Assembly (NCBI GenBank): GCA_029781795.1
Contig: JAKOWB010000231.1
Span: forward strand, 1-64,000
Direction: 5' to 3'
Source of the DNA: Pseudomonadota bacterium
GTDB lineage: Bacteria; Pseudomonadota; Alphaproteobacteria; Kiloniellales; JACOMY01
DNA length: 64,000 nucleotides
Under the pieces are notes generated by a model that worked only from the letters and a program-made list of their open reading frames with translations, was not told the DNA's origin and did not search any database. Made by a program: the position numbers and the translations under genes. Positions 1 to 64,000 of the stretch are shown piece by piece (the first letter of the stretch is position 1; each line of letters starts with the position of its first letter).

Positions 1-151
1 CCGGCTCTACCGCCCGCTCGACATCGACGAAGTGCGCGGCGATCCCGGCAAGGCGCGCCGTCAGCTCGGCTGGCAGGCCGAGGTGAAGTTCGAGACCCTG
101 GTGGAGATCCTGGCGCAGGCCGATCTCAGGCGCCTGAAACAGGCGGCCTGA
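1..151 (+). CDS. GDP-mannose 4,6-dehydratase-like protein, C-terminal fragment
   Basis: Only the last 49 codons are inside the window, read from base 2 to a TGA at 149-151. They contain the segment EVRGDPGKARRQLGW, which is the typical C-terminal part of the extended short-chain dehydrogenases that act on GDP-mannose and related nucleotide sugars. In that family this region follows the catalytic domain and closes the substrate pocket. It is not identical to the tail of the complete gmd at 23649-24698, so the genome seems to carry two related dehydratases. The catalytic residues lie outside the window, so the exact substrate cannot be decided. Confidence 0.75.
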   Translation, partial: RLYRPLDIDEVRGDPGKARRQLGWQAEVKFETLVEILAQADLRRLKQAA

Positions 152-184
152 CGCGGAGACCGGCCGGCGGCCGGAAAAGCAGAA

Positions 185-213
185 GGGGCCGCACCCTTGC
201 CCGGCGCGGCCCC
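185..213 (-). terminator. Rho-independent terminator of the petABC operon
   Basis: On the minus strand an 8-bp perfect stem (GGGGCCGC with GCGGCCCC) is followed by TTCTGCTTTT. It lies 37 bases past the petC stop codon. The T-rich side faces petC, so it should end the cytochrome bc1 transcript rather than the gene coming from the left. Confidence 0.6.
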
Positions 214-249
214 CTCCGACGCAGCTTCCCCTCTGCGAACCGGGTCAGG

Positions 250-1023
250 TCAGTGCAGCGCGGCCCAGACCTTGCGCTTGGCGGCGAACAGCAGGCCGGT
301 CAGCACCACCAGGAACAGCATGACGTTGATGCCGGTCTGCTTGCGGGCCTCCAGCTTCGGCTCGGCCGCCCACATCAGGAAGGTGGCGACGTCGTGCGCC
401 TGCTGGTCCAGCGAAGCGACGGTGCCGTCCTGGTACTCCACGCTGCCGTCGGTCAGCGGCTGCGGCATGGCGATCTGGTGACCCGGGAAATAGAGATTGT
501 AGTTCATTCCCGCGTTCATCGTCATGTCGGCCGGCGGCTCGTGATAGCCGGTCAGGATGGCGTAGATGTAGCTCGGGCCGCCGACGCGGGCCTTGGCCAT
601 CAGCGACAGGTCCGGCGGATAGGCGCCGCCGAAGGCTGCGCGCGCCGCCTTCTCGTTCGGATAGGGCGCCGGCCAGGCGTCGGACGGCAGGGCCGGCCGC
701 TCGAACATCTCGCCCTCGTCGTTCGGCCCGTCGGTGACGTTGTAGCCGGCGGCGAAGGCCTTCACCTCGTCCTCGCTGTAGCCGAGTTCGGTGAGGTTGC
801 GGAAGTTCACCAGCGATAGCGAGTGGCAGGTCGAGCAGACCTCCTTGAAGACCTGGAAGCCGCGCTGCAGCGCCGCCCGGTCGAAGGAGCCGAAGACGCC
901 GTCGAAGGACCAGTGCACCTCGGGCAGTGCCGTGCCCTCGGCCGCCCGCGACGGGGCCGGCGCGACGGCGAGGCTGGCGATCAGGGCCGCGGCCAGGGCG
1001 GCAGGCTTGAACAGCGAGTGCAT
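250..1023 (-). CDS. petC: Cytochrome c1 of the bc1 complex
   Basis: 257-residue haem subunit of ubiquinol-cytochrome c reductase, which passes electrons from the Rieske protein to a soluble or membrane cytochrome c in the periplasm. A signal peptide ends near residue 27 (APSRAAEG). The covalent haem site CSTCH is at residues 63-67. The methionine in HQIAMPQP is a candidate sixth ligand. A C-terminal membrane helix (INVMLFLVVLTGLLFAA) and a basic tail anchor it. The ATG overlaps the petB stop codon by one base (TGATG), so the two are translationally coupled. All three subunits are separate genes; no petB-petC fusion is seen. Confidence 0.95.
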   Translation of the reverse strand: MHSLFKPAALAAALIASLAVAPAPSRAAEGTALPEVHWSFDGVFGSFDRAALQRGFQVFKEVCSTCHSLSLVNFRNLTELGYSEDEVKAFAAGYNVTDGPNDEGEMFERPALPSDAWPAPYPNEKAARAAFGGAYPPDLSLMAKARVGGPSYIYAILTGYHEPPADMTMNAGMNYNLYFPGHQIAMPQPLTDGSVEYQDGTVASLDQQAHDVATFLMWAAEPKLEARKQTGINVMLFLVVLTGLLFAAKRKVWAALH

Positions 1024-2288
1024 CAGGCCTTCTCCATCGGCTTCAGCACGGCCTCGGAGATCGAGGCGGGCAGCGGCCGCGGCCGCTCCAGCATGCCGAG
1101 CAGCGGCACGATCACCAGGAAGTGGGCGAAGTAGTAGAGCGTCGCCAGCAGGCCGACCGTCGGCCAGATGCCTTCCGGCTTCTGCGCGCCGATGTAGCCC
1201 AGCAGGACCGCGTCGAGCGCGAAGATCCAGAAGAACCACTTGAAGGCCGGGCGGAAGCGCGCCGAGCGCACCGGCGAGCGGTCGAGCCAGGGCAGCACCG
1301 CCAGGATCGCGATAGAGGCGAACATGACGATGACGCCACCCAGCTTGGCCTCGATCACCACGACGTCGGTGAAGGGGATCGTGATGTCGAAGGTGATGGC
1401 GCGCAGCATCGCGTAGAACGGCAGGAAGTACCATTCCGGCACGATGTGCTCGGGCGTCTGCAGCGGGTTCGCCTCGACGTAGTTCACCGGGTCGCCCAGG
1501 TAGTTCGGGAAGAAGAAGACCGCGGCGCAGAACACCAGCAGGAACACGCCGGTGCCGAAGGCATCCTTCACCGTGTAGTAGGGGTGGAAGGGGATCTTGT
1601 CCTGCGGCCCCTTCGCGTCGATGCCCAGCGGGTTGTTCGAGCCGAAGCGGTGCAGCGCCCAGAGGTGCAGGAAGACCACCGCGCAGATCACGAAGGGCAG
1701 CAGGTAGTGCAGGGCGAAGAAGCGGTTCAGCGTCGGGTTGTCGACCGAGAAGCCGCCCCACAGCCAGGTGACGATCGAGTCGCCGACCCAGGGGATCGCC
1801 GAGAAGAGGTTGGTGATGACCGTGGCGCCCCAATAGGACATCTGGCCCCAGGGCAGCACGTAGCCCATGAAGGCGGTGGCCATCATCAGCAGCAGGATGA
1901 TCACGCCGATGATCCACAAGAGTTCGCGCGGCGCCTTGTAGGAGCCGTAGTACATGCCGCGGAACATGTGGATGTAGACGACGATGAAGAAGAAGCTGGC
2001 GCCGTTCATGTGGATGTAACGGATCATCCAGCCGCCGTTCACGTCGCGCATGATGCGCTCGACCGAATTGAAGGCATGGTCGACGTGCGGGGTGTACTGC
2101 ATCGCCAGCAGGATGCCGGTGACGATCATGATCACCAGGACGATGCCGGCCAGCGAACCGAAGTTCCACCAGTAGCTGAGGTTGCGCGGCGTCGGGTACT
2201 CGTGCGTCTCGTGCCGCATGAAGGTGAAGATGGGCAGGCGGTGGTCGATCCACTTCACCAGCCGGCTGCCGTTGGCGGGCGCGCTCAT
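1023..2288 (-). CDS. petB: Cytochrome b of the bc1 complex
   Basis: 421-residue integral membrane subunit that holds the two b haems and both quinone sites of complex III. The four haem ligands are visible as two histidine pairs each 14 residues apart: H93/H107 and H194/H208. The quinol-oxidation motif PEWY is at residues 284-287. Eight membrane segments can be traced. Length fits the long, unsplit mitochondrial/alphaproteobacterial type. It lies 17 bases downstream of petA and overlaps petC by one base, so petA-petB-petC form a single operon read on the minus strand. Confidence 0.96.
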
Positions 2289-2305
2289 CTGCGGTGGTCT
2301 CCCCC

Positions 2306-2890
2306 TTAACCGATCTTTACGCGGGTATCGCTGAGGTAGAGGTACTCCGGCACCGCGAGGTTGCGCGGCGCGGGCCCCTTACGGATGCGTCCCGAGGTGT
2401 CGTACTGCGAGCCGTGGCAGGAGCAGAACCAGCCACCGAACTCGCCACGCATCTCGCCGACCTTCTGGCCCTGCGGGATGCACCCCAGGTGCGTGCAGAC
2501 GCCGACGACGATCAGCATGTCCGGCCGCTCGTGCGGCGGGTTGGCGACGTCGTGGGTGCGCGCCTCGTCGGTCTGCGGGTCGCGCAGCTCGGCCAGCGGC
2601 ACCGCGCGGGCGGCGTCGATCTCTTCCTGGGTGCGGTGGCGGATGAAGACCGGCTTGCCGCGCCACATCACGGTGAGCGACTGGCCCACCGCCACCGGCG
2701 CCAGGTCGACCTCGATCGAGGCCAGCGCCAGCACGTCCGCCGAGGGATTCATCGAATTGATCAGTGGCCAGGCCGTGATCGCGGCGCCAACCGCGAACAT
2801 CGTGCCGCCGGCCAGGAACAGGAAATCGCGTCGCGTGCCCTCGCCATGGCCATCCTGGCCGGCGGGCGCCGCACTCGCATGTTCTGCCAT
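2306..2890 (-). CDS. petA: Rieske iron-sulfur subunit of the bc1 complex
   Basis: 194-residue [2Fe-2S] subunit of ubiquinol-cytochrome c reductase. Cluster ligands are in CTHLGC (C132, H134) and CSCHG (C156, H159); C137 and C158 form the expected disulfide. A twin-arginine motif RRDFLFLAG (from residue 20) followed by one hydrophobic helix shows Tat export and anchoring of the folded cluster domain. The ATG at 2890 is chosen because GAGAGAGG lies just upstream; in-frame codons further upstream would add an Arg/Gly-rich stretch unlike the family. First gene of petABC. Confidence 0.95.
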
Positions 2891-3234
2891 GCCCTCTCTC
2901 CCTCGACTGCCCGTGCCCGCCGCCGTTCCGGCCGGCCGGGCCATAACCCGCACCCAATCTCGCCCGGCGCGCCGATGGCGTCCGAACCACCCCGATCGCC
3001 CCGGCCCGATCCGCGGCTGCGGCCTACGCTAAAGCGCGGACCACGCGCGGCCATGCGACTGAAGGCCGCAAGAGCTACGCCAGGAGCGCCCGCGCCCCGA
3101 CCGTTGCCCGGACAGACTTGCGCGGCGGGAGCGGTATAGAGGAAATTCCCGGCCGACGCAAAGCCTCGGATGCCGCACGGCAGCGCTTCCCTGCGCCGGC
3201 CGCAGGACCCAGCCCAGGAACCGCAAGGGACGCC
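2891..3234. other. Divergent intergenic region petA / trmL
   Basis: 344 bases between two divergently read genes, expected to hold both promoters. A TATAGA at 3135-3140 is a possible -10 box for trmL, but no good -35 box is spaced correctly. A short palindrome CGCTAAAGCG is at 3027-3036. No convincing small gene is present; the open frames here have no ribosome site and read as low-complexity Arg/Ala/Pro. Confidence 0.5.
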
Positions 3235-3714
3235 ATGCGCCTCGCCCTCTACGAGCCCGACATCCCGCAGAACGCCGGGGCCATGATCCGCCTCGCCGCC
3301 TGCCTCGACGCCGATCTGGAGATCATCGAGCCCTGCGGTTTCCTGCTGGACGACCGGCGGCTGGACCGGGCGGCGCTGGACTATCGCCCGCACTGCCGCC
3401 TGACCCGCCACAGCTCCTGGGCGGCCTTCCAGGCGGCCCGCGCCGCCGGCCACCCGCCCGGCCGCCTGGTGCTGCTGACCACCCGGGCCAGCCAGGCGCA
3501 TCAGGACTTCGCCTTCCGCAGCGACGACATCCTGCTGCTGGGGCGCGAATCGGCCGGCGTGCCCGACGCGGTCCACGCCGCCGCCGACGCCCGGGTCCGG
3601 GTGCCGCTGAAGCCCGGCCTGCGCTCGCTGAACCTGGCGCTGACGGCCGCCCTGGTGCTGGGCGAGGCGCTGCGGCAGACCGGCGGCTTCGCCCGGCTGG
3701 AGCGGGCGGCATGA
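3235..3714 (+). CDS. trmL: tRNA (cytidine/uridine-2'-O-)-methyltransferase TrmL
   Basis: 159-residue SPOUT-class methyltransferase. The family methylates the 2'-OH of the wobble base of tRNA-Leu isoacceptors, using S-adenosylmethionine bound in a trefoil knot. The knot signatures are present: [25 protein letters not shown] and a final helix ALVLGEAL. The N-terminus [20 protein letters not shown] is the usual substrate-side motif. The ATG at 3235 follows AAGGGA; a longer frame upstream lacks similarity. It overlaps hemF by four bases (ATGA), so both are probably expressed together. Confidence 0.92.
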
Positions 3715-4562
3715 GCGTGCCCAGCGAAGCCGGCAAGGCCGCCGCCCGCGCCTGGTTCGAGAGCCTGCGCGATCGCATCTGCGCGGCGCTGGAGGCGATC
3801 GAGGCAGAGGTCGGCCAGAATCCCGCCGGCGTGGCGCCGGCCCGCTTCGAGCGCAAGCCCTGGGAGCGTCCGGGCGGCGGCGGCGGCGTCATGGGCCTGC
3901 TGACCGGCGGGCGGGTCTTCGAGAAGGCCGGGGTCAATGTCTCCACCGTCTGGGGCGAGTTCAGCGGCGCCTTCGCCAAGGAGATCCCCGGCGCCGCCGA
4001 GGACCCGCGCTTCTGGGCCTCGGGCATCTCGCTGGTGATCCACCCGCGCAATCCCTGGGTGCCGCCGGTGCACATGAACACGCGCCACATCGTCACCACC
4101 AAGGCCTGGTTCGGCGGCGGCGCGGACCTGAACCCGATCTATCCGGACGAGGCCGACACAGCCGACTTCCATGCCGCGCTGCAGGCTGCCTGCGACGCGC
4201 ACGGAGCCGACTACCACGCCCGCTTCAAGCAATGGTGCGACGAGTACTTCTTCAACAAGCACCGGGGCGAGCCGCGCGGCGTCGGCGGCATCTTCTACGA
4301 CTACCTCGAGGCCGACTTCGACCGCGACTTCGCCTTCACCCGCGCGGTCGGCGAGGCTTTCCTCGCCATCTATCCCGCCCTGGTGCGCCGCCACATGGAG
4401 CGCCCCTGGGGCGAGGCCGAGCGGGCGCACCAGCTCTTCCGCCGCGGCCGCTATGTCGAGTTCAACCTGCTCTACGATCGCGGCACGCGCTTCGGCCTGA
4501 TGACCGGCGGCAATCCCGAAGCCATCCTGATGAGCCTGCCGCCGCTGGCGGCCTGGCCTTAG
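3711..4562 (+). CDS. hemF: Oxygen-dependent coproporphyrinogen III oxidase
   Basis: 283-residue enzyme that oxidatively decarboxylates coproporphyrinogen III to protoporphyrinogen IX in aerobic haem synthesis. Family blocks are intact: [14 protein letters not shown], the conserved [27 protein letters not shown], and [17 protein letters not shown]. Length is normal (about 280-300). The start overlaps the trmL stop by four bases, and the stop codon overlaps the stop of the convergent cca gene, so there is no room for a terminator between them. Confidence 0.96.
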
Positions 4563-5794
4563 AGCCGCGCCAGCTCCTTCGCGCGGGTCAGCAGGGCGTC
4601 GCGGCCGGGGCGGAAGGCCTCCTCGACCCACCAGCGCTCCAGCTCGCGCAGCACGGCGCCGACCTGCCGGCCGGGCTTGAGGCCGAGGTCGAGCAGGTCC
4701 TGGCCCTTGACCGGCAGGTGGCGCGGCACCCAGGCCGCCGCCGCGGCCTGCACCGCGGCGAGGTCGGCCAGCGCCAGCGTCTTCTCGGCGACGGCGAGCC
4801 GCGCGAGGTCGATCACGGATGCGGGGCCATGCGTGTAGAACGCGCGGCGCAGCGCGGCGGCATCCATCAGCCCGCTGGGATCGGACGGCGGCTCCAGCAG
4901 CAGGGAGAGGCGGTCGCGGTCCTCGTTCGACAGGCGCAGCTTGCCGGCCGCCCAGGCGGCGCGGCCCTTGCCGTGGGGCAGGATCGCGGCGAGGCGCAGC
5001 AGCGCGTCGGACGAGGGTGCGAGATGCACCAGCGTCGCCACGGTGTTGAGGCCGCGCAGCCCCGGCACGACATGCGCCAGCACGCCATGCTTCTGCATCA
5101 GGCGCAGCACCGGCAGCGGGTCGGGCGCGGCCAGCAGCTTCAGCAGCTCGTCGCGCTTGCGCTCGGCCGAGATGCGCTCGAGCTGCGGCGCCAGCTCGAC
5201 CGCGGCCCGCAGCCCCTCCAGGTCCGGCTCGCCCTTGCCGTAGTGCGCCTGGAAGCGGAAGAAGCGCAGCAGGCGCAGGTAGTCCTCTTCGATGCGGCGG
5301 CGCGCCTCGCCGACGAAGCGCACGCGCCCGGCGCGCAGGTCCTCGATGCCGCCGAAGAAGTCGGTCACCCGCCCCTCGCCGTCGCAGAAAAGGGCGTTCA
5401 TCGTCAGGTCCCGGCGCGCCGCGTCGGCCTGCCAGTCGTCGGTGAAGGCGACCACGGCGTGGCGCCCGTCGGTCTCCAGGTCGCGGCGCAGCGTGGTGAT
5501 CTCGTAGGGGCGGTGGTTGACGATCGCCGTCACCGTGCCGTGCGCCAGGCCGGTCGGGATGACCTTGAAGCCGGCGGCCGCGCAGCGGCGCAGCACCTCC
5601 TCGGGCAGCAGCGGGGTCGCCAGGTCGACGTCCTTCACCGCCCGGCCGGCCAGCGCGTCGCGCACGCAACCGCCGACGAAACGCGCCTGGCCGCCGTCGC
5701 GCGCCAGCGCCGTCAGCAGGGCGCGGCTCTCCGGCCGCGTCATCCAGGGCTGCGGCGTGATGGTCAGGCGCACCGGCGGCGCGGGCAGGCTCAT
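4559..5794 (-). CDS. cca: CCA tRNA nucleotidyltransferase / poly(A) polymerase family
   Basis: 411-residue class II nucleotidyltransferase that adds or repairs the 3' CCA end of tRNAs; alphaproteobacterial members are often listed as poly(A) polymerase. The catalytic head has [12 protein letters not shown] followed by KDVDLAT, giving the metal-binding D55 and D57, and later [10 protein letters not shown] and [15 protein letters not shown]. The remaining half is helical neck and body. The ATG at 5794 overlaps the upstream DUF6111 stop by four bases, which decides the start; the open frame continues upstream without similarity. Confidence 0.92.
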
Positions 5795-6051
5795 GGCGTG
5801 CCGCGAACCGGGGTGGCGGGGCCGCCGAACAGCAGTTCGTCGATGTCGAGGTCGAGCAGGCGCAGCGTCACCAGAGTCGCGCCCATCAGCAACACGCCGG
5901 CGACGATCAGCCAGGTCCAGGGCAGCGCCTGCCACCAGGGAAGCTGCCCGGCGGCGGCCAGCGCCTGCTTGCGGCGCGCCAGGGCCAGCCACAGCAGATA
6001 GACCGCCAGCGGCAGCAGCAGCGAGCCCAGGATGATCAGGATGCGGCCCAT
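5791..6051 (-). CDS. DUF6111 family small membrane protein
   Basis: 86-residue protein with two clear membrane helices: one at the N-terminus (ILIILGSLLLPLAVYLLWLA) and one in the middle (TWLIVAGVLLMGATLV). A short acidic segment LDLDIDELL follows. It resembles the uncharacterised DUF6111 family, which in alphaproteobacteria is commonly found between a Nudix hydrolase and the CCA-adding enzyme, exactly as here. It overlaps cca by four bases. The function is unknown; its position suggests co-expression with RNA-end maintenance genes but not a mechanism. Confidence 0.8.
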   Translation of the reverse strand: MGRILIILGSLLLPLAVYLLWLALARRKQALAAAGQLPWWQALPWTWLIVAGVLLMGATLVTLRLLDLDIDELLFGGPATPVRGTP

Positions 6052-6110
6052 GGCGCTAAGCCCTGCCGGAATCCGGGCCCGGAGGCAAGCGGGCCGCTGA
6101 GGCAGGATCT

Positions 6111-6767
6111 CTAGGGCAGGATCTCCCCGGCCAGGATCTCGACCAGGTTGTTCAGCATCCCGGCCGTGGCGCCCCAGATGAAGTAGTCGCCGAAGGGATA
6201 GGCATAGAACTGCCGGCTGCGGCCCTTCCACTCGCGGCTCATCAGCTTGCGGCTGGCGGGATCCAGGAAGAAGGCCAGCGGCACCTGGAAGATCTCGGCC
6301 ACTTCCTCCGGATCGGGCGTCAGGACCAGCGGCGGGGTCAGCAGGCCCACGACCGGCGTCACCTCGTATCCGGTGCCGGTGACATAGGTGTCCAGGCGCC
6401 CCAGCAGCATCACGTCGGCGGCCTTGAGGCCCACCTCCTCGTCCGCCTCCCGCAGCGCCGTGGCCTCGGGCGACGCGTCGCTCGGCTCGGCCCGGCCGCC
6501 GGGAAAGGCGATCTGCCCGGCGTGGTCGCGCAGGTGCGGCGTGCGCTTGGTCAGCAGCATGGAGAGGCCCGCCGGCTCCGCCACCAGCGGCACCAGGACC
6601 GAGGCCGGCGTCAGGCGCCGGCCGGCGATCCAGGTATCGGGCTCGAGATCATGGTCGCCGCGCGGCAGCGGCGGCAGGCCATCCTCGACCTGCGCGCCGG
6701 GCGCGGCGCGGCGCCCCGGCGGACGTGCCGCCAGGCGCGCGCGGATGTCGTCGGGCGAGGGACTCAC
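6111..6767 (-). CDS. CoA pyrophosphatase-type Nudix hydrolase
   Basis: 218-residue Nudix enzyme of the CoA-pyrophosphatase branch, which splits coenzyme A or related nucleotide diphosphates. The branch-specific motif LLTKRTPHLRDHAGQIAFPGG runs directly into the Nudix box (residues 90-114: GGRAEPSD, TALREADEEVGL), which supplies the metal-binding glutamates. A GTG start at 6767 is chosen because it overlaps the upstream DUF1285 stop as GTGA; no ATG is available near the conserved region. It is followed 59 bases later by the DUF6111 gene. Confidence 0.88.
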   Translation of the reverse strand: MSPSPDDIRARLAARPPGRRAAPGAQVEDGLPPLPRGDHDLEPDTWIAGRRLTPASVLVPLVAEPAGLSMLLTKRTPHLRDHAGQIAFPGGRAEPSDASPEATALREADEEVGLKAADVMLLGRLDTYVTGTGYEVTPVVGLLTPPLVLTPDPEEVAEIFQVPLAFFLDPASRKLMSREWKGRSRQFYAYPFGDYFIWGATAGMLNNLVEILAGEILP

Positions 6768-7399
6768 GCCGCCTGCCCCAGCCGGAAGAAACGGCCGTCC
6801 GACCAGAGGCCGAGGACGCGCGGGTCGGCGGGGTCCGGTACCGCCTGCTCGACCAGCTGATAGAAGACCGGGCGGGAGATCAGTGCCTCCAGACCCGGGC
6901 GCACCAGCACATAGGGGCTGGGCTCGGCCGGGCGGCCGTCGTGGGCCGGCGTCTCGACGACGCGCAGGGGATGCGCGGGGCCGGCGGTCACGGTCTCGTC
7001 CAGGTTGGTGCGGAACACCAGGCGCTGCGACCGGCCGTCGCCCTCCACGTCGCACTCCACGGCGACGAAGGGCGCGTCGTCCACCTTGATCCGGCCGCGC
7101 TCGAAGGGCGTGACCAGCCAGTAGTCGCCGTCGGCCTCGCGGCGCAAAACCGAGGCGAAGAGTTTGACCAGCGGCTTCCGGCCGATCGGCGTGCCCTGGT
7201 AGAACCAGGTGCCGTCGCGCGCGATGCGGATCTGGAAATCGCCGCAGAAGGGCAGCCTTGGCCCCTCGCCGCCTGCGGGCTTTGTATCGGTCCCCGGCTG
7301 CGCACCGGGCGCGCCCTGCCGAGCGCCCTGCCGAGCGCCCTGCCCCTGGCCGCCCGTGGCGCCTTGACCTATCCTCTTGCTGTCGGGTCCGTCGTTCAT
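6764..7399 (-). CDS. DUF1285 domain protein
   Basis: 211 residues from the ATG at 7399; a GTG four codons earlier (7411) is also possible. Residues about 45 to the end match the DUF1285 family, a small beta-rich fold of unknown role found across Proteobacteria and often beside MoxR operons (FQIRIARDGTWFYQGTPIGR, LVKLFASVLRREADGDYWLVTP). The first 40 residues are a low-complexity linker with a GARQ repeat encoded by a duplicated 12-base unit. It overlaps the Nudix gene by four bases and is divergent from moxR. Confidence 0.82.
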   Translation of the reverse strand: MNDGPDSKRIGQGATGGQGQGARQGARQGAPGAQPGTDTKPAGGEGPRLPFCGDFQIRIARDGTWFYQGTPIGRKPLVKLFASVLRREADGDYWLVTPFERGRIKVDDAPFVAVECDVEGDGRSQRLVFRTNLDETVTAGPAHPLRVVETPAHDGRPAEPSPYVLVRPGLEALISRPVFYQLVEQAVPDPADPRVLGLWSDGRFFRLGQAA

Positions 7400-7542
7400 C
7401 CTGGAGATCACAAATTTGCCAGCTTGTATCGCGAGGCTCCAGCCGCCTCTAGGCTCAAGGTAGGGCCGCGGGGATCGACTCGAAAGCCCCCGGCGGCAAA
7501 TCCGGGGCGTTACCGGAGGCAGTTTCCTAAGGAGCCCGTGCC

Positions 7543-8553
7543 ATGCGCGAGAACACCGACACCCTGGAGCGCGATGCCCAGCAGCTTGCCGGCGAACTGA
7601 GCCGCGCCGGTGAGCGCCTGGCCAGCGCCAAGGCCTCGATCGGCCGCGTCATCTTCGGCCAGGACCAGGTGGTGGAGCAGACGCTCATCACCCTGCTGGC
7701 CGGCGGCCACGCCCTGCTGGTCGGCGTGCCGGGCCTGGCCAAGACCAAGCTGGTGGAGACGCTCGGCTCGGTCTTCGGCCTGGAGGACAAGCGCGTGCAG
7801 TGCACGCCCGACCTCATGCCGGCCGACATCGTCGGCTCCGAGGTGCTGGAGGAGGAGGCCGGCGGCCGCCGTTCCTTCCGCTTCATTCCGGGCCCGGTCT
7901 TCGCCCAGCTGCTGATGGCGGACGAGATCAACCGCGCCAGCCCGCGCACCCAGTCGGCCCTGCTGCAGGCCATGCAGGAGCGCAAGGTGACCGTGGCCGG
8001 ACAGAGCCACGACCTGCCGGCGCCCTTCCACGTGCTGGCGACGCAGAACCCGCTGGAGCAGGAGGGCACCTATCCCCTGCCCGAGGCGCAGCTCGACCGC
8101 TTCCTGATGCAGATCGACGTCGGCTATCCCGAGCTGGACGCCGAGCGGCGCATGCTGATCGCCACCACCGGCACCGAGGACAGCAAGCCGGTGCAGGTCA
8201 TGTCGGCGCCCGACCTGATCCAGGTGCAGCGCCTGGTGCGCCGCGTGCCGGTCGGCGAGCAGGTGATGGAGGGTATCCTGACCCTGGTGCGCGCCGGCCG
8301 CCCGGACCAGAGCCCGCTGGAGGAGATCCGCCGCCACGTGGTCTGGGGTCCCGGCCCGCGCGCCAGCCAGGCGCTGATGCTGGCGGTGCGCGCCCGCGCC
8401 CTGATGGGCGGGCGCCTGGCGCCGTCGCTGGACGATGTCGCGGCGCTGGCCGGGCCGGTGCTGCGCCACCGCATGGCGCTGTCCTTCACCGCGCGCGCCG
8501 ATGGCCTGACGCTGGACGACATCCTGGGCCGCTTGCTGGGGACGCTGGGCTAG
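7543..8553 (+). CDS. MoxR family AAA+ ATPase
   Basis: 336-residue AAA+ ATPase of the MoxR class, chaperone-like enzymes that act with VWA-domain partners to mature or remodel protein complexes. Walker A is GVPGLAKTK (residues 61-69); Walker B is LLMADEIN (123-130); sensor 1 is in ATQNPLEQEG; an arginine-containing AQLDRFLM block follows. AAGGAG lies upstream of the ATG. It heads an operon with a DUF58 protein, a DUF4159 protein and a second VWA-like membrane protein, the classic MoxR neighbourhood. The specific client is not known. Confidence 0.93.
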   Translation: MRENTDTLERDAQQLAGELSRAGERLASAKASIGRVIFGQDQVVEQTLITLLAGGHALLVGVPGLAKTKLVETLGSVFGLEDKRVQCTPDLMPADIVGSEVLEEEAGGRRSFRFIPGPVFAQLLMADEINRASPRTQSALLQAMQERKVTVAGQSHDLPAPFHVLATQNPLEQEGTYPLPEAQLDRFLMQIDVGYPELDAERRMLIATTGTEDSKPVQVMSAPDLIQVQRLVRRVPVGEQVMEGILTLVRAGRPDQSPLEEIRRHVVWGPGPRASQALMLAVRARALMGGRLAPSLDDVAALAGPVLRHRMALSFTARADGLTLDDILGRLLGTLG

Positions 8554-8563
8554 TCCCAGGGCC

Positions 8564-9466
8564 ATGGCCGCCACCGCCCCTTCGACCCTGCAGCTCGAGG
8601 CCGAGCGCCTGGCCGGCGCCCTGCCGCCGCTGCTGGTCGACGTGCGCCGCATCGCCGAGACCGTGGCGCAGGGCGCGCACGGCCGGCGCCGCGTCGGCCC
8701 GGGCGAGGCCTTCTGGCAGTTCCGCCCCTATGTCGCCGGCGACCGGCCGCAGACCATCGACTGGCGCACCTCGGCCAAGAACGACACCATCTTCGTGCGC
8801 GAGATGGAGTGGGCGGCGGCGGCCACGGTCTATCTCTGGCGCGATCCCACGGCCTCGATGGACTGGCGCAGCGACAAGGCGCTGCCGACCAAGCGCCAGC
8901 GCGCCGACCTGATCCTGCTGGCGCTGGCCTCGCTGCTGCTGCGCGGCGGCGAGCGCGTCGCGCTGCTCGGCCCCGGCGAGCGCCCGCGCGTCGGCCGCGG
9001 CGCGCTGCCCGCGCTCTCCGCCCGCATCGCGCGCGACGCCGACGCCACGGCACCGGCCGAGGCGGCGCTGCCGGCGCCGCTGCCGCTGCCGCGCCATGCC
9101 CGCGCCGTGCTGATCGGCGACTTCCTGACGCCGCTGCCGGAGATCGAGGCACGCCTGACCACGCTGTCCAGGCGCGGCGTGGCCGGGCAGCTTCTGCTGC
9201 TGCTCGACCCGGCCGAGACCGCGCTGCCCTTCCAGGGCCGCGTGCGCTTCGAGGGGCTGGAGGGCGAGGGCAACTGGCTGGTGCCGCGCGTCGAGACGCT
9301 GCGCGATGCCTATATCGAGCGCGAGCGCGCGCATGAGCAGGGCCTGGCAGCGATCTGCCGCGCGCTGGGCTGGCGCCTGCAGCGCCACCTGACGAACCAG
9401 CCGGCCAGCCAGGCGCTGCTGGAGCTCTTCCTCGGCCTCGGCGACAGCTGGGAAAGGCGGCGTTGA
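8564..9466 (+). CDS. DUF58 domain protein (MoxR partner)
   Basis: 300-residue soluble protein of the DUF58 family, degenerate von Willebrand A-like proteins encoded beside MoxR ATPases. The family signature is present around residues 40-90: GPGEAFWQFRPYVAGD and DWRTSAKNDTIFVRE, followed by a strand ending in RDPTASMDW where a VWA metal site would be (DPTAS, still close to DxSxS). It lies 10 bases after moxR and its stop overlaps the next ATG (TGATG). It is likely a cytoplasmic adaptor of the MoxR ATPase; this is inferred from the family and position. Confidence 0.88.
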   Translation: MAATAPSTLQLEAERLAGALPPLLVDVRRIAETVAQGAHGRRRVGPGEAFWQFRPYVAGDRPQTIDWRTSAKNDTIFVREMEWAAAATVYLWRDPTASMDWRSDKALPTKRQRADLILLALASLLLRGGERVALLGPGERPRVGRGALPALSARIARDADATAPAEAALPAPLPLPRHARAVLIGDFLTPLPEIEARLTTLSRRGVAGQLLLLLDPAETALPFQGRVRFEGLEGEGNWLVPRVETLRDAYIERERAHEQGLAAICRALGWRLQRHLTNQPASQALLELFLGLGDSWERRR

Positions 9467-12183
9467 TGGGCTTCGCCACCGCCCTCGGCACGCTGGCCTT
9501 CATCGAGCCCTGGATCCTCGGCGCGCTGGTGCTGCTGCCGGTGATCTGGTGGCTGCTGCGCGCCACGCCGCCGGCGCCGCGCCGCCAGGCCTTTCCCGCC
9601 ATCCGCCTGCTGCTCGGCCTGAAGCCGCCGGAGGAGACGCCGGCACGCACGCCCTGGTGGCTGGTGCTGCTGCGCCTGGTCATCGCCGCGCTGATCATCG
9701 TCGCCCTGGCGCGGCCGATCCTGAACCCCGACGACGCGGTGAACCAAGAGGGGCTGGTGGTGCTGGCGATCGACGACGGCTGGGCCAGCGCGCCGGACTG
9801 GGACGCCAAGCGCGCGGCGCTGGACGACATCCTCGCCGAGGCCGAGCGCAAGAAGGCCAGCCTGCGCATCCTGCTGACCGCGCCCGGCGCCGACGGCAGC
9901 CCGCCGGTCCTCAGCGAGGTGCTGACCGCGGGCGAGGCGCGCGCCCGGCTGCAGGGCCTGACGCCGAAGCCCTGGCCGGTCGACCGCCTGGCCGCCGCCG
10001 CGGCGCTCGAGGCACTACCAGAGAGTCCGCGTCCGCGCTTCTTCTGGGCCGCCGACGGCCTGGACGACGGCAATGCCGAGGACTTCGCCCAGGCCTTGGC
10101 GGCACGCGGCGCGACCACGCGCCTTGCCCCGACGACCGCGGCCAAGCTGCTGCGGCCGGTGGAGAGCGACGAGCGCGCCCTGGTGCTGACCCTGGAGCGC
10201 GGCGAGGACCGCGGCGAGGACCTGGCCGTGGCGGTCGCGCTGCGCGACGACGGGCGCGAGGTTGGCCGCCTGCCGCTGACCTTCGAGGCCGGCGAGACCC
10301 AGGCCAGCGGGCGACTTGAGCTGCCGCTGGAGCTGCGCAACGCGGTCGGCCGCATCGTGCTGGAGGGCCAGGCGTCGGCCGGCGCGGCGCTGCTGCTGGA
10401 CGAGCGCTCGCGCCGCCGGCCGGTCGGCCTGGTCGACGAGACCGGCGCCGGCTCCAGCCAGCCGCTGCTGTCCGAACTCTATTACGTCGAGCGCGCCCTG
10501 GCGCCCTTCGCCGAGATCACCCGCGGCGCGCTGGCGGACCTCTTGAAGCAGCCCCTGGCCGTGCTGGTGCTGCCCGACCACGGTGCGCTGGCGCCCGAGG
10601 ACCAGGCGGCGCTGGAAAAGTTCATGGCCGACGGCGGCCTGGTGCTGCGCTTCGCCGGTGCCAAGCTGGCCGCCAACCCCGACACGCTGCTGCCGGTGAA
10701 GCTGCGCGGCGGCGACCGCACGCTGGGCGGCGTGATGACCTGGGACCAGCCGGCGCGCATTGCGCCCTTCGACGCCGGCAGTCCCTTTGCCGGCCTCGCC
10801 ATTCCCGACGATGTGGTGGTGAACCGCCAGGTGCTGGCCGAGCCGTCGCTCGACCTCAGCGACAAGACCTGGGCACGGCTGACCGACGGCACACCGCTGG
10901 TCACCGCCGAAGCGCGCGGCAAGGGACTGCTGGTGCTGTTCCACACCACGGCCAATACCGACTGGAGCAACCTCGCGCTCTCCGGCCTCTTCGTCGAATT
11001 GCTGACGCGCACGGTGGAAACGGCGAGTGGCGTCACCGCCGTCGGCCAGGGCGAGGCCCTGCCGCCCTGGCAGCTGCTCGACGGCTATGGCCGCCTGGGA
11101 GAGCCGGCGGCGAGCGTGCTGCCGTTGACCGGCGATGAGCTGTCGGCCGGCGCCGTCGGTCCCGCGCATCCGCCCGGCTATTACGGCAGCCAGACCGGCC
11201 GCCGCGCCTTCAACCTGGAGCAGGCGGTCGACACGCTGGCGCCGCTGCCCAGCGTGCCCGGCGTCAGCGAGCGCGGCTATGCCCGCTCGGCCGAGCAGGA
11301 CCTGAAGGCGCCGCTTCTCGCTGGCGCACTGGCGCTGGCGCTGATCGACCTCCTGCTCGGCCTCTGGCTGCGCGGCCTGCTGCCCGGGCGGCGCGTCGCC
11401 GCCGGCGCCGGGGCCCTGCTGCTGGCGCTGCTGGTCGCCCTGCCAGCCGGCCCGGCGCGGGCGGAGAGCGACGATTCCTTCGCCCTGCTGGCGACGCTGG
11501 AGACACGCCTCGCCTTCGTCGAGACCGGCGATGCCAAGGTGGACGAGATCAGCCGCCAGGGCCTGACCGGCTTGTCGCGGGTGCTGAAGCGCCGCACCTC
11601 GGTCGAGCCGGCCGACCCGCTCGGCGTCGACATCGAGCGTGACGAGATCGCCTTCTTCCCGCTGCTCTACTGGCCGGTGACCGACACCCAGGCACCCTTG
11701 AGCGAGGCGGCGCGGCGCAAGGTCAATGCCTTCCTCAGCACCGGCGGCACGATCCTCTTCGACCTGCGCGATCCCTCGGGCGGCAACCTGCTGGCCAGCG
11801 CCACGGCCTCGCTGCAGCGTCTGGCCGAGGGGCTGGACATCCCGCCGCTGGCACCGCTGCCGGCCGAGCACGTACTGACCAAGGCCTTCTACCTGATGCA
11901 GGACTTCCCTGGCCGCTATGCCGGCGGGCAGCTCTGGGTCGATTCCAGCGACAGCGGCGCCAACGACGGCGTCGCCACGGTGATCATCGGCAGCAACGAC
12001 TGGGCCGCCGCCTGGGCGGTGGATGACTCCGGCCGCCCGCTCTATGCCGTGGTGCCCGAGGGCGAGAGCCAGCGCGAGCAGGCCTTCCGCTTCGGCGTCA
12101 ACCTGGTGATGTACACCCTGACCGGCAACTACAAGGCCGACCAGGTGCACGTGCCCTTCATCCTGGAAAGGCTGGGCCAATGA
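9466..12183 (+). CDS. DUF4159 domain protein with N-terminal BatA-like module
   Basis: 905-residue membrane protein. The N-terminus has two helices framing the BatA-type block (PRRQAFPAIRLLLGLKPPEETPARTPWWL). Then comes a VWA-like domain whose metal site is degraded (LAIDDGWAS instead of DxSxS), and a GATase-like region. A membrane helix pair is near residues 610-660. The last third is the DUF4159 domain (IAFFPLLYWPVTD, FLSTGGTILFDLRDP). An ATG at 9466 is chosen because it overlaps the DUF58 stop by one base. The likely role is an envelope-facing partner of the MoxR ATPase. Function is not established. Confidence 0.88.
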   Translation: MGFATALGTLAFIEPWILGALVLLPVIWWLLRATPPAPRRQAFPAIRLLLGLKPPEETPARTPWWLVLLRLVIAALIIVALARPILNPDDAVNQEGLVVLAIDDGWASAPDWDAKRAALDDILAEAERKKASLRILLTAPGADGSPPVLSEVLTAGEARARLQGLTPKPWPVDRLAAAAALEALPESPRPRFFWAADGLDDGNAEDFAQALAARGATTRLAPTTAAKLLRPVESDERALVLTLERGEDRGEDLAVAVALRDDGREVGRLPLTFEAGETQASGRLELPLELRNAVGRIVLEGQASAGAALLLDERSRRRPVGLVDETGAGSSQPLLSELYYVERALAPFAEITRGALADLLKQPLAVLVLPDHGALAPEDQAALEKFMADGGLVLRFAGAKLAANPDTLLPVKLRGGDRTLGGVMTWDQPARIAPFDAGSPFAGLAIPDDVVVNRQVLAEPSLDLSDKTWARLTDGTPLVTAEARGKGLLVLFHTTANTDWSNLALSGLFVELLTRTVETASGVTAVGQGEALPPWQLLDGYGRLGEPAASVLPLTGDELSAGAVGPAHPPGYYGSQTGRRAFNLEQAVDTLAPLPSVPGVSERGYARSAEQDLKAPLLAGALALALIDLLLGLWLRGLLPGRRVAAGAGALLLALLVALPAGPARAESDDSFALLATLETRLAFVETGDAKVDEISRQGLTGLSRVLKRRTSVEPADPLGVDIERDEIAFFPLLYWPVTDTQAPLSEAARRKVNAFLSTGGTILFDLRDPSGGNLLASATASLQRLAEGLDIPPLAPLPAEHVLTKAFYLMQDFPGRYAGGQLWVDSSDSGANDGVATVIIGSNDWAAAWAVDDSGRPLYAVVPEGESQREQAFRFGVNLVMYTLTGNYKADQVHVPFILERLGQ

Positions 12184-12193
12184 GGACCCGGTC

Positions 12194-14251
12194 ATGACCG
12201 GCAGCGCGCTCGCCTGGTCGCCGCTGCTGCCGCTGCCCTGGCTGTTGGCCCTCGGCGGCGCCGCGCTGCTGCTGGTGGCGCTGGCTGCCTGGCGGCGGGC
12301 GCGCGGCTGGTGGCTGCGCCTGCTGGCGGCCGCCGCCATCCTGCTGGGCCTCGCCAACCCCTCGCTGGTCGAGCAGCAGCGCCAGGGCCTGCCCGACATC
12401 GCCCTGGTGGTGGTGGACGAGAGCGCCAGCCAGGGCATCGGCGAGCGCCGCGAACAGACCGAGGCGGCGCTGGCAGCGCTGGAGGCGCGCCTCGCCCTGC
12501 TGCCCAACACCGAGGTCGAGGTGGTGCGCGCCGGCAGCGGCGAGGACGGCACCAATCTCTTCGCCGCGGTGCGCGACGCGCTTTCGCGCCTGCCGCGCCA
12601 GCAGCTCGCCGGCATCTTCTTCATCACCGACGGCCAGGTGCACGACGCGCCCGAGAGCCTGGCGGCGCTCGCCGTCGACGCGCCGCTGCACGAGCTGCTG
12701 ACCGGCGCGCCGGGCGAGGGCGACCGCCGCCTGGTCGTGGTGCGCGCGCCGACCTTCGGCATCGTCGACAAGCCGCAGAGCCTGACCATCCGCGTCGAGG
12801 ACCAGCCGGCCGGCAGGGGCACCGCGACCCTGACCATCGCGCAGGACGGCGGCCCGCCGCGCAGCATCGCCGTGCCGGTCGGCAGGGACGTCGACGTCGA
12901 CTTCGAGCTGACGCGCCGCGGCCAGTCGATCCTGGAGCTTTCCGTCGACGAGGGTCCGGCCGAGCTGTCGCTGCAGAACAACCGCGCCGCGGTGGTGGTG
13001 AACGGCGTGCGCGACCGCCTGCGCGTGCTGCTGGTCTCGGGCGAGCCGCACGCCGGCGAGCGCGTCTGGCGCAACATCCTGAAGTCCGACCCCTCGGTCG
13101 ACCTGGTCCACTTCACCATCCTGCGCCCGCCGGAGAAGCAGGACGGCACGCCGATCCGCGAGCTTTCGCTGATCGCCTTCCCGACGCGCGAGCTCTTCGA
13201 GGAGAAGCTGGACGAGTTCGACCTCATCATCTTCGACCGCTATCGCCAGCGCGGCGTGCTGCCCAACGCCTACCTCGACAACATCGCGCGCTACGTCGAG
13301 AACGGCGGCGCACTGCTGGAGAGCGCCGGCGCCGCCTCGGCCTCGCCCATGTCGCTCTATCGCACGCCGCTGGGCCGCGTGATGCCGGGCGAGCCGACCG
13401 GGCAGGTGCTGGAGGAAGGCTACAGGCCCGAAGTCACCGAGATGGGGCTGCGCCACCCCGTCACCGCCGGCCTGCCGGGGGCCAACACCGCGGGCGGCCA
13501 GCCGAGCTGGGGCCGCTGGTTCCGCCTGATCGACGCCGACGTCGGCAACGGCGAGGTGCTGATGGACGGCCCCGGGCAGCGCCCGCTGCTGGTGCTGCAG
13601 CGCTTCGGCAAGGGCCGCGTGGCGCAGCTGCTCTCCGATCACGTCTGGCTCTGGGCGCGCGGCTTCGAGGGCGGCGGCCCGCAGGCCGAGCTGCTGCGCC
13701 GCATCGCCCACTGGCTGATGCAGGAGCCGGACCTGGAGGAGGAGGACCTGCGCGCCACGGTCGCCGGCAGCCGCCTGGAGATCATCCGCCAGTCGCTCTC
13801 GCCCGACGCCGTGACCGTCACCGTCACCTATCCCGACGGCAGTACCGAGGCGGTGCCGCTGTCCGAGGCCGGCAACGGCAAGCAGACCGCGACGGTCACC
13901 ATCGACCAGCCCGGCCTCTATCGCGTCGAGGACGGCACGCGCACGGCGCTGGCCGCGGCCGGCGCGCTGAACCCCAAGGAGTTCGCCGACCTCCGCGCCT
14001 CGCCCGAGCCGCTGGAGAAGCTGGTGAGCGAGGGGCGCGGCGGCGCCATCTGGCTGGCCCGCGACTCCGACCCGGCGATCCGCAAGGTCGATCCCGACCG
14101 CGCCCGCGCCGGCAGTGACTGGCTGGGCCTGCTGGACCGGCAGAGCTATCTCGTGACCGGCGTCAGCGAGCGCCCGCTGCTGCCTTCCTGGGCCTACCTG
14201 GGGCTCGCCCTGGGCCTGGCCTTCGCCGCCTGGCGCCGCGAGGGTCGCTGA
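12194..14251 (+). CDS. VWA-like / glutamine amidotransferase-like membrane protein
   Basis: 685-residue protein. Two N-terminal membrane helices are followed by a VWA-like domain that keeps a full MIDAS-type sequence VVVDESASQG (DxSxS), a beta-sandwich-like middle, a GATase1-like domain (residues about 270-500, including LLVSGEPHAGERVWRNIL and NGGALLESAGAASA), and one C-terminal helix (SWAYLGLALGLAFAAW). It starts 10 bases after the DUF4159 gene and completes the MoxR cluster. A catalytic cysteine of true amidotransferases is not evident, so the domain is probably a binding fold. Confidence 0.82.
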   Translation: MTGSALAWSPLLPLPWLLALGGAALLLVALAAWRRARGWWLRLLAAAAILLGLANPSLVEQQRQGLPDIALVVVDESASQGIGERREQTEAALAALEARLALLPNTEVEVVRAGSGEDGTNLFAAVRDALSRLPRQQLAGIFFITDGQVHDAPESLAALAVDAPLHELLTGAPGEGDRRLVVVRAPTFGIVDKPQSLTIRVEDQPAGRGTATLTIAQDGGPPRSIAVPVGRDVDVDFELTRRGQSILELSVDEGPAELSLQNNRAAVVVNGVRDRLRVLLVSGEPHAGERVWRNILKSDPSVDLVHFTILRPPEKQDGTPIRELSLIAFPTRELFEEKLDEFDLIIFDRYRQRGVLPNAYLDNIARYVENGGALLESAGAASASPMSLYRTPLGRVMPGEPTGQVLEEGYRPEVTEMGLRHPVTAGLPGANTAGGQPSWGRWFRLIDADVGNGEVLMDGPGQRPLLVLQRFGKGRVAQLLSDHVWLWARGFEGGGPQAELLRRIAHWLMQEPDLEEEDLRATVAGSRLEIIRQSLSPDAVTVTVTYPDGSTEAVPLSEAGNGKQTATVTIDQPGLYRVEDGTRTALAAAGALNPKEFADLRASPEPLEKLVSEGRGGAIWLARDSDPAIRKVDPDRARAGSDWLGLLDRQSYLVTGVSERPLLPSWAYLGLALGLAFAAWRREGR

Positions 14252-14260
14252 CCTCATCCC

Positions 14261-15217
14261 ATGCAGCAGTCGACCTTCGCCCACAGGCCCCTGCCGCTGG
14301 TGCTGGAGCCTGAGAGCGCCGAGGAAGCAGGGCTGCCGGCGCTGCTGTCCTGGCTGGAAGGCACTGACTGGCGGCGGTTGCTTCACCGGCACGGCGGGCT
14401 GCTGCTGCGCGGCTTCGCAGTCCGGGGACCGCGCGACTTCCATGCCGTGGCCGAGCGCGCGGTAGCGCCGGCGCGCCTGGCTCCCTACGTCGGCGGCGAT
14501 GCGCCGCGCGGCCGGGTCGAGGGCCTGGTCTACAACTCGACCGAGACGCCGGCCGACCAGGTGATCCCGCCGCACAACGAGAAATCCTATTCCGCCGACC
14601 ACCCGGCGACGATCCTGTTCTACTGCGACCGCGCGCCCACGGCGCGGGGCGAGACGCCGCTGGCCGACGGGCGGCGCCTGCTGCGCCACCTCTCGCCGGC
14701 GGCCGCGGCGCGCTTCGCCAAGGGCGTCACCTACATCCAGAACCTGCGCGACGAGACCGTCGCCGGCATCGGCCGCTCCTGGCAGAGCGCCTTCGAGACC
14801 CGCGACAAGGGTGAGGTGGAGGCCAGGCTCGGCGCCCTCGGCGCCGGCTTCCGCTGGCGCGCCGACGGCGGCCTCTACATGGAGGAGACCTTGCCGGCGT
14901 TGCGCCGCCACCCCGTCACCGGCGAGGCGGTGCTCTTCAGCCAGGCCGACCAGTGGCACAGCTCGACCCTCGACGCGGCAACCCGCGAGGCGGAGCTGGC
15001 GCGCCAGGGCGAGTACGAACTGAACCACGCCGCGCGCTACGGCGACGGCACGCCGATGACCGACGCCGAGATGGACGAGCTGCGCGCCGCCATCGCCGCC
15101 GAGTGCGTCGCCTTCCCCTGGCGGCAGGGCGACGTGCTGGTGCTGGACAACCTCTTGACCCTGCACGGCCGCGCGAGCTTCGAGGGCCCGCGGCGCGTGC
15201 TGGTGGCCATGGCGTGA
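14261..15217 (+). CDS. TauD/TfdA-family Fe(II)/2-oxoglutarate oxygenase (SyrP-like)
   Basis: 318-residue non-haem iron oxygenase. The facial triad is visible as H105 and E107 (in PPHNEKSY; many relatives have HxD, this branch has HxE) and a distal histidine near residue 302 (LTLHGRASF), followed by the oxoglutarate-binding arginine in GPRRVL. The family hydroxylates small acids or carrier-bound amino acids. It lies 9 bases after the MoxR cluster but has a weak ribosome site, so it may or may not share that transcript. The substrate is unknown; no peptide synthetase genes are nearby. Confidence 0.85.
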   Translation: MQQSTFAHRPLPLVLEPESAEEAGLPALLSWLEGTDWRRLLHRHGGLLLRGFAVRGPRDFHAVAERAVAPARLAPYVGGDAPRGRVEGLVYNSTETPADQVIPPHNEKSYSADHPATILFYCDRAPTARGETPLADGRRLLRHLSPAAAARFAKGVTYIQNLRDETVAGIGRSWQSAFETRDKGEVEARLGALGAGFRWRADGGLYMEETLPALRRHPVTGEAVLFSQADQWHSSTLDAATREAELARQGEYELNHAARYGDGTPMTDAEMDELRAAIAAECVAFPWRQGDVLVLDNLLTLHGRASFEGPRRVLVAMA

Positions 15218-15254
15218 GGGCGGGCGCCGCAATCGGACGCAAGTCTTTCCAGGT

Positions 15255-15374
15255 CTGTCACCCCGGCCGCAGCGCCGGGGTCCGGCGAGCAGGCTTCGCC
15301 AACCGCGGTTGCCGCAGGCCGCCCCCGGCGCCGCCAGGGATCCCGGCTCGCGATTCGCTTGGCCGGGATGACAG
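15255..15374. repeat. Intergenic inverted-repeat element, family A copy 1
   Basis: 120-bp element with ends CTGTCACCCCGGCC and GGCCGGGATGACAG, which are inverted copies with one mismatch. The interior is GC-rich and can fold. A second copy of almost the same length with the same ends is at 51253-51373. It contains one GANTC site (15352-15356). It fills the gap between the TauD-like and LysE genes. Confidence 0.75.
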
Positions 15375-15435
15375 GAAGCGGGTGGCGCGCGAGGATGCGC
15401 CTGAGTCATCAGCCACTCCGGGACCGCCGCGCGCC

Positions 15436-16065
15436 ATGTCCGACCTCCTCCCCCTCCTCACCATCCTCGGCGCGCTGCTGCTGGGTGCGATCTCGCCGGG
15501 GCCGAGCTTCGTCTTCGTGGTCCGCACCGCGGTCGCGCAGTCGCGCGGCGAGGGGCTGGCGGCGGCGCTGGGCATGGGTATCGGCGCCGGGCTCTATGGC
15601 CTGCTGGCGGTGCTGGGCCTCAGGACGCTGATGGCCGAGGGTGGCTGGCTTTTCACCGTGCTGCGCATCGCCGGCGGCCTCTATCTCTGCTACCTCGCCT
15701 GGCGCATCTGGCGCGGCGCCGCCGAACCCTTGACGCTGCAGGTGGCGGCGGGCCAGCCGGCGCGGCCTGGCCGGGCCTTCTGGCTGGGTCTCGCCACGCA
15801 GCTCAGCAATCCCAAGATCGTCGCGGTCTTCGGCGCGGTCTTCGCCGCGCTGCTGCCGGCCGATCCCGCCGGCTGGGTGCTGATCGCCCTGCCGCCGCTG
15901 ATCCTGCTGCAGGAGAGCTGCTGGTACGCCATCGTCGCCCTCGCCTTCTCTTCCCGCCGGCCGCGCGCGCTCTATCTTTCTGCCAAGGCCACAATCGACC
16001 GGACCGCGGCCACGCTGATCGGCGTGCTGGGCCTGCGGCTGGTCTGGGAGGCCAGCCGACGCTGA
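15436..16065 (+). CDS. LysE/RhtB family amino-acid exporter
   Basis: 209-residue inner-membrane transporter with about six helices. The family hallmark AISPGPSFVFVVRTA is in the first helix-loop, followed by a glycine-rich second segment (GLAAALGMGIGAGLYGLLAVLG) and a later block with TQLSNPKIVAVFGAVFAALLP. Members export amino acids or homoserine-type metabolites using the proton gradient. The ATG at 15436 is the first in-frame start at the conserved N-terminus; upstream sequence is the repeat element. The substrate cannot be predicted. tspO follows 17 bases later in the same direction. Confidence 0.9.
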   Translation: MSDLLPLLTILGALLLGAISPGPSFVFVVRTAVAQSRGEGLAAALGMGIGAGLYGLLAVLGLRTLMAEGGWLFTVLRIAGGLYLCYLAWRIWRGAAEPLTLQVAAGQPARPGRAFWLGLATQLSNPKIVAVFGAVFAALLPADPAGWVLIALPPLILLQESCWYAIVALAFSSRRPRALYLSAKATIDRTAATLIGVLGLRLVWEASRR

Positions 16066-16082
16066 GACGAAGGGAGGCACGC

Positions 16083-16583
16083 ATGGCCCTGTTGACCGCC
16101 AGTCCGCACCCGCCGGGGCGCCAGGCCCTGGCGCTGCTCCTGCTGGTGCTGCTCTGCCTCGCCGTCGGCTGGCTCGGCAGCCTGGTGACGACGCCGGCCG
16201 TGATCGAGTGGTATCCGACCCTGACGCTGCCCTCGTGGCGGCCGCCGAACGGCGCCTTCCCCATCGTCTGGACGCTGCTCTATCTGCTGATGGCGCTGGG
16301 CGCCTGGCTGGTCTGGCGCGCCGGGCCGACGCCCCGCGGCCGGGCCGCGCTGCTGCTCTTCGCGCTGCAGCTCGCCGCCAACCTCGCCTGGTCCTATCTC
16401 TTCTTCGGCCTCAGGAGCCCGCTCGCCGGGCTGGTCGACATTGCCCTGCTGCTGGCGCTGATCGCCATGATGCTGGCCGCGTTCTGGCGGACCCAGCGCC
16501 TGGCCGCGCTGATCAACCTGCCCTACCTCGCCTGGGTCGGCTTCGCCGCGCTGCTGAACGCCTGGATCTACGTCGAGAACTGA
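16083..16583 (+). CDS. tspO: TspO/MBR family tryptophan-rich sensory protein
   Basis: 166-residue five-helix membrane protein of the TspO/translocator family, which binds porphyrins and affects tetrapyrrole and stress responses. Characteristic tryptophan-rich stretches are present: WYPTLTLPSWRPPNGAFPIVW and NLAWSYLFFGLRSPLAGL, ending with NLPYLAWVGFAALLNAWIY. A strong GGGAGG site precedes the ATG. It is co-directional with the LysE-type exporter and convergent with the GNAT gene. Confidence 0.93.
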   Translation: MALLTASPHPPGRQALALLLLVLLCLAVGWLGSLVTTPAVIEWYPTLTLPSWRPPNGAFPIVWTLLYLLMALGAWLVWRAGPTPRGRAALLLFALQLAANLAWSYLFFGLRSPLAGLVDIALLLALIAMMLAAFWRTQRLAALINLPYLAWVGFAALLNAWIYVEN

Positions 16584-16590
16584 AAGAAGA

Positions 16591-16622
16591 AACCCCTCCC
16601 CCGCTGCCGCGAGAGAGGGGTT
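16591..16622 (-). terminator. Hairpin terminator of the GNAT gene
   Basis: A 14-bp stem with two mismatches (AACCCCTC paired with GAGGGGTT at the base) and a TGCC loop. On the minus strand it is followed by TTCTTCTTTC, so it should mainly terminate the GNAT transcript read from the right. It lies just after the tspO stop and may also affect that convergent transcript. Confidence 0.55.
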
Positions 16623-16653
16623 CCCAAGTCAGTCGGGACTCTGGTCGCGGGCC

Positions 16654-17199
16654 TCAGGCCACCCGCTGGCCGCGCTTCTGTCCTCGGGGGCGCTCGTCGC
16701 GCCGGATCATGCCCTTCACGCCTTCGAGCGCGCCCGGCACCAGCTCCAGTACCTGGAAGCGGCGCGGATCGACCGGGCCCGGCAGCACCAAGCCGGCAGC
16801 CGCCGCGTTGCGGAAGCCGTAGGGGCCATAGTACTCGGGCTCGCCGACCACGACGCAGATGCGGTGGCCAAGCTGCTTGGCCGTGGTGAGGCCATGGCGC
16901 ACCAGCGCCTTGCCGATGCCGCGGCCCTGCAGCGCCGGCTCGACCGCCAGGGGTCCCAGCAGGATGGCGGGCGTGCGCTCGATCAGGATCGGCCAGAAGC
17001 GCAGCGAGGCGATCATCTGCCCCTCGAGGTCGAGGGCGGCGAAGGACAGCTCCGCCAGCGGCGGATGGTTCTCGCGCAGGCGATAGACCGTGCGGCCGGT
17101 GCGGCTCGACCCGAAGGTGCGGTCGAGCAGCGGATCGATCAGGGCGGCGTGGGCAGGGGTCTCGGCTTGGATCGTGTAGTCCATCGCAGGCTCGTCCAT
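16654..17199 (-). CDS. GNAT family N-acetyltransferase
   Basis: 181-residue acetyltransferase of the YhbS-like type. The acetyl-CoA motif A is clear: LGPLAVEPALQGRGIGKALVRHGL, followed by a conserved CVVVGEPEYYGPYGFRNA block. The N-terminal part (DPLLDRTFGSSRTGRTVYRLRE) is typical of this subgroup. The ATG at 17199 is preferred over an upstream start at 17274 because the extra residues lack similarity. It is divergent from the membrane protein gene. The substrate is unknown. Confidence 0.87.
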   Translation of the reverse strand: MDEPAMDYTIQAETPAHAALIDPLLDRTFGSSRTGRTVYRLRENHPPLAELSFAALDLEGQMIASLRFWPILIERTPAILLGPLAVEPALQGRGIGKALVRHGLTTAKQLGHRICVVVGEPEYYGPYGFRNAAAAGLVLPGPVDPRRFQVLELVPGALEGVKGMIRRDERPRGQKRGQRVA

Positions 17200-17534
17200 T
17201 CTGTCGCCCCGTGTCCCCTCTTGGGACTGCCGGGCAACGAAAGCGGGTTCAGGTACGACGAACAGGCTCCCCAATGGATGAGCGGGGTCCCGTACGACCG
17301 GCGTTCGCTGTCGAACGCTCGGTCGCTTCTACCCTCGTCGTCGCTGGACCCGGACGAAGCCCACCTCTGGAGAACCTCCACATGTGGCGGAGTCGCACCG
17401 CCACGGCCAAAACGGCAAGCGATGTATCATACGGACGAGTCGCCCGCAATATCCCGCCGTCGCCTTGCCTCGCCGCACCCCCGCGCGCGAAAGTGACAGC
17501 CGGGGCGGGCGAATCGCGGAGAACGGGCAGGCAG
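17200..17534. other. Intergenic region before the GT-C-like gene
   Basis: 335 bases between the divergent GNAT and membrane-protein genes. The plus frame is open across it and several upstream starts (17211, 17382, 17493) are possible, but the encoded sequence is Arg/Pro-rich, lacks membrane character and has no ribosome site. No clear promoter, repeat or RNA is seen. Confidence 0.4.
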
Positions 17535-19493
17535 GTGCGCTCTGGCAGCCACGACGGGCTCTCGGCGACGGCTTCGGCCGGCGCGCGGCTCGCGCGGGCC
17601 GCGGTCCTGCCGCTCCTGCTGCTGGCCGCCGTGGCGATCCGCGTGCCCTGGTCGCCGGCTCTGCCATCTGACGGGCTGGATCCCGCCTGGTTCGAAGTGC
17701 TGCTGCGGGGGTTCCTGGACGGCACGGTGTTCGGCCGCGACCTGATCTTCATGAACGGTCCGCTGAGCTTCCTCTACACCACCGCCTTCCATCCGGCGCT
17801 CTATCCCTGGGCGCTGCTGTACGACGTCCTCGTGACGGGCGCGACGCTGCTCGCCGCCTGCAGCCTGCTGCGTCACGAGCGCTTGGCCTGGTACCTGCCC
17901 CTCGGCCTCGCCGCGCTGCTGCCGATCCCGACGCTGTGGAACACCGTGCTGCTGCTGCCGCCGCTGCTCGCGGCGCCACTCTGGACGCAGAGCGGACGCG
18001 GCGCGCGCAGCCTCGCCCTGCTGCTGGTCGCTCTCGCCGCCATCGGCAGCTATGCCAAGTTCAGCATCTTCCTGGCCGCCGCGCCCCTGCTGCCGCTGAC
18101 CGACCTGCTGCTCTGGTGGCGCCAGCGCCGGCCGCCGCTGCTGTCGCCGCTGTTCCTGCTGATGATCGTGGCAACGCACCTGGCCTGCGGTCAGCCGCTC
18201 GGCTCGCTGCCGGACTTCCTCGGCACCTCGCTGGCGCTTGCCGCCGGCTATGGCGGCGAAGTCGCGTTGCCCGGCCCGGAAGGCTGGGCCTGGCAGGAGC
18301 GCGCCTGCTTCCTCGCCCTGTCCGCGGCGCTGCTGCTGGGCGGCGCCTGGCTGGCGCGGCGGCGCGACGGTCCGGCGCGGCCGCCCGGCACTGCGCTGGC
18401 TTGCCTCGCCGGACTGGCGGTCGGACTCTTCACCTTATGGAAGACCGGCTTCGTGCGACACGACACGCACGCCATCAGCGCCTGGGGCGGCGTCCCGCTG
18501 CTGGCCCTCGTCACCCTGCTTCCCCTGCGTCCCGGACGGAGCGGCAAGGCACTGCTGCTGGCCGTCATCCTGGCGGCGTCGGGCTTGCAGCTCGCCGCCC
18601 TTCAGCTGCACCTGCCCAAGCCCTGGCCGGACAGCGTCGCCCGGATCCTGAATCGCCAGATGACCGGCATGGGCCGGCTGCTGAGCGATCCCGTCGCCGA
18701 GCTGCGGCGCCTTGCCGAGCTCCGCGACCGCAATCTGGCGAAGATCGCCAGGCGCTACGACCTGCCGGACCTGCCCGGGCGAGGCGACGTCATCGTCGGG
18801 CCCGGCATCATCTTCCCGGCGAGCGGCCTCGGCTACGCGCCGCGCCCGCTGATCTATGGCTATGTCGCCACCACGCCCTCGCTGCTCGCCCTGAACCGGC
18901 AGCACCTGGAAGGCGACGGCAGGCCCGACTGGCTGCTCTGGCGGGTATCCTCCATCGACGAACGCTATCCGGCGACCGACGACGGCCAGCTCTGGCCCTT
19001 GCTGCTGGCGGGCTATGACCTAGCCGGCAAGACGCCCGACTTCCTGGTCATGCGGGCCCGCGCCGCGCCGCGCCAGGTCTCTCAGACGGCGCTGACCGCC
19101 GTGGCCCTGGCGGAGAACGAGTGGATCGAGGTGCCGGACCAGCCGGCACTGCTCTGGCTGCAGATCGACCTCCGGCCGAGCTTCGCCGGCCGCGCGCTCG
19201 ACTTCCTCTGGCGGCTGCCGCTGCTCTGGCTCGAGGTGGAGCAGGCGAACGGCGAGGTGCGGCGTTACCGCCTGCCGCCGGTGCTCGCCGCCCAGGGCTT
19301 CCTGCTGGCGCCCTTCGTGCCCGGGATGGTGCAGCTTGAGCAGCTGGCGCTGGGCCGTGTCGCCGACATCGCGCCGCGGCGCGCACCCCGGCGCCTGCGC
19401 ATCGTCGGCGAGGAGCTGGCGGCGACCGGATTCGCCTGGCCCGCGGCGGTGGTCGTCTCGCGCCTCGCCTTCGATCCGCCACTCGGGCCGTGA
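17535..19493 (+). CDS. Polytopic membrane protein, probable GT-C fold glycosyltransferase
   Basis: About 652 residues from a GTG at 17535; the true start is uncertain. Roughly ten membrane helices precede a soluble C-terminal part of about 230 residues. The first outer loop has the pattern GLDPAWFEVLLRGFLDG, then FGRDLIFMNGPLSFLYT, which resembles GT-C enzymes where an acidic residue in the first loop binds a polyprenyl-phosphate sugar donor. No named family was recognised with certainty. Neighbours (GNAT, wrbA) give no pathway. It may be an envelope glycan or lipid glycosylation enzyme; this is inference. Confidence 0.65.
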   Translation: MRSGSHDGLSATASAGARLARAAVLPLLLLAAVAIRVPWSPALPSDGLDPAWFEVLLRGFLDGTVFGRDLIFMNGPLSFLYTTAFHPALYPWALLYDVLVTGATLLAACSLLRHERLAWYLPLGLAALLPIPTLWNTVLLLPPLLAAPLWTQSGRGARSLALLLVALAAIGSYAKFSIFLAAAPLLPLTDLLLWWRQRRPPLLSPLFLLMIVATHLACGQPLGSLPDFLGTSLALAAGYGGEVALPGPEGWAWQERACFLALSAALLLGGAWLARRRDGPARPPGTALACLAGLAVGLFTLWKTGFVRHDTHAISAWGGVPLLALVTLLPLRPGRSGKALLLAVILAASGLQLAALQLHLPKPWPDSVARILNRQMTGMGRLLSDPVAELRRLAELRDRNLAKIARRYDLPDLPGRGDVIVGPGIIFPASGLGYAPRPLIYGYVATTPSLLALNRQHLEGDGRPDWLLWRVSSIDERYPATDDGQLWPLLLAGYDLAGKTPDFLVMRARAAPRQVSQTALTAVALAENEWIEVPDQPALLWLQIDLRPSFAGRALDFLWRLPLLWLEVEQANGEVRRYRLPPVLAAQGFLLAPFVPGMVQLEQLALGRVADIAPRRAPRRLRIVGEELAATGFAWPAAVVVSRLAFDPPLGP

Positions 19494-19500
19494 CGGTCTG

Positions 19501-19522
19501 ATCGTTTCCATGTGGAAACGAT
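19501..19522. promoter_or_regulatory. Perfect palindrome upstream of wrbA-pirin
   Basis: ATCGTTTCCA and TGGAAACGAT are perfect inverted arms of 10 bases separated by TG. The 2-base centre makes it a poor RNA hairpin but a good dimer-binding operator. It lies about 105 bases before wrbA and just after the preceding stop codon. It probably binds a repressor of the quinone/redox stress genes; the regulator is not identified. Confidence 0.6.
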
Positions 19523-19625
19523 GCGTTTACATCCTTGCGGATTTTCGTCCCGGCCCGCGGCGCCTATCTATTGGGCCAAGCCAGGCGCCACGCGGCGCCG
19601 CCACGAACAGCCCAAGGAGGCTCGC

Positions 19626-20225
19626 ATGACCAAGGTTCTCGTCCTCTACTACTCGTCCTGGGGCCATATCGAGCGCATGGCCGAGGAGGTCGCCGCCGGC
19701 GCCGCCGAGGTCGAGGGCGTCAGCGTCACCGTCAAGCGCGTGCCCGAGCTGGTGCCGGCCGAGGTGGCCAAGAGCAGCCACTTCAAGACCGACCAGAAGG
19801 CCCCGATCGCGACGCCGGCCGAGCTCGCCGACTACGACGCCATCATCATCGGCACGCCGACCCGCTTCGGCGTGATGGCGGCGCAGATGAAGAACTTCCT
19901 GGACCAGACCGGCGGCCTCTGGGCCAAGGGCGCGCTGGTCGGCAAGGTGGGCAGCGTCTTCACCTCCACCGGCACCGGCGGCGGCAACGAGGCAACGATC
20001 CTCACCACCTGGCCGCTGCTGGCGCATCACGGCCTGGTCATCGTCGGCCTGCCCTATGCCGCGCCGGACCTCGCCAACATCGAGGAGCTGAAGGGCGGCT
20101 CGCCCTACGGCGCCGGCACCATCGCCGCGCCCGACGGCAGCCGCCAGCCGTCCGCGCGCGAGCTGAGGCTCGCCCGCTTCCAGGGCAAGCACGTCGCCGG
20201 CATCGCCAGGAAGCTGGCGGCCTGA
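19626..20225 (+). CDS. wrbA: NAD(P)H:quinone oxidoreductase WrbA
   Basis: 199-residue flavodoxin-like enzyme that binds FMN and reduces quinones by two electrons, limiting semiquinone stress. The FMN phosphate loop is [12 protein letters not shown] near the N-terminus. Other family blocks are [24 protein letters not shown] and [15 protein letters not shown], and the [11 protein letters not shown] segment. A strong CAAGGAGG site precedes the ATG at 19626. It is followed 26 bases later by a pirin gene with its own strong site, and the pair ends at a good terminator. Confidence 0.95.
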
Positions 20226-20251
20226 ACCCGAACCACGAAAGGAGTCATCCC

Positions 20252-20950
20252 ATGATCGAAGTCCGACCCTTCGAGAACCTTGGGCGCTTCCGCAACGACT
20301 GGCTGAACGCCCGCTACCACTTCTCCTTCGCCGACTTCTTCGATCCCTCGCGCATGGGCTGGGGCGCGCTGCGCGTCTGGAACGACGACGCCATCCGCGC
20401 CGGCACCGGCTTCCCGCGCCACGGGCACCGCGACATGGAGATCATCACCTATGTCCGCAAGGGCGCCATCACCCACCGCGACCACCTCGGCAACGAGGGG
20501 CGGACCGAGGCGGGCGACGTGCAGGTGATGTCGGCCGGCCGCGGCATCCTGCACGAGGAGTGGAACCAGGAGAGCGACGACACGCAGCTCTTCCAGATCT
20601 GGATCGAGACCGGCGAGCCCGGCGTGGCGCCCCGCTGGGAGCAGCGCAAGTTCCCCAAGGACGAGCGTCACGGCGAACTGGTGGCCCTGGCCTCCGGCCG
20701 TGACGGCGACGCGGGCGCGCTGAAGATCCACCAGGACGCCGCGATCCTCGGCGCCACGCTGAAGAAGGGCGAGACGGTCACGCACCGCATCGCCCCGGGC
20801 CGCAAGGTCTACCTGGTGGCCGCCGCCGGCGCCTACACGGTGAACGGCGTCGCCGCCAAGGCGCGGGACGGCGTGGCGGTGCGCGATGTCGAGACGCTGG
20901 AGATCGTTGCCACCGAGGACAGCGAACTGCTGCTCGCCGACGTGGCCTAG
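20252..20950 (+). CDS. Pirin family protein
   Basis: 232-residue bicupin. The N-terminal cupin holds the metal-binding histidines in FPRHGHRDMEIITYV and the later glutamate in ILHEEWNQ. The C-terminal cupin is shorter (KIHQDAAILGATLKKGETVTHRI). Bacterial pirins of the YhhW type can act as quercetin 2,3-dioxygenases or redox sensors. GAAAGGAG precedes the ATG. Pairing with wrbA suggests a shared role in dealing with aromatic or quinone stress. Confidence 0.93.
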   Translation: MIEVRPFENLGRFRNDWLNARYHFSFADFFDPSRMGWGALRVWNDDAIRAGTGFPRHGHRDMEIITYVRKGAITHRDHLGNEGRTEAGDVQVMSAGRGILHEEWNQESDDTQLFQIWIETGEPGVAPRWEQRKFPKDERHGELVALASGRDGDAGALKIHQDAAILGATLKKGETVTHRIAPGRKVYLVAAAGAYTVNGVAAKARDGVAVRDVETLEIVATEDSELLLADVA

Positions 20951-20968
20951 CGGCCCTGGTCAGGGATA

Positions 20969-21003
20969 GCCCCTTCGTCCGGCCCGGACGGAGGGGCTTT
21001 TCG
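20969..21003 (+). terminator. Rho-independent terminator of wrbA-pirin
   Basis: A 13-bp stem with one G-T pair (GCCCCTTCGTCCG with CGGACGGAGGGGC) is followed by TTTT. It begins 18 bases after the pirin stop codon and ends 3 bases before the convergent gene's stop codon. Confidence 0.8.
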
Positions 21004-21005
21004 CG

Positions 21006-21347
21006 TCAGTCCACCACCGGCGCCAGATCGGCGTCGTAGAGCGCGAGCAGCGACTTGGCCTCGTCCGACTCGCAGCCCTTGCTCTTCACCAGGTCGTCGC
21101 CGGCGCGCTGCCCGGCGGTCAGCAGCTTCAGCCGCTTGGCGCCGATGTCGTGGCCGATCTTGTCGTGGATCACCGCCGCCATGCGGTCGATGTCGCCCTG
21201 GTCGAAGGTGATGTTGCGGCAGAGCTTCGCCACCTCGATGGCCTCGTGGTAGCGGCTGTAGAGCGCTTCGGCGTCGGTGTCGGCCGCCGCCGGCAGGGCG
21301 GCGATCGCGAGCGGCAGAACCAGCGCGCCATAGAAGAGCTTACGCAT
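21006..21347 (-). CDS. Small secreted protein of unknown function
   Basis: 113 residues with a clear signal peptide (MRKLFYGALVLPLAIAALPAAA, cut near residue 22). The mature part of about 90 residues is helical and has two cysteines (CRNITF and KGCES), which could form a disulfide in the periplasm. No family was recognised. GGAG upstream of the ATG supports translation. It is convergent with the pirin gene and 72 bases downstream of the DUF924 gene on the same strand. Confidence 0.7.
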   Translation of the reverse strand: MRKLFYGALVLPLAIAALPAAADTDAEALYSRYHEAIEVAKLCRNITFDQGDIDRMAAVIHDKIGHDIGAKRLKLLTAGQRAGDDLVKSKGCESDEAKSLLALYDADLAPVVD

Positions 21348-21418
21348 GGGCGGACTCCTGAAATCTGTCTGGCAGGAGGGTGTTACGCGGGGAAAGCCCC
21401 CGGCAGCCCCGCCGCCGG

Positions 21419-21970
21419 TCAGAAGGATGACATGGGCTCGGTCAGGAAGGCCACTTCCGCGGGCGTGCTGATTCGTCCCAGCGCCGCGTTACGGTGCGGA
21501 AAGCGGCCGAAGCGCTCGACGATCTCGCGGTGACGCCGGGCGTAGAGCGTCGATTCCGCGCTGTCCAGCGTCTGGAACAGCGCCTCGGAGAGGAACTGTT
21601 CGCCGAGGTCCTCGCTGTGCTCGAAGGGCAGGTAGAGGAAGCGCCGCTGCTTCAGCGCCAGCGCCAGGTCGAAGCCCTGCGCCAGGGCGTGGCGGGCCAC
21701 CGCGCGGGCCGCCGCGTCGCTCGCGAAGGCCCTGGCCTGGCCGCGGAAGGCGTTGCGCGGCAGCTGGTCCAGCAGGATGCAGAGCGCCAGGGTACCCTCG
21801 GCCGTGGCGCGCCAGTCCTCCAGCGCGCCGGACAGGGCGCGCTCATGCGCCGGCAGCAAAACGGCGACACAGGCGGCGTCGAAGGCGTCGTTCTTCTCGA
21901 ACCACAGCGCCTCGTGCGCCGGGTCGAACCAGAAGGCCAGCACGTCGGCCGGTGTCGCCGCCGCGCTCAT
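21419..21970 (-). CDS. DUF924 family protein
   Basis: 183-residue helical protein of the DUF924 family, related in fold to tetratricopeptide proteins and common in Proteobacteria; no activity is established. Family blocks are visible: VLAFWFDPAHEALWFEKNDAFD, CILLDQLPRNAFRGQARAFA, and FLYLPFEHSEDL, plus a C-terminal YARRHREIVERFGRFPHRNAALGR. It overlaps the upstream membrane protein gene by four bases (ATGA). Confidence 0.9.
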   Translation of the reverse strand: MSAAATPADVLAFWFDPAHEALWFEKNDAFDAACVAVLLPAHERALSGALEDWRATAEGTLALCILLDQLPRNAFRGQARAFASDAAARAVARHALAQGFDLALALKQRRFLYLPFEHSEDLGEQFLSEALFQTLDSAESTLYARRHREIVERFGRFPHRNAALGRISTPAEVAFLTEPMSSF

Positions 21971-22431
21971 CGCCACCAGCGCCGCCGCCGCGTCTGACCC
22001 CAAGTGCCGCCGATCGCCAGCACGGCGACGCCCAGCAGCAGCAGCGCGGCGATGCCGCCGCTGATCATCGGCAGCCCCAGCACGAAGTCGTCGTCCAGCA
22101 CCTGCTTCACCTGGCGGGCACGCCAGAAGACCTCCCACCCCGCCAGCAGCAGCAGCAGCACCGAGGCCAGCCGCCCGAAGCGGAACCAGAGCCCGGCGGC
22201 CAGCAGCAGCCCCAGCAGGGCGAAGGCGGCGGCATAGACAAAGCGCCCGTCCAGCGGCGACAGCCCGGTCGCCTTCCAGGCGAGCTGCTGCAGGTTGAAC
22301 CAGAGCGGGCTCTCGCGGGTCACCAGGAAGCGGAAGGCGAGGTCGAGCAGCACCAGCGCCAGCAGCGCCATGGCGGCCAGCCGCGCCACGGGCGACGGCG
22401 GCTGTCTGCGGCGTCCGAATGCTGATGCCAC
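21967..22431 (-). CDS. Small membrane protein of unknown function
   Basis: 154 residues from a GTG at 22431, chosen because GGGGAGG sits 10 bases upstream; an upstream GTG/ATG frame to 22497 runs into sequence near the tRNA. Four membrane helices are visible (residues about 18-36, 62-84, 87-103 and 122-141), with a basic tail ending TRRRRWWR. No family was recognised with certainty. It is coupled to the DUF924 gene by a 4-base overlap. Confidence 0.65.
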   Translation of the reverse strand: MASAFGRRRQPPSPVARLAAMALLALVLLDLAFRFLVTRESPLWFNLQQLAWKATGLSPLDGRFVYAAAFALLGLLLAAGLWFRFGRLASVLLLLLAGWEVFWRARQVKQVLDDDFVLGLPMISGGIAALLLLGVAVLAIGGTWGQTRRRRWWR

Positions 22432-22509
22432 CCGCTGCGATCCTCCCCGCCGCAAGATGCCCGCCGGGGCGGGCAATGGGAAGGGCGGCGTACGCATGTC
22501 AGCGCCGGC

Positions 22510-22584
<75 letters not shown>

Positions 22585-22611
22585 AGACCGGTCGCTAGGC
22601 CCGCGTGAGGA

Positions 22612-22637
22612 GTCCCCCGGCGGGTGGCGCGGGGGAC
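22612..22637 (-). terminator. Hairpin between fcl and tRNA-Gln
   Basis: An 8-bp perfect stem (GTCCCCCG with CGGGGGAC) around a GC-rich loop lies 36 bases past the fcl stop. There is no T-run, so it is a weak terminator candidate or RNA-processing site ahead of the tRNA. Confidence 0.35.
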
Positions 22638-22672
22638 GTTAGCCGCCGGCACCGCGCCCCGCAACCGCCGGG

Positions 22673-23656
22673 TCAGGCGGCCTGGTTGGCGAGGTACCAG
22701 TCGTAGGTGCGCCGGAGCCCCTCCTCCAGGGCGATGCGCGGGCGCCAGCCGAGGGCGGTGAGGCGCTGCACGTCGAGCAGCTTGCGCGGCGTGCCGTCGG
22801 GCTTGCCGGCATCGAAGACGAACTCGCCTTCGTAGCCGACGACGCGGGCGATCAGGCCGGCCAGCTCGCGGATGGTGACGTCCTCGCCGCAGCCGACGTT
22901 GACGTGGCTCTCGCCGCCATAGTGCTGGGCCAGGAAGACCACGGCGTCGGCGCAGTCGTCGACGTGCAGGAACTCGCGCCGCGGCTGGCCGCTGCCCCAG
23001 ATCTCCACCGGGCCGCCGCCGGTCTTGGCCTCGTGCACCTTGCGCAGCAGCGCCGGCACCACGTGCGAGGAGAGCAGGCCGAAGTCGTCGCCCGGCCCGT
23101 AGAGGTTGGTCGGCATGGCGGCGATGACGTCGAGGCCGTGCTGCCGGCGATAGGCCTGGCCCAGCTTGATGTCGGCGATCTTGGCCACGGCGTACCACTG
23201 GTTGGTCGCCTCCAGCGGGCCGGTCAGCAGCGCGTCCTCGGTCATGGGCTGCGGCGCGAGGCGCGGATAGATGCAGGAGGAGCCGAGCAGCACGAGGCGC
23301 TCGACGCCGCTACGCCGCGCCGCCTCGATGACATTCGCGCCGATCATCAGGTTGTCGTAGAGGAAGTCGGCGGGATAGCTGGCATTGGCCAGGATGCCGC
23401 CGACCGTGGCGGCGGCCAGGACCACCAGTTCGGGCCGCGCCGCGTCCATCCAGGCCTCGACCTCGACCTGGCGGCGCAGGTCGACGCGCTGGCGCGAGAC
23501 GGTCAGCAGCTCCACCCCCTCGCGCTCCAGGCGCCGGCAGAGCGCGGCGCCCACCATGCCGCGGTGGCCGGCGACCCAGACGCGGCGGCCGGCCAGCCGG
23601 AAGGGGGTCAGCAGGCGGCCGTCGGGCCCGGCCGGCGGCAGGCTGGCCTCAGGCAT
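22673..23656 (-). CDS. fcl: GDP-L-fucose synthase
   Basis: 327-residue epimerase/reductase that turns GDP-4-keto-6-deoxymannose into GDP-L-fucose with NADPH. The Rossmann motif is [18 protein letters not shown]. The catalytic serine is in [21 protein letters not shown] and the Tyr-Lys pair in [17 protein letters not shown] and [13 protein letters not shown] are also typical. It overlaps gmd by eight bases on the same strand, so both steps from GDP-mannose to GDP-fucose are made together, presumably for a capsule or O-antigen sugar. Confidence 0.94.
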
Positions 23657-24698
23657 CGCCGGCCGCCAACTCGGCCCGGTCGGCGGCCACCATCTCAGCC
23701 ACCAGCGCGCGGAAGGGGGTCGTCGCCTGCCAGCCGAGCTTCGCCTTCGCCTTGCCGGGATCGCCCAGGAGATAGTCCACCTCGGTCGGGCGGAAGTAGC
23801 GCGGGTCGACGGCGACCAGCTGGCGCCCGCTTTTCGCGTCGAGGCCGCGCTCGGCGGTGCCCTTGCCCTGCCAGGCGAGCGTCAGGCCGACCTCGGCGAA
23901 GGCCAGCTCGACGAACTCGCGCACCGAGTGCGCCTCGCCGGTGGCCAGGACGTAGTCGTCGCCCGCCGGCTGCTGCAGCATGCGCCACATGCCCTCGACA
24001 TAATCGCGCGCATGGCCCCAGTCGCGCCGGGCGTCGAGGTTGCCGAGGTAGAGGCAGTCCTGCCGGCCGGCGGCGATGGCGGCCACCGCGCGGGTGATCT
24101 TGCGCGTGACGAAGGTCTCGCCGCGCCGCGGGCTCTCGTGGTTGAAGAGGATGCCGTTCGAGGCGTGTATGCCATAGGCCTGGCGGTAGTTCACCACGAT
24201 CCAGTAGGCATAGAGCTTGGCCGCGGCGTAGGGGCTGCGCGGGTGGAAGGGCGTGGTCTCGCTCTGCGGCGGCGGCGAGGAGCCGTAGAGCTCCGACGTC
24301 GAGGCCTGGTAGAAGCGGGTCTTCCGCTCCAGCTTCAGGATGCGGATCGCCTCCAGCAGGCGCAGCGCGCCGATGGCGTCGGCGTTTGCGGTGTACTCCG
24401 CTGTCTCGAACGAGACCTGGACGTGGCTCTGGGCCGCCAGGTTGTAGATCTCGTCCGGCTGGGTCTCCTGCACGATGCGGATCAGGTTGGTCGCATCGGT
24501 CATGTCGCCGTAGTGCAGGGTGAGACGCAGGTCCTTTTCGTGCGGGTCCTGGTAGAGATGATCGATGCGCTGCGTGTTGAAGGAGGAGGCGCGGCGCTTC
24601 ACGCCGTGCACGCTGTAGCCCTTCGCCAGCAGCAGCTCGGCCAGATAGGCCCCGTCCTGGCCGGTGATGCCGGTGATCAAGGCAACTGGTCGCGTCAC
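23649..24698 (-). CDS. gmd: GDP-mannose 4,6-dehydratase
   Basis: 349-residue extended short-chain dehydrogenase that makes GDP-4-keto-6-deoxy-D-mannose. The NADP motif is [19 protein letters not shown]. The active-site Thr-Ser-Glu is in [16 protein letters not shown] and the Tyr-Lys pair in [25 protein letters not shown] and the C-terminal [16 protein letters not shown] complete the family pattern. The GTG at 24698 is chosen because AAGGAG lies 5 bases upstream and the next residues begin the Rossmann strand. A partial paralogue is at the left edge of the window. Confidence 0.95.
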
Positions 24699-24882
24699 GA
24701 GGACTCCTTCCCCCCAAAGGTCCGCCACCGCGGCCGAGTCCCCCCGGACGGCGCTGCGCGCGGAGGCTAGCGCAAGCCGCCCGCCAGGGAAATGCTCGAG
24801 GCCGGCGCGGTTGTACCGGCCGGCGCGGAGTGCTTGACTGGCGCCCGGGCAGGCCGACCTTTGGGGGAAGAGGAGACGGGCC

Positions 24883-25335
24883 ATGGCCGAGCGGCACAGC
24901 GAACCGACCCTGGGACCGGCCGACAGTGGACCGCCGCTGGCGGCCGAGCCGCCGCCCTGGCGCGGCGAGGAGCGCGGCGGGCGCCTCTGGTGGTGGCTGC
25001 TGGTGCTGCTGATCCTGGCCGGCCTCGGCTGGTATCTCTGGGACAAGGGCTACGTCGAGAAGGCGCGCCAGGCGCTGTTCGGCGGCCCGCCGCCGGCCGC
25101 CGCGCCGGGCGGCATCAGCAGCGGCGACGCGATGGAACTGGAGGCCCTGCTGGCGGCAATGGATCTGGATCCCGGCCCGGCCGACGGCACGCTGGATGCC
25201 AAGACGACGGCGGCGATCCGCACCTTCCAGGAAATGGCCGGCCTGCCGGCCGACGGCAAGGCGACGCCGGCCCTGCTGGCCGAGGTGCGCGCCGTCGCCC
25301 AGCAGCTCGGCATCGTGGTGAAGAGCGGCAGCTAG
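24883..25335 (+). CDS. Peptidoglycan-binding domain protein, single-pass
   Basis: 150 residues: a Pro/Glu-rich cytoplasmic N-terminus, one membrane helix ([18 protein letters not shown], about residues 36-53), a short linker and a C-terminal PGBD1-type domain ([40 protein letters not shown]). The fold usually binds cell wall. A GAGGAGAC site precedes the ATG. The stop codon overlaps that of the convergent hydrolase gene. No catalytic domain is present, so it is likely a wall-anchoring or structural protein. Confidence 0.8.
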
Positions 25336-26219
25336 GCGAGGTAACGCCGGAACCAGTCGAGCGTGCGGCCCCAGGCCAGTTCGGCCGCCGCCGCGTCGTA
25401 GCGCGGCGTCGTGTCGTTGTGGAAAGCGTGGTTGACGTCCGGATAGACGTAGGCCTCGTAGGTCTTGCCGTTCTGCTTCAGCGCCGCCTCATAGGCCGGC
25501 CAGCCCGCGTTCACGCGCTCGTCGTTGCCGGCGTAGTGCAGCAGCAGCGGCGCCCGGATGCGCGCCACTTCCTCCACCGGCGGCTGGCGCCCGTAGAAGG
25601 GCACGGCGGCGGCCAGATCCGGCAGCGTGACGGCCGCCATGTTCGCCACCATGCCGCCCCAGCAGAAGCCGACCATGCCGATGCGCCCGCTCGTCGCCTC
25701 GTGGCCGGCGAGGAAATCGACGGCGGCGAAGAAGTCGTTCATCAGCCTGCCGGGATCGAGCTGGCTCTGCAGCTCGCGCCCCTTCTCGTCGTTGCCGGGG
25801 TAGCCGCCGAGCGATGTCAGGCCGTCCGGCGCCAGCGCGACGAAGCCGGCCTTGGCGAGGCGCCGCGCAACGTCCTCGATGTAGGGATTGAGGCCACGGT
25901 TCTCGTGCACCACCACAACGCCCGGCAGCTTGCCGGCGGCGGCGGCGGGCCGCACCAGATAGCCGCGCACGCTGCCGTGGCCGGCGGGCGAGGGATAGGC
26001 GATGTAGAGCGGCAGGATGTCGGGGTCGGTGAAGGAGACCTGCTCGGCCCTGGCATAGTCAGGCGTCAGCGCCGCCAGGATCGCGCCGGCCGTCATGCCG
26101 CCGATCGCGAGCTTGCCGGCGCGGTTGAGGAACTGGCGCTTGCTGATGCGGCCATGCGCGAGGTCGCCATAGAGGTCCAGCGCTTCCGGGGGAAAGTCCT
26201 TGGCAGTCAGGCGCCGCAT
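25332..26219 (-). CDS. Dienelactone hydrolase family protein
   Basis: 295-residue alpha/beta hydrolase. The nucleophile elbow is GMVGFCWGGM (Cys, as in true dienelactone hydrolases), with the acid in YAGNDERVN and the histidine in DVNHAFHND. An N-terminal segment of about 55 residues (KRQFLNRAGKLAIGGMTAGAIL) looks like a Tat-type or membrane-anchoring leader, so the enzyme may act outside the cytoplasm. A perfect GGAGGAACG site precedes the ATG. Substrate unknown; no aromatic catabolism genes are adjacent. Confidence 0.88.
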   Translation of the reverse strand: MRRLTAKDFPPEALDLYGDLAHGRISKRQFLNRAGKLAIGGMTAGAILAALTPDYARAEQVSFTDPDILPLYIAYPSPAGHGSVRGYLVRPAAAAGKLPGVVVVHENRGLNPYIEDVARRLAKAGFVALAPDGLTSLGGYPGNDEKGRELQSQLDPGRLMNDFFAAVDFLAGHEATSGRIGMVGFCWGGMVANMAAVTLPDLAAAVPFYGRQPPVEEVARIRAPLLLHYAGNDERVNAGWPAYEAALKQNGKTYEAYVYPDVNHAFHNDTTPRYDAAAAELAWGRTLDWFRRYLA

Positions 26220-26249
26220 TCGTTCCTCCGTCCGTCGGGTGCGGGGACA

Positions 26250-26275
26250 GCCTAGCAGGCGCCGCGGCGAAGCAA
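26250..26275 (-). promoter_or_regulatory. Candidate promoter of the dienelactone hydrolase gene
   Basis: On the minus strand TTGCTT is followed 13 bases later by GCTAGG, matching the alphaproteobacterial vegetative pattern TTGaC-spacer-GCTA. It lies about 30 bases before the start codon. No binding evidence exists beyond sequence. Confidence 0.35.
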
Positions 26276-26296
26276 GATGACGCCTGTGTGAGGTGC

Positions 26297-27208
26297 TCAG
26301 GCGAGCAGTGGCGCGGCCTTGATCCACCAGCCGGGATTCCGGCGGGCCAGCGCGGCCTCGGCCGGCTCGGCGGCGGCCAGATCGGCGAAGAGCGCGAAGC
26401 AGGTTGCGCCCGAGCCGGACATGCCGCTGGCCAGCGGCGCCGTGGCCGCCAACGCCCGCAGCACCTCGGCGACCGCCGGCACCAGGGAAATGGCGGCCGC
26501 CGTCAGGTCATTGCCACCGGCGGCGACGAAGCGCGCCAGCGCCGCCGCGTCGGCGAAGTCCGCCGGCCAGTCGAGCGGCGCCGAGAAGGGCCCCTGGCGC
26601 GCCGCGAAGACCGGCGGCGTCGCCAGCGGAATGCGCGGGTTCACCAACAACAGCGCAGCCGCCGGCAGGGCCGGCAGCGGCGTGACCTGCTCGCCGATGC
26701 CGGCGACGCGGCAGGGCCGCTGGGTCAAGCAGACCGGCACGTCGGCACCGAGCGAAAGGGCCAGGCGCCGCAGGTCGCGATTCGCCAGGTCGAGCCCCCA
26801 GAGCTCGGCAAGGCCGGAGATGACGGCAGCGGCGTCCGCCGAACCGCCGCCGATGCCGGCGGCGACCGGCAGATTCTTCTCCAGCCGGATGGCGACGTTG
26901 GGCGGTCGGTCGCAGAGCTGCGCCAGGCGCTTCAGCGCGGTCAGCGCCAGGTTGGCGCCGCCGCCCGCCAGCGCCGCGGCGAAAGGCCCGCCGACCGAGA
27001 GGCCCGGCGCCTTGGCCGGCGCCAGCACCAGGCGGTCGCCCACGCCGGCGAAGACCACCAGGCTGTCGAGCTCGTGGTAGCCCGCCTGCGGCGCGCCCGG
27101 CGGCCGGCGGCCGGTGATGCGCAGGATCAGGTTGACCTTGGCCGGCGCCAGGCGTTCGACCGGTGCCTTGCGCGCCACCGCGCCGCTCTTTACCGCGCCG
27201 GCCGCCAT
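26297..27208 (-). CDS. ispE: 4-diphosphocytidyl-2-C-methyl-D-erythritol kinase
   Basis: 303-residue GHMP kinase of the MEP isoprenoid pathway that phosphorylates CDP-methylerythritol. The substrate motif LAPAKVNLILRITGRRP is at the N-terminus, the ATP loop is LPVAAGIGGGSADAAAV, and the third GHMP motif is LASGMSGSGATCFALF. The ATG at 27208 lies 8 bases after the TPR gene stop. Last gene of the ETF-QO/TPR/ispE run; the pathway's ispH is at 58.4 kb. Confidence 0.95.
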   Translation of the reverse strand: MAAGAVKSGAVARKAPVERLAPAKVNLILRITGRRPPGAPQAGYHELDSLVVFAGVGDRLVLAPAKAPGLSVGGPFAAALAGGGANLALTALKRLAQLCDRPPNVAIRLEKNLPVAAGIGGGSADAAAVISGLAELWGLDLANRDLRRLALSLGADVPVCLTQRPCRVAGIGEQVTPLPALPAAALLLVNPRIPLATPPVFAARQGPFSAPLDWPADFADAAALARFVAAGGNDLTAAAISLVPAVAEVLRALAATAPLASGMSGSGATCFALFADLAAAEPAEAALARRNPGWWIKAAPLLA

Positions 27209-27216
27209 CGGCCGGC

Positions 27217-28962
27217 TCAGAGCCCGTCGCCCTGCAGGCCGGATTCGAGCTTCCGGCGCACCGCGTCCTCGTCCAGGTCGTCGGCCGGCGCGAAGGAGAG
27301 CGCGCGGTTCCACTGCACCCGCGCCTCGCGCTTGCGCCCGACCTGCCAGTAGGCATCGCCCAGGTGGTCGTTGATCACCGCCTCGGCCGGCTCCAGCTCC
27401 ACCGCCCGCTCCAGATAGCCGACGGCGCCCTGGTAGTCTTTCAGGCGATAGAGCAGCCAGCCCAGCGAATCGACGATATAGCCGTCCTGCGGCCTCAGCT
27501 CGACCGCGCGGGTCAGCATGTCGCGGGCGCGGTCCAGGTTCACCTTCTGCTCGGTCCAGGAATAGGCCAGGTAGTTCATCACCTGCGGCTGCTCGGGCTC
27601 CAGTTCCAGCGCCTTCAGGAAATCCTTCTCGGCCTGCTCCCACTTGCCCTGCCGCTCGAAGGCGATGCCGCGATAGTAGAACAGCGGCCAGTGCCAGCGC
27701 TGCGGCGTGCCGACCCGCTCCAGCGCACGATCATAGGCATCGGCCGCCTCGGCGAAGCGCTGCTCGGCACGCAGGATGTTCCCCTCCAGGAACAGCGGCT
27801 GGTAGTCGCCTGGCTGCGCCGTCGCGAGCTGCTCGTAGGTGGCGACCGCCTCGTCCACCCGCTTCTCGTCGTAATAGACCTCCGCCAGGCTGAGGCCCGC
27901 GCTCCAGGCATGCAGCGAATCAGGCGCCACCGACTGATAGGCGGCGATCGCCTCGGCACGGCGGTCCTGCTTCTGCAGGATCTCGCCCAGCAGCATCGCC
28001 GCGCCGTCGAAGCCCGGCTTCAGCTCGCGCGCCAGGTTCACCTGGATCAGCGCCGGGTCGAACACCGATTCCTGCGCCAGGATCGAGGCGATCTGGAACA
28101 GCACCTCGGCCATGCCCTCGGCGGCGCTGCCGACCAGGGGCTTGGGCGCGGCGTTGCCGGACTGGGCCCGCTGCAACGCCGCCTCGACCACGCCGAGCCC
28201 CGAGCCGCCGGCAAGGAAATCCTGGTAGAGCTTGACCGCGGTCGCGGTCTCGCCATTGCGTTCGTAGAAGTTGCCGACCAGCAGCGCGAGGCGCAGCGAA
28301 CGCTTGTCGGCGGACACGGCCAGCGCCTTCTCATAGGCCGTCCTGGCCTCGGCCAGATCGCCGCTGACATCGGCCATCAGCGCCAGATGCAGCTGCTGCA
28401 ACACCTCGATGCCGGGCTGGCGCGTCAGCGGCTGCAGGGCATCCTTGGCGGCGTCGAGGCCGCGGTCCGGCAGCGTCGCCCAGGCGGCGATGAGCGCACG
28501 CAGTGCGCCAGCCAGCCCGTCACTGGCGAGCCGAGCCGTATCGGCCCGCACGCCCTGCCAGTCGCCCTCCAGGGCGGACCCGACGGCCAGCACCAGCAGG
28601 GCCGACCCGTCCTGCGGGTTGGCGGCCACGACCGCCGGCGCCAGGCGCCGCGCGTCGTCCATCAGTCCGGCCGCGGCGCAGGTGGCGAAGGTGAGGCTCA
28701 GCAGATCGGTGTTGCCGGGATCGGCCGCCTGCACCTCGATCAGGAAGCGCGCCGCCGCGGTCAGGTCCTGCCGCGCGCCGGCGACCTGCCCTGCAAGGTA
28801 GGCGCCCAGGGTCGAGTCCGCCGGCGCGTCGCCCAGCACGACCGCCTCGCCGGTCGTCGGGTCGTGCAGCAGCGCGGCCTCGGCGAGACTGGGCAGGGCG
28901 AGAGAGGGCAGGACGAGCGCGCCGCAGAGCGCGGCGGCGAGGCGGGAGCAGGCGTGGTGCAC
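27217..28962 (-). CDS. Tetratricopeptide-repeat protein, exported
   Basis: 581 residues from a GTG at 28962. A signal peptide (CSRLAAALCGALVLPSLALPSLAEAA) is followed by a helical protein with at least eight TPR units; the best are in the C-terminal half (PLFYYRGIAFERQGKWEQAEKDFLKALEL; NYLAYSWTEQ; YIVDSLGWLLYRLKDYQGAVGYLERA). Relatives are often found between ETF-QO and ispE in this class. It is probably a periplasmic or outer-membrane scaffold. AGAAGG lies 10 bases before the GTG. Confidence 0.88.
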   Translation of the reverse strand: MHHACSRLAAALCGALVLPSLALPSLAEAALLHDPTTGEAVVLGDAPADSTLGAYLAGQVAGARQDLTAAARFLIEVQAADPGNTDLLSLTFATCAAAGLMDDARRLAPAVVAANPQDGSALLVLAVGSALEGDWQGVRADTARLASDGLAGALRALIAAWATLPDRGLDAAKDALQPLTRQPGIEVLQQLHLALMADVSGDLAEARTAYEKALAVSADKRSLRLALLVGNFYERNGETATAVKLYQDFLAGGSGLGVVEAALQRAQSGNAAPKPLVGSAAEGMAEVLFQIASILAQESVFDPALIQVNLARELKPGFDGAAMLLGEILQKQDRRAEAIAAYQSVAPDSLHAWSAGLSLAEVYYDEKRVDEAVATYEQLATAQPGDYQPLFLEGNILRAEQRFAEAADAYDRALERVGTPQRWHWPLFYYRGIAFERQGKWEQAEKDFLKALELEPEQPQVMNYLAYSWTEQKVNLDRARDMLTRAVELRPQDGYIVDSLGWLLYRLKDYQGAVGYLERAVELEPAEAVINDHLGDAYWQVGRKREARVQWNRALSFAPADDLDEDAVRRKLESGLQGDGL

Positions 28963-28976
28963 GTGGGGCGGACCTT

Positions 28977-30629
28977 CTACATGTTGGGGTAGTTTGGACC
29001 CCCGCCACCCTCGGGCACCACCCAGTTGATGTTCTGCGCCGGATCCTTGATGTCGCAGGTCTTGCAGTGCACGCAGTTCTGCGCGTTGATCTGGAACCGC
29101 GGGTTCTGGCCGTCGCTGTCGCGCACCACCTCGTAGACTCCGGCCGGGCAGTAGCGCTGCGCCGGCTCGTCGTACAGCGGCAGGTTCTTGGCGATCGGGA
29201 CCGAGGGGTCCTTCAGCGTCAGGTGGGCCGGCTGGTCCTCTTCGTGGTTGGTGCCTGACAGGAAGACCGAGGACAGCTTGTCGAAGGAGACCACGCCGTC
29301 CGGCTTGGGATAGGCGATCTTCGGCATCTCGGCCGCCGGCTTCAGGCACTCGTGGTCGGCGTGCTTGTGGTGGAAGGTCCAGGGCGCCTTGCCCTTGAGG
29401 ATCTTGAGGTCGAAGCCGCCGACCAGCATGCCGAGCTTCATGCCGAACTTGGCGGCCGCCGGGCGCATGTTGCGCGCGCGATAGAGCTCCTCGTGCACCC
29501 AGGAGGCCTTGACCGCGGTGGGATAGGCCTCCAGCAGGCCGGCCTGGTTGTCGCCCTTGGCCAGGGCATCCACCACGGCCTCGGCCGCCAGCATGCCGGT
29601 CTTCATCGCCGTGTGGCTGCCCTTGATCTTGGGCACGTTGAGGAAGCCGGCGGTGCAGCCGATCAGCGCGCCGCCCGGGAAGATCAGCTTGGGGATCGAC
29701 TGCAGCCCGCCCTCATTGAGCGCGCGCGCGCCATAGGAGATGCGCTTGCCGCCCTCGAACATCGGACGGATCTTCGGATGCGTCTTGAAGCGCTGGAACT
29801 CGTCGAAGGGCGAGAGGTGCGGGTTCTGGTAGTCGAGGCCGATGACGTAGCCGACATAGGCCTGATGATCGTTCAGGTGATAGATGAAGGAACCGCCCCA
29901 GGTCTTGTTGTCCATCGGCCAGCCGGCCGTGTGCACCACCAGGCCCTCCTGGTGCTTGGCGGGGTCGAGCTGCCACAGCTCCTTGATACCGATGCCATAG
30001 GTCTGCGGGTCGACGCCCTGGCGCAGGCCGAAGCGCGCCATGAGCTGCTTCGACAGGTGGCCGCGGCAGCCCTCGGCGAAGAAGGTGTACCTGGCGCGCA
30101 GCTCCATGCCCGGGGTGTAGCGGTCGGTCTTCTCGCCGTCCTTGCCGATGCCCATGTCGCCGGTGGCGACGCCGGTGACGCGGCCGTTCTCGTCGAACAG
30201 CACCTCGGCGGCGGCGAAGCCGGGATAGATCTCGACGCCCAGCGCCTCGGCCTGGCCCGCCAGCCAGCGGCAGAGCAGGCCGAGCGAGATGATGTAGTTG
30301 CCGTGGTTGTGGGTCTGCGGCGGCAGCAGCCAGATCGGCACGTTGATGCCGCCCTTCTGGGTCAGGAAGAGGAACTTCTCGTCCTTCACCGGCACGGTGA
30401 CCGGCGCTTCCTTCTCCTTCCAGTCGGGGATCAGCTCGTTGAGGGCGCGCGGCTCCAGCACCGCGCCCGACAGGATGTGGGCGCCGACCTCGCTGCCCTT
30501 CTCGATCACGCAGACCGAGACCTCCTGTCCCTTCTCGGCCGCCACCTGCTTGGCGCGGATCGCCGCGGCCAGGCCCGCGGGGCCGGCGCCGACGATCACC
30601 ACGTCGTATTCCATGAACTCGCGTTCCAT
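28977..30629 (-). CDS. Electron transfer flavoprotein-ubiquinone oxidoreductase
   Basis: 550-residue membrane-associated flavoprotein that moves electrons from ETF (fatty acid and amino acid oxidation) to ubiquinone. The FAD motif is [17 protein letters not shown] (GAGPAG at 14-19). The quinone-contacting region [16 protein letters not shown] and the C-terminal [4Fe-4S] site ([12 protein letters not shown] plus an upstream cysteine in RYCPAGVYE) are intact. The ATG at 30629 is preferred to a GTG at 30635 because GGAG is then 8 bases away. First gene of the run leading to ispE. Confidence 0.96.
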
Positions 30630-30760
30630 CGACACGTCTCCTGCACCCCGGGGGCGGCTTCAGCGGACCGCCTTGCGCGGGCGCCACCATAGTAAAGGCC
30701 GCGCCGCAAAGCCACCGGCCAGCGCGCAAGCGACCAGCGCTGCGCCGCCTGCGCCGCGCC

Positions 30761-31336
30761 TCAGGGGGTCAGTGCCTGCTGGTTGGCCGCCAGCCAGTCC
30801 CGGGCCGGCTGGAAATCCTGCGCCGCGGCCAGCCGGATCCAGGAAAGGCCCTTCTCGCGGTCGGCAATGATGCCCTGTCCGGCGAGATAGCAGAGGCCAA
30901 GGCTGAACTGGCTGGGGGCGAAACCGGCCTCCGCCGCCAGCAGGTAGAGCCTGAGCGCGTGGCCCAGGTCCTGTTTCACCACCTGTCCCTCGGCATAGAG
31001 CGCGGCGATGTTGTGTACCGCCGGCAGGTAGCCGGCCTCCGCCGCCTGGCGGTAGAGCGCCAGGCCCTCCTCGCCCGCGCCTGCCTTGAGCAGGGCGCGG
31101 CCCAGTTGGAAGGCCACGCGCGGCTGGTCCGGCCAGCGTGCCAGGTCGTCGCGGCAGGCGGCAACGGCCGCGGCCGCGTCGAGCGCCTGATAGGAGACGC
31201 CGGGCGCCAGGCGGGCGGGATCGTAGGGGCTGGCGGCGAGGCGGTCGCAGTCGGTCGCCTCCCCCGCCCAGGCAGGCATGACCAGACCGCTGCACACGAT
31301 GGCAATCGCGCCGACTCGCCTGCTGCGTGCAGGCAT
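30761..31336 (-). CDS. Sel1-like repeat protein, exported
   Basis: 191 residues with a signal peptide (VGAIAIVCSGLVMPAWAGE). Three Sel1-type repeats follow: GLALYRQAAEAGYLPAVHNIAALYAEG, then a unit with HALRLYLLAAEAGFAPSQFSLGLCYLAG, then GLSWIRLAAAQDFQPARDW. Such proteins are periplasmic adaptors. It is divergent from the uracil-DNA glycosylase gene with only 33 bases between starts, and there is no ribosome site. It is followed 131 bases later by ETF-QO. Confidence 0.85.
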   Translation of the reverse strand: MPARSRRVGAIAIVCSGLVMPAWAGEATDCDRLAASPYDPARLAPGVSYQALDAAAAVAACRDDLARWPDQPRVAFQLGRALLKAGAGEEGLALYRQAAEAGYLPAVHNIAALYAEGQVVKQDLGHALRLYLLAAEAGFAPSQFSLGLCYLAGQGIIADREKGLSWIRLAAAQDFQPARDWLAANQQALTP

Positions 31337-31342
31337 GGCGGC

Positions 31343-31363
31343 ACTCTAGGCGCGTGCTAGAGT
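31343..31363. promoter_or_regulatory. Perfect inverted repeat in the Sel1/udg divergent promoter
   Basis: ACTCTAG and CTAGAGT are perfect inverted arms around GCGCGTG. Each arm gives CTAGAG exactly 7 bases before a start codon: 31357-31362 before the udg ATG at 31370, and 31349-31344 before the Sel1 ATG at 31336. The placement fits a pair of -10 boxes for leaderless transcripts, or a shared operator. Confidence 0.55.
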
Positions 31364-31369
31364 CGCGTC

Positions 31370-32212
31370 ATGCGGAATGCGACTGACAACGCGGAAGCCC
31401 TGGCCTGGCTGGCCTGGCAGGTGGAGATGGGCGCCGACGAAGCCCTGCTCGACGCGCCGCGCGACCGCCTGTCCCAGCCGGCCCGGCCCATGCGCCAGAC
31501 GGCGCCGAACCTCGCCTCCGCCACGGCACAGGCGACCGCCGCCGGCCCGCGCGAAGCGCCGCCGGTCTGGACGCCCGAGGCGACGCGCCTGGTCAGCAAC
31601 GACGAGGCCCTGGCCTCGGCCCGCGCGCTGGCGGCCGGTGCGAACACGCTGGAGGAGCTGAAGGCCGCGCTCGGCCGCTTCGAAGGCTGCGACCTGAAGA
31701 AGACGGCCACCAACCTGGTCTTCGCCGACGGCAACCCGGCCAGCCGCGTGATGCTGATCGGCGAGGCGCCGGGCGCGGACGAGGACCGCCAGGGCAGGCC
31801 TTTCGTCGGCGTCTCCGGCCAGCTGCTCGACCGCATGTTGGGCGCCATCGGCCTGGACCGTGGGAGCGCCTACATCACCAACATCCTGTTCTGGCGCCCG
31901 CCCGGCAACCGCACGCCGACGCCGGCGGAGGTCGCCGCCTGCCTGCCCTTCGTCGAGCGCCACATCGCCCTGGTGGAGCCGACGCACCTGCTGCTGCTGG
32001 GGGCGCTCGCTTCGAAGACCCTGACCGCCTCCAACGACGGCATCCTGAAGCTGCGCGGCCGCTGGTTCGAGCTGCAGCCGCTCGGCAGCCCGGCGCCGAT
32101 CCCTTCGCTGGCGACGCTGCACCCGGCCTACCTGCTCCGGCAGCCGGCGCAGAAGCGCCTCGCCTGGCGCGATCTCCTCAGCTTCCGCGTGGCGTTGGAC
32201 AAGCGGCCGTGA
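31370..32212 (+). CDS. Uracil-DNA glycosylase, family 4-like
   Basis: 280 residues. The first 100 are a linker-rich extension; the catalytic core follows. The active-site motif is [19 protein letters not shown] (from residue 130) and the second motif is [11 protein letters not shown] (H251). [20 protein letters not shown] is the family-4 block. Only C107 and C191 remain where classic family 4 enzymes have four cluster cysteines: F104 and W175 sit at the other positions. It removes uracil from DNA by homology. GTGA overlap with the next gene. Confidence 0.88.
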
Positions 32213-33147
32213 GACTGCCCTGGCGCCGCGGGCGCGCCGGCGAAGCGGTGCTGCTGCTCTGCTTCGCGCTGAACGAAGACTTCCTGTCGCATCAGCTCTT
32301 CCCCGAGGCCAGGCGCCTGCGGGTCGGCCCTGAGAGTCGGGCCGGCGACCTGGTTGCCGCGATTCCGCCCGCCTGCCGCCTGGCGGTCCAATGCCTCAAT
32401 CTGACCGAGCCGCGCCGCCTGCTGCCGCTCGACAGCCCGCTACGCCAGGCGCTCGCCCGGCGTGGCATCAGGCTGCTGAACGGCGGCCTGGAGAGCCACG
32501 CCAAGCGGGACCTGCATGCCTTGTTGCGTAGCCTCGGCCTGCCCTGCTCTGCCGCGCCGCCCGCGGGTCCGCCCGAAGAACTGCTGATCGTCAAGGCCAA
32601 CCAGAACAGCGGCGCCCTGGTCGAGCGCGGCCTGGCGCCGGCGGAGCGCGGCCGGCTCGGCCTCGACGCGGTCCCGGACCACGTGCCGCACTATGCTACC
32701 TATCCCGTGCTGCCACGGCATGCCGTGCCGGCGGCCTGGTTCGCCGACCCGTTCCTGGCGGTCGAACGCTTCCTGCGCGGTTTTCCCAGCGCTTCCTATC
32801 GCTACTTCGTCGCGGGCCGGCATGTCATGATCCATGTCCGCGCATCCGAGGCCAGGGTGATCCGGGGCGACAACAGCACGCTGACGCACCGGGCGGCACT
32901 GGTCCGGAGGGGCGCGGGCTGGGCCGGCGAACTGCCGCCCGATGCTCATCTGCCCCAGGTGCTGGAGGTCGGCTGGCAGGTCGCCCGGGCGGCTGGACTG
33001 GAGTTGGGCGCGCTCGATGTCGTCGTGGACGAGACGGGCCAGGCGCACGTCCTCGACATCAACTCGACCCCCTACCTGCAGCCGGGGGTCGACTTCGGAG
33101 CGGAACTGCTGCCGCACCTGCGGGCTGGCATACAATTCCAGTCTTGA
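32209..33147 (+). CDS. ATP-grasp family protein of unknown specificity
   Basis: 312 residues. An unassigned N-terminal domain (about 90 residues) precedes an ATP-grasp core: [14 protein letters not shown] (K99), [17 protein letters not shown] (K129), [10 protein letters not shown] (E186), then [28 protein letters not shown], where D270, D283 and N285 are the expected metal ligands. The pattern is closest to RimK/tubulin-ligase-like enzymes that join amino acids or acids. The GTG start overlaps the glycosylase stop (GTGA). No partner amide-forming genes are adjacent, so the substrate is unknown. Confidence 0.75.
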
Positions 33148-33355
33148 GCGGTCGACACCCACAGCATCTTGTGAGCCAGCGCCGGTTCACCGCTACATAG
33201 GCTTGCCCGCGGACCGCCGCCGGGCCCTCGGGGCGGCGCTGCCTTACGCCGAATTGCCGTGCAAGGCCAAGCCTTTGGCGCTGTTTGCTTGCCCAGGATA
33301 GGGTCTTTCGCTACCGTCCCGTCCGGGTGTCCAACGCTGGGGAAAGGGGTCGGGC

Positions 33356-35200
33356 ATGGGGGGTGCTTTTGATCGCCCGCGACGCGGCCTTGCCCTCGCG
33401 CGCCGACAGGTGCTGCTGGGCGGCCTCGCCGCGCTGCCGCTGCTGCTGGCACTGCGCCGCGGAACGGCGCTGGCGGACCAGTTCGCTGTCGAGCAGGTTT
33501 CCATCGGCAACCAGGGCCTGCCCGAGATCCTGAGCGAGGCCGACGCGCAGCTCTATCGCCAGGTCTTCGCGCTGCAGGACGCCGGCGGCTTCGGCAAGGC
33601 CGACAAACTGATCGCCGGGATCGAGAACCGCTGCCTCATGGGCCATGTGCTCGCGCAGCGCTACCTGCATCCAACGGCCTATTCGTCCAAGTTCGCCGAG
33701 CTGAAGGCCTGGCTGAAGGACTACGCCACGCTGCCCGAGGCCGAGCGCATCTACGAGCTGGCGCAGAAGAAGAAGAAGGGCAGCAAGAAGGAGCTGCAGG
33801 CGCCGATCATCAGCAAGGCCAGCCTTTCGGGACCCGGCTATGCCTCGATCCGGCCCTACGTCTCGCCACTGCAGCGCAGCGCCGCGACCAAGGCGCGGGT
33901 CGCCGACCTCAAGGGCCAGATCAAGCGCCTAGTGAAGGACGACAAGGAGACCAAGGCGCTGGCGCTGATCGAAAGCAAGGAGGTCCAGCGCCTCTTCGAT
34001 GCCGTGGAGGTCGACCAGTCCTATGCCCTGGTGGCGCAGTCCTGGTTCTACGACGGTGCCGAGGACAAGGCGCTGGAGATCGCCGGCCCGGCCGGCGACC
34101 GGAGCGGCGCCGACGTGCCGCTGGCCAACTGGATCGCCGGCCTTTCGGCCTGGCGGCTGGAGGACTTCGGCCGCGCCGCGCATCATTTCGAGCGTGTGGC
34201 GCTCAGCGACCGGGTGAACGGCTGGCTGGCCGCCGGCGGCGCCTACTGGGCGGCGCGCGCGCACCTGCGCCGGCGCGACCCGGCGGAGATGAGCTACTGG
34301 CTCTCGCTGGCCGCCGAATACCCGCGCACCTTCTATGGCCTGCTGGCGCGCGAGGCGCTGGGCCTGAAGACCGAGTTCGACTTCCGCACCTTCCAGCTCA
34401 CCCAGTCGGGGCTGCGCCAGCTCGCCGCCTCGCCGGCGGGCTCGCGCGCGGTCGCGCTGCTGCAGGTCGGGCAAAGCGACCTGGCCGAGCAGGAACTGCT
34501 GCTGCTGGAATCCTGGGACAGCGGCGACATCGCCGAGGTACTCCTGGCCATCGCCGACCAGGGCCACCTGGCGCGCTTCGCCTTCCGCCTGGCCAACCGC
34601 CTGGCCGACAGCGACGGCAACAACCGCAGCGGCAAGCCGCTGCTGGCGGCGCTCTATCCCGTGCCCTACTGGCAGCCCGAGGGCGGCTATGTGGTCGACC
34701 GGGCGCTGGTCTTCGCGCTGATCCGGCAGGAATCGGCTTTCGATCCCGACGCCAAGAGCCACGCCGGCGCCCGCGGCCTGATGCAGATCATGCCGCGCAC
34801 CGCCAGCTACGTGGCCGGCGATTCCTCGCTGAAAGGCTCGGGCAAGGACGCGCTCTACGATCCCGAGCTGAACCTGCGCCTGGGGCAGGAGTACCTGCTG
34901 CACCTCATGTCGCTGTCCGAGGTGGGCGACAACCTCTTCCGGCTGGCCGCGGCCTACAACGGCGGGCCCGGCAACGTCATCAAGTGGCAGCGCGAGACCA
35001 AGTTCGCCGGCGACCCGCTGCTGTTCATCGAATCGATCCCGATTTCCGAGACCCGCGACTATGTCGAGCGGGTGCTGGCCAACCTCTGGATCTATCAGGC
35101 GCGGCTGCAGCAAGACACCCCGTCGCTGGCGGAAATCGCCAACGGCGACTGGCCCCGCTACCATCCCATGGATGCCCGCCAGGCCAAGGTGACGAACTAG
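33356..35200 (+). CDS. Soluble lytic murein transglycosylase (Slt70-like)
   Basis: 614 residues. A Tat-like leader (RRQVLLGGLAALPLLLALRRGTALA) directs it to the periplasm. A long helical superhelix precedes the C-terminal goose-lysozyme domain with catalytic glutamate in FALIRQESAFDPDAKSHAGARGLMQIMP (about residue 459), then AAYNGGPGNVIKWQ and the closing SIPISETRDYVERVL. It cleaves glycan strands to 1,6-anhydromuropeptides. GGGGAAAGGGG lies upstream of the ATG. moaB follows 26 bases later. Confidence 0.94.
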   Translation: MGGAFDRPRRGLALARRQVLLGGLAALPLLLALRRGTALADQFAVEQVSIGNQGLPEILSEADAQLYRQVFALQDAGGFGKADKLIAGIENRCLMGHVLAQRYLHPTAYSSKFAELKAWLKDYATLPEAERIYELAQKKKKGSKKELQAPIISKASLSGPGYASIRPYVSPLQRSAATKARVADLKGQIKRLVKDDKETKALALIESKEVQRLFDAVEVDQSYALVAQSWFYDGAEDKALEIAGPAGDRSGADVPLANWIAGLSAWRLEDFGRAAHHFERVALSDRVNGWLAAGGAYWAARAHLRRRDPAEMSYWLSLAAEYPRTFYGLLAREALGLKTEFDFRTFQLTQSGLRQLAASPAGSRAVALLQVGQSDLAEQELLLLESWDSGDIAEVLLAIADQGHLARFAFRLANRLADSDGNNRSGKPLLAALYPVPYWQPEGGYVVDRALVFALIRQESAFDPDAKSHAGARGLMQIMPRTASYVAGDSSLKGSGKDALYDPELNLRLGQEYLLHLMSLSEVGDNLFRLAAAYNGGPGNVIKWQRETKFAGDPLLFIESIPISETRDYVERVLANLWIYQARLQQDTPSLAEIANGDWPRYHPMDARQAKVTN

Positions 35201-35226
35201 GGCGGGCGCCTTCGGGAGAGTCCGCC

Positions 35227-35763
35227 ATGCCGATCGACGAGACCCGGCGCCTGCTGCCGGTCAACATCGCCGTCCTCACCGTCTCGGATACTCGCGACCT
35301 CGCGAGCGACCGCTCCGGCCAGACGCTGGTCGAGCTGATCGAGCGCGACGGCCACCGCGTCGTCTCGCGCGAGATCGTCAAGGACGAGGTGCCGGCGATC
35401 GAGTCCCGCCTCAGGGCCTATATCCTGGACGCGGCGATCGACTGCGTGATCTCCACCGGCGGCACCGGCATCACCGGGCGCGATGTCACGCCCGAAGCCT
35501 TCGAGCGGGTACTGGAAAAGAAGATCGAGGGCTTCGGCGAGCTGTTCCGCTGGATCAGCTACCAGAAGATCAAGACCTCGACGATCCAGAGCCGCGCGGT
35601 CGGCGGCGTCGCCAACGGCACCTACCTCTTCGCCCTGCCCGGCTCGCCCGGCGCCTGCAAGGACGGCTGGGAGGAGATCCTGAAGTTCCAGCTCGACAGC
35701 CGCTGGCGCCCCTGCAACCTGGTCGAGCTCATGCCGCGGCTGAAGGAGCATCTGAAGGGCTAG
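35227..35763 (+). CDS. moaB: Molybdenum cofactor biosynthesis protein B
   Basis: 178-residue MoaB/MogA-type molybdopterin-binding protein that adenylylates molybdopterin or carries it. The conserved loop is VISTGGTGITGRDVTPEAFE; the N-terminal strand is NIAVLTVSDTRDLASDRSGQ and the C-terminal part includes YLFALPGSPGACKDGWEEIL. GGGAGAG precedes the ATG. Co-directional with the transglycosylase. Placement after a lytic transglycosylase and a uracil-DNA glycosylase is a recurring order in alphaproteobacteria. Confidence 0.95.
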   Translation: MPIDETRRLLPVNIAVLTVSDTRDLASDRSGQTLVELIERDGHRVVSREIVKDEVPAIESRLRAYILDAAIDCVISTGGTGITGRDVTPEAFERVLEKKIEGFGELFRWISYQKIKTSTIQSRAVGGVANGTYLFALPGSPGACKDGWEEILKFQLDSRWRPCNLVELMPRLKEHLKG

Positions 35764-36266
35764 GCCCGGAAGGACCAGGCAGGACGCCTGGGGGCCGGCT
35801 CGGCGGCGAGCCGGCGCCGGTCCCCCTCAGAACCGTCGCCAAGCTCGCCGCCAACCGCCGGTGCAGTGGCCGCAAAGGGCCCCCCTCCGTCCAGCGAGCG
35901 AGCGCCTCGACAGGCCCCCGAGGGGGCGCAAGGCACTGTCGCAGCACCGCTTTCCCGATCGAAAGGGCGCCACCTGGAGAGTCTGCGGTCAGCCTACCCC
36001 GGTAAGTGTCCACTTCTCGTCGTTTTCTACCGCTCAAGCGACAGTCGCCGCATCTCTGCATCACTGTGGCAAAAATGCGTGCCCATACAATCCAGCCTGA
36101 TTTGTTCCTGAAAAATCCTGCCGTGAGAACGCGACTCGGCGACTCCCAACATCTGCGGCATCAATCGCGCACAGCCGACTAATTGTGGTGCGATTGTGGC
36201 GGCACCGCAGCGATCCATCCGGTCGTTGATCTTGTTTTGTTCTCTTGATCGCGCTAGCGTCGCGTT
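35764..36266. other. Long intergenic region moaB / radical SAM
   Basis: 503 bases without a supported gene. The left half is GC-rich and holds two perfect hairpins: GCCGGCTCG-GCGG-CGAGCCGGC at 35794-35815 (31 bases past moaB, no T-run) and GCCCCC-GA-GGGGGC at 35914-35927. The right half (about 36010-36260) is clearly richer in A/T (line 36061-36120 is 45 percent GC). It has two GANTC sites (36133-36137, 36141-36145) and a tandem ATTGTGG. A structured small RNA is possible but no known family was recognised. Confidence 0.5.
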
Positions 36267-37367
36267 ATGGTCGACGCACCTTTCAGACAACGGGCGCGCA
36301 AGGGACGCGGTTCCCTGTCGAACGCCAGCGGACGCTTCGAGCCCACGACTCGGGAGGCGGCGGACGACGGCTGGGAGAATCGCGGCCAGAGCAACGCCGA
36401 CGACGAGGCGCTGCCGGTGCTGCGCACCTTCGTCGGCATCGACAAGGCGCGCCAGGTCATCACCCGCAACGACAGCCCGGACCTCAACTTCGACCGCTCG
36501 ATCAATCCCTACCGGGGCTGCGAGCACGGCTGCGTCTACTGCTTCGCCCGGCCGAGCCACGCCTACCTGGGGCTCTCGCCGGGCCTGGACTTCGAAAGCA
36601 GGCTCTTCGCCAAGCCCGACGCCGACCAGCTTCTGAGCGCCGAGCTGGCCAAGCCCGGCTACAAGGTCGCGACCCTGGCGCTCGGCACCAACACCGACCC
36701 CTACCAGCCGGTGGAGCGGCGGCACGAGATCACGCGGAAGATCCTGGCGGTGCTGGCGGAGACGAAGCACCCGGTCTCCATCGTCACCAAGAGCGACCTG
36801 GTGCTGCGCGACCTCGACATCCTGGCGCCCATGGCCAAGCAGGGCCTGGCCACGGTCATGCTCTCGGTCACCACGCTGGACGGCAAGCTGGCACGGATCA
36901 TGGAGCCGCGCGCCACGGCGCCAGCCAAGCGCCTGGCAGCCATCGCCCAGCTCAACGCCGCTGGCGTGCCGGCCGGCGTGCTCTTCGCCCCGGTCATCCC
37001 GGCGATCAACGACCACGAGATGGAGAAGGTGGTGGAGGCCGCGGCGGCGCGCGGCGCCACCCGCGCCGGCTGGGTGCTGCTGCGCCTGCCGCTGGAGATC
37101 AAGCAGCTCTTCGAGGAGTGGCTGGAGGCGCACTTCCCCGACCGCAAGCGCAAGGTGCTGGACCTGATCCGCCAGGCGCGCGGCGGGCGGCTCTACGACA
37201 GCCGCTTCGGCACGCGCCAGACCGGCGAGGGGGTCTATGCCCAGATGATCCAGACCCGCTTCCGCGCGCTGGAACGGCGCCTGCGCCTCGGCCACGACTA
37301 CCGCGCGCTGGAGACCCGCCACTTCACGCCGCCGCCGCCCGATGTGCGGCAGATGAGGCTGTTCTGA
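36267..37367 (+). CDS. PA0069-family radical SAM protein
   Basis: 366-residue radical SAM enzyme of the SplB-like PA0069 group. The cluster motif is RGCEHGCVYCFARPSH (C85, C89, C92; CxxxCxxC). The N-terminus has the group's ARKGRGSLSNASGRFEP block, and RSINPYRGC leads into the motif. LALGTNTDPYQPVER and SIVTKSDLVLRDLDIL are further group features. The reaction is not known; relatives include spore photoproduct lyase. There is no ribosome site before the ATG at 36267, and a CTAGCG 7 bases upstream suggests a leaderless transcript. Confidence 0.92.
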   Translation: MVDAPFRQRARKGRGSLSNASGRFEPTTREAADDGWENRGQSNADDEALPVLRTFVGIDKARQVITRNDSPDLNFDRSINPYRGCEHGCVYCFARPSHAYLGLSPGLDFESRLFAKPDADQLLSAELAKPGYKVATLALGTNTDPYQPVERRHEITRKILAVLAETKHPVSIVTKSDLVLRDLDILAPMAKQGLATVMLSVTTLDGKLARIMEPRATAPAKRLAAIAQLNAAGVPAGVLFAPVIPAINDHEMEKVVEAAAARGATRAGWVLLRLPLEIKQLFEEWLEAHFPDRKRKVLDLIRQARGGRLYDSRFGTRQTGEGVYAQMIQTRFRALERRLRLGHDYRALETRHFTPPPPDVRQMRLF

Positions 37368-37379
37368 GCAGGGCGCACG

Positions 37380-37706
37380 CTACAGCGCCGGACCGTAGTC
37401 CAGGCCGCGCAGCACCCAGCCCTCGGTCGCGCCGGCCAGGGTGCCGTGCTCGGCCGCGGTGCGGCGCTTGATTTCGCTCCACTCGGGATCGGCCCGCAGG
37501 GCCTTCCAGGCGGCTTCGCGCGCCGCGTCGTCCGGCCAGGCCAGCAGGTAGACGAAGCGCGGCTTGCCGTCGATTTCGGTCTCCCAAAGCGCCAACGGGT
37601 TGAAGCCGTGGCGCTGGAACATGCGCAGCGCGTGGTCGCGGAAGCGCGCGTGGAAGGCCTCGCGCGTCTCGGGGAAGATCTCGTAGATGCGCAGCTCGTG
37701 GTGCAT
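37380..37706 (-). CDS. NIPSNAP family protein
   Basis: 108-residue ferredoxin-like barrel protein of the NIPSNAP group: HELRIYEIFPETREAFHARF at the N-terminus and FNPLALWETEIDGKPRFVYLLAWPD in the middle. Family members are small dimers of unclear role. The ATG at 37706 begins the first strand; an upstream frame to 37757 lies in the intergenic repeat and is not used. It is convergent with the radical SAM gene, 12 bases apart. Confidence 0.87.
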   Translation of the reverse strand: MHHELRIYEIFPETREAFHARFRDHALRMFQRHGFNPLALWETEIDGKPRFVYLLAWPDDAAREAAWKALRADPEWSEIKRRTAAEHGTLAGATEGWVLRGLDYGPAL

Positions 37707-37741
37707 GGGGCCTCTCCTGGACGTCTGGCGCAGCAGAATAG

Positions 37742-37864
37742 CCCTCTCCCCGCGCACGGGGAGAGGGTTGGGTGACGGGCCCTTGCGAGCGCCCCGAAAG
37801 GCTGGGGCAAGAGCTGTGTCGACAGCTCCTCGCGCCGACCCTTTCCTCGTTTCCAGGGAGAGGG
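37742..37864. repeat. Intergenic inverted-repeat element, family B copy 1
   Basis: About 123 bp. It opens with a perfect hairpin CCCTCTCCCCG-CGCA-CGGGGAGAGGG (37742-37767) followed by TTGGGTGACGGGC, and closes with a worn matching arm (GACCCTTTCC ... GGGAGAGGG). An inner hairpin GAGCTGT/ACAGCTC is at 37811-37828. The same unit occurs in better condition at 61827-61959. Confidence 0.7.
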
Positions 37865-37884
37865 AGGACTGCCGTCGCTGTGTC

Positions 37885-38388
37885 CTAGTCGGCGAGGCGC
37901 AGTTCGGGCCAGGTGGCGAACCAGGGCTTGGCCGCCAGCCGCGCCTGGAACTCGGCCCGGCGCTCGCGGCCGCGCGGCGTCGGGCGCAGGGTCAGCGAGA
38001 AGAGGTCCTCGAGCCCGAACGGGGCGGCGAGGCTGAGGCTGTCGTCGGCCTCCAGCCGCACGCCGACCGCGGTCGGCGTCTCCAGCCAGAAGCACATGGA
38101 CTCCAGCGAGGAAGCGTAGGGCCGATCGCCCTTGCCCAGATGCATGCGGGCCTGGTTGCGCACCTGCCAGGGCGGCCCCAGGGCCGCGTCCAGGGCCGCG
38201 TCGCGCTCCCGGGTCGCCGCGGCGGGGTCGCAATAGATCAGGTCGAGATCGACGCCGGCGCGGCTGCTGGCGCGGCCGGTCAGGTGGTCCCACACCAGCG
38301 CGCGAATCCAGCCGGCCGCCAGGTACCAGTCGGGCAGCGCCAGCGCCCGGGCACGCCGCAGCGCCGCCAGGGTGGGCGGATCGCTCAT
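37885..38388 (-). CDS. Nucleotidyltransferase family protein (DUF925-like)
   Basis: 167 residues. It has a nucleotidyltransferase-like core: LAAGWIRALVWDHLTG, then VDLDLIYCDP, where the two aspartates match the metal-binding pair of the fold, and the C-terminal FGLEDLFSLTLRPTPRGR. The group is uncharacterised. The ATG at 38388 is chosen because GAGG lies 9 bases upstream; a TTG ten codons earlier (38418) has a poorer site. It is divergent from rnhB. Confidence 0.85.
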   Translation of the reverse strand: MSDPPTLAALRRARALALPDWYLAAGWIRALVWDHLTGRASSRAGVDLDLIYCDPAAATRERDAALDAALGPPWQVRNQARMHLGKGDRPYASSLESMCFWLETPTAVGVRLEADDSLSLAAPFGLEDLFSLTLRPTPRGRERRAEFQARLAAKPWFATWPELRLAD

Positions 38389-38460
38389 CACCAGTTTCCT
38401 CAGGCTCTGCTCGAACAAGCGACTTCCCGGCAGGTGTCGGCGCCGCCTAGCCTAGAGCCC

Positions 38461-39082
38461 ATGCCGGACTTCGCCCACGAGAAGCGCCTGGGACTCGCCG
38501 AAGGCCGGCTGGTCGTCGGCATCGACGAGGCGGGCCGCGGCCCCTGGGCCGGCCCGGTGGTCGCCGGCGCCGCGCTGCTGCCGGCCAGGGGGCTGGGACG
38601 CAGCCTGCGCCGGGACCTGGACGATTCGAAGAAGCTGGATGCGGCGACCCGCGAGCGGCTCTACGACGCGCTGCTGGGCGAGGCCCGGGTCGCCATCGGC
38701 GTCGCCACGGTGCGCGAGATCGACAGCCTCAACATCCTGCAGGCGACGCTGCTGGCCATGCAGCGGGCCTATGCCGCCCTCGGCATCGCGGCCGAGGCGG
38801 CACTGGTGGACGGCAACCGGGCACCGGCCCTGCCCTGCCGCGCCGTCACCCTGATCGAGGGCGATTCGCTCTCGCTCTCCATCGCCGCCGCCTCGATCGT
38901 GGCAAAAGTGTCACGCGACCGCATGATGTGCGATCTGGCCCGGCGTCATCCCGGCTACGGCTGGGAGCGCAACAAGGGCTATGGAACGGGTGAGCACGCG
39001 GCCGCCCTACAACATCTTGGGGTCACCGCGGAACATAGGGAGTCCTTCGCACCGGTCCGCCGCGCCCTCGGTCTAACTGATT

Positions 39083-39084
<2 letters not shown>
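38461..39084 (+). CDS. rnhB: Ribonuclease HII
   Basis: 207-residue enzyme that nicks RNA-DNA hybrids and removes single ribonucleotides. The active site is intact: VVGIDEAGRGPWAGPVVAGA (D and E), the DDSKKLDAATRE block, VDGNRAP and IEGDSLSLSIAAASIVAKVSRD. There is no ribosome site; CTAGCC lies 8 bases before the ATG, so the message may be leaderless. It is followed 72 bases later by ccrM, an order common in alphaproteobacteria. Confidence 0.95.
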
Positions 39085-40227
<1,143 letters not shown>

Positions 40228-40336
40228 CCTGCAGGGGCTGAAGCGCGGGTACTTCACCTGCTGCCTCAAGGCACGCTAGGCTTTGTCCCGAGGGGCGCGG
40301 CGGGCGCCTCGCGAACCGGGGGGTTCACAAAGGACA

Positions 40337-40774
40337 ATGCGCGCGCTCCTGGCAGGCCTCGCGGCCCTCTGCCTGCTGTCCGGCTGCGACGAGGAACCAG
40401 AACAGCCGACGGCGAACGTCACGGTGGCGGACGAGCTCTGCCGCGCGGTCTATGGCACAGTGCTGGCGCCGCCGCGCTGGGCGAGCTGCGACTGCTTCCG
40501 CGACGCCATGATGGCGCTGCCGGACGGCGCGGAGCGGCTGGCCGGCGCGCGCTGGCAGGTGACCGAACTGGGCTATCTCATCCTGGCGGCGGCCGACGGC
40601 AAGCTCGGCGGCGCGGATCTCGAGGCCTTCCTCGGCAAGGCAGGGCTCGCCTCGGCCGCGGCCCTCAAGGACTGGTACCTCGGCTATGTCGCCAGGCTGC
40701 AGATCTCGGACGAGGTGACGCAGACGCTGATCAAGCGGAGCGGCGCCGCGCTCGCCAAGGCCTGCGTCATGTAG
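40337..40774 (+). CDS. Lipoprotein of unknown function
   Basis: 145 residues from an ATG that follows AAAGGA. The leader MRALLAGLAALCLLSGC ends in a lipobox (LLSGC), so Cys17 should be lipidated. The mature part has four more cysteines (LCRAVY, ASCDCF, KACVM) and a helical C-terminal half. No family was recognised. GCTAGG about 60 bases upstream could be a -10 box. It is convergent with the ATP synthase operon. Confidence 0.7.
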   Translation: MRALLAGLAALCLLSGCDEEPEQPTANVTVADELCRAVYGTVLAPPRWASCDCFRDAMMALPDGAERLAGARWQVTELGYLILAAADGKLGGADLEAFLGKAGLASAAALKDWYLGYVARLQISDEVTQTLIKRSGAALAKACVM

Positions 40775-40786
40775 CCGGAAACACGA

Positions 40787-40815
40787 CGGGCGGCCCCTTC
40801 ATCAGGAGCCGCCCG
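40787..40815. terminator. Hairpin between lipoprotein gene and atpF
   Basis: Perfect 8-bp arms CGGGCGGC and GCCGCCCG around a 13-base loop lie in the convergent gap, 13 bases past one stop codon and 56 bases past the other. There is no strong T-run on either side, so it is a plausible but weak bidirectional terminator. Confidence 0.4.
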
Positions 40816-40870
40816 GCGCTTCCTCCCAGACGGTCTTCTTGCCTCTTAAGGGCGGACCGTTCAGGTCAAT

Positions 40871-41359
40871 TCAGTTGAGCTTCCTCGCCACCTCGGCCAG
40901 GCCCTGATCGACCAGCGCGTTGGCGCGCTCGGCGTCGAGGTTCTGCGCCAGCAGCTTGGCTGTGGCGGCGATGGCGACGTCGACTGCCTGGTTGCGCACC
41001 GCGGCCAGGGCCGCGGCCTCGGCCTGGGCAATCTTGTCCATCGCCAGCTGCTCGCGGCGCTTCAGCGCGACCTCGAGGTCCTTGGCCGCCTGCTCGGCGA
41101 TGCGCTTGGCCTCGGCATGGGCATGCTCGAGGATGTGCTCGGCCTCGCCCAGCGCCTCGCGCTGCTTCTTCTTGTAGTCGGCCAGCATCTTCTCGGCCTG
41201 GTCGCGCAGCGCCTCGGCCTCCTCGATGGCGGCCCGGATGCGGGCGCCGCGCTTGTCCAGCGCGGCCAGCATCGGCTTCAGCCCCTTCCAGAAGAAGGCG
41301 GCCAGGACGATCAGCAGCGCCAGGCCGGTCCAGGTATAGCTGTCCTTGAGCAGTTCCAT
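40871..41359 (-). CDS. atpF: ATP synthase F0 subunit b
   Basis: 162-residue peripheral-stalk subunit. One N-terminal membrane helix (YTWTGLALLIVLAAFFWKG) is followed by a long charged coiled coil rich in Ala, Glu, Lys and Arg. It ends with the family's LDAERANALVDQGLAEVARKL. It is the last gene of the F0 operon and overlaps the b' gene by one base (TGATG). The F1 genes are not here, which is normal for alphaproteobacteria. Confidence 0.94.
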   Translation of the reverse strand: MELLKDSYTWTGLALLIVLAAFFWKGLKPMLAALDKRGARIRAAIEEAEALRDQAEKMLADYKKKQREALGEAEHILEHAHAEAKRIAEQAAKDLEVALKRREQLAMDKIAQAEAAALAAVRNQAVDVAIAATAKLLAQNLDAERANALVDQGLAEVARKLN

Positions 41360-41850
41360 CAGCCCTGCTCCCCCATGCTGCCGGCGACCGCCTGCTCGAT
41401 CGCATCGGCCGCCGGGGCGGCGCCCAGCAGCTTGGCGGTGGCAAGGCCGGCGGCCTCGGTCGCGATGGATTTCAGGTTGGCGCGCGCGGTGGCCTCGGCC
41501 TGGGCGATTCGGGCCTCGGCCGCCTCGGTCTTCTTCGCCAGCTCGGCGGAGAAGGCGGCGATGCGGGCGTTGGCCGTCGCCTGGGCGGCGTCGGAAGCCT
41601 GCTTCATCGCCGCGCCGGCCTTGGCGCGAGCCTCGGCCAGCGCCTTCTCGTACTCGGCCAGGACCTGCTCAGCCTCGCCCTTCATGCGCTCGGCACGGGC
41701 CAGGTCGTCGTCGATCTTGTTCTGCCGCTGCTCCAGCACCCCGCCCAGGCGCGGCAGCACCAGCCGCCAGAGCACCAGGAACATGAGGGCAAAGATCACC
41801 AGCAGCCAGAAGATCTGGCTCGGCGCCGTCGCGAGGTTGAATTGAGGCAT
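41359..41850 (-). CDS. atpG: ATP synthase F0 subunit b'
   Basis: 163-residue second stalk subunit, forming a heterodimer with b in alphaproteobacteria and photosynthetic organisms. The helix is QIFWLLVIFALMFLVLWRLVLPRLGGVLEQRQNKI, then a coiled coil. The ATG at 41850 gives the usual MPQFNLATAPSQIFW start; an upstream GTG (41892) would add 14 unconserved residues. It lies between atpE and atpF on the minus strand. Confidence 0.92.
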   Translation of the reverse strand: MPQFNLATAPSQIFWLLVIFALMFLVLWRLVLPRLGGVLEQRQNKIDDDLARAERMKGEAEQVLAEYEKALAEARAKAGAAMKQASDAAQATANARIAAFSAELAKKTEAAEARIAQAEATARANLKSIATEAAGLATAKLLGAAPAADAIEQAVAGSMGEQG

Positions 41851-41942
41851 GGGCCCGGCCCGTCCTGACAGTCCGTTGCTCTGAAACGCCACGTCTCCGC
41901 CCGGCCGGCCGCCTGGGCGCGGCCGGGACGGTCAGTGGAAGC

Positions 41943-42170
41943 TCAGACCACGAACAGCAGCATGATGGCGACGAGCAGCGAGAAGAGCGCGATGGCTTCC
42001 GTCACGGCGAAGCCGATCCAGATGTTCGCGCCGATCTCGTCCTTGGCCGCCGGGTTGCGGGCGATCGCACCGAAGTAGGACGACCACACGTTGCCCACGC
42101 CGACGCCGGCACCGATCATGCCGAGGGTGGCCAGGCCCGCACCGATCAGCTTCGCAGCTTCCGCTTCCAT
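41943..42170 (-). CDS. atpE: ATP synthase F0 subunit c
   Basis: 75-residue hairpin of two membrane helices that forms the rotor ring. The proton-carrying carboxylate is E58 in GFAVTEAIALFSLLVA, the polar loop is ARNPAAKDEI, and the glycine-rich first helix is GAGLATLGMIGAGVGVG. Length matches other alphaproteobacterial c subunits. It follows atpB by 62 bases. Confidence 0.97.
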   Translation of the reverse strand: MEAEAAKLIGAGLATLGMIGAGVGVGNVWSSYFGAIARNPAAKDEIGANIWIGFAVTEAIALFSLLVAIMLLFVV

Positions 42171-42232
42171 CTCGATAACTCCCTTCCCGAAAACTCTGTT
42201 GAACCCGAAAGACCTCGACCCGACGCGCCGCC

Positions 42233-42985
42233 TCAGTGCATGTGGATGGCGTCGTGCAGGTAGATGCAGGTGAGGATGGTGAAGACGTAGGCCTGCAGGA
42301 TGGCGACCAGCACTTCCAGGGCGGTGATGCCGACCAGGAAGAGCAGCGGGAAGATGCCCGCGGCGCCCAGCAGGATGACGAAACCGGCGATGATCTTCAG
42401 CAGCACGTGACCGACGGTCATGTTGGCGAAGAGACGCACCGAGAGGCTGATCGGCCGCGACAGGTAGCTGATCAGCTCGATCGGGATCAGGATCACCGCG
42501 GTCCAGCCCGGCGCGCCGTGCGGAAAGAAGAACCGCAGGAAGTGCAGGCCGTGGATGGCGAAGCCGATGATCGTCACCGTCACGAAGATGATGATCGCCA
42601 TCGTGAAGGTCACGATGATGTGGCTGGCGAAGGTGAAGGAGTGCGGCAGCAGGCCGAGCAGGTTGCCGAACAGCAGGAACATGAAGAGCGTGAAGATGAA
42701 GGGGAAGAACCTGCGTCCCTGCTGCCCGACGTTGTCGCGCACCATGTTGGCGATGGTCTCGTAGAAGATCTCGGCCACCGACTGCAGGCGGCCCGGCACC
42801 AGCGCGCGCCGGCTGGTGCCGACCAGCAGCAGGGTGCAGACCAGCACCGCGGTGATCAGCATCCAGAGTGCCGAGTTGGAGAAGGAGACGTCGTAGCCGC
42901 CGATCTCCAGCCGCGCGAGCGGACGGATCTCGAACTGCTCCATCGGATGGAAGGGGCTTGCCGCGTGCTCTGCCTCGGTCGCCAA
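42233..42985 (-). CDS. atpB: ATP synthase F0 subunit a
   Basis: About 250 residues if translation begins at the TTG at 42985 (LATEAEHAASPFHPMEQF); a shorter ATG at 42943 (MEQFEIRP) is the alternative. The TTG is preferred because GAGGGAAG is upstream and relatives extend to this point. Conserved features are the essential arginine in LISYLSRPISLSVRLFANMTVGH and the last two helices (VLVAILQAYVFTILTCIYL). It forms the proton half-channels with the c ring. Between atpI and atpE. Confidence 0.93.
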   Translation of the reverse strand: MATEAEHAASPFHPMEQFEIRPLARLEIGGYDVSFSNSALWMLITAVLVCTLLLVGTSRRALVPGRLQSVAEIFYETIANMVRDNVGQQGRRFFPFIFTLFMFLLFGNLLGLLPHSFTFASHIIVTFTMAIIIFVTVTIIGFAIHGLHFLRFFFPHGAPGWTAVILIPIELISYLSRPISLSVRLFANMTVGHVLLKIIAGFVILLGAAGIFPLLFLVGITALEVLVAILQAYVFTILTCIYLHDAIHMH

Positions 42986-43011
42986 GGTGTCGCTTCCCTC
43001 TGTCCCGTCCT

Positions 43012-43356
43012 CTAGGTCCCCGGTCCGGCCCGCTTCGCGTCCCGCTGCCGCCTGCGCTCGGCTTCCAACTGGTTTGCCGTGCGTATGACGTTCCGCAGCG
43101 CCGCCGCCGAACCCACGAAAAAGAACACGATCATCAGCCACGGCTTGCTGCCGAGCCAGTAGTCGAGCAACACGCCCAACCCCGTACCGACGACCAGCGC
43201 CGCCAGGATCTCCACGGCGATGCGGAAACCGGCGCCCATGCCCTGGCTGTTCAGGACCGGACCGCGTGGCGCCCGTCCGCCGTCTCGACGCTGGCGCGCC
43301 TTGGACAGCCGTTCGCCCAGTTCCCGCAGTGATTCCGGCGTCTTGGGATCGTCCAT
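43012..43356 (-). CDS. atpI: ATP synthase accessory protein AtpI/AtpZ-like
   Basis: 114 residues with a charged N-terminus (TPESLRELGERLSKARQRR) and two membrane helices (FRIAVEILAALVVGTGLGVLLDYWLG and PWLMIVFFFVGSAAALRNVI). Proteins of this type head F0 operons and help c-ring assembly or magnesium uptake. It lies 26 bases before the atpB start and is the first gene of the operon. Confidence 0.9.
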   Translation of the reverse strand: MDDPKTPESLRELGERLSKARQRRDGGRAPRGPVLNSQGMGAGFRIAVEILAALVVGTGLGVLLDYWLGSKPWLMIVFFFVGSAAALRNVIRTANQLEAERRRQRDAKRAGPGT

Positions 43357-43541
43357 GACCTCAGCCTAACATTCGCCGGCCAAGCCACGCAGACCCCCTC
43401 GGCCCGGCGTCACCGCCACCCCGAAAGGCGGCGGCACCATATGGACGGCCCCGCACCCTGTCAAGCAAGCGTGACGCAGGGCGCGGGCGCCTGGCTTGCG
43501 GCGCTTTGGCACGGCATTTCCGGGGTCCGGAGTCGGCCCTT

Positions 43542-44453
43542 TCAGCCGGGCGGATGCTCGGCGTGCCAGTGCCGCGCGATGGCCTCGCGCGTCGCCCACC
43601 AGACCCCGGGCTTCGCCGCCGCGTAGTCGAGGAAGCGGGCCAGCGCCCGGGCCCGCCCCGGCCGGCCGGAGAGGCGGCAGTGCAGCCCGATCGACAGCAT
43701 GCGCGGCTGGCCGGCCTCGCCTTCCGCGTAGAGCTGGTCGAAAGAGTCCTTGAGGTAGGTGAAAAACTGGTCGCCGCTGTTGAAGCCCTGGGGCATGGCG
43801 AAGCGGAAGTCGTTGCTGTCCAGCGCGTAGGGCACGATCAGATGGTGCCCGCCGCTCCGCGTCGCCACCCAGTAGGGCAGGTCGTCGGCGTAGGAATCGG
43901 CGCTGTAGAGGAAGCCGCCGGCCTCGATCACCAGGTCCAGGGTCTGCGGCGAGACGCGGCCGGTGTACCAGCCGAGCGGCCGGCTGCCGGTCATCGCGGC
44001 GTGGATCCGCATCGCCTCGGCGATCTGCACCCGCTCCTGCTCAGGCGGCATGTCTTTGTAGTCGATCCACTTCAGGCCGTGGCTGGCGATCTCCCAGCCG
44101 GCCTCCAGCATGGCCGCCACCTGCTCCGGTCCGCGCTTGAGGGCCATGGCGACGCCGAACACGGTCAGCGGCAGCCTGCGTTCGGTGAAGAGGCGCCAGA
44201 GCCGCCAGAAGCCGGCGCGGCTGCCGTACTCGTACATCGATTCCATGTTGGGGCTGCGCATGCCGGGCCAGGAGGCCGCGCCCACGGTCTCGGACAGGAA
44301 GGCCTCGCTGCCGGCGTCGCCGTGCAGGATCGAGTTCTCGCCGCCCTCCTCGTAGTTCAGCACGCATTGCACGGCGATCACCGCGCCGCCGGGCCAGCGC
44401 GGGTCGGGCGCGTGGCGGCCATAGCCGGCAAGGTCGCGGGGATAGTCGCTCAT
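43542..44453 (-). CDS. puuE: Allantoinase PuuE (polysaccharide deacetylase fold)
   Basis: 303-residue cofactor-independent allantoinase of the NodB-like fold, which opens the allantoin ring in purine breakdown. The group signature is strong: RDLAGYGRHAPDPRWPGGA, VLNYEEGGENSILHGD, and MESMYEYGSRAGFWRLWRLF, plus EIASHGLKWIDYKDMPPEQE. AGGAGGG precedes the ATG. Other ureide genes (allantoicase, urate oxidase) are not adjacent. It lies between the ATP synthase operon and smc on the same strand. Confidence 0.93.
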   Translation of the reverse strand: MSDYPRDLAGYGRHAPDPRWPGGAVIAVQCVLNYEEGGENSILHGDAGSEAFLSETVGAASWPGMRSPNMESMYEYGSRAGFWRLWRLFTERRLPLTVFGVAMALKRGPEQVAAMLEAGWEIASHGLKWIDYKDMPPEQERVQIAEAMRIHAAMTGSRPLGWYTGRVSPQTLDLVIEAGGFLYSADSYADDLPYWVATRSGGHHLIVPYALDSNDFRFAMPQGFNSGDQFFTYLKDSFDQLYAEGEAGQPRMLSIGLHCRLSGRPGRARALARFLDYAAAKPGVWWATREAIARHWHAEHPPG

Positions 44454-44506
44454 GGCCAGCCCTCCTGCCTGTCCGGGCGGAGTATAGCCGCGGCGGGCGG
44501 CTGGCC

Positions 44507-47500
44507 CTACGCGCTCTCGCGCAGCGCCGCCGCGGCCTGCAGGTCGACCGAGACGAGCTGGGAGACGCCACGCTCGCCCATGGTGACGCCGTAGAGGCGG
44601 TCCATGCGCGCCATCGACAGTCGGTGGTGGGTGATGATGAGGAAGCGCGTGCCGGTCTCGGCCGCCAGTTCCTCCACCAGCGAGCAGAAGCGGTCGACGT
44701 TGGCGTCGTCCAGCGGCGCGTCCACCTCGTCCAGCACGCAGATCGGCGCCGGGTTGGTCAGGAACACGCCGAACAGCAGCGCCAGGGCGGTCAGCGCCTG
44801 CTCGCCACCGGACAGCAGCGAGAGCACCGAGAGGCGCTTGCCCGGCGGGCTGGCCATGATCTCCAGCCCGGCTTCCAGCGGGTCCTCCGCCTCGGTCAGG
44901 GAAAGGTGCGCGCGCCCGCCGCCGAAGAGGCGGACGAAGAGCTCGCTGAAGTGGCGGTTCACCGTCTCGAAGGCGGCCAGCAGACGCTCGCGCCCCTCGC
45001 GGTTCAGGCTGGCGATGCCCTGGCGCAGGCGGGCGATGGCGGCCACCAGGTCGCTGCGCTCGTTCTGCATGCCCTGGATCTGGGTCTCCAGCTCACCGGC
45101 CTCATGCTCGGCGCGCAGGTTGACCGGGCCGATGGTCTCGCGCTCGCGGGTCAGGCGGTTCAGCTTGCTGGCCAGCTCCTCGCGCCCCGGCAGCTCGGCG
45201 CCGGGATCGACCTCGGCCGCCGACAGCAGCCCGTCGAGGCCGCAGCCGATGCGCTCGGCGACGCGCGCGACCAGGGTCTCCAGCGCGATGCGGGTCTGCT
45301 CGCCGTGGCCTTCGGCGCGCACGCGGCCCTCGCGCGCCTCGGCCAGGCGCTGCTCGGCGGCCTTCAGGGCGCGCTGCGTCTCGACCTGCCTGGTCTCCGC
45401 CGCCGCCAGCGCGTCGGCGGCGTCGCGCCGCGCCTGGCTCGCGGTCTCGATCAGCGCCGCCAGCGCGGCCTGCTTCTCGGCGATGGCGGCGGGCTGCGCG
45501 CGCAGCGTCTCCAGCTCCGCCGTCAGCGTCGCCTCGCGCTCGCCGAGCTCGGTCAGGAAGCGCTGCGCCTCCTCCAGCCGCCGGCGCCAGGAGGTGCGCT
45601 CCTGCCCGATGGCGGCGAGGCGCGCCTTGGCGACCTCGGCCTCGCGCAGCAGGCGCTCCAGGGTCGAGCGGCAGCCGGTCATCAGGCCGCGGCTCTCGGC
45701 CAGCGTCGCCCGCGCCTCGGTCACCTGGCCGCGCAGCACGGCGAGATCGGGCAGGCCGGCCAGCTCGCCGGCGACGCCGTTGCGCTGGCCTTCCAGGTCC
45801 TGCCCCTCGGCGGTCAGGCGCTGCAGCGCCTCGCCCAGCGCGCCGAGGCGGCTTTCCAGCGCCGCCGCCTTGCGGGCCAGCGCCGCCTGGCGCTCGTTCG
45901 CCTGGTTGGCACGCTGGAAGGCGGCGTTCACCGCCTGGCGCGCCAGGCGCTCGGCCTCGATGGTCTCGTTGAGGCTGCTGCGGGTCTCCAGGTGGCGGGC
46001 GCGCCTGGCATCGAGGCCCGGCGCTTCGGCCTGCTGCTGCTGGCGCAGTTCGGCGAGGCGGTTCTTCTGCTGCAGCCGCTGCGCCGCCAGGGTCGGCGCG
46101 TCGGCCTTGGCGGTGAAGCCGTCCCAGCGCCAGAGGTCGCCGGCCTTGGTCACCAGCCGCTGGCCGGGAATCAGCAGCGGCTGCAGGCGCCGCCCGGTCT
46201 CGACGTCGGGCACCAGGCCGATCTGCGACAGGCGGCGCTGCAGCGGCGCCGGCCCGCGCACATAGAGGCCGAGGCTGGCGACGCCGTCCGGCAGGTGCGG
46301 CACGGGGTCCAGCGGCGGCAGCTCGGCCCAGTGCGCCGGCGCGGTCTCGTCCAAGGGCGCGTCGAGATCGTCGCCCAGCGCGGCGCCGAGCGCCGCCTCG
46401 AAGCCGGCCTCCACCGTCACCGCGTCGACGGCGGCCGGCCAGAGCGCGACCTCCTTCGGCTCCACCACCGAAGCGAGGGCGGCGATCTCCGCCGTCAGGC
46501 GATTGTGGCTCTTCTCCACCTCGGCCAGGGCCTGGCGCGCCTGCTCCTCGGCCTGGCGCGCCTGGGCCAGGGTCTGCACCGCGGCCTCGGCCGCCTCGCG
46601 CGTGGCGGCGACGGCGGAGTTGGCTTCGTGCAGCTCGGTCTCGGCGGCCGCCAGGGCGCCGCCCTGGTCGCGCTCGGCCGTAAGCTTCGCGTGCTCGGCC
46701 GCGGCCTCCTGCTGCTGGCGCTGATGACGCTGCAGGCGGCCGGCGATCTCGTCGGCGCGGCGGCGCAGCGCCTGGGCCCGCGCCTCGTCGGCGGCGAGCT
46801 GGCGGGTCAGTGCCTCCAGCGCCTGCTCCTGCTTGGTGACGCGCTCGCCGGCGGCGGCCAGCTCCTGCTCGGCCGCCTGGCGGGCGGTCTCGGCCTCGGG
46901 GCGGAAGGCCTCGATGGCCTCGGCCTCGCGGGCCAGGTGCTCGTCGGCCTGGCGGGCGTCCTCGGCCTGCGATTCGGCGCGGCCGCGGTCCTGGCCCATC
47001 TGCTGGCGGCGCTGCTCGGCGGCTCTCGTCTGCGCCTCGACCTGCGCCAACTCGCGCGCCAATGCCTCGCGGTCCAGGGTCAGGCGCTGCAGGCGCGCGG
47101 CCGCCTCGGCCTCGCCCTGGCGCAGGCCGGGCAGCAGCTCGGCCGCTTCCGCCTCGGCCGTGGTCGCCGCGGCCACCGCCTCGGTCGATTCGGCGACGAG
47201 CTGTCCCGCCGCTTCCAGCGCCGCCTCGGCCTCGGCCAGCGCCTGCTTGGTCGCCTCGGCCTCGAGGTGCAGCAGCAGCGCCTCGTGCCGGCGCATCTGC
47301 TCGGCGACATTGCGATAGCGCGTCGCCTGGCGCGCCTGCTTCTTCAGCGCGCCGAGCTGGTTCTCCAGCGTCTTGATGACGTCGTCGAGGCGCGCGAGGT
47401 TGGTTTCCGCCGCCTTCAGGCGCAGCTCGGCCTCGTGCCGGCGGCTGTGCAGGCCGGTGATGCCGGCGGCCTCCTCCAGCAGCGCGCGGCGGTCGGTCGG

Positions 47501-47971
47501 CTTGGCGTTGATGATGGCGCCGATGCGCCCCTGGCTCACCAGCGCGGTGGAGTGCGCGCCGCTGGCGGCGTCGGCGAACAGAAGCTGCACGTCGCGCGCC
47601 CGCACGTCGCGGCCGTTGATCTCGTAGCCCGAGCCCTGGCCGCGCTCGATGCGGCGCGTGACCTCCAGCTCGCTCTCCTCGTTGAACTGCGGCGCCGCCT
47701 TGCGGTCGCTGTTGTCCAGGGTCAGCGACACCTCGGCGACGTTGCGCGCCGGGCGCGCCTGGGTGCCGGCGAAGATGACGTCGTCCATCTCGCCGCCGCG
47801 CATGCGCTTGGCCGAGGTCTCGCCCATCACCCAGCGCAGCGCCTCGACCAGGTTCGACTTGCCGCAGCCGTTCGGGCCGACGATGCCGGTCGTGCCGTTG
47901 CCGATCACCAGCTCGGTCGGATCGACGAAGGACTTGAACCCGGTCAGCCGGAGCTTGGAAAACTGCACCAC
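44507..47971 (-). CDS. smc: Chromosome segregation protein SMC
   Basis: 1154-residue condensin ATPase. Walker A is GIVGPNGCGKSN (32-39) and the signature/Walker B are LLSGGEQALTALALLFG and CVLDEVDAPLDD near the C-terminus. Two very long Ala/Glu/Arg-rich coiled coils flank a hinge at about residues 510-640. The GTG at 47971 follows GAGGGGG; a second GTG is the next codon. It starts only 25 bases after a strong hairpin behind the dsbA-like gene. scpA/scpB partners are not in the window. Confidence 0.96.
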   Translation of the reverse strand: MVQFSKLRLTGFKSFVDPTELVIGNGTTGIVGPNGCGKSNLVEALRWVMGETSAKRMRGGEMDDVIFAGTQARPARNVAEVSLTLDNSDRKAAPQFNEESELEVTRRIERGQGSGYEINGRDVRARDVQLLFADAASGAHSTALVSQGRIGAIINAKPTDRRALLEEAAGITGLHSRRHEAELRLKAAETNLARLDDVIKTLENQLGALKKQARQATRYRNVAEQMRRHEALLLHLEAEATKQALAEAEAALEAAGQLVAESTEAVAAATTAEAEAAELLPGLRQGEAEAAARLQRLTLDREALARELAQVEAQTRAAEQRRQQMGQDRGRAESQAEDARQADEHLAREAEAIEAFRPEAETARQAAEQELAAAGERVTKQEQALEALTRQLAADEARAQALRRRADEIAGRLQRHQRQQQEAAAEHAKLTAERDQGGALAAAETELHEANSAVAATREAAEAAVQTLAQARQAEEQARQALAEVEKSHNRLTAEIAALASVVEPKEVALWPAAVDAVTVEAGFEAALGAALGDDLDAPLDETAPAHWAELPPLDPVPHLPDGVASLGLYVRGPAPLQRRLSQIGLVPDVETGRRLQPLLIPGQRLVTKAGDLWRWDGFTAKADAPTLAAQRLQQKNRLAELRQQQQAEAPGLDARRARHLETRSSLNETIEAERLARQAVNAAFQRANQANERQAALARKAAALESRLGALGEALQRLTAEGQDLEGQRNGVAGELAGLPDLAVLRGQVTEARATLAESRGLMTGCRSTLERLLREAEVAKARLAAIGQERTSWRRRLEEAQRFLTELGEREATLTAELETLRAQPAAIAEKQAALAALIETASQARRDAADALAAAETRQVETQRALKAAEQRLAEAREGRVRAEGHGEQTRIALETLVARVAERIGCGLDGLLSAAEVDPGAELPGREELASKLNRLTRERETIGPVNLRAEHEAGELETQIQGMQNERSDLVAAIARLRQGIASLNREGRERLLAAFETVNRHFSELFVRLFGGGRAHLSLTEAEDPLEAGLEIMASPPGKRLSVLSLLSGGEQALTALALLFGVFLTNPAPICVLDEVDAPLDDANVDRFCSLVEELAAETGTRFLIITHHRLSMARMDRLYGVTMGERGVSQLVSVDLQAAAALRESA

Positions 47972-47996
47972 GCGCTGCTACCCCCTCTGGATAAGA

Positions 47997-48033
47997 CGCC
48001 CCGCGGCCGGCGCTCCGGCCCGGCCGCGGGGCG
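47997..48033 (-). terminator. 14-bp hairpin between dsbA-like gene and smc
   Basis: Perfect 14-bp arms (CGCCCCGCGGCCGG with CCGGCCGCGGGGCG) and a 9-base loop start 10 bases past the dsbA-like stop. On the minus strand the tail is TCTTATCC, only partly T-rich. With 25 bases left before smc there is little space for a separate promoter, so partial read-through (attenuation) is likely. Confidence 0.5.
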
Positions 48034-48043
48034 CGGTACCTTG

Positions 48044-48682
48044 TCAGCCCTGCAGGATCTGGATCGCCTTGGACAGATCCTCGTAGGTCTTGGGCTGCAC
48101 CTTCTCGCCGTTCAGGATGATGGTCGGCGTGCCCTTGATGTCGTAGGTGGCGGTGGCGTAGTCGACGCGGTCGAGGATCTTGTTCAGCACCGCCTCGTCG
48201 TTGACGCACTGGTCGAAGCGCGCCTGGTCGAAGCCGGCGAGCTGCGCGACCTTGAAGAGCGCGCCGGCCGTGTCCTCGGCCGTCAGCCACTCCGCCTGCT
48301 GCTTGAAGACCAGGTCGATGAAGCCGAAGAAGGCCTCGCCCTGCAGGCACTCCGACACCATCGCCGCCCAGAGCGCCGGGGCGTTCAGCGGGAAGTGCCG
48401 GTAGACGTAGAGCAGCTTGCCGCTGTCGATCCAGTCGGTCTTCAAGCTCGGCATGATCGTCTCGTTGAAGTGCGCGCAGTGCGGGCACGAGAGCGAGGCG
48501 TACTCGATCATCACCGCCTTGGCCGCCGGGTTGCCCAGCGTGCGGTCGTCCAGGAAGAGGCCGGTCGCCGGGTCGAGGCCGGCCGGCGGATCGGCCGCCA
48601 GCGCCAGTCGCCCAGCCAGCGGCAGGCTCGCCGCCGCCACGCCCAAACCCAGCCCGCCCAACAGGATCTGCCGTCTGTTCAT
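48044..48682 (-). CDS. DsbA family thiol-disulfide protein, exported
   Basis: 212 residues. The leader MNRRQILLGGLGLGVAAASLPLAGRLALA resembles a Tat signal (RRQIL). The thioredoxin domain has CPHC (C66, C69) in YASLSCPHCAHFNET and the cis-proline loop KGTPTIILNG; the helical insert is between them. It should act in the periplasm as an oxidase or isomerase of disulfides. It resembles the DsbA-like proteins often found upstream of smc in alphaproteobacteria. Confidence 0.92.
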   Translation of the reverse strand: MNRRQILLGGLGLGVAAASLPLAGRLALAADPPAGLDPATGLFLDDRTLGNPAAKAVMIEYASLSCPHCAHFNETIMPSLKTDWIDSGKLLYVYRHFPLNAPALWAAMVSECLQGEAFFGFIDLVFKQQAEWLTAEDTAGALFKVAQLAGFDQARFDQCVNDEAVLNKILDRVDYATATYDIKGTPTIILNGEKVQPKTYEDLSKAIQILQG

Positions 48683-48890
48683 CGTCCTACCTACTAGATG
48701 TTGTGCATCCTAGGACGGCGCTTTACGACGTCTCAAGCGCCGAGTTGTCCACAGGGGCGCCAGGTCCGCCGGGCGGGGGCCGTCCGCCACCCAGGCATCT
48801 TTTCGCTATGTATTACGCGGGCATCTTGTCCGCCGTTGGGCATAGCGCAAGGGACCGGGGATCACAAATCCGCGGGTCAGGCCGCCGCCG

Positions 48891-49376
48891 CTACTTCTTC
48901 TCCCGCAGCGCGTCCCTGAGGCGCGTCAGCGCCTCATCCAGGCCGGCATCGCCGGTCGTCGGCAAGGGCGCTGCCGGCTCGGGCTTGCGCCTTGCCTTTG
49001 GCCGAGACGTCGCGCCGGCGGCCGGAACCCTGCGCTCGACCTGCCTCAGGCGCAGGCGGGCGATGGCCGGATAGCCGAGCCAGGCGTTGATCCGCTCGAT
49101 GAGCTGCGGAGCGCGGTGCTGCAACTCCAGCGCGGCGCCGCCGTCGCAAGCCAGTTCCAGCACGCCGCCCAGGCGCTCGGCCGGGCGGTCGAAGCGCACC
49201 TTCAGCGGCCGCGCCAGGGCGGCCAGTTCCTCGCCGACGATGGTCGGCCAGTCGAGCAGGAGTTGCGTCTCGGCCAGCGGCCGGTCCTTGACCAGCGGCT
49301 TGACGACGCGGCCCAGGCTCTCGCCCAGGGGGCGGAGGCCGCGCTGGCGGCGATCCGGCGGCGTATCCTTGGCCAT
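48891..49376 (-). CDS. dciA: DUF721 protein, DciA-type helicase loader
   Basis: 161 residues. The N-terminal 95 residues are the DUF721 domain (LGESLGRVVKPLVKDRPLAETQLLLDWPTIVGEELAALARPLKV; ALELQHRAPQLIERINAWLGYPAIARLRL). In bacteria lacking DnaC this family loads the replicative helicase DnaB; that role is known from other species. The C-terminal 60 residues are a basic, Pro/Ala-rich tail. The ATG at 49376 gives the usual MAKD start. Divergent from mutY. Confidence 0.88.
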   Translation of the reverse strand: MAKDTPPDRRQRGLRPLGESLGRVVKPLVKDRPLAETQLLLDWPTIVGEELAALARPLKVRFDRPAERLGGVLELACDGGAALELQHRAPQLIERINAWLGYPAIARLRLRQVERRVPAAGATSRPKARRKPEPAAPLPTTGDAGLDEALTRLRDALREKK

Positions 49377-49486
49377 GTGCCTTTCTGTCACCGCTGGCCG
49401 CGCCCTGGCAATGGTCCGGGGCAGTGGAAGAACTGGGCCAAGGCCGACGCTTGGCCGGAGGCTTCGGCTGTGCCAAGGCTTCCGCC

Positions 49487-50614
49487 ATGCCCCTGGGTCC
49501 GCTGCAATCCGCCCTGCTTACCTGGTACGACCGCGCGCGGCGCGTGCTGCCCTGGCGCGCCGGGCCCGGCGAGACGGCCGATCCCTACCGCGTCTGGCTC
49601 AGCGAGATCATGCTGCAGCAGACCACGGTGGCGGCCGTGGTGCCCTACTACGAGCGCTTCCTCGCCCGCTTCCCGACGGTGGAGGCGCTGGCCGCCGCGC
49701 CGCTGGAGGCGGTGCTGCCGCTCTGGGCCGGCCTCGGCTACTACGCCCGGGCGCGCAACCTGCACGCCTGCGCTCGCGTCCTTGTGGCCGAGCATGGCGG
49801 GCGTTTCCCGCGCGACCTCGCGGCGCTGAAGGCGCTGCCCGGCATCGGCGACTACACCGCCGCCGCCATCGCTTCCATCGCCTTCGACCAGCCGGCGGCG
49901 CCGGTCGACGGCAACTGGGAGCGCGTGGTGGCGCGCCTCTATGCCGTGACGCAGCCACTGCCGGCGGCCAAGGGCGAGCTGCGCACCCTGGCGGCGGCGC
50001 TGATGCCGGAACGGCGCGCCGGCGACTTCGCCCAGGCGGTGATGGACCTCGGCGCCACGGTCTGCACCCCGGCGAAACCGCGCTGCCTCATCTGCCCGCT
50101 GCAGCCCTGGTGCCAGGCCAACGCCATCGGCCTCGCCGAGGCCTTGCCGGCGCGCGAGCCCAAGGCCGAGCGGCCGACACGCTATGGCGCGGCCTTCCAC
50201 CTCTGGCGCGCCGACGGCGCCGTGCTGCTGACCCGCCGCCCGCCCAAGGGCCTGCTGGGCGGCATGATGGAGCTGCCGGGCACGCCCTGGCTCGCCAGCC
50301 CGCAGGACGAGATGGCCTGGCTCAGCCAGGCGCCGGGGCGCGCCGCCTGGCGGCGCCTGGCCGGCACGGTCGGCCACACCTTCACCCACTTCCATCTGGA
50401 ACTGGCGCTCTTCGTCGCCGAGCGGCCGGTGGCGGCGCATGACCTGCCGGGCGAGGCGCGCTGGGTCGCGCCGGCCGACCTGGGGCAGGAGGCCCTGCCC
50501 AGCCTGATGCGGAAGCTCCTGAAGCGCAGCCTAGCCGAAGCCGCTCAGAGCGGCAGCATCAGCCGCGGCCCGACCGAGACGAAGCCCAAGCGGCGGCCAA
50601 GGGCCATCGAGTAG
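49487..50614 (+). CDS. mutY: A/G-specific adenine glycosylase
   Basis: 375-residue base-excision enzyme that removes adenine opposite 8-oxoguanine. The catalytic glutamate is in WLSEIMLQQTTV (E40), the HhH-GPD segment is LPGIGDYTAAAIASIAF, the aspartate is in APVDGNWERVV, and the [4Fe-4S] cysteines are in CTPAKPRCLICPLQPWC. A C-terminal NUDIX-like domain senses oxoguanine. The last 25 residues are a basic tail that abuts the AT-rich island. The ATG at 49487 follows AAGG; an upstream GTG frame (49424) is less likely. Confidence 0.95.
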   Translation: MPLGPLQSALLTWYDRARRVLPWRAGPGETADPYRVWLSEIMLQQTTVAAVVPYYERFLARFPTVEALAAAPLEAVLPLWAGLGYYARARNLHACARVLVAEHGGRFPRDLAALKALPGIGDYTAAAIASIAFDQPAAPVDGNWERVVARLYAVTQPLPAAKGELRTLAAALMPERRAGDFAQAVMDLGATVCTPAKPRCLICPLQPWCQANAIGLAEALPAREPKAERPTRYGAAFHLWRADGAVLLTRRPPKGLLGGMMELPGTPWLASPQDEMAWLSQAPGRAAWRRLAGTVGHTFTHFHLELALFVAERPVAAHDLPGEARWVAPADLGQEALPSLMRKLLKRSLAEAAQSGSISRGPTETKPKRRPRAIE

Positions 50615-50629
50615 CAGCTAGTCAGACGG

Positions 50630-50990
50630 AGCTAGACGGTGGAGCTCGTCATATTTCTTACTATAGCGGGCCTGATAGTGATCTTGCTTTACAAGATTCA
50701 TAGGTTGTTAGGCGTCATATACGCCGCCATAGAAGCGAAGAAAGTAACGGGACTAACTCGGGCAGATTCTATCGAATCACTTTGTAGCGTACTGTATACA
50801 ATATTTAATCTGTCTGATAATAAGAGAAAGAAATATTTGATAATGAAACAAAACTGGCCGTCATTAATTATACTTGTAAGATCGAGCGAGATAGCAGTTT
50901 TTGTAATGATAATTTTTCTTTTAACTAATATGAAAGCACGCTGAGAGAATACCACGGAAGCGTAGAAAACGGGTCATTCAGCCCCCCCCA
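50630..50990. other. AT-rich island between mutY and GNAT remnant
   Basis: About 360 bases whose base content drops from roughly 70 to 30 percent GC with sharp edges. No terminal repeats, integrase or tRNA are visible at the edges; the right edge is a C-run (CAGCCCCCCCC-like) near 50980. It holds one orphan gene and adjoins a truncated acetyltransferase, as if inserted with loss of DNA. Confidence 0.7.
50639..50944 (+). CDS. Orphan small membrane protein in AT-rich island
   Basis: 101 residues. An N-terminal membrane helix (residues 1-18, VIFLTIAGLIVILLY) and a C-terminal one (about 78-96, SEIAVFVMIIFLLTNM) flank a basic central segment with DNKRKKYLIMKQ. No family was recognised. The GTG start has GGAG 7 bases upstream. 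Codon use is totally unlike neighbours (AAA, ATT, TTA, AGA codons); bases 50761-50940 are 30 percent GC. It is probably a recent acquisition. Translation is plausible but unproven. Confidence 0.55.
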   Translation: MELVIFLTIAGLIVILLYKIHRLLGVIYAAIEAKKVTGLTRADSIESLCSVLYTIFNLSDNKRKKYLIMKQNWPSLIILVRSSEIAVFVMIIFLLTNMKAR

Positions 50991-51018
50991 ATTGCGATGA
51001 CTCAGAGTTCTGAATGCA

Positions 51019-51192
51019 TGGAAGCCCGTGGAGCATATCCTCGCCCGGCCGCCAAGCGCTGGTGGCCTCCAACCTCGCCAGCGGCGTCACCTTCTCCGGC
51101 GGCAGCAGGGTGCCCAGCAGGCGGTGCACCAGCAACGCCACGGCGGGCGCGTCGGCGGCCCCGGCCATGCGAATCGTCGGCGTCTCGGTCAT
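51019..51192 (-). pseudogene. GNAT acetyltransferase N-terminal remnant
   Basis: 58 codons from an ATG at 51192 read TIRMAGAADAPAVALLVHRLL, then LPPEKVTPLARLEAT, which looks like the first helix and loop of a GNAT acetyltransferase. Similarity ends at about 51019, where the frame runs on into unrelated sequence and stops at 50974. The acetyl-CoA motif A is missing. The break lies at the edge of the AT-rich island. Confidence 0.55.
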
Positions 51193-51252
51193 GGCCGCTG
51201 GACAGCGCGCGCCCCGCGGCTTGACCACTTCCACCTGCTGCCCCGCTCTTCC

Positions 51253-51373
51253 CTGTCACCCCGGCCGAAGAGCCGGGGCGCATGTGGCGGCCATCGCCGG
51301 CGCAGGGTCCTTCATGCCGCCCAAGCTCAGTCATGGCTCCCGGCTCTACGCTGCGCTTCGGCCGGGATGACAG
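51253..51373. repeat. Intergenic inverted-repeat element, family A copy 2
   Basis: 121 bp with the same ends as the copy at 15255-15374: CTGTCACCCCGGCCGAAG at the left and CTTCGGCCGGGATGACAG at the right, inverted with one mismatch. The interior differs from copy 1. It sits between the GNAT remnant and the YciI-type gene. Confidence 0.75.
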
Positions 51374-51388
51374 TGGAGTGGGCTCGCC

Positions 51389-51679
51389 TCAGATCAGACG
51401 CCTGCCGCCGGCGAAGACCTGGCGCCAGGCGAGGATGCGGACGCTGTCGCGCAGGCCGCTGGGCCAGAAGGGATCGGCCTCGACCAGCGCCCGCGCGGCG
51501 GCGACGTCGGCCGCCTCGACCAGCCAGAGGCCGCCCGCCCCCTCGGCCCCGTCGAGCAGCGGGCCGGCGGCCAGCACCGCCGCGCGGTTGGCCTCCAGGA
51601 AAGCCAGGTGCGCCGGCATGAGGCGCGGCCGCTCGCCGGCGCGGGCGGGATCGTCGGTGAAGAGCACGGCGAAGAGCAT
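51389..51679 (-). CDS. YciI family protein
   Basis: 96-residue ferredoxin-like protein of the YciI family: LFAVLFTDDPARAGERPRLMPAHLAFLEANRAA at the N-terminus, with the group histidine (HLAFL), and GLWLVEAADVAAARALVEADPFW in the middle. Members are small dimers with possible dehydrochlorinase-like chemistry; the role is unknown. It is divergent from the LysR-type gene with 97 bases between starts, so it is a likely target of that regulator. Confidence 0.9.
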   Translation of the reverse strand: MLFAVLFTDDPARAGERPRLMPAHLAFLEANRAAVLAAGPLLDGAEGAGGLWLVEAADVAAARALVEADPFWPSGLRDSVRILAWRQVFAGGRRLI

Positions 51680-51776
51680 GGCCTGGGTCCTTTCCTTTGC
51701 CTGGCCGCCATCCTCCACCGCTGCCGACCTGCGAAAAATCCGGACCTTTGCCCAGTCGATCTGCGAGAATGCAGCT

Positions 51777-52607
51777 ATGGATTGGGACCATCTGCGCTTC
51801 GTGCTGGCCGCCGGACGGGCCGGCACCCTGGCCGGCGCGGCGCGGCGCCTCGGCGTCGACCAGACCACCGTGGGGCGGCGGCTGGCGGCGGCCGAGGCGG
51901 CGCTGGGAACGCGCCTCTTCGACCGGGTCGAGGGGCGCCTCAGGCCCACCGCCGCCGGTACCGCCGCGCTGGCACGGGCCGAGCGGATGGAGCGCGCCGC
52001 GGCGGAGCTGGATGGAGGCGGGGATGGCGGCGGCGGGCTGGTGCGCCTGACCGCCGTGCCGCTGCTGGCCAATCGCCTGCTGGTGCCGGCGCTGCCCGCG
52101 CTGACGGCGGCGCGCCCGGGCCTGCGGCTGGAACTGCTGGCCGAGCCGCGCAACCTCAGCCTGACCCGGCGCGAGGCCGACCTGGCGCTGCGCCTCGCCC
52201 GGCCGGAACAGGGCGGCGCCACCCTGGCGCGGCGCCTCGGCCGGCTGGACTATGCGGTCTATGGTCCGCGCCGGGTCCCGCGCCGGCGCGGCGCGGAGCC
52301 CCTGCCCTGGATCGGCTACGAGGAGGGCCTGGCCCACATCCCGCCGGCGCGCTGGCTGGCGGCGGCCGAGGGGCCGCGCGCCCCGCTGGCGGTGCAGGAT
52401 GCCGAGACGCTGTGGCAGGCGCTCGCCGCCGGCCTGGGGAAGAGCCTGCTGCCCTGCCGCCTGGCCGACGCCGAGCCGGCGCTCCGGCGCCTCGACCCGG
52501 CCGTTGCCCTGACCCGCGAGGTCTGGCTGCTGCGCCACGCCGACCAGCGCGGCGAGCCGGCGGTGGAAGCCGCCGTCGCCTGGCTGGAGGGGATCTTCGC
52601 GACCTAG
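51777..52607 (+). CDS. LysR-family transcriptional regulator
   Basis: 276 residues. The N-terminal winged helix is typical: DWDHLRFVLAAGRAGTLAGAARRLGVDQTTVGRRLAAAEAALGTRLF. A shortened effector-binding domain follows (VRLTAVPLLANRLLVPALPAL; LALRLARPEQGGATLARRLGRLDYAVYG), about 20-30 residues shorter than average. It probably controls the divergent yciI-like gene and itself. The inducer is unknown. It is convergent with gcvP, 8 bases apart. Confidence 0.9.
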   Translation: MDWDHLRFVLAAGRAGTLAGAARRLGVDQTTVGRRLAAAEAALGTRLFDRVEGRLRPTAAGTAALARAERMERAAAELDGGGDGGGGLVRLTAVPLLANRLLVPALPALTAARPGLRLELLAEPRNLSLTRREADLALRLARPEQGGATLARRLGRLDYAVYGPRRVPRRRGAEPLPWIGYEEGLAHIPPARWLAAAEGPRAPLAVQDAETLWQALAAGLGKSLLPCRLADAEPALRRLDPAVALTREVWLLRHADQRGEPAVEAAVAWLEGIFAT

Positions 52608-52615
52608 TCGGCTGA

Positions 52616-55474
<2,859 letters not shown>

Positions 55475-55487
55475 GGCTGCTGCTCCC

Positions 55488-55865
55488 TCAATGGCCGCCG
55501 GCGGCGGTGAAGGCGGCATAGCCCGCCTCGTCCATCAGCGCGGCGAGCTCGCCGGCGTCGCTCAGCTTCAGCTTGAAGAACCAGGCGGCGCCCTCGGGGT
55601 CGGCGTTGACCTTGGCCGGGTCGTCGACCAGCGCGGCGTTGACCTCGGTCACGGTGCCGCCGACCGGGGTGAAGACCTCGCTCGCCGCCTTCACCGATTC
55701 GACCACGGCGATCTGGTCGTGCGCGGCGACGCTGCGCCCGACCTCGGGCAGCTCGACGAAGACCACGTCGCCCAGCTGCTCCTGCGCGAAGTTGCTGATG
55801 CCGACCGTGGCGATGTCGCCGGAAACGCTCACCCACTCGTGGTCCTTGCTGTAGCGCTTGCTCAT
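55488..55865 (-). CDS. gcvH: Glycine cleavage system H protein
   Basis: 125-residue lipoyl carrier that shuttles the aminomethyl group between P, T and L proteins. The lipoylated lysine is K59 in [55 protein letters not shown] is the standard N-terminal part. It starts 10 bases after gcvT. Confidence 0.97.
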
Positions 55866-55875
55866 GGCTCTCTCC

Positions 55876-57003
55876 TCAGGTCTTGCGATAGCTGGTGCGA
55901 TGGAAGGGCAGCGGCACGACGGTCACCGGCTGCGGCTTGCCGCGTACCGTGGCGTTGAGTGACGTGCCAACCTTGCCGAAGGGCGTGGCGACGTAGCCCA
56001 TGGCGATGGGCCCGCCGACCGAGGGGCCGAAGCCGCCGGAGGTGACGCGGCCGACGACGCTGCCGGACTGACTGGTCAATTCGGCGCCGTCGCGCACCGG
56101 CTGGCGCCCCTCGACCTTCAGGCCGACGCGGATGCGCGAGGGCCCTTCGGCGATCTCGCGCAGGATGCGCGAGACGCCGGGGAAGTCGCGCGCCTGGCGG
56201 CGGCGCGTGCCGATGGTCCAGGCCACCGCCGCCTCGACCGGCGAGATGGTCTCGTCCAGCTCGTGGCCATAGAGGCAGAGACCGGCCTCGAGCCGCAGCG
56301 AGTCGCGCGCGCCGAGGCCGGCGGGCTTCACCTCCGGCTGCTTCAGCAGGGTTTCCGCCAGCTCCAGCGCGCGCTCGGCCGGCACCGAGATCTCGAAGCC
56401 GTCCTCGCCGGTGTAGCCCGAGCGGCTGACGCGGCAGTCGATGCCGGCCACCGCCAGCGGCGCCTGCGACAGGAAGACGAGTTGCTCCGAGCCGGGGGCG
56501 AGGCGCGCCATGACCGCCGCCGCCTCGGGCCCCTGCAGCGCCAGCAGCGCGCGGTCCTCCAGCAGCTCGATCCTCACCGCGGGCCCCAGGCGGGTCCGCA
56601 GGTAGGGCACGTCCACCGCCTTGCGCGCGGCGTTGAACACGAGCGTTATGAGGCGCCCGCCCTGGTCGTCCAGCGGCCGCGTCACCAGCAGGTCGTCGAT
56701 GGTGCCGCCGACCTCGTTCAGCAGCAGGGAATAGCGCGTGCGTCCCGGCGCCAGGCCCTGGATGTCGCCCGGCAGCATGACCTCGAGCCAGCGCGCCGCC
56801 TCGTCGCCGGTGACCGTGACCTGGCCCATGTGCGAGACGTCGAACAGGCTGGCCGCCGTGCGCGTGTGCTGGTGCTCGGCGATGATGCCGGTCGGGTACT
56901 GCACCGGCAGCTCGTAGCCGGCGAAGGGAACGATCTTGCCGCCAAGGGCAAGGTGCAGGTCGTAGAGCGGGGTCCTGCGCGTCGGGATGCCGCCGTCGGG
57001 CAT
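55876..57003 (-). CDS. gcvT: Glycine cleavage system aminomethyltransferase, T protein
   Basis: 375 residues. It transfers the one-carbon unit from H protein to tetrahydrofolate and releases ammonia. Family blocks: [51 protein letters not shown] and [30 protein letters not shown] precedes the ATG. First gene of the operon, directly behind the glycine riboswitch leader. The L protein is not in the window. Confidence 0.97.
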
Positions 57004-57067
57004 GCGCCTCTCCAGGAGTCGGGTGACGGGAAGCCACGTCCGCCCGCCGCGTTCGCGGCAGGCAGGC

Positions 57068-57345
57068 GGCCCCCTCTGTCATCGCCCTGAGAGATTCGCC
57101 GCCCGTGCCCGGCGTCAGCCGGACGTCGCCAACCCTGTGGCCCAGCCGCGTGCCCTTGCGAGGGTCGCGCGGCGTCCCGGACGGTTTACTCCTTCGGTGA
57201 GGGGCTGGCCGCGCGCCGGACTCTGCGGCGACGCTGCCGGTCCCCCGTTTCCAGAGGCGCCTTAGACCTGCGGTCCTTCTGCCTGAGAGTTTCCGGGGCG
57301 GTTGCTCCTTCGGCGCCGGGCGTAGGGCCCGGTCTCTCCCGCGAG
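57068..57345 (-). promoter_or_regulatory. Tandem glycine riboswitch
   Basis: On the minus strand two glycine aptamers precede gcvT. Aptamer 1 (about 57345-57265) has GCGGGAGAG, GCGCCGAAGGAGCAA and AACTCTCAGGCAGAAGGACCGC. Aptamer 2 (about 57257-57071) opens with CCTCTGGAAAC, has CACCGAAGGAGTAAACC and closes with AATCTCTCAGG and GACAGAGGGG; CCTCTG pairs with CAGAGG. At about 187 bases aptamer 2 is unusually long because of extended side helices. Glycine binding should turn on gcvTHP. Confidence 0.92.
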
Positions 57346-57420
57346 GTCATCGTCGGCGGGGTGACTGTCGCCCTTACCCACCCGCGCCGTCAACCGGGCG
57401 GCTGTGCACTGCGGCAGGCG

Positions 57421-57945
57421 TTATTGCCGCGCCCGGTTGTACTGCAGCTCGGCCTCGGTCAGGGCGATGCCGACGAAGACGCGGAAGCTGGGGCCGCTCT
57501 CGCCGGGGCGCAGCGGGATGCGCGGCTCCAGCACGTCGGTCAGGCGCACGCGCGTCAGGTTCCCCTGGAAGGGGATCGAGACGTCGAAATCCTGCCGCGC
57601 CAGGATCTGCCGGTCGCTGGTGGCCACCGCCAGGAAATAGGTGAAATCGGCGCTGTCGGTGATGTTGGCCGGCCCCTCGGAGGCGACGAGGGAGACCGTC
57701 ACCTCCATGTCGATGGCCTCGTCGCCGTCGTACTCGCAGGTATAGGTCACGCTCTCGATCGCGGCGTCGAACACCACGTCGGTGAGGTCGCGGCCCTCGC
57801 CGCGGAACTTGGTGAGGCGCGAGGCATCGTCCACCGCCACCGCCACCGGACAGGGCGGCGGCGGCTCGCGCGTCAAGGCGCCGCAGCCCGCTAGCAGGAC
57901 CAGAGCCGTCGCCGCCGCGGCGGCCTTACCGAATCGCACCATCAC
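57421..57945 (-). CDS. Lipoprotein of unknown function
   Basis: 174 residues from a GTG at 57945 (the next codon, ATG at 57942, is equally possible; AGGAG lies 10-13 bases upstream). The leader [14 protein letters not shown] ends in a lipobox. The mature part is beta-rich ([52 protein letters not shown]), suggesting an immunoglobulin-like or lipocalin-like domain. No family was named with confidence. It lies behind, and on the same strand as, the CDGSH gene. Confidence 0.75.
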
Positions 57946-57978
57946 GCCACCAGAACTCCTACCCGCCTGACCCGCCGC

Positions 57979-58218
57979 CTAGAGCTTCTTGTGCGTGCCG
58001 TCGCACAGCGGCTTGTTGTGGCTGGCCTTGCAGCCGCAGAACCAGATGTCGCCGTCCTTGCCGGCGTCGTACTTTTGCGGCGAGAGGCCGGTGCCCTTGT
58101 GGCTGCCGTCGCAGAAGGGCTGCTTGCCGCTGCGCCCGCAGGCACACCACCAGTAGGTCTTCCCCGCTTCCACGGTCACGCGATAGGGGGCCTTCTGGGC
58201 CGGTATGGGCTCCGTCAT
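57979..58218 (-). CDS. CDGSH iron-sulfur domain protein, double motif
   Basis: 79 residues with two CDGSH motifs: C25, C27, C36, H40 ([16 protein letters not shown]) and C61, C63, C72, H76 ([16 protein letters not shown]). Each should bind one [2Fe-2S] cluster with three cysteines and one histidine, as in human MitoNEET type 3 (both clusters in one chain). The role is redox or cluster transfer. Divergent from ispH. Confidence 0.93.
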
Positions 58219-58358
58219 CTGCGCTTTTCTCTCCCGGCCGGCCTGTATTAGTGTCCGGCCGCCGCGCCCGGCTATGCCGCGAGGCCCTGGGCTGGCACTC
58301 TAGGGCGCATCCGCCCGGATTCACAAGGACGGGGCCGCCGCGCCCCGAGGACCCAATT

Positions 58359-59333
58359 ATGCAAGTCAGCGCCGCCCACCCGACCAAGCCGAAGCTCACC
58401 ATCCTGCTGGCCGGGCCGCGCGGCTTCTGCGCCGGTGTCGAGCGCGCCATCGAGATCGTCGAGCGCGCCATCGAGAAGTACGGCGCCCCGGTCTATGTCC
58501 GCCACGAGATCGTCCACAACCGCTATGTGGTCGAGAACCTGCAGCAGAAGGGCGCGGTCTTCGTCGAGGAACTGGACGAGGTGCCGGACGGCGTGCCGGT
58601 GATCTTCTCGGCCCACGGCGTGCCGAAATCGGTGCCGGCCGAGGCGACGCGGCGCGAGCTCATGTACCTCGACGCCACCTGCCCGCTGGTCAGCAAGGTG
58701 CACCGCGAGGCCGAGCGCCAGCACCGCCTGGGCAACCAGATCATCATGATCGGCCATGCCGGCCACCCCGAGGTGATCGGCACCATGGGCCAGCTTCCCC
58801 CCGGCTCCATCATCCTGGTGGAGACCGAGGAGGATGTCGCCGAACTGGACGTGCCAGACCCCTCGCGCCTGGCCTTCATCACCCAGACCACGCTGTCGGT
58901 CGACGACACGGCCTCGATCGTGCAGGCGATCCAGCGCCGCTTCCCCGAGGTGCAGAGCCCGAAGAAGGAGGACATCTGCTACGCCACCACCAACCGGCAG
59001 GAGGCGGTGAAGGCCATCGCCCACCGCAGCCAGCTCATGCTGGTGGTGGGCGCGCCCAACTCGTCCAACTCGCAGCGCCTGGTCGAGGTGGCGCGCCAGC
59101 AGGGCTGCGCCAGGGCGCAGCTGGTGCAACGCGGGTCGGATCTCGACTGGCGGCTGCTCGAGGGAGTCGACACGGTCGGCCTCACCGCCGGCGCCTCCGC
59201 GCCCGAGGTGCTGGTGAACGAGGTGATCCAGGCGCTGCGCCAGCGCTACGAGGTCACCATGGAGGAGGTCGTGGTGCGCAACGAGAACGTGGTCTTCAAG
59301 CTGCCGCGCCAGCTCACCGAGAACGCCGCCTGA
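58359..59333 (+). CDS. ispH: 4-hydroxy-3-methylbut-2-enyl diphosphate reductase
   Basis: 324-residue [4Fe-4S] enzyme making IPP and DMAPP in the last step of the MEP pathway. Three cluster cysteines: C24 ([12 protein letters not shown]), C108 ([10 protein letters not shown]) and C207 ([13 protein letters not shown]). H-containing motifs EIVHNRYVV and [10 protein letters not shown] are intact. The ATG at 58359 has GAGG 9 bases upstream; the frame extends to 58251 without support. Followed 19 bases later by thrB. Confidence 0.97.
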
Positions 59334-59352
59334 CCGGCCGCGGCGCCCCTTC

Positions 59353-60315
59353 ATGGCCGTCTATACCGAAGTCACCGACGAGGACCTGGCGCGCTTCATG
59401 CAGCCCTACGGCCTCGGCCGCGTGGTCGCCAGCAAGGGCATCGCCGAGGGCGTCGAGAACTCCAACTACCTGATCCAGACCGAGGACGCGAACTTCATCC
59501 TCACGCTCTACGAGAAGCGGGTGCGGCGCGACGACCTGCCCTTCTTCCTGACCCTGATGCAGCACGTCGCCGCCGCCGGCATCGACGTGCCGCAGCCGCT
59601 GCCGACCCGCGACGGCCTGGTGCTGCGCGAGCTGAACGGCCGCCCGGCCGCGCTCTTCAGCTTCCTCGAGGGGCTCTGGCCGCGCCGCATCCACCCCTGG
59701 CACTGCCAGGCGCTCGGCGGCACGCTGGCCAAACTGCACCTGGCGACGCAGAGCTATACCGGTCGCCGCGCCAACGACCTTTCCGTCGCCGGCTGGCGGC
59801 GCCTGGCCGAGGCGACGCACGAGCGCGCCGACGAGGTGGCGCCCGGCCTCGCCGCGGAGATCGCCGCCGACCTGGGAGAGTTGGCGCGCGACTGGCCGCT
59901 GGACCTGCCGGCCGGGGTGATCCACGCCGACCTCTTCCCCGACAACGTCTTCTTCCTCGACGAGCGCCTGTCGGGCCTGATCGACTTCTACTTCGCCTGC
60001 ACCGACTTCTACGCCTACGACCTGGCGATCTGCCTCAACGCCTGGTGCTTCGAGCCGGACCGCGCCTTCAACGTCACCAAGGCGCAGCTCCTGATCCAGT
60101 CCTATCGCGCGGTGCGGCCGCTGTCGGACGCCGAGCTGGCGGCGCTGCCGCTGCTGGCGCGCGGCGCGGCGCTGCGCTTCCTGCTGACCCGCCTCTTCGA
60201 CTGGCTGAACCATCCGCCGGGCGCCTTCGTGCAGCCCAAGGACCCGAAGGAATACCTCGCCAAGCTGCGCTTCCACCGCGCGGTGCGCGGGCCGGCGGAC
60301 TACGGCGTCCAGTGA
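59353..60315 (+). CDS. thrB: Homoserine kinase, type II (ThrB2)
   Basis: 320-residue kinase of the aminoglycoside phosphotransferase fold (not the GHMP type), which phosphorylates homoserine for threonine synthesis. The N-terminal signature is [20 protein letters not shown] and the catalytic loop is [13 protein letters not shown], with the metal site in [17 protein letters not shown]. Its stop overlaps the rnhA start (GTGA), a pairing common in alphaproteobacteria after ispH. Confidence 0.95.
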
Positions 60316-60764
60316 GCGAGCCGCCCCGGGTCGAGGCCTTCATCGACGGCGCCTGCTCGGGCAATCCCGGCCCCGGCGGCTGGGGCGTCGTGCTGCGCGC
60401 CGGCGCGCACGAGAAGGAGCTCTCGGGCGGCGAGACGCTGACCACCAACAACCGCATGGAGATGATGGCGGCCATCGCCGCGCTGGAGGCACTGAAGCGC
60501 CGCAGCCAGGTCGCCATCACCACCGACAGCAACTACCTGCGCGACGGCATCACCAAGTGGGTGCATGGCTGGCGCCGCAACGGCTGGAAGACCGCCGACA
60601 AGAAGCCGGTGAAGAACCAGGATCTCTGGGAGCGCCTGCACGCCCTCACCCTGAAGCACGAGGTCGCGTGGCACTGGGTCAAGGGCCACGCCGGCCACGC
60701 CGAGAACGAGCGGGCCGATGCGCTGGCGCGCGAGGCGATCAAGGCGCTGCGGGAGCAGAGCTAG
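60312..60764 (+). CDS. rnhA: Ribonuclease HI
   Basis: 150-residue endonuclease that degrades RNA in RNA-DNA hybrids. All four acidic catalytic residues are present: D12 in [17 protein letters not shown], the glutamate in [10 protein letters not shown], the aspartate in [11 protein letters not shown] and the last aspartate in [10 protein letters not shown]. The basic handle ([20 protein letters not shown]) is intact. A GTG start overlaps the thrB stop by four bases. With rnhB at 38.5 kb the cell has both types. Confidence 0.96.
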
Positions 60765-60879
60765 CCAATTCTGCGGTAAGCACGCCCGGCCCCTCCTGCA
60801 ACTTTCAGGGCGTGGCACCCTGCCCGCAAATGCCCGAGGCTGCGGGCCAACGACTTTACGCGGGAGGAAAGCGCGCATC

Positions 60880-61806
60880 ATGGCTGAACATCAGATCCGC
60901 AGCGTCGCCGTGCTTGGCGGCGGCGTCATCGGCATGTCCTGGACCTCGCTGTTCCTGGCCAAGGGACTGTCGGTCCGGCTGCACGACGTCGACCCCGCTT
61001 CGCTGGAGCGTACCAAGGCCTACCTCGCCAACGCCTGGACGGCGCTGACCGAGCTGGGCCTCGCGCCGGGCGCCAGCCAGGACCGCATCACCTTCCACGC
61101 CGACCCGGCCGAGGCGGTCAAGGGCGCCGACCTGGTGCAGGAGAACGTGCCCGAGCGCATCGAGATCAAGCACAAGCTCTTCCAGGCCATCGAGCCGGCG
61201 CTGGGCGCCGACACGCTGGTCTGCACCTCGACCTCGGGCCTCTTGATGAGCGAGATGCAGAAGGGCTTCAAGGACCCGCGCAACCTGGTGCTGGCGCACC
61301 CCTTCAACCCGCCGCACCTGGTGCCGCTGGTCGAGCTCTACGGCAACGCCAGGACCGATCCCAAGGCGGTGGACCGGGCCGAGGCCTTCTACCGCTCGAT
61401 CGGCAAGGTGACGGTGCGCCTGAACAAGGAGGTGCCCGGCCACATCGCCAACCGCCTGCAGGCGGCGGTGATCCGCGAGGCCGTGTGGCTGGCGGCCGAG
61501 GGCGTCGCCTCGGTGAAGGACATCGACCTGGCGCTGACCGCCGGGCCCGGCGTGCGCTGGACCGCCATCGGCCCGCACATGGTGACGAACCTGGCCGCCG
61601 GCCCGGCCGGCGTCGAGGTCTTCTGGCAGCGCTACCTGCCTTCGTTCGAGACCTGGTGGGCCAGCCTCGGCGAGCCGAAGGTGACGCCGGAGGTGATCCA
61701 GCGCCTGGCCAAGGGGGTCGAGGAGATGGTCGCCGGCCGCAGCTTCGACGAGCTGGCGGCGATGCGCGACGCCGCCGTGGTGCACGTGCTGAAGGGACCG
61801 AAATAG
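60880..61806 (+). CDS. 3-hydroxyacyl-CoA dehydrogenase-like NAD enzyme
   Basis: 308 residues. The NAD domain begins SVAVLGGGVIGMSWTSLFLAKG; catalytic features include CTSTSGLLMSEMQKGF, the histidine in LAHPFNPPHLVPLVE, and GHIANRLQAAVIREAVWLAAEG. The length and N-terminus fit single-domain relatives such as carnitine 3-dehydrogenase or L-gulonate 3-dehydrogenase as well as acyl-CoA enzymes; the substrate cannot be fixed. GGGAGGAA precedes the ATG. It is convergent with the peroxiredoxin pair. Confidence 0.85.
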   Translation: MAEHQIRSVAVLGGGVIGMSWTSLFLAKGLSVRLHDVDPASLERTKAYLANAWTALTELGLAPGASQDRITFHADPAEAVKGADLVQENVPERIEIKHKLFQAIEPALGADTLVCTSTSGLLMSEMQKGFKDPRNLVLAHPFNPPHLVPLVELYGNARTDPKAVDRAEAFYRSIGKVTVRLNKEVPGHIANRLQAAVIREAVWLAAEGVASVKDIDLALTAGPGVRWTAIGPHMVTNLAAGPAGVEVFWQRYLPSFETWWASLGEPKVTPEVIQRLAKGVEEMVAGRSFDELAAMRDAAVVHVLKGPK

Positions 61807-61826
61807 GAAGGGATCGCACGGCGGTC

Positions 61827-61959
61827 CCCTCTCCCCGCCGTTTCGCGGGGAGAGGGCAGGGTGAGGGGCGGTCGGTTCGACAGCGCCTCACCCGCGCCGA
61901 GGCTGAAACGAGAAATCGCCCCTCACCCCGACCCTCTCCCCGCTGGTGCGGGGAGAGGG
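61827..61959. repeat. Intergenic inverted-repeat element, family B copy 2
   Basis: 133 bp with a perfect 12-bp hairpin at each end: CCCTCTCCCCGC/GCGGGGAGAGGG at 61827-61856 and again at 61932-61959. The inner flanks AGGGTGAGGGGCG and CGCCCCTCACCCC make the halves near-perfect inverted copies. The same unit is at 37742-37864. It lies between convergent genes and may end both transcripts. Confidence 0.75.
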
Positions 61960-61993
61960 GGGATACGGGAGAGGGGCTGTCAAAGTCGAGCGC

Positions 61994-62479
<486 letters not shown>

Positions 62480-62553
62480 GGCATCACCTCTCCATTGCCG
62501 GGATTGTCGTTGCCGGGAACATAGGGCCTGTGGCGCCGCGGTCCAAGGGCACC

Positions 62554-63036
<483 letters not shown>

Positions 63037-63075
63037 GGGTAGAGACTCCTGCTTGGGCGGAAGCCGGGACGATAG

Positions 63076-64000
63076 CTAGGGGCGGGCCGCCTTGGCCAGG
63101 GCCTCGCCGACGGCCGCCTCGGTCAGCAGCTCGGGCAGCGGGATGCCCTGCGGCGCGCCGGGCCCATAGACCACGTTGAAGGGAATGCCGAAGCGGCCGA
63201 AGCGTTCCAGGTAGGCGTTGATCGCCGGGTCGGGCCGCGTCCAGTCGGCCTTCATCGCCACCACGTCGGGCGCCGCCAGCAAGGCCTTCACGCTGGCCTG
63301 GTCCAGCACCAGGGTCTTGTTGGCGATACAGGTCACGCACCAGTCGGCGGTGACGTCGACGAAGACCCTCTTGCCCTGGGCGACCAGGCCCGGGATGGCG
63401 GCGTCGTCGAAGGCCTGCCAGCCCTCCTCCAGCGCCCGGGTGGTTGAGGAGGCCGGCAGCGCCAGCGGCACGGCCGCGCCGGCCAGCGCCACCAGCACGA
63501 CGCCCGCCAGCGCGAACTGCCGGCCGAGGCCGCGGCGGCGCAGCGCCAGGAGGAGGAGCAGCAGCAGCAGGGCTGCGGCCACCCCGACCGCGATGGCGGC
63601 GCTGGCCTGGTTCCACAGCACCGAGAGCAGCCAGACCGCCGTGCCGAGCAGCAGCAGGCCCATGAGCTGGCGCAGCCGCAGCATCCACAGGCCGGGCCGC
63701 GGCAGGCGCTGCGCCAGGCCCGGCAGCAGCGCGACCAGCAGATAGGGCGCCGCGAGGCCAAGGCCGAGGCAGGCGAAGATCGCCAGGATCTCGCCCGTGC
63801 CATGCGCCAGCGCGAAGCCGACGGCGGTGCCGAGGAAGGGTGCCGAACAGGGCGTCGCCAGCAGCGTCGCCAGCAGGCCGGTGGCGAAGTGGCCGGCCAG
63901 CGAATGCTCGCGCCCGCGCTCGCCCAGTCGAGCGATGCTGCCCGGCAGGGCGATCTCAAAGAGGCCGAAGAGGTTGGCGGCGAAGAGCGTCACCACGATG
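63076..64000 (-). CDS. DsbD/ScsB-type thiol:disulfide interchange protein (5' end outside window)
   Basis: About 308 C-terminal residues. Six or more membrane helices include the redox cysteine motif LLATPCSAPFLG, and a C-terminal thioredoxin domain carries WCVTC in VDVTADWCVTCIANK, with cis-proline loop GIPFNVVYG. Such proteins carry electrons from cytoplasmic thioredoxin to periplasmic targets; the architecture fits the ScsB/DsbD group. The N-terminal part continues beyond the right edge. Confidence 0.88.
   Translation of the reverse strand, partial: IVVTLFAANLFGLFEIALPGSIARLGERGREHSLAGHFATGLLATLLATPCSAPFLGTAVGFALAHGTGEILAIFACLGLGLAAPYLLVALLPGLAQRLPRPGLWMLRLRQLMGLLLLGTAVWLLSVLWNQASAAIAVGVAAALLLLLLLLALRRRGLGRQFALAGVVLVALAGAAVPLALPASSTTRALEEGWQAFDDAAIPGLVAQGKRVFVDVTADWCVTCIANKTLVLDQASVKALLAAPDVVAMKADWTRPDPAINAYLERFGRFGIPFNVVYGPGAPQGIPLPELLTEAAVGEALAKAARP

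Follow-up and report, generated by a model that had tools for sequence, protein, structure and literature searches.

The locus downstream of mutY in this alphaproteobacterial contig raises the question of how a short AT-rich stretch came to lie in G+C-rich DNA beside part of an acetyltransferase gene, and whether the single open reading frame (ORF) that it carries is a working gene. In the window (the whole 64,000-nt stretch analysed; 71.4% G+C), positions 50761-50940 contain 54 G or C among 180 bases (30.0%), the figure given by the earlier sequence-only reading and reproduced exactly by direct base count. The mean G+C of 180-nt windows across the 64 kb was 71.4% (sd 5.0). The island reported in that reading is real, and it is the sole stretch of its kind, as every 200-nt window below 52% G+C falls within 50581-51090; the remaining 29.5 kb of the 93 kb contig contained no 200-nt window below 60%. 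The left part of the low-G+C segment is about 45-50% G+C and the right part about 30%, and the outer edges were set by the positions where acetyltransferase homology stops on either side in a profile scan. A run of eight C (50982-50989), a likely site of slippage or sequencing error, lies near the right end. The features of the locus are as follows.

49424..50614, + strand: mutY, adenine glycosylase (Pfam HhH-GPD and NUDIX_4; an alternative start is the ATG at 49487)
50545..50595, - strand: C-terminal acetyltransferase remnant, RRLGFVSVGPRLMLPL plus stop, in antisense under the 3' end of mutY (profile match)
50591..50604, no strand: direct repeat of 14 nt at the left junction, imperfect (12/14 identical to the right copy)
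50605..51020, no strand: AT-rich segment, probably foreign, 40.6% G+C; outer limits about 50596-51057, from composition and the ends of acetyltransferase homology
50628..50631, + strand: GGAG, 7 nt ahead of the GTG and possibly its ribosome-binding site (read directly)
50639..50944, + strand: orphan ORF of 101 aa starting at GTG; basic middle between hydrophobic stretches at about residues 1-31 and 73-98
51046..51059, no strand: right copy of the direct repeat (12/14 identical), at the junction
51058..51192, - strand: N-terminal remnant of a GNAT acetyltransferase, 45 codons (profile positions 7-48 of 159, E 4.6e-6)

The acetyltransferase gene is not merely truncated but is present in two pieces, one on each side of the island. 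The right-hand fragment (from 51192 downwards, - strand) showed 45% identity (E 5.8e-5) to an intact 172-aa protein of the relative G042, which is itself a GNAT acetyltransferase (PF00583, E 1.4e-12, Pfam). A profile constructed from six intact members of the subfamily from relatives was run on all 1180 stop-to-stop frames (six frames) of the window, and the two best-scoring frames were the two flanks of the island, the third match having an E value of 7.4. On the left, 16 codons (50548-50595, - strand) matched profile positions 138-156 of 159 (E 0.0078), and RRLGFVSVGPRLMLPL was aligned with RRLGFVEAGPRMKVKL of the G042 protein. The two remnants lie on the same strand, in the correct order and in open frames. 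Since both flanks match one profile in order, the gene has been cut in two with the loss of positions 49-137, which no frame of the window matched in the vicinity; about 89 central residues are missing, and 0.42-0.46 kb of apparently foreign DNA stands in their place. The lost positions presumably include the acetyl-CoA-binding part of the fold, and with the central half that holds this site missing, the gene is therefore dead. Homology to the intact subfamily at both ends and the absence of the central acetyl-CoA region are the marks of a GNAT pseudogene. The same genome has no close second copy of the acetyltransferase (best E 1e-7, 25-36% identity). The sequence-only reading had described a GNAT gene retaining its first 58 codons: the N-terminal piece stands, the homology extends over only 45 codons, and a C-terminal piece with its stop also survives on the left, which was missed because it is hidden antisense under the last mutY codons. 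The final 22 or so codons of mutY (50545-50614) are antisense to the acetyltransferase C-terminus. The mutY stop (TAG, 50612-50614) lies just beyond the left junction, so that the event may have altered how the MutY tail (RPRAIE) ends.

These observations are probably best explained by a replacement of the middle of the acetyltransferase gene by foreign AT-rich DNA through illegitimate recombination, with the orphan ORF as likely passive cargo. The acetyltransferase gene would originally have ended convergently against mutY, and roughly 0.42-0.46 kb of AT-rich DNA would then have taken the place of its central 89 or so codons by short-homology joining rather than by transposition. The flanks at the top of the profile scan, the lone AT-rich island on the contig, the repeat at the junctions and the ORF without relatives all favour this replacement; it must be read together with the C-terminal remnant of just 16 residues, a donor not found and a junction repeat noticed post hoc, which would temper it. 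The insertion with deletion proposed from the sequence is strengthened by the presence of both acetyltransferase ends at the island, in the right order, on the right strand and in open frames, and its description as recent may be correct, as the frames are still open and the composition has not been diluted, the two points that bear on age.

The coordinates, GTG start and upstream GGAG previously given for the ORF hold on re-reading. Hydrophobic windows of 19 residues span residues 1-31 and 73-98 of its product, and residues 26-75 contain 8 K/R and 4 D/E. Expression would yield a small protein of the inner membrane, with hydrophobic segments at both termini and a basic centre that probably lies in the cytoplasm. 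The ORF shares the strand of mutY and begins 24 nt past its stop, so that expression by read-through from mutY is possible. Its length exceeds chance expectation, though the ORF was selected post hoc: dinucleotide shuffling of the whole island gave an ORF of at least 101 codons on either strand in 0.45% of cases, and shuffling the two compositional halves apart did so in 1.2% (either strand) or 0.08% (+ strand). G+C is lowest at second codon positions (30%, compared with 39% at the others), which lends weak support to the ORF being coding. An 85-aa ORF on the opposite strand (50698-50955) was set aside, as it showed no codon-position signal and neither viral contigs nor Pfam gave a relative for it.

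No match to the 101-aa protein was obtained with the Pfam, NCBIfam or PADLOC models, and it thus could not be placed in any known defence or toxin-antitoxin family of these collections. The PHROGs search gave no relative (best E 0.09), and neither did phage records, plasmid records and IMG/VR viral contigs, leaving it without a phage family or a viral-contig match. The genome contig collection and 58 relatives likewise yielded none, the contig-collection searches being built on exact short peptides and so detecting close relatives only. Across 385 genomes of the class there were only two weak matches, in genomes of 1.0-1.2 Mb (E 0.0016 and 0.008 per genome), which are expected by chance in 385 genomes; PDB sequence matches (E 0.09) were partial and were also attributed to chance. 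A structure prediction, suggested earlier as a check, was made from the single sequence; the model was weak (mean pLDDT 64) and gave no significant fold match in the comparison with viral folds. The earlier proposal of a toxin, a holin-like or a phage-derived membrane peptide is thus neither supported nor contradicted by the searches of PHROGs, IMG/VR, phage and plasmid records, Pfam, NCBIfam, PADLOC and PDB.

The ORF might nevertheless encode a small membrane protein that works in the host, for instance in superinfection exclusion of the phage type, as a holin-like protein or as a toxin of the membrane, retained as useful and expressed by mutY read-through. Its length is rare by chance (0.08-1.2% of shuffles), its frame is intact behind a GGAG, and the hydrophobic ends and the low second-position G+C (30% vs 39%) point the same way; however, hydrophobic segments at both ends were seen in 16% of residue shuffles of the protein, the lack of relatives in any collection searched leaves no test of frame conservation, no antitoxin, lysis or phage gene adjoins it and the structure model is weak, so that a functional protein is considered unlikely. 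That it is an expressed membrane protein of a previously unseen family, recently acquired and kept downstream of mutY, is distinctly unlikely. More likely, the ORF would be passive cargo, perhaps a fragment of some phage or plasmid not yet sampled, and not a gene under selection in the host.

A third possibility is that a small mobile element (a MITE, a cassette or a decayed insertion sequence) entered an acetyltransferase gene already shortened by deletion. The direct repeat of 14 nt, imperfect but present at each junction, and the 7 exact bases shared by the flanks would suit such an entry, and the repeat is a candidate target-site duplication. Its 12/14 identity has a chance of about 1.6% in 36-nt G+C-rich flanks, a value judged post hoc, and 19% of random flank pairs would share an exact 7-mer. 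Against a mobile element, the island has no terminal inverted repeats or transposon ends and the genome contains no second copy of it, inverted ends and repeated copies being marks of an insertion sequence or MITE; its ends are not structured, RNA folding of either strand being no more stable than shuffles. No tRNA lies nearby, and Rfam gave nothing near a curated threshold over 50400-51500. This reading, which also needs a second event, is very improbable: simple transposition without one does not explain the 89 missing codons. Short-homology replacement fits best.

The acetyltransferase was not found near mutY in any of 109 other mutY loci, 29 in relatives, covered with flanks of 1.5 kb, and 80 in named alphaproteobacteria, with flanks of up to 4 kb, the genomes used for comparison including one other of the host's family; no empty site was seen among these loci, and the direction, the age and the single-event origin of the replacement are therefore what we infer. 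The assembly is a draft of 454 contigs with 7.8% estimated contamination, and although this and the uniqueness of the segment to this genome might suggest an assembly artefact, the flanks are two ends of one gene, which a chimera is not expected to rejoin, and the island lies inside a 93 kb contig of otherwise even G+C, which makes an artefact highly improbable.

The event can be read cleanly at this locus, where captured foreign DNA has split a gene and the two remnants act as a ruler for what happened. In other respects it belongs to the ordinary turnover of genomes, with DNA captured laterally and a gene lost. The orphan protein would become important only once its expression and conservation had been shown. 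Compared with GNAT acetyltransferases (PF00583), the two remnants follow the order of the intact subfamily proteins that they match, whereas the locus lacks the central half with the acetyl-CoA site. AT-rich ORFans of bacteria are commonly ascribed to phage sources, and the present ORF resembles them in being short, AT-rich, without homologues and beside a disrupted gene; the phage searches gave no relative that would support such an origin here. Homology-facilitated illegitimate recombination is a known process (PMC3240628), in which small linear DNA is integrated through homology at one of its ends while the other is joined illegitimately. Unlike the events described there, the present one is read from sequence alone, with no homologous anchor or donor found; it resembles them in that foreign DNA has apparently replaced resident DNA with no mobility genes and with little homology at the junctions.
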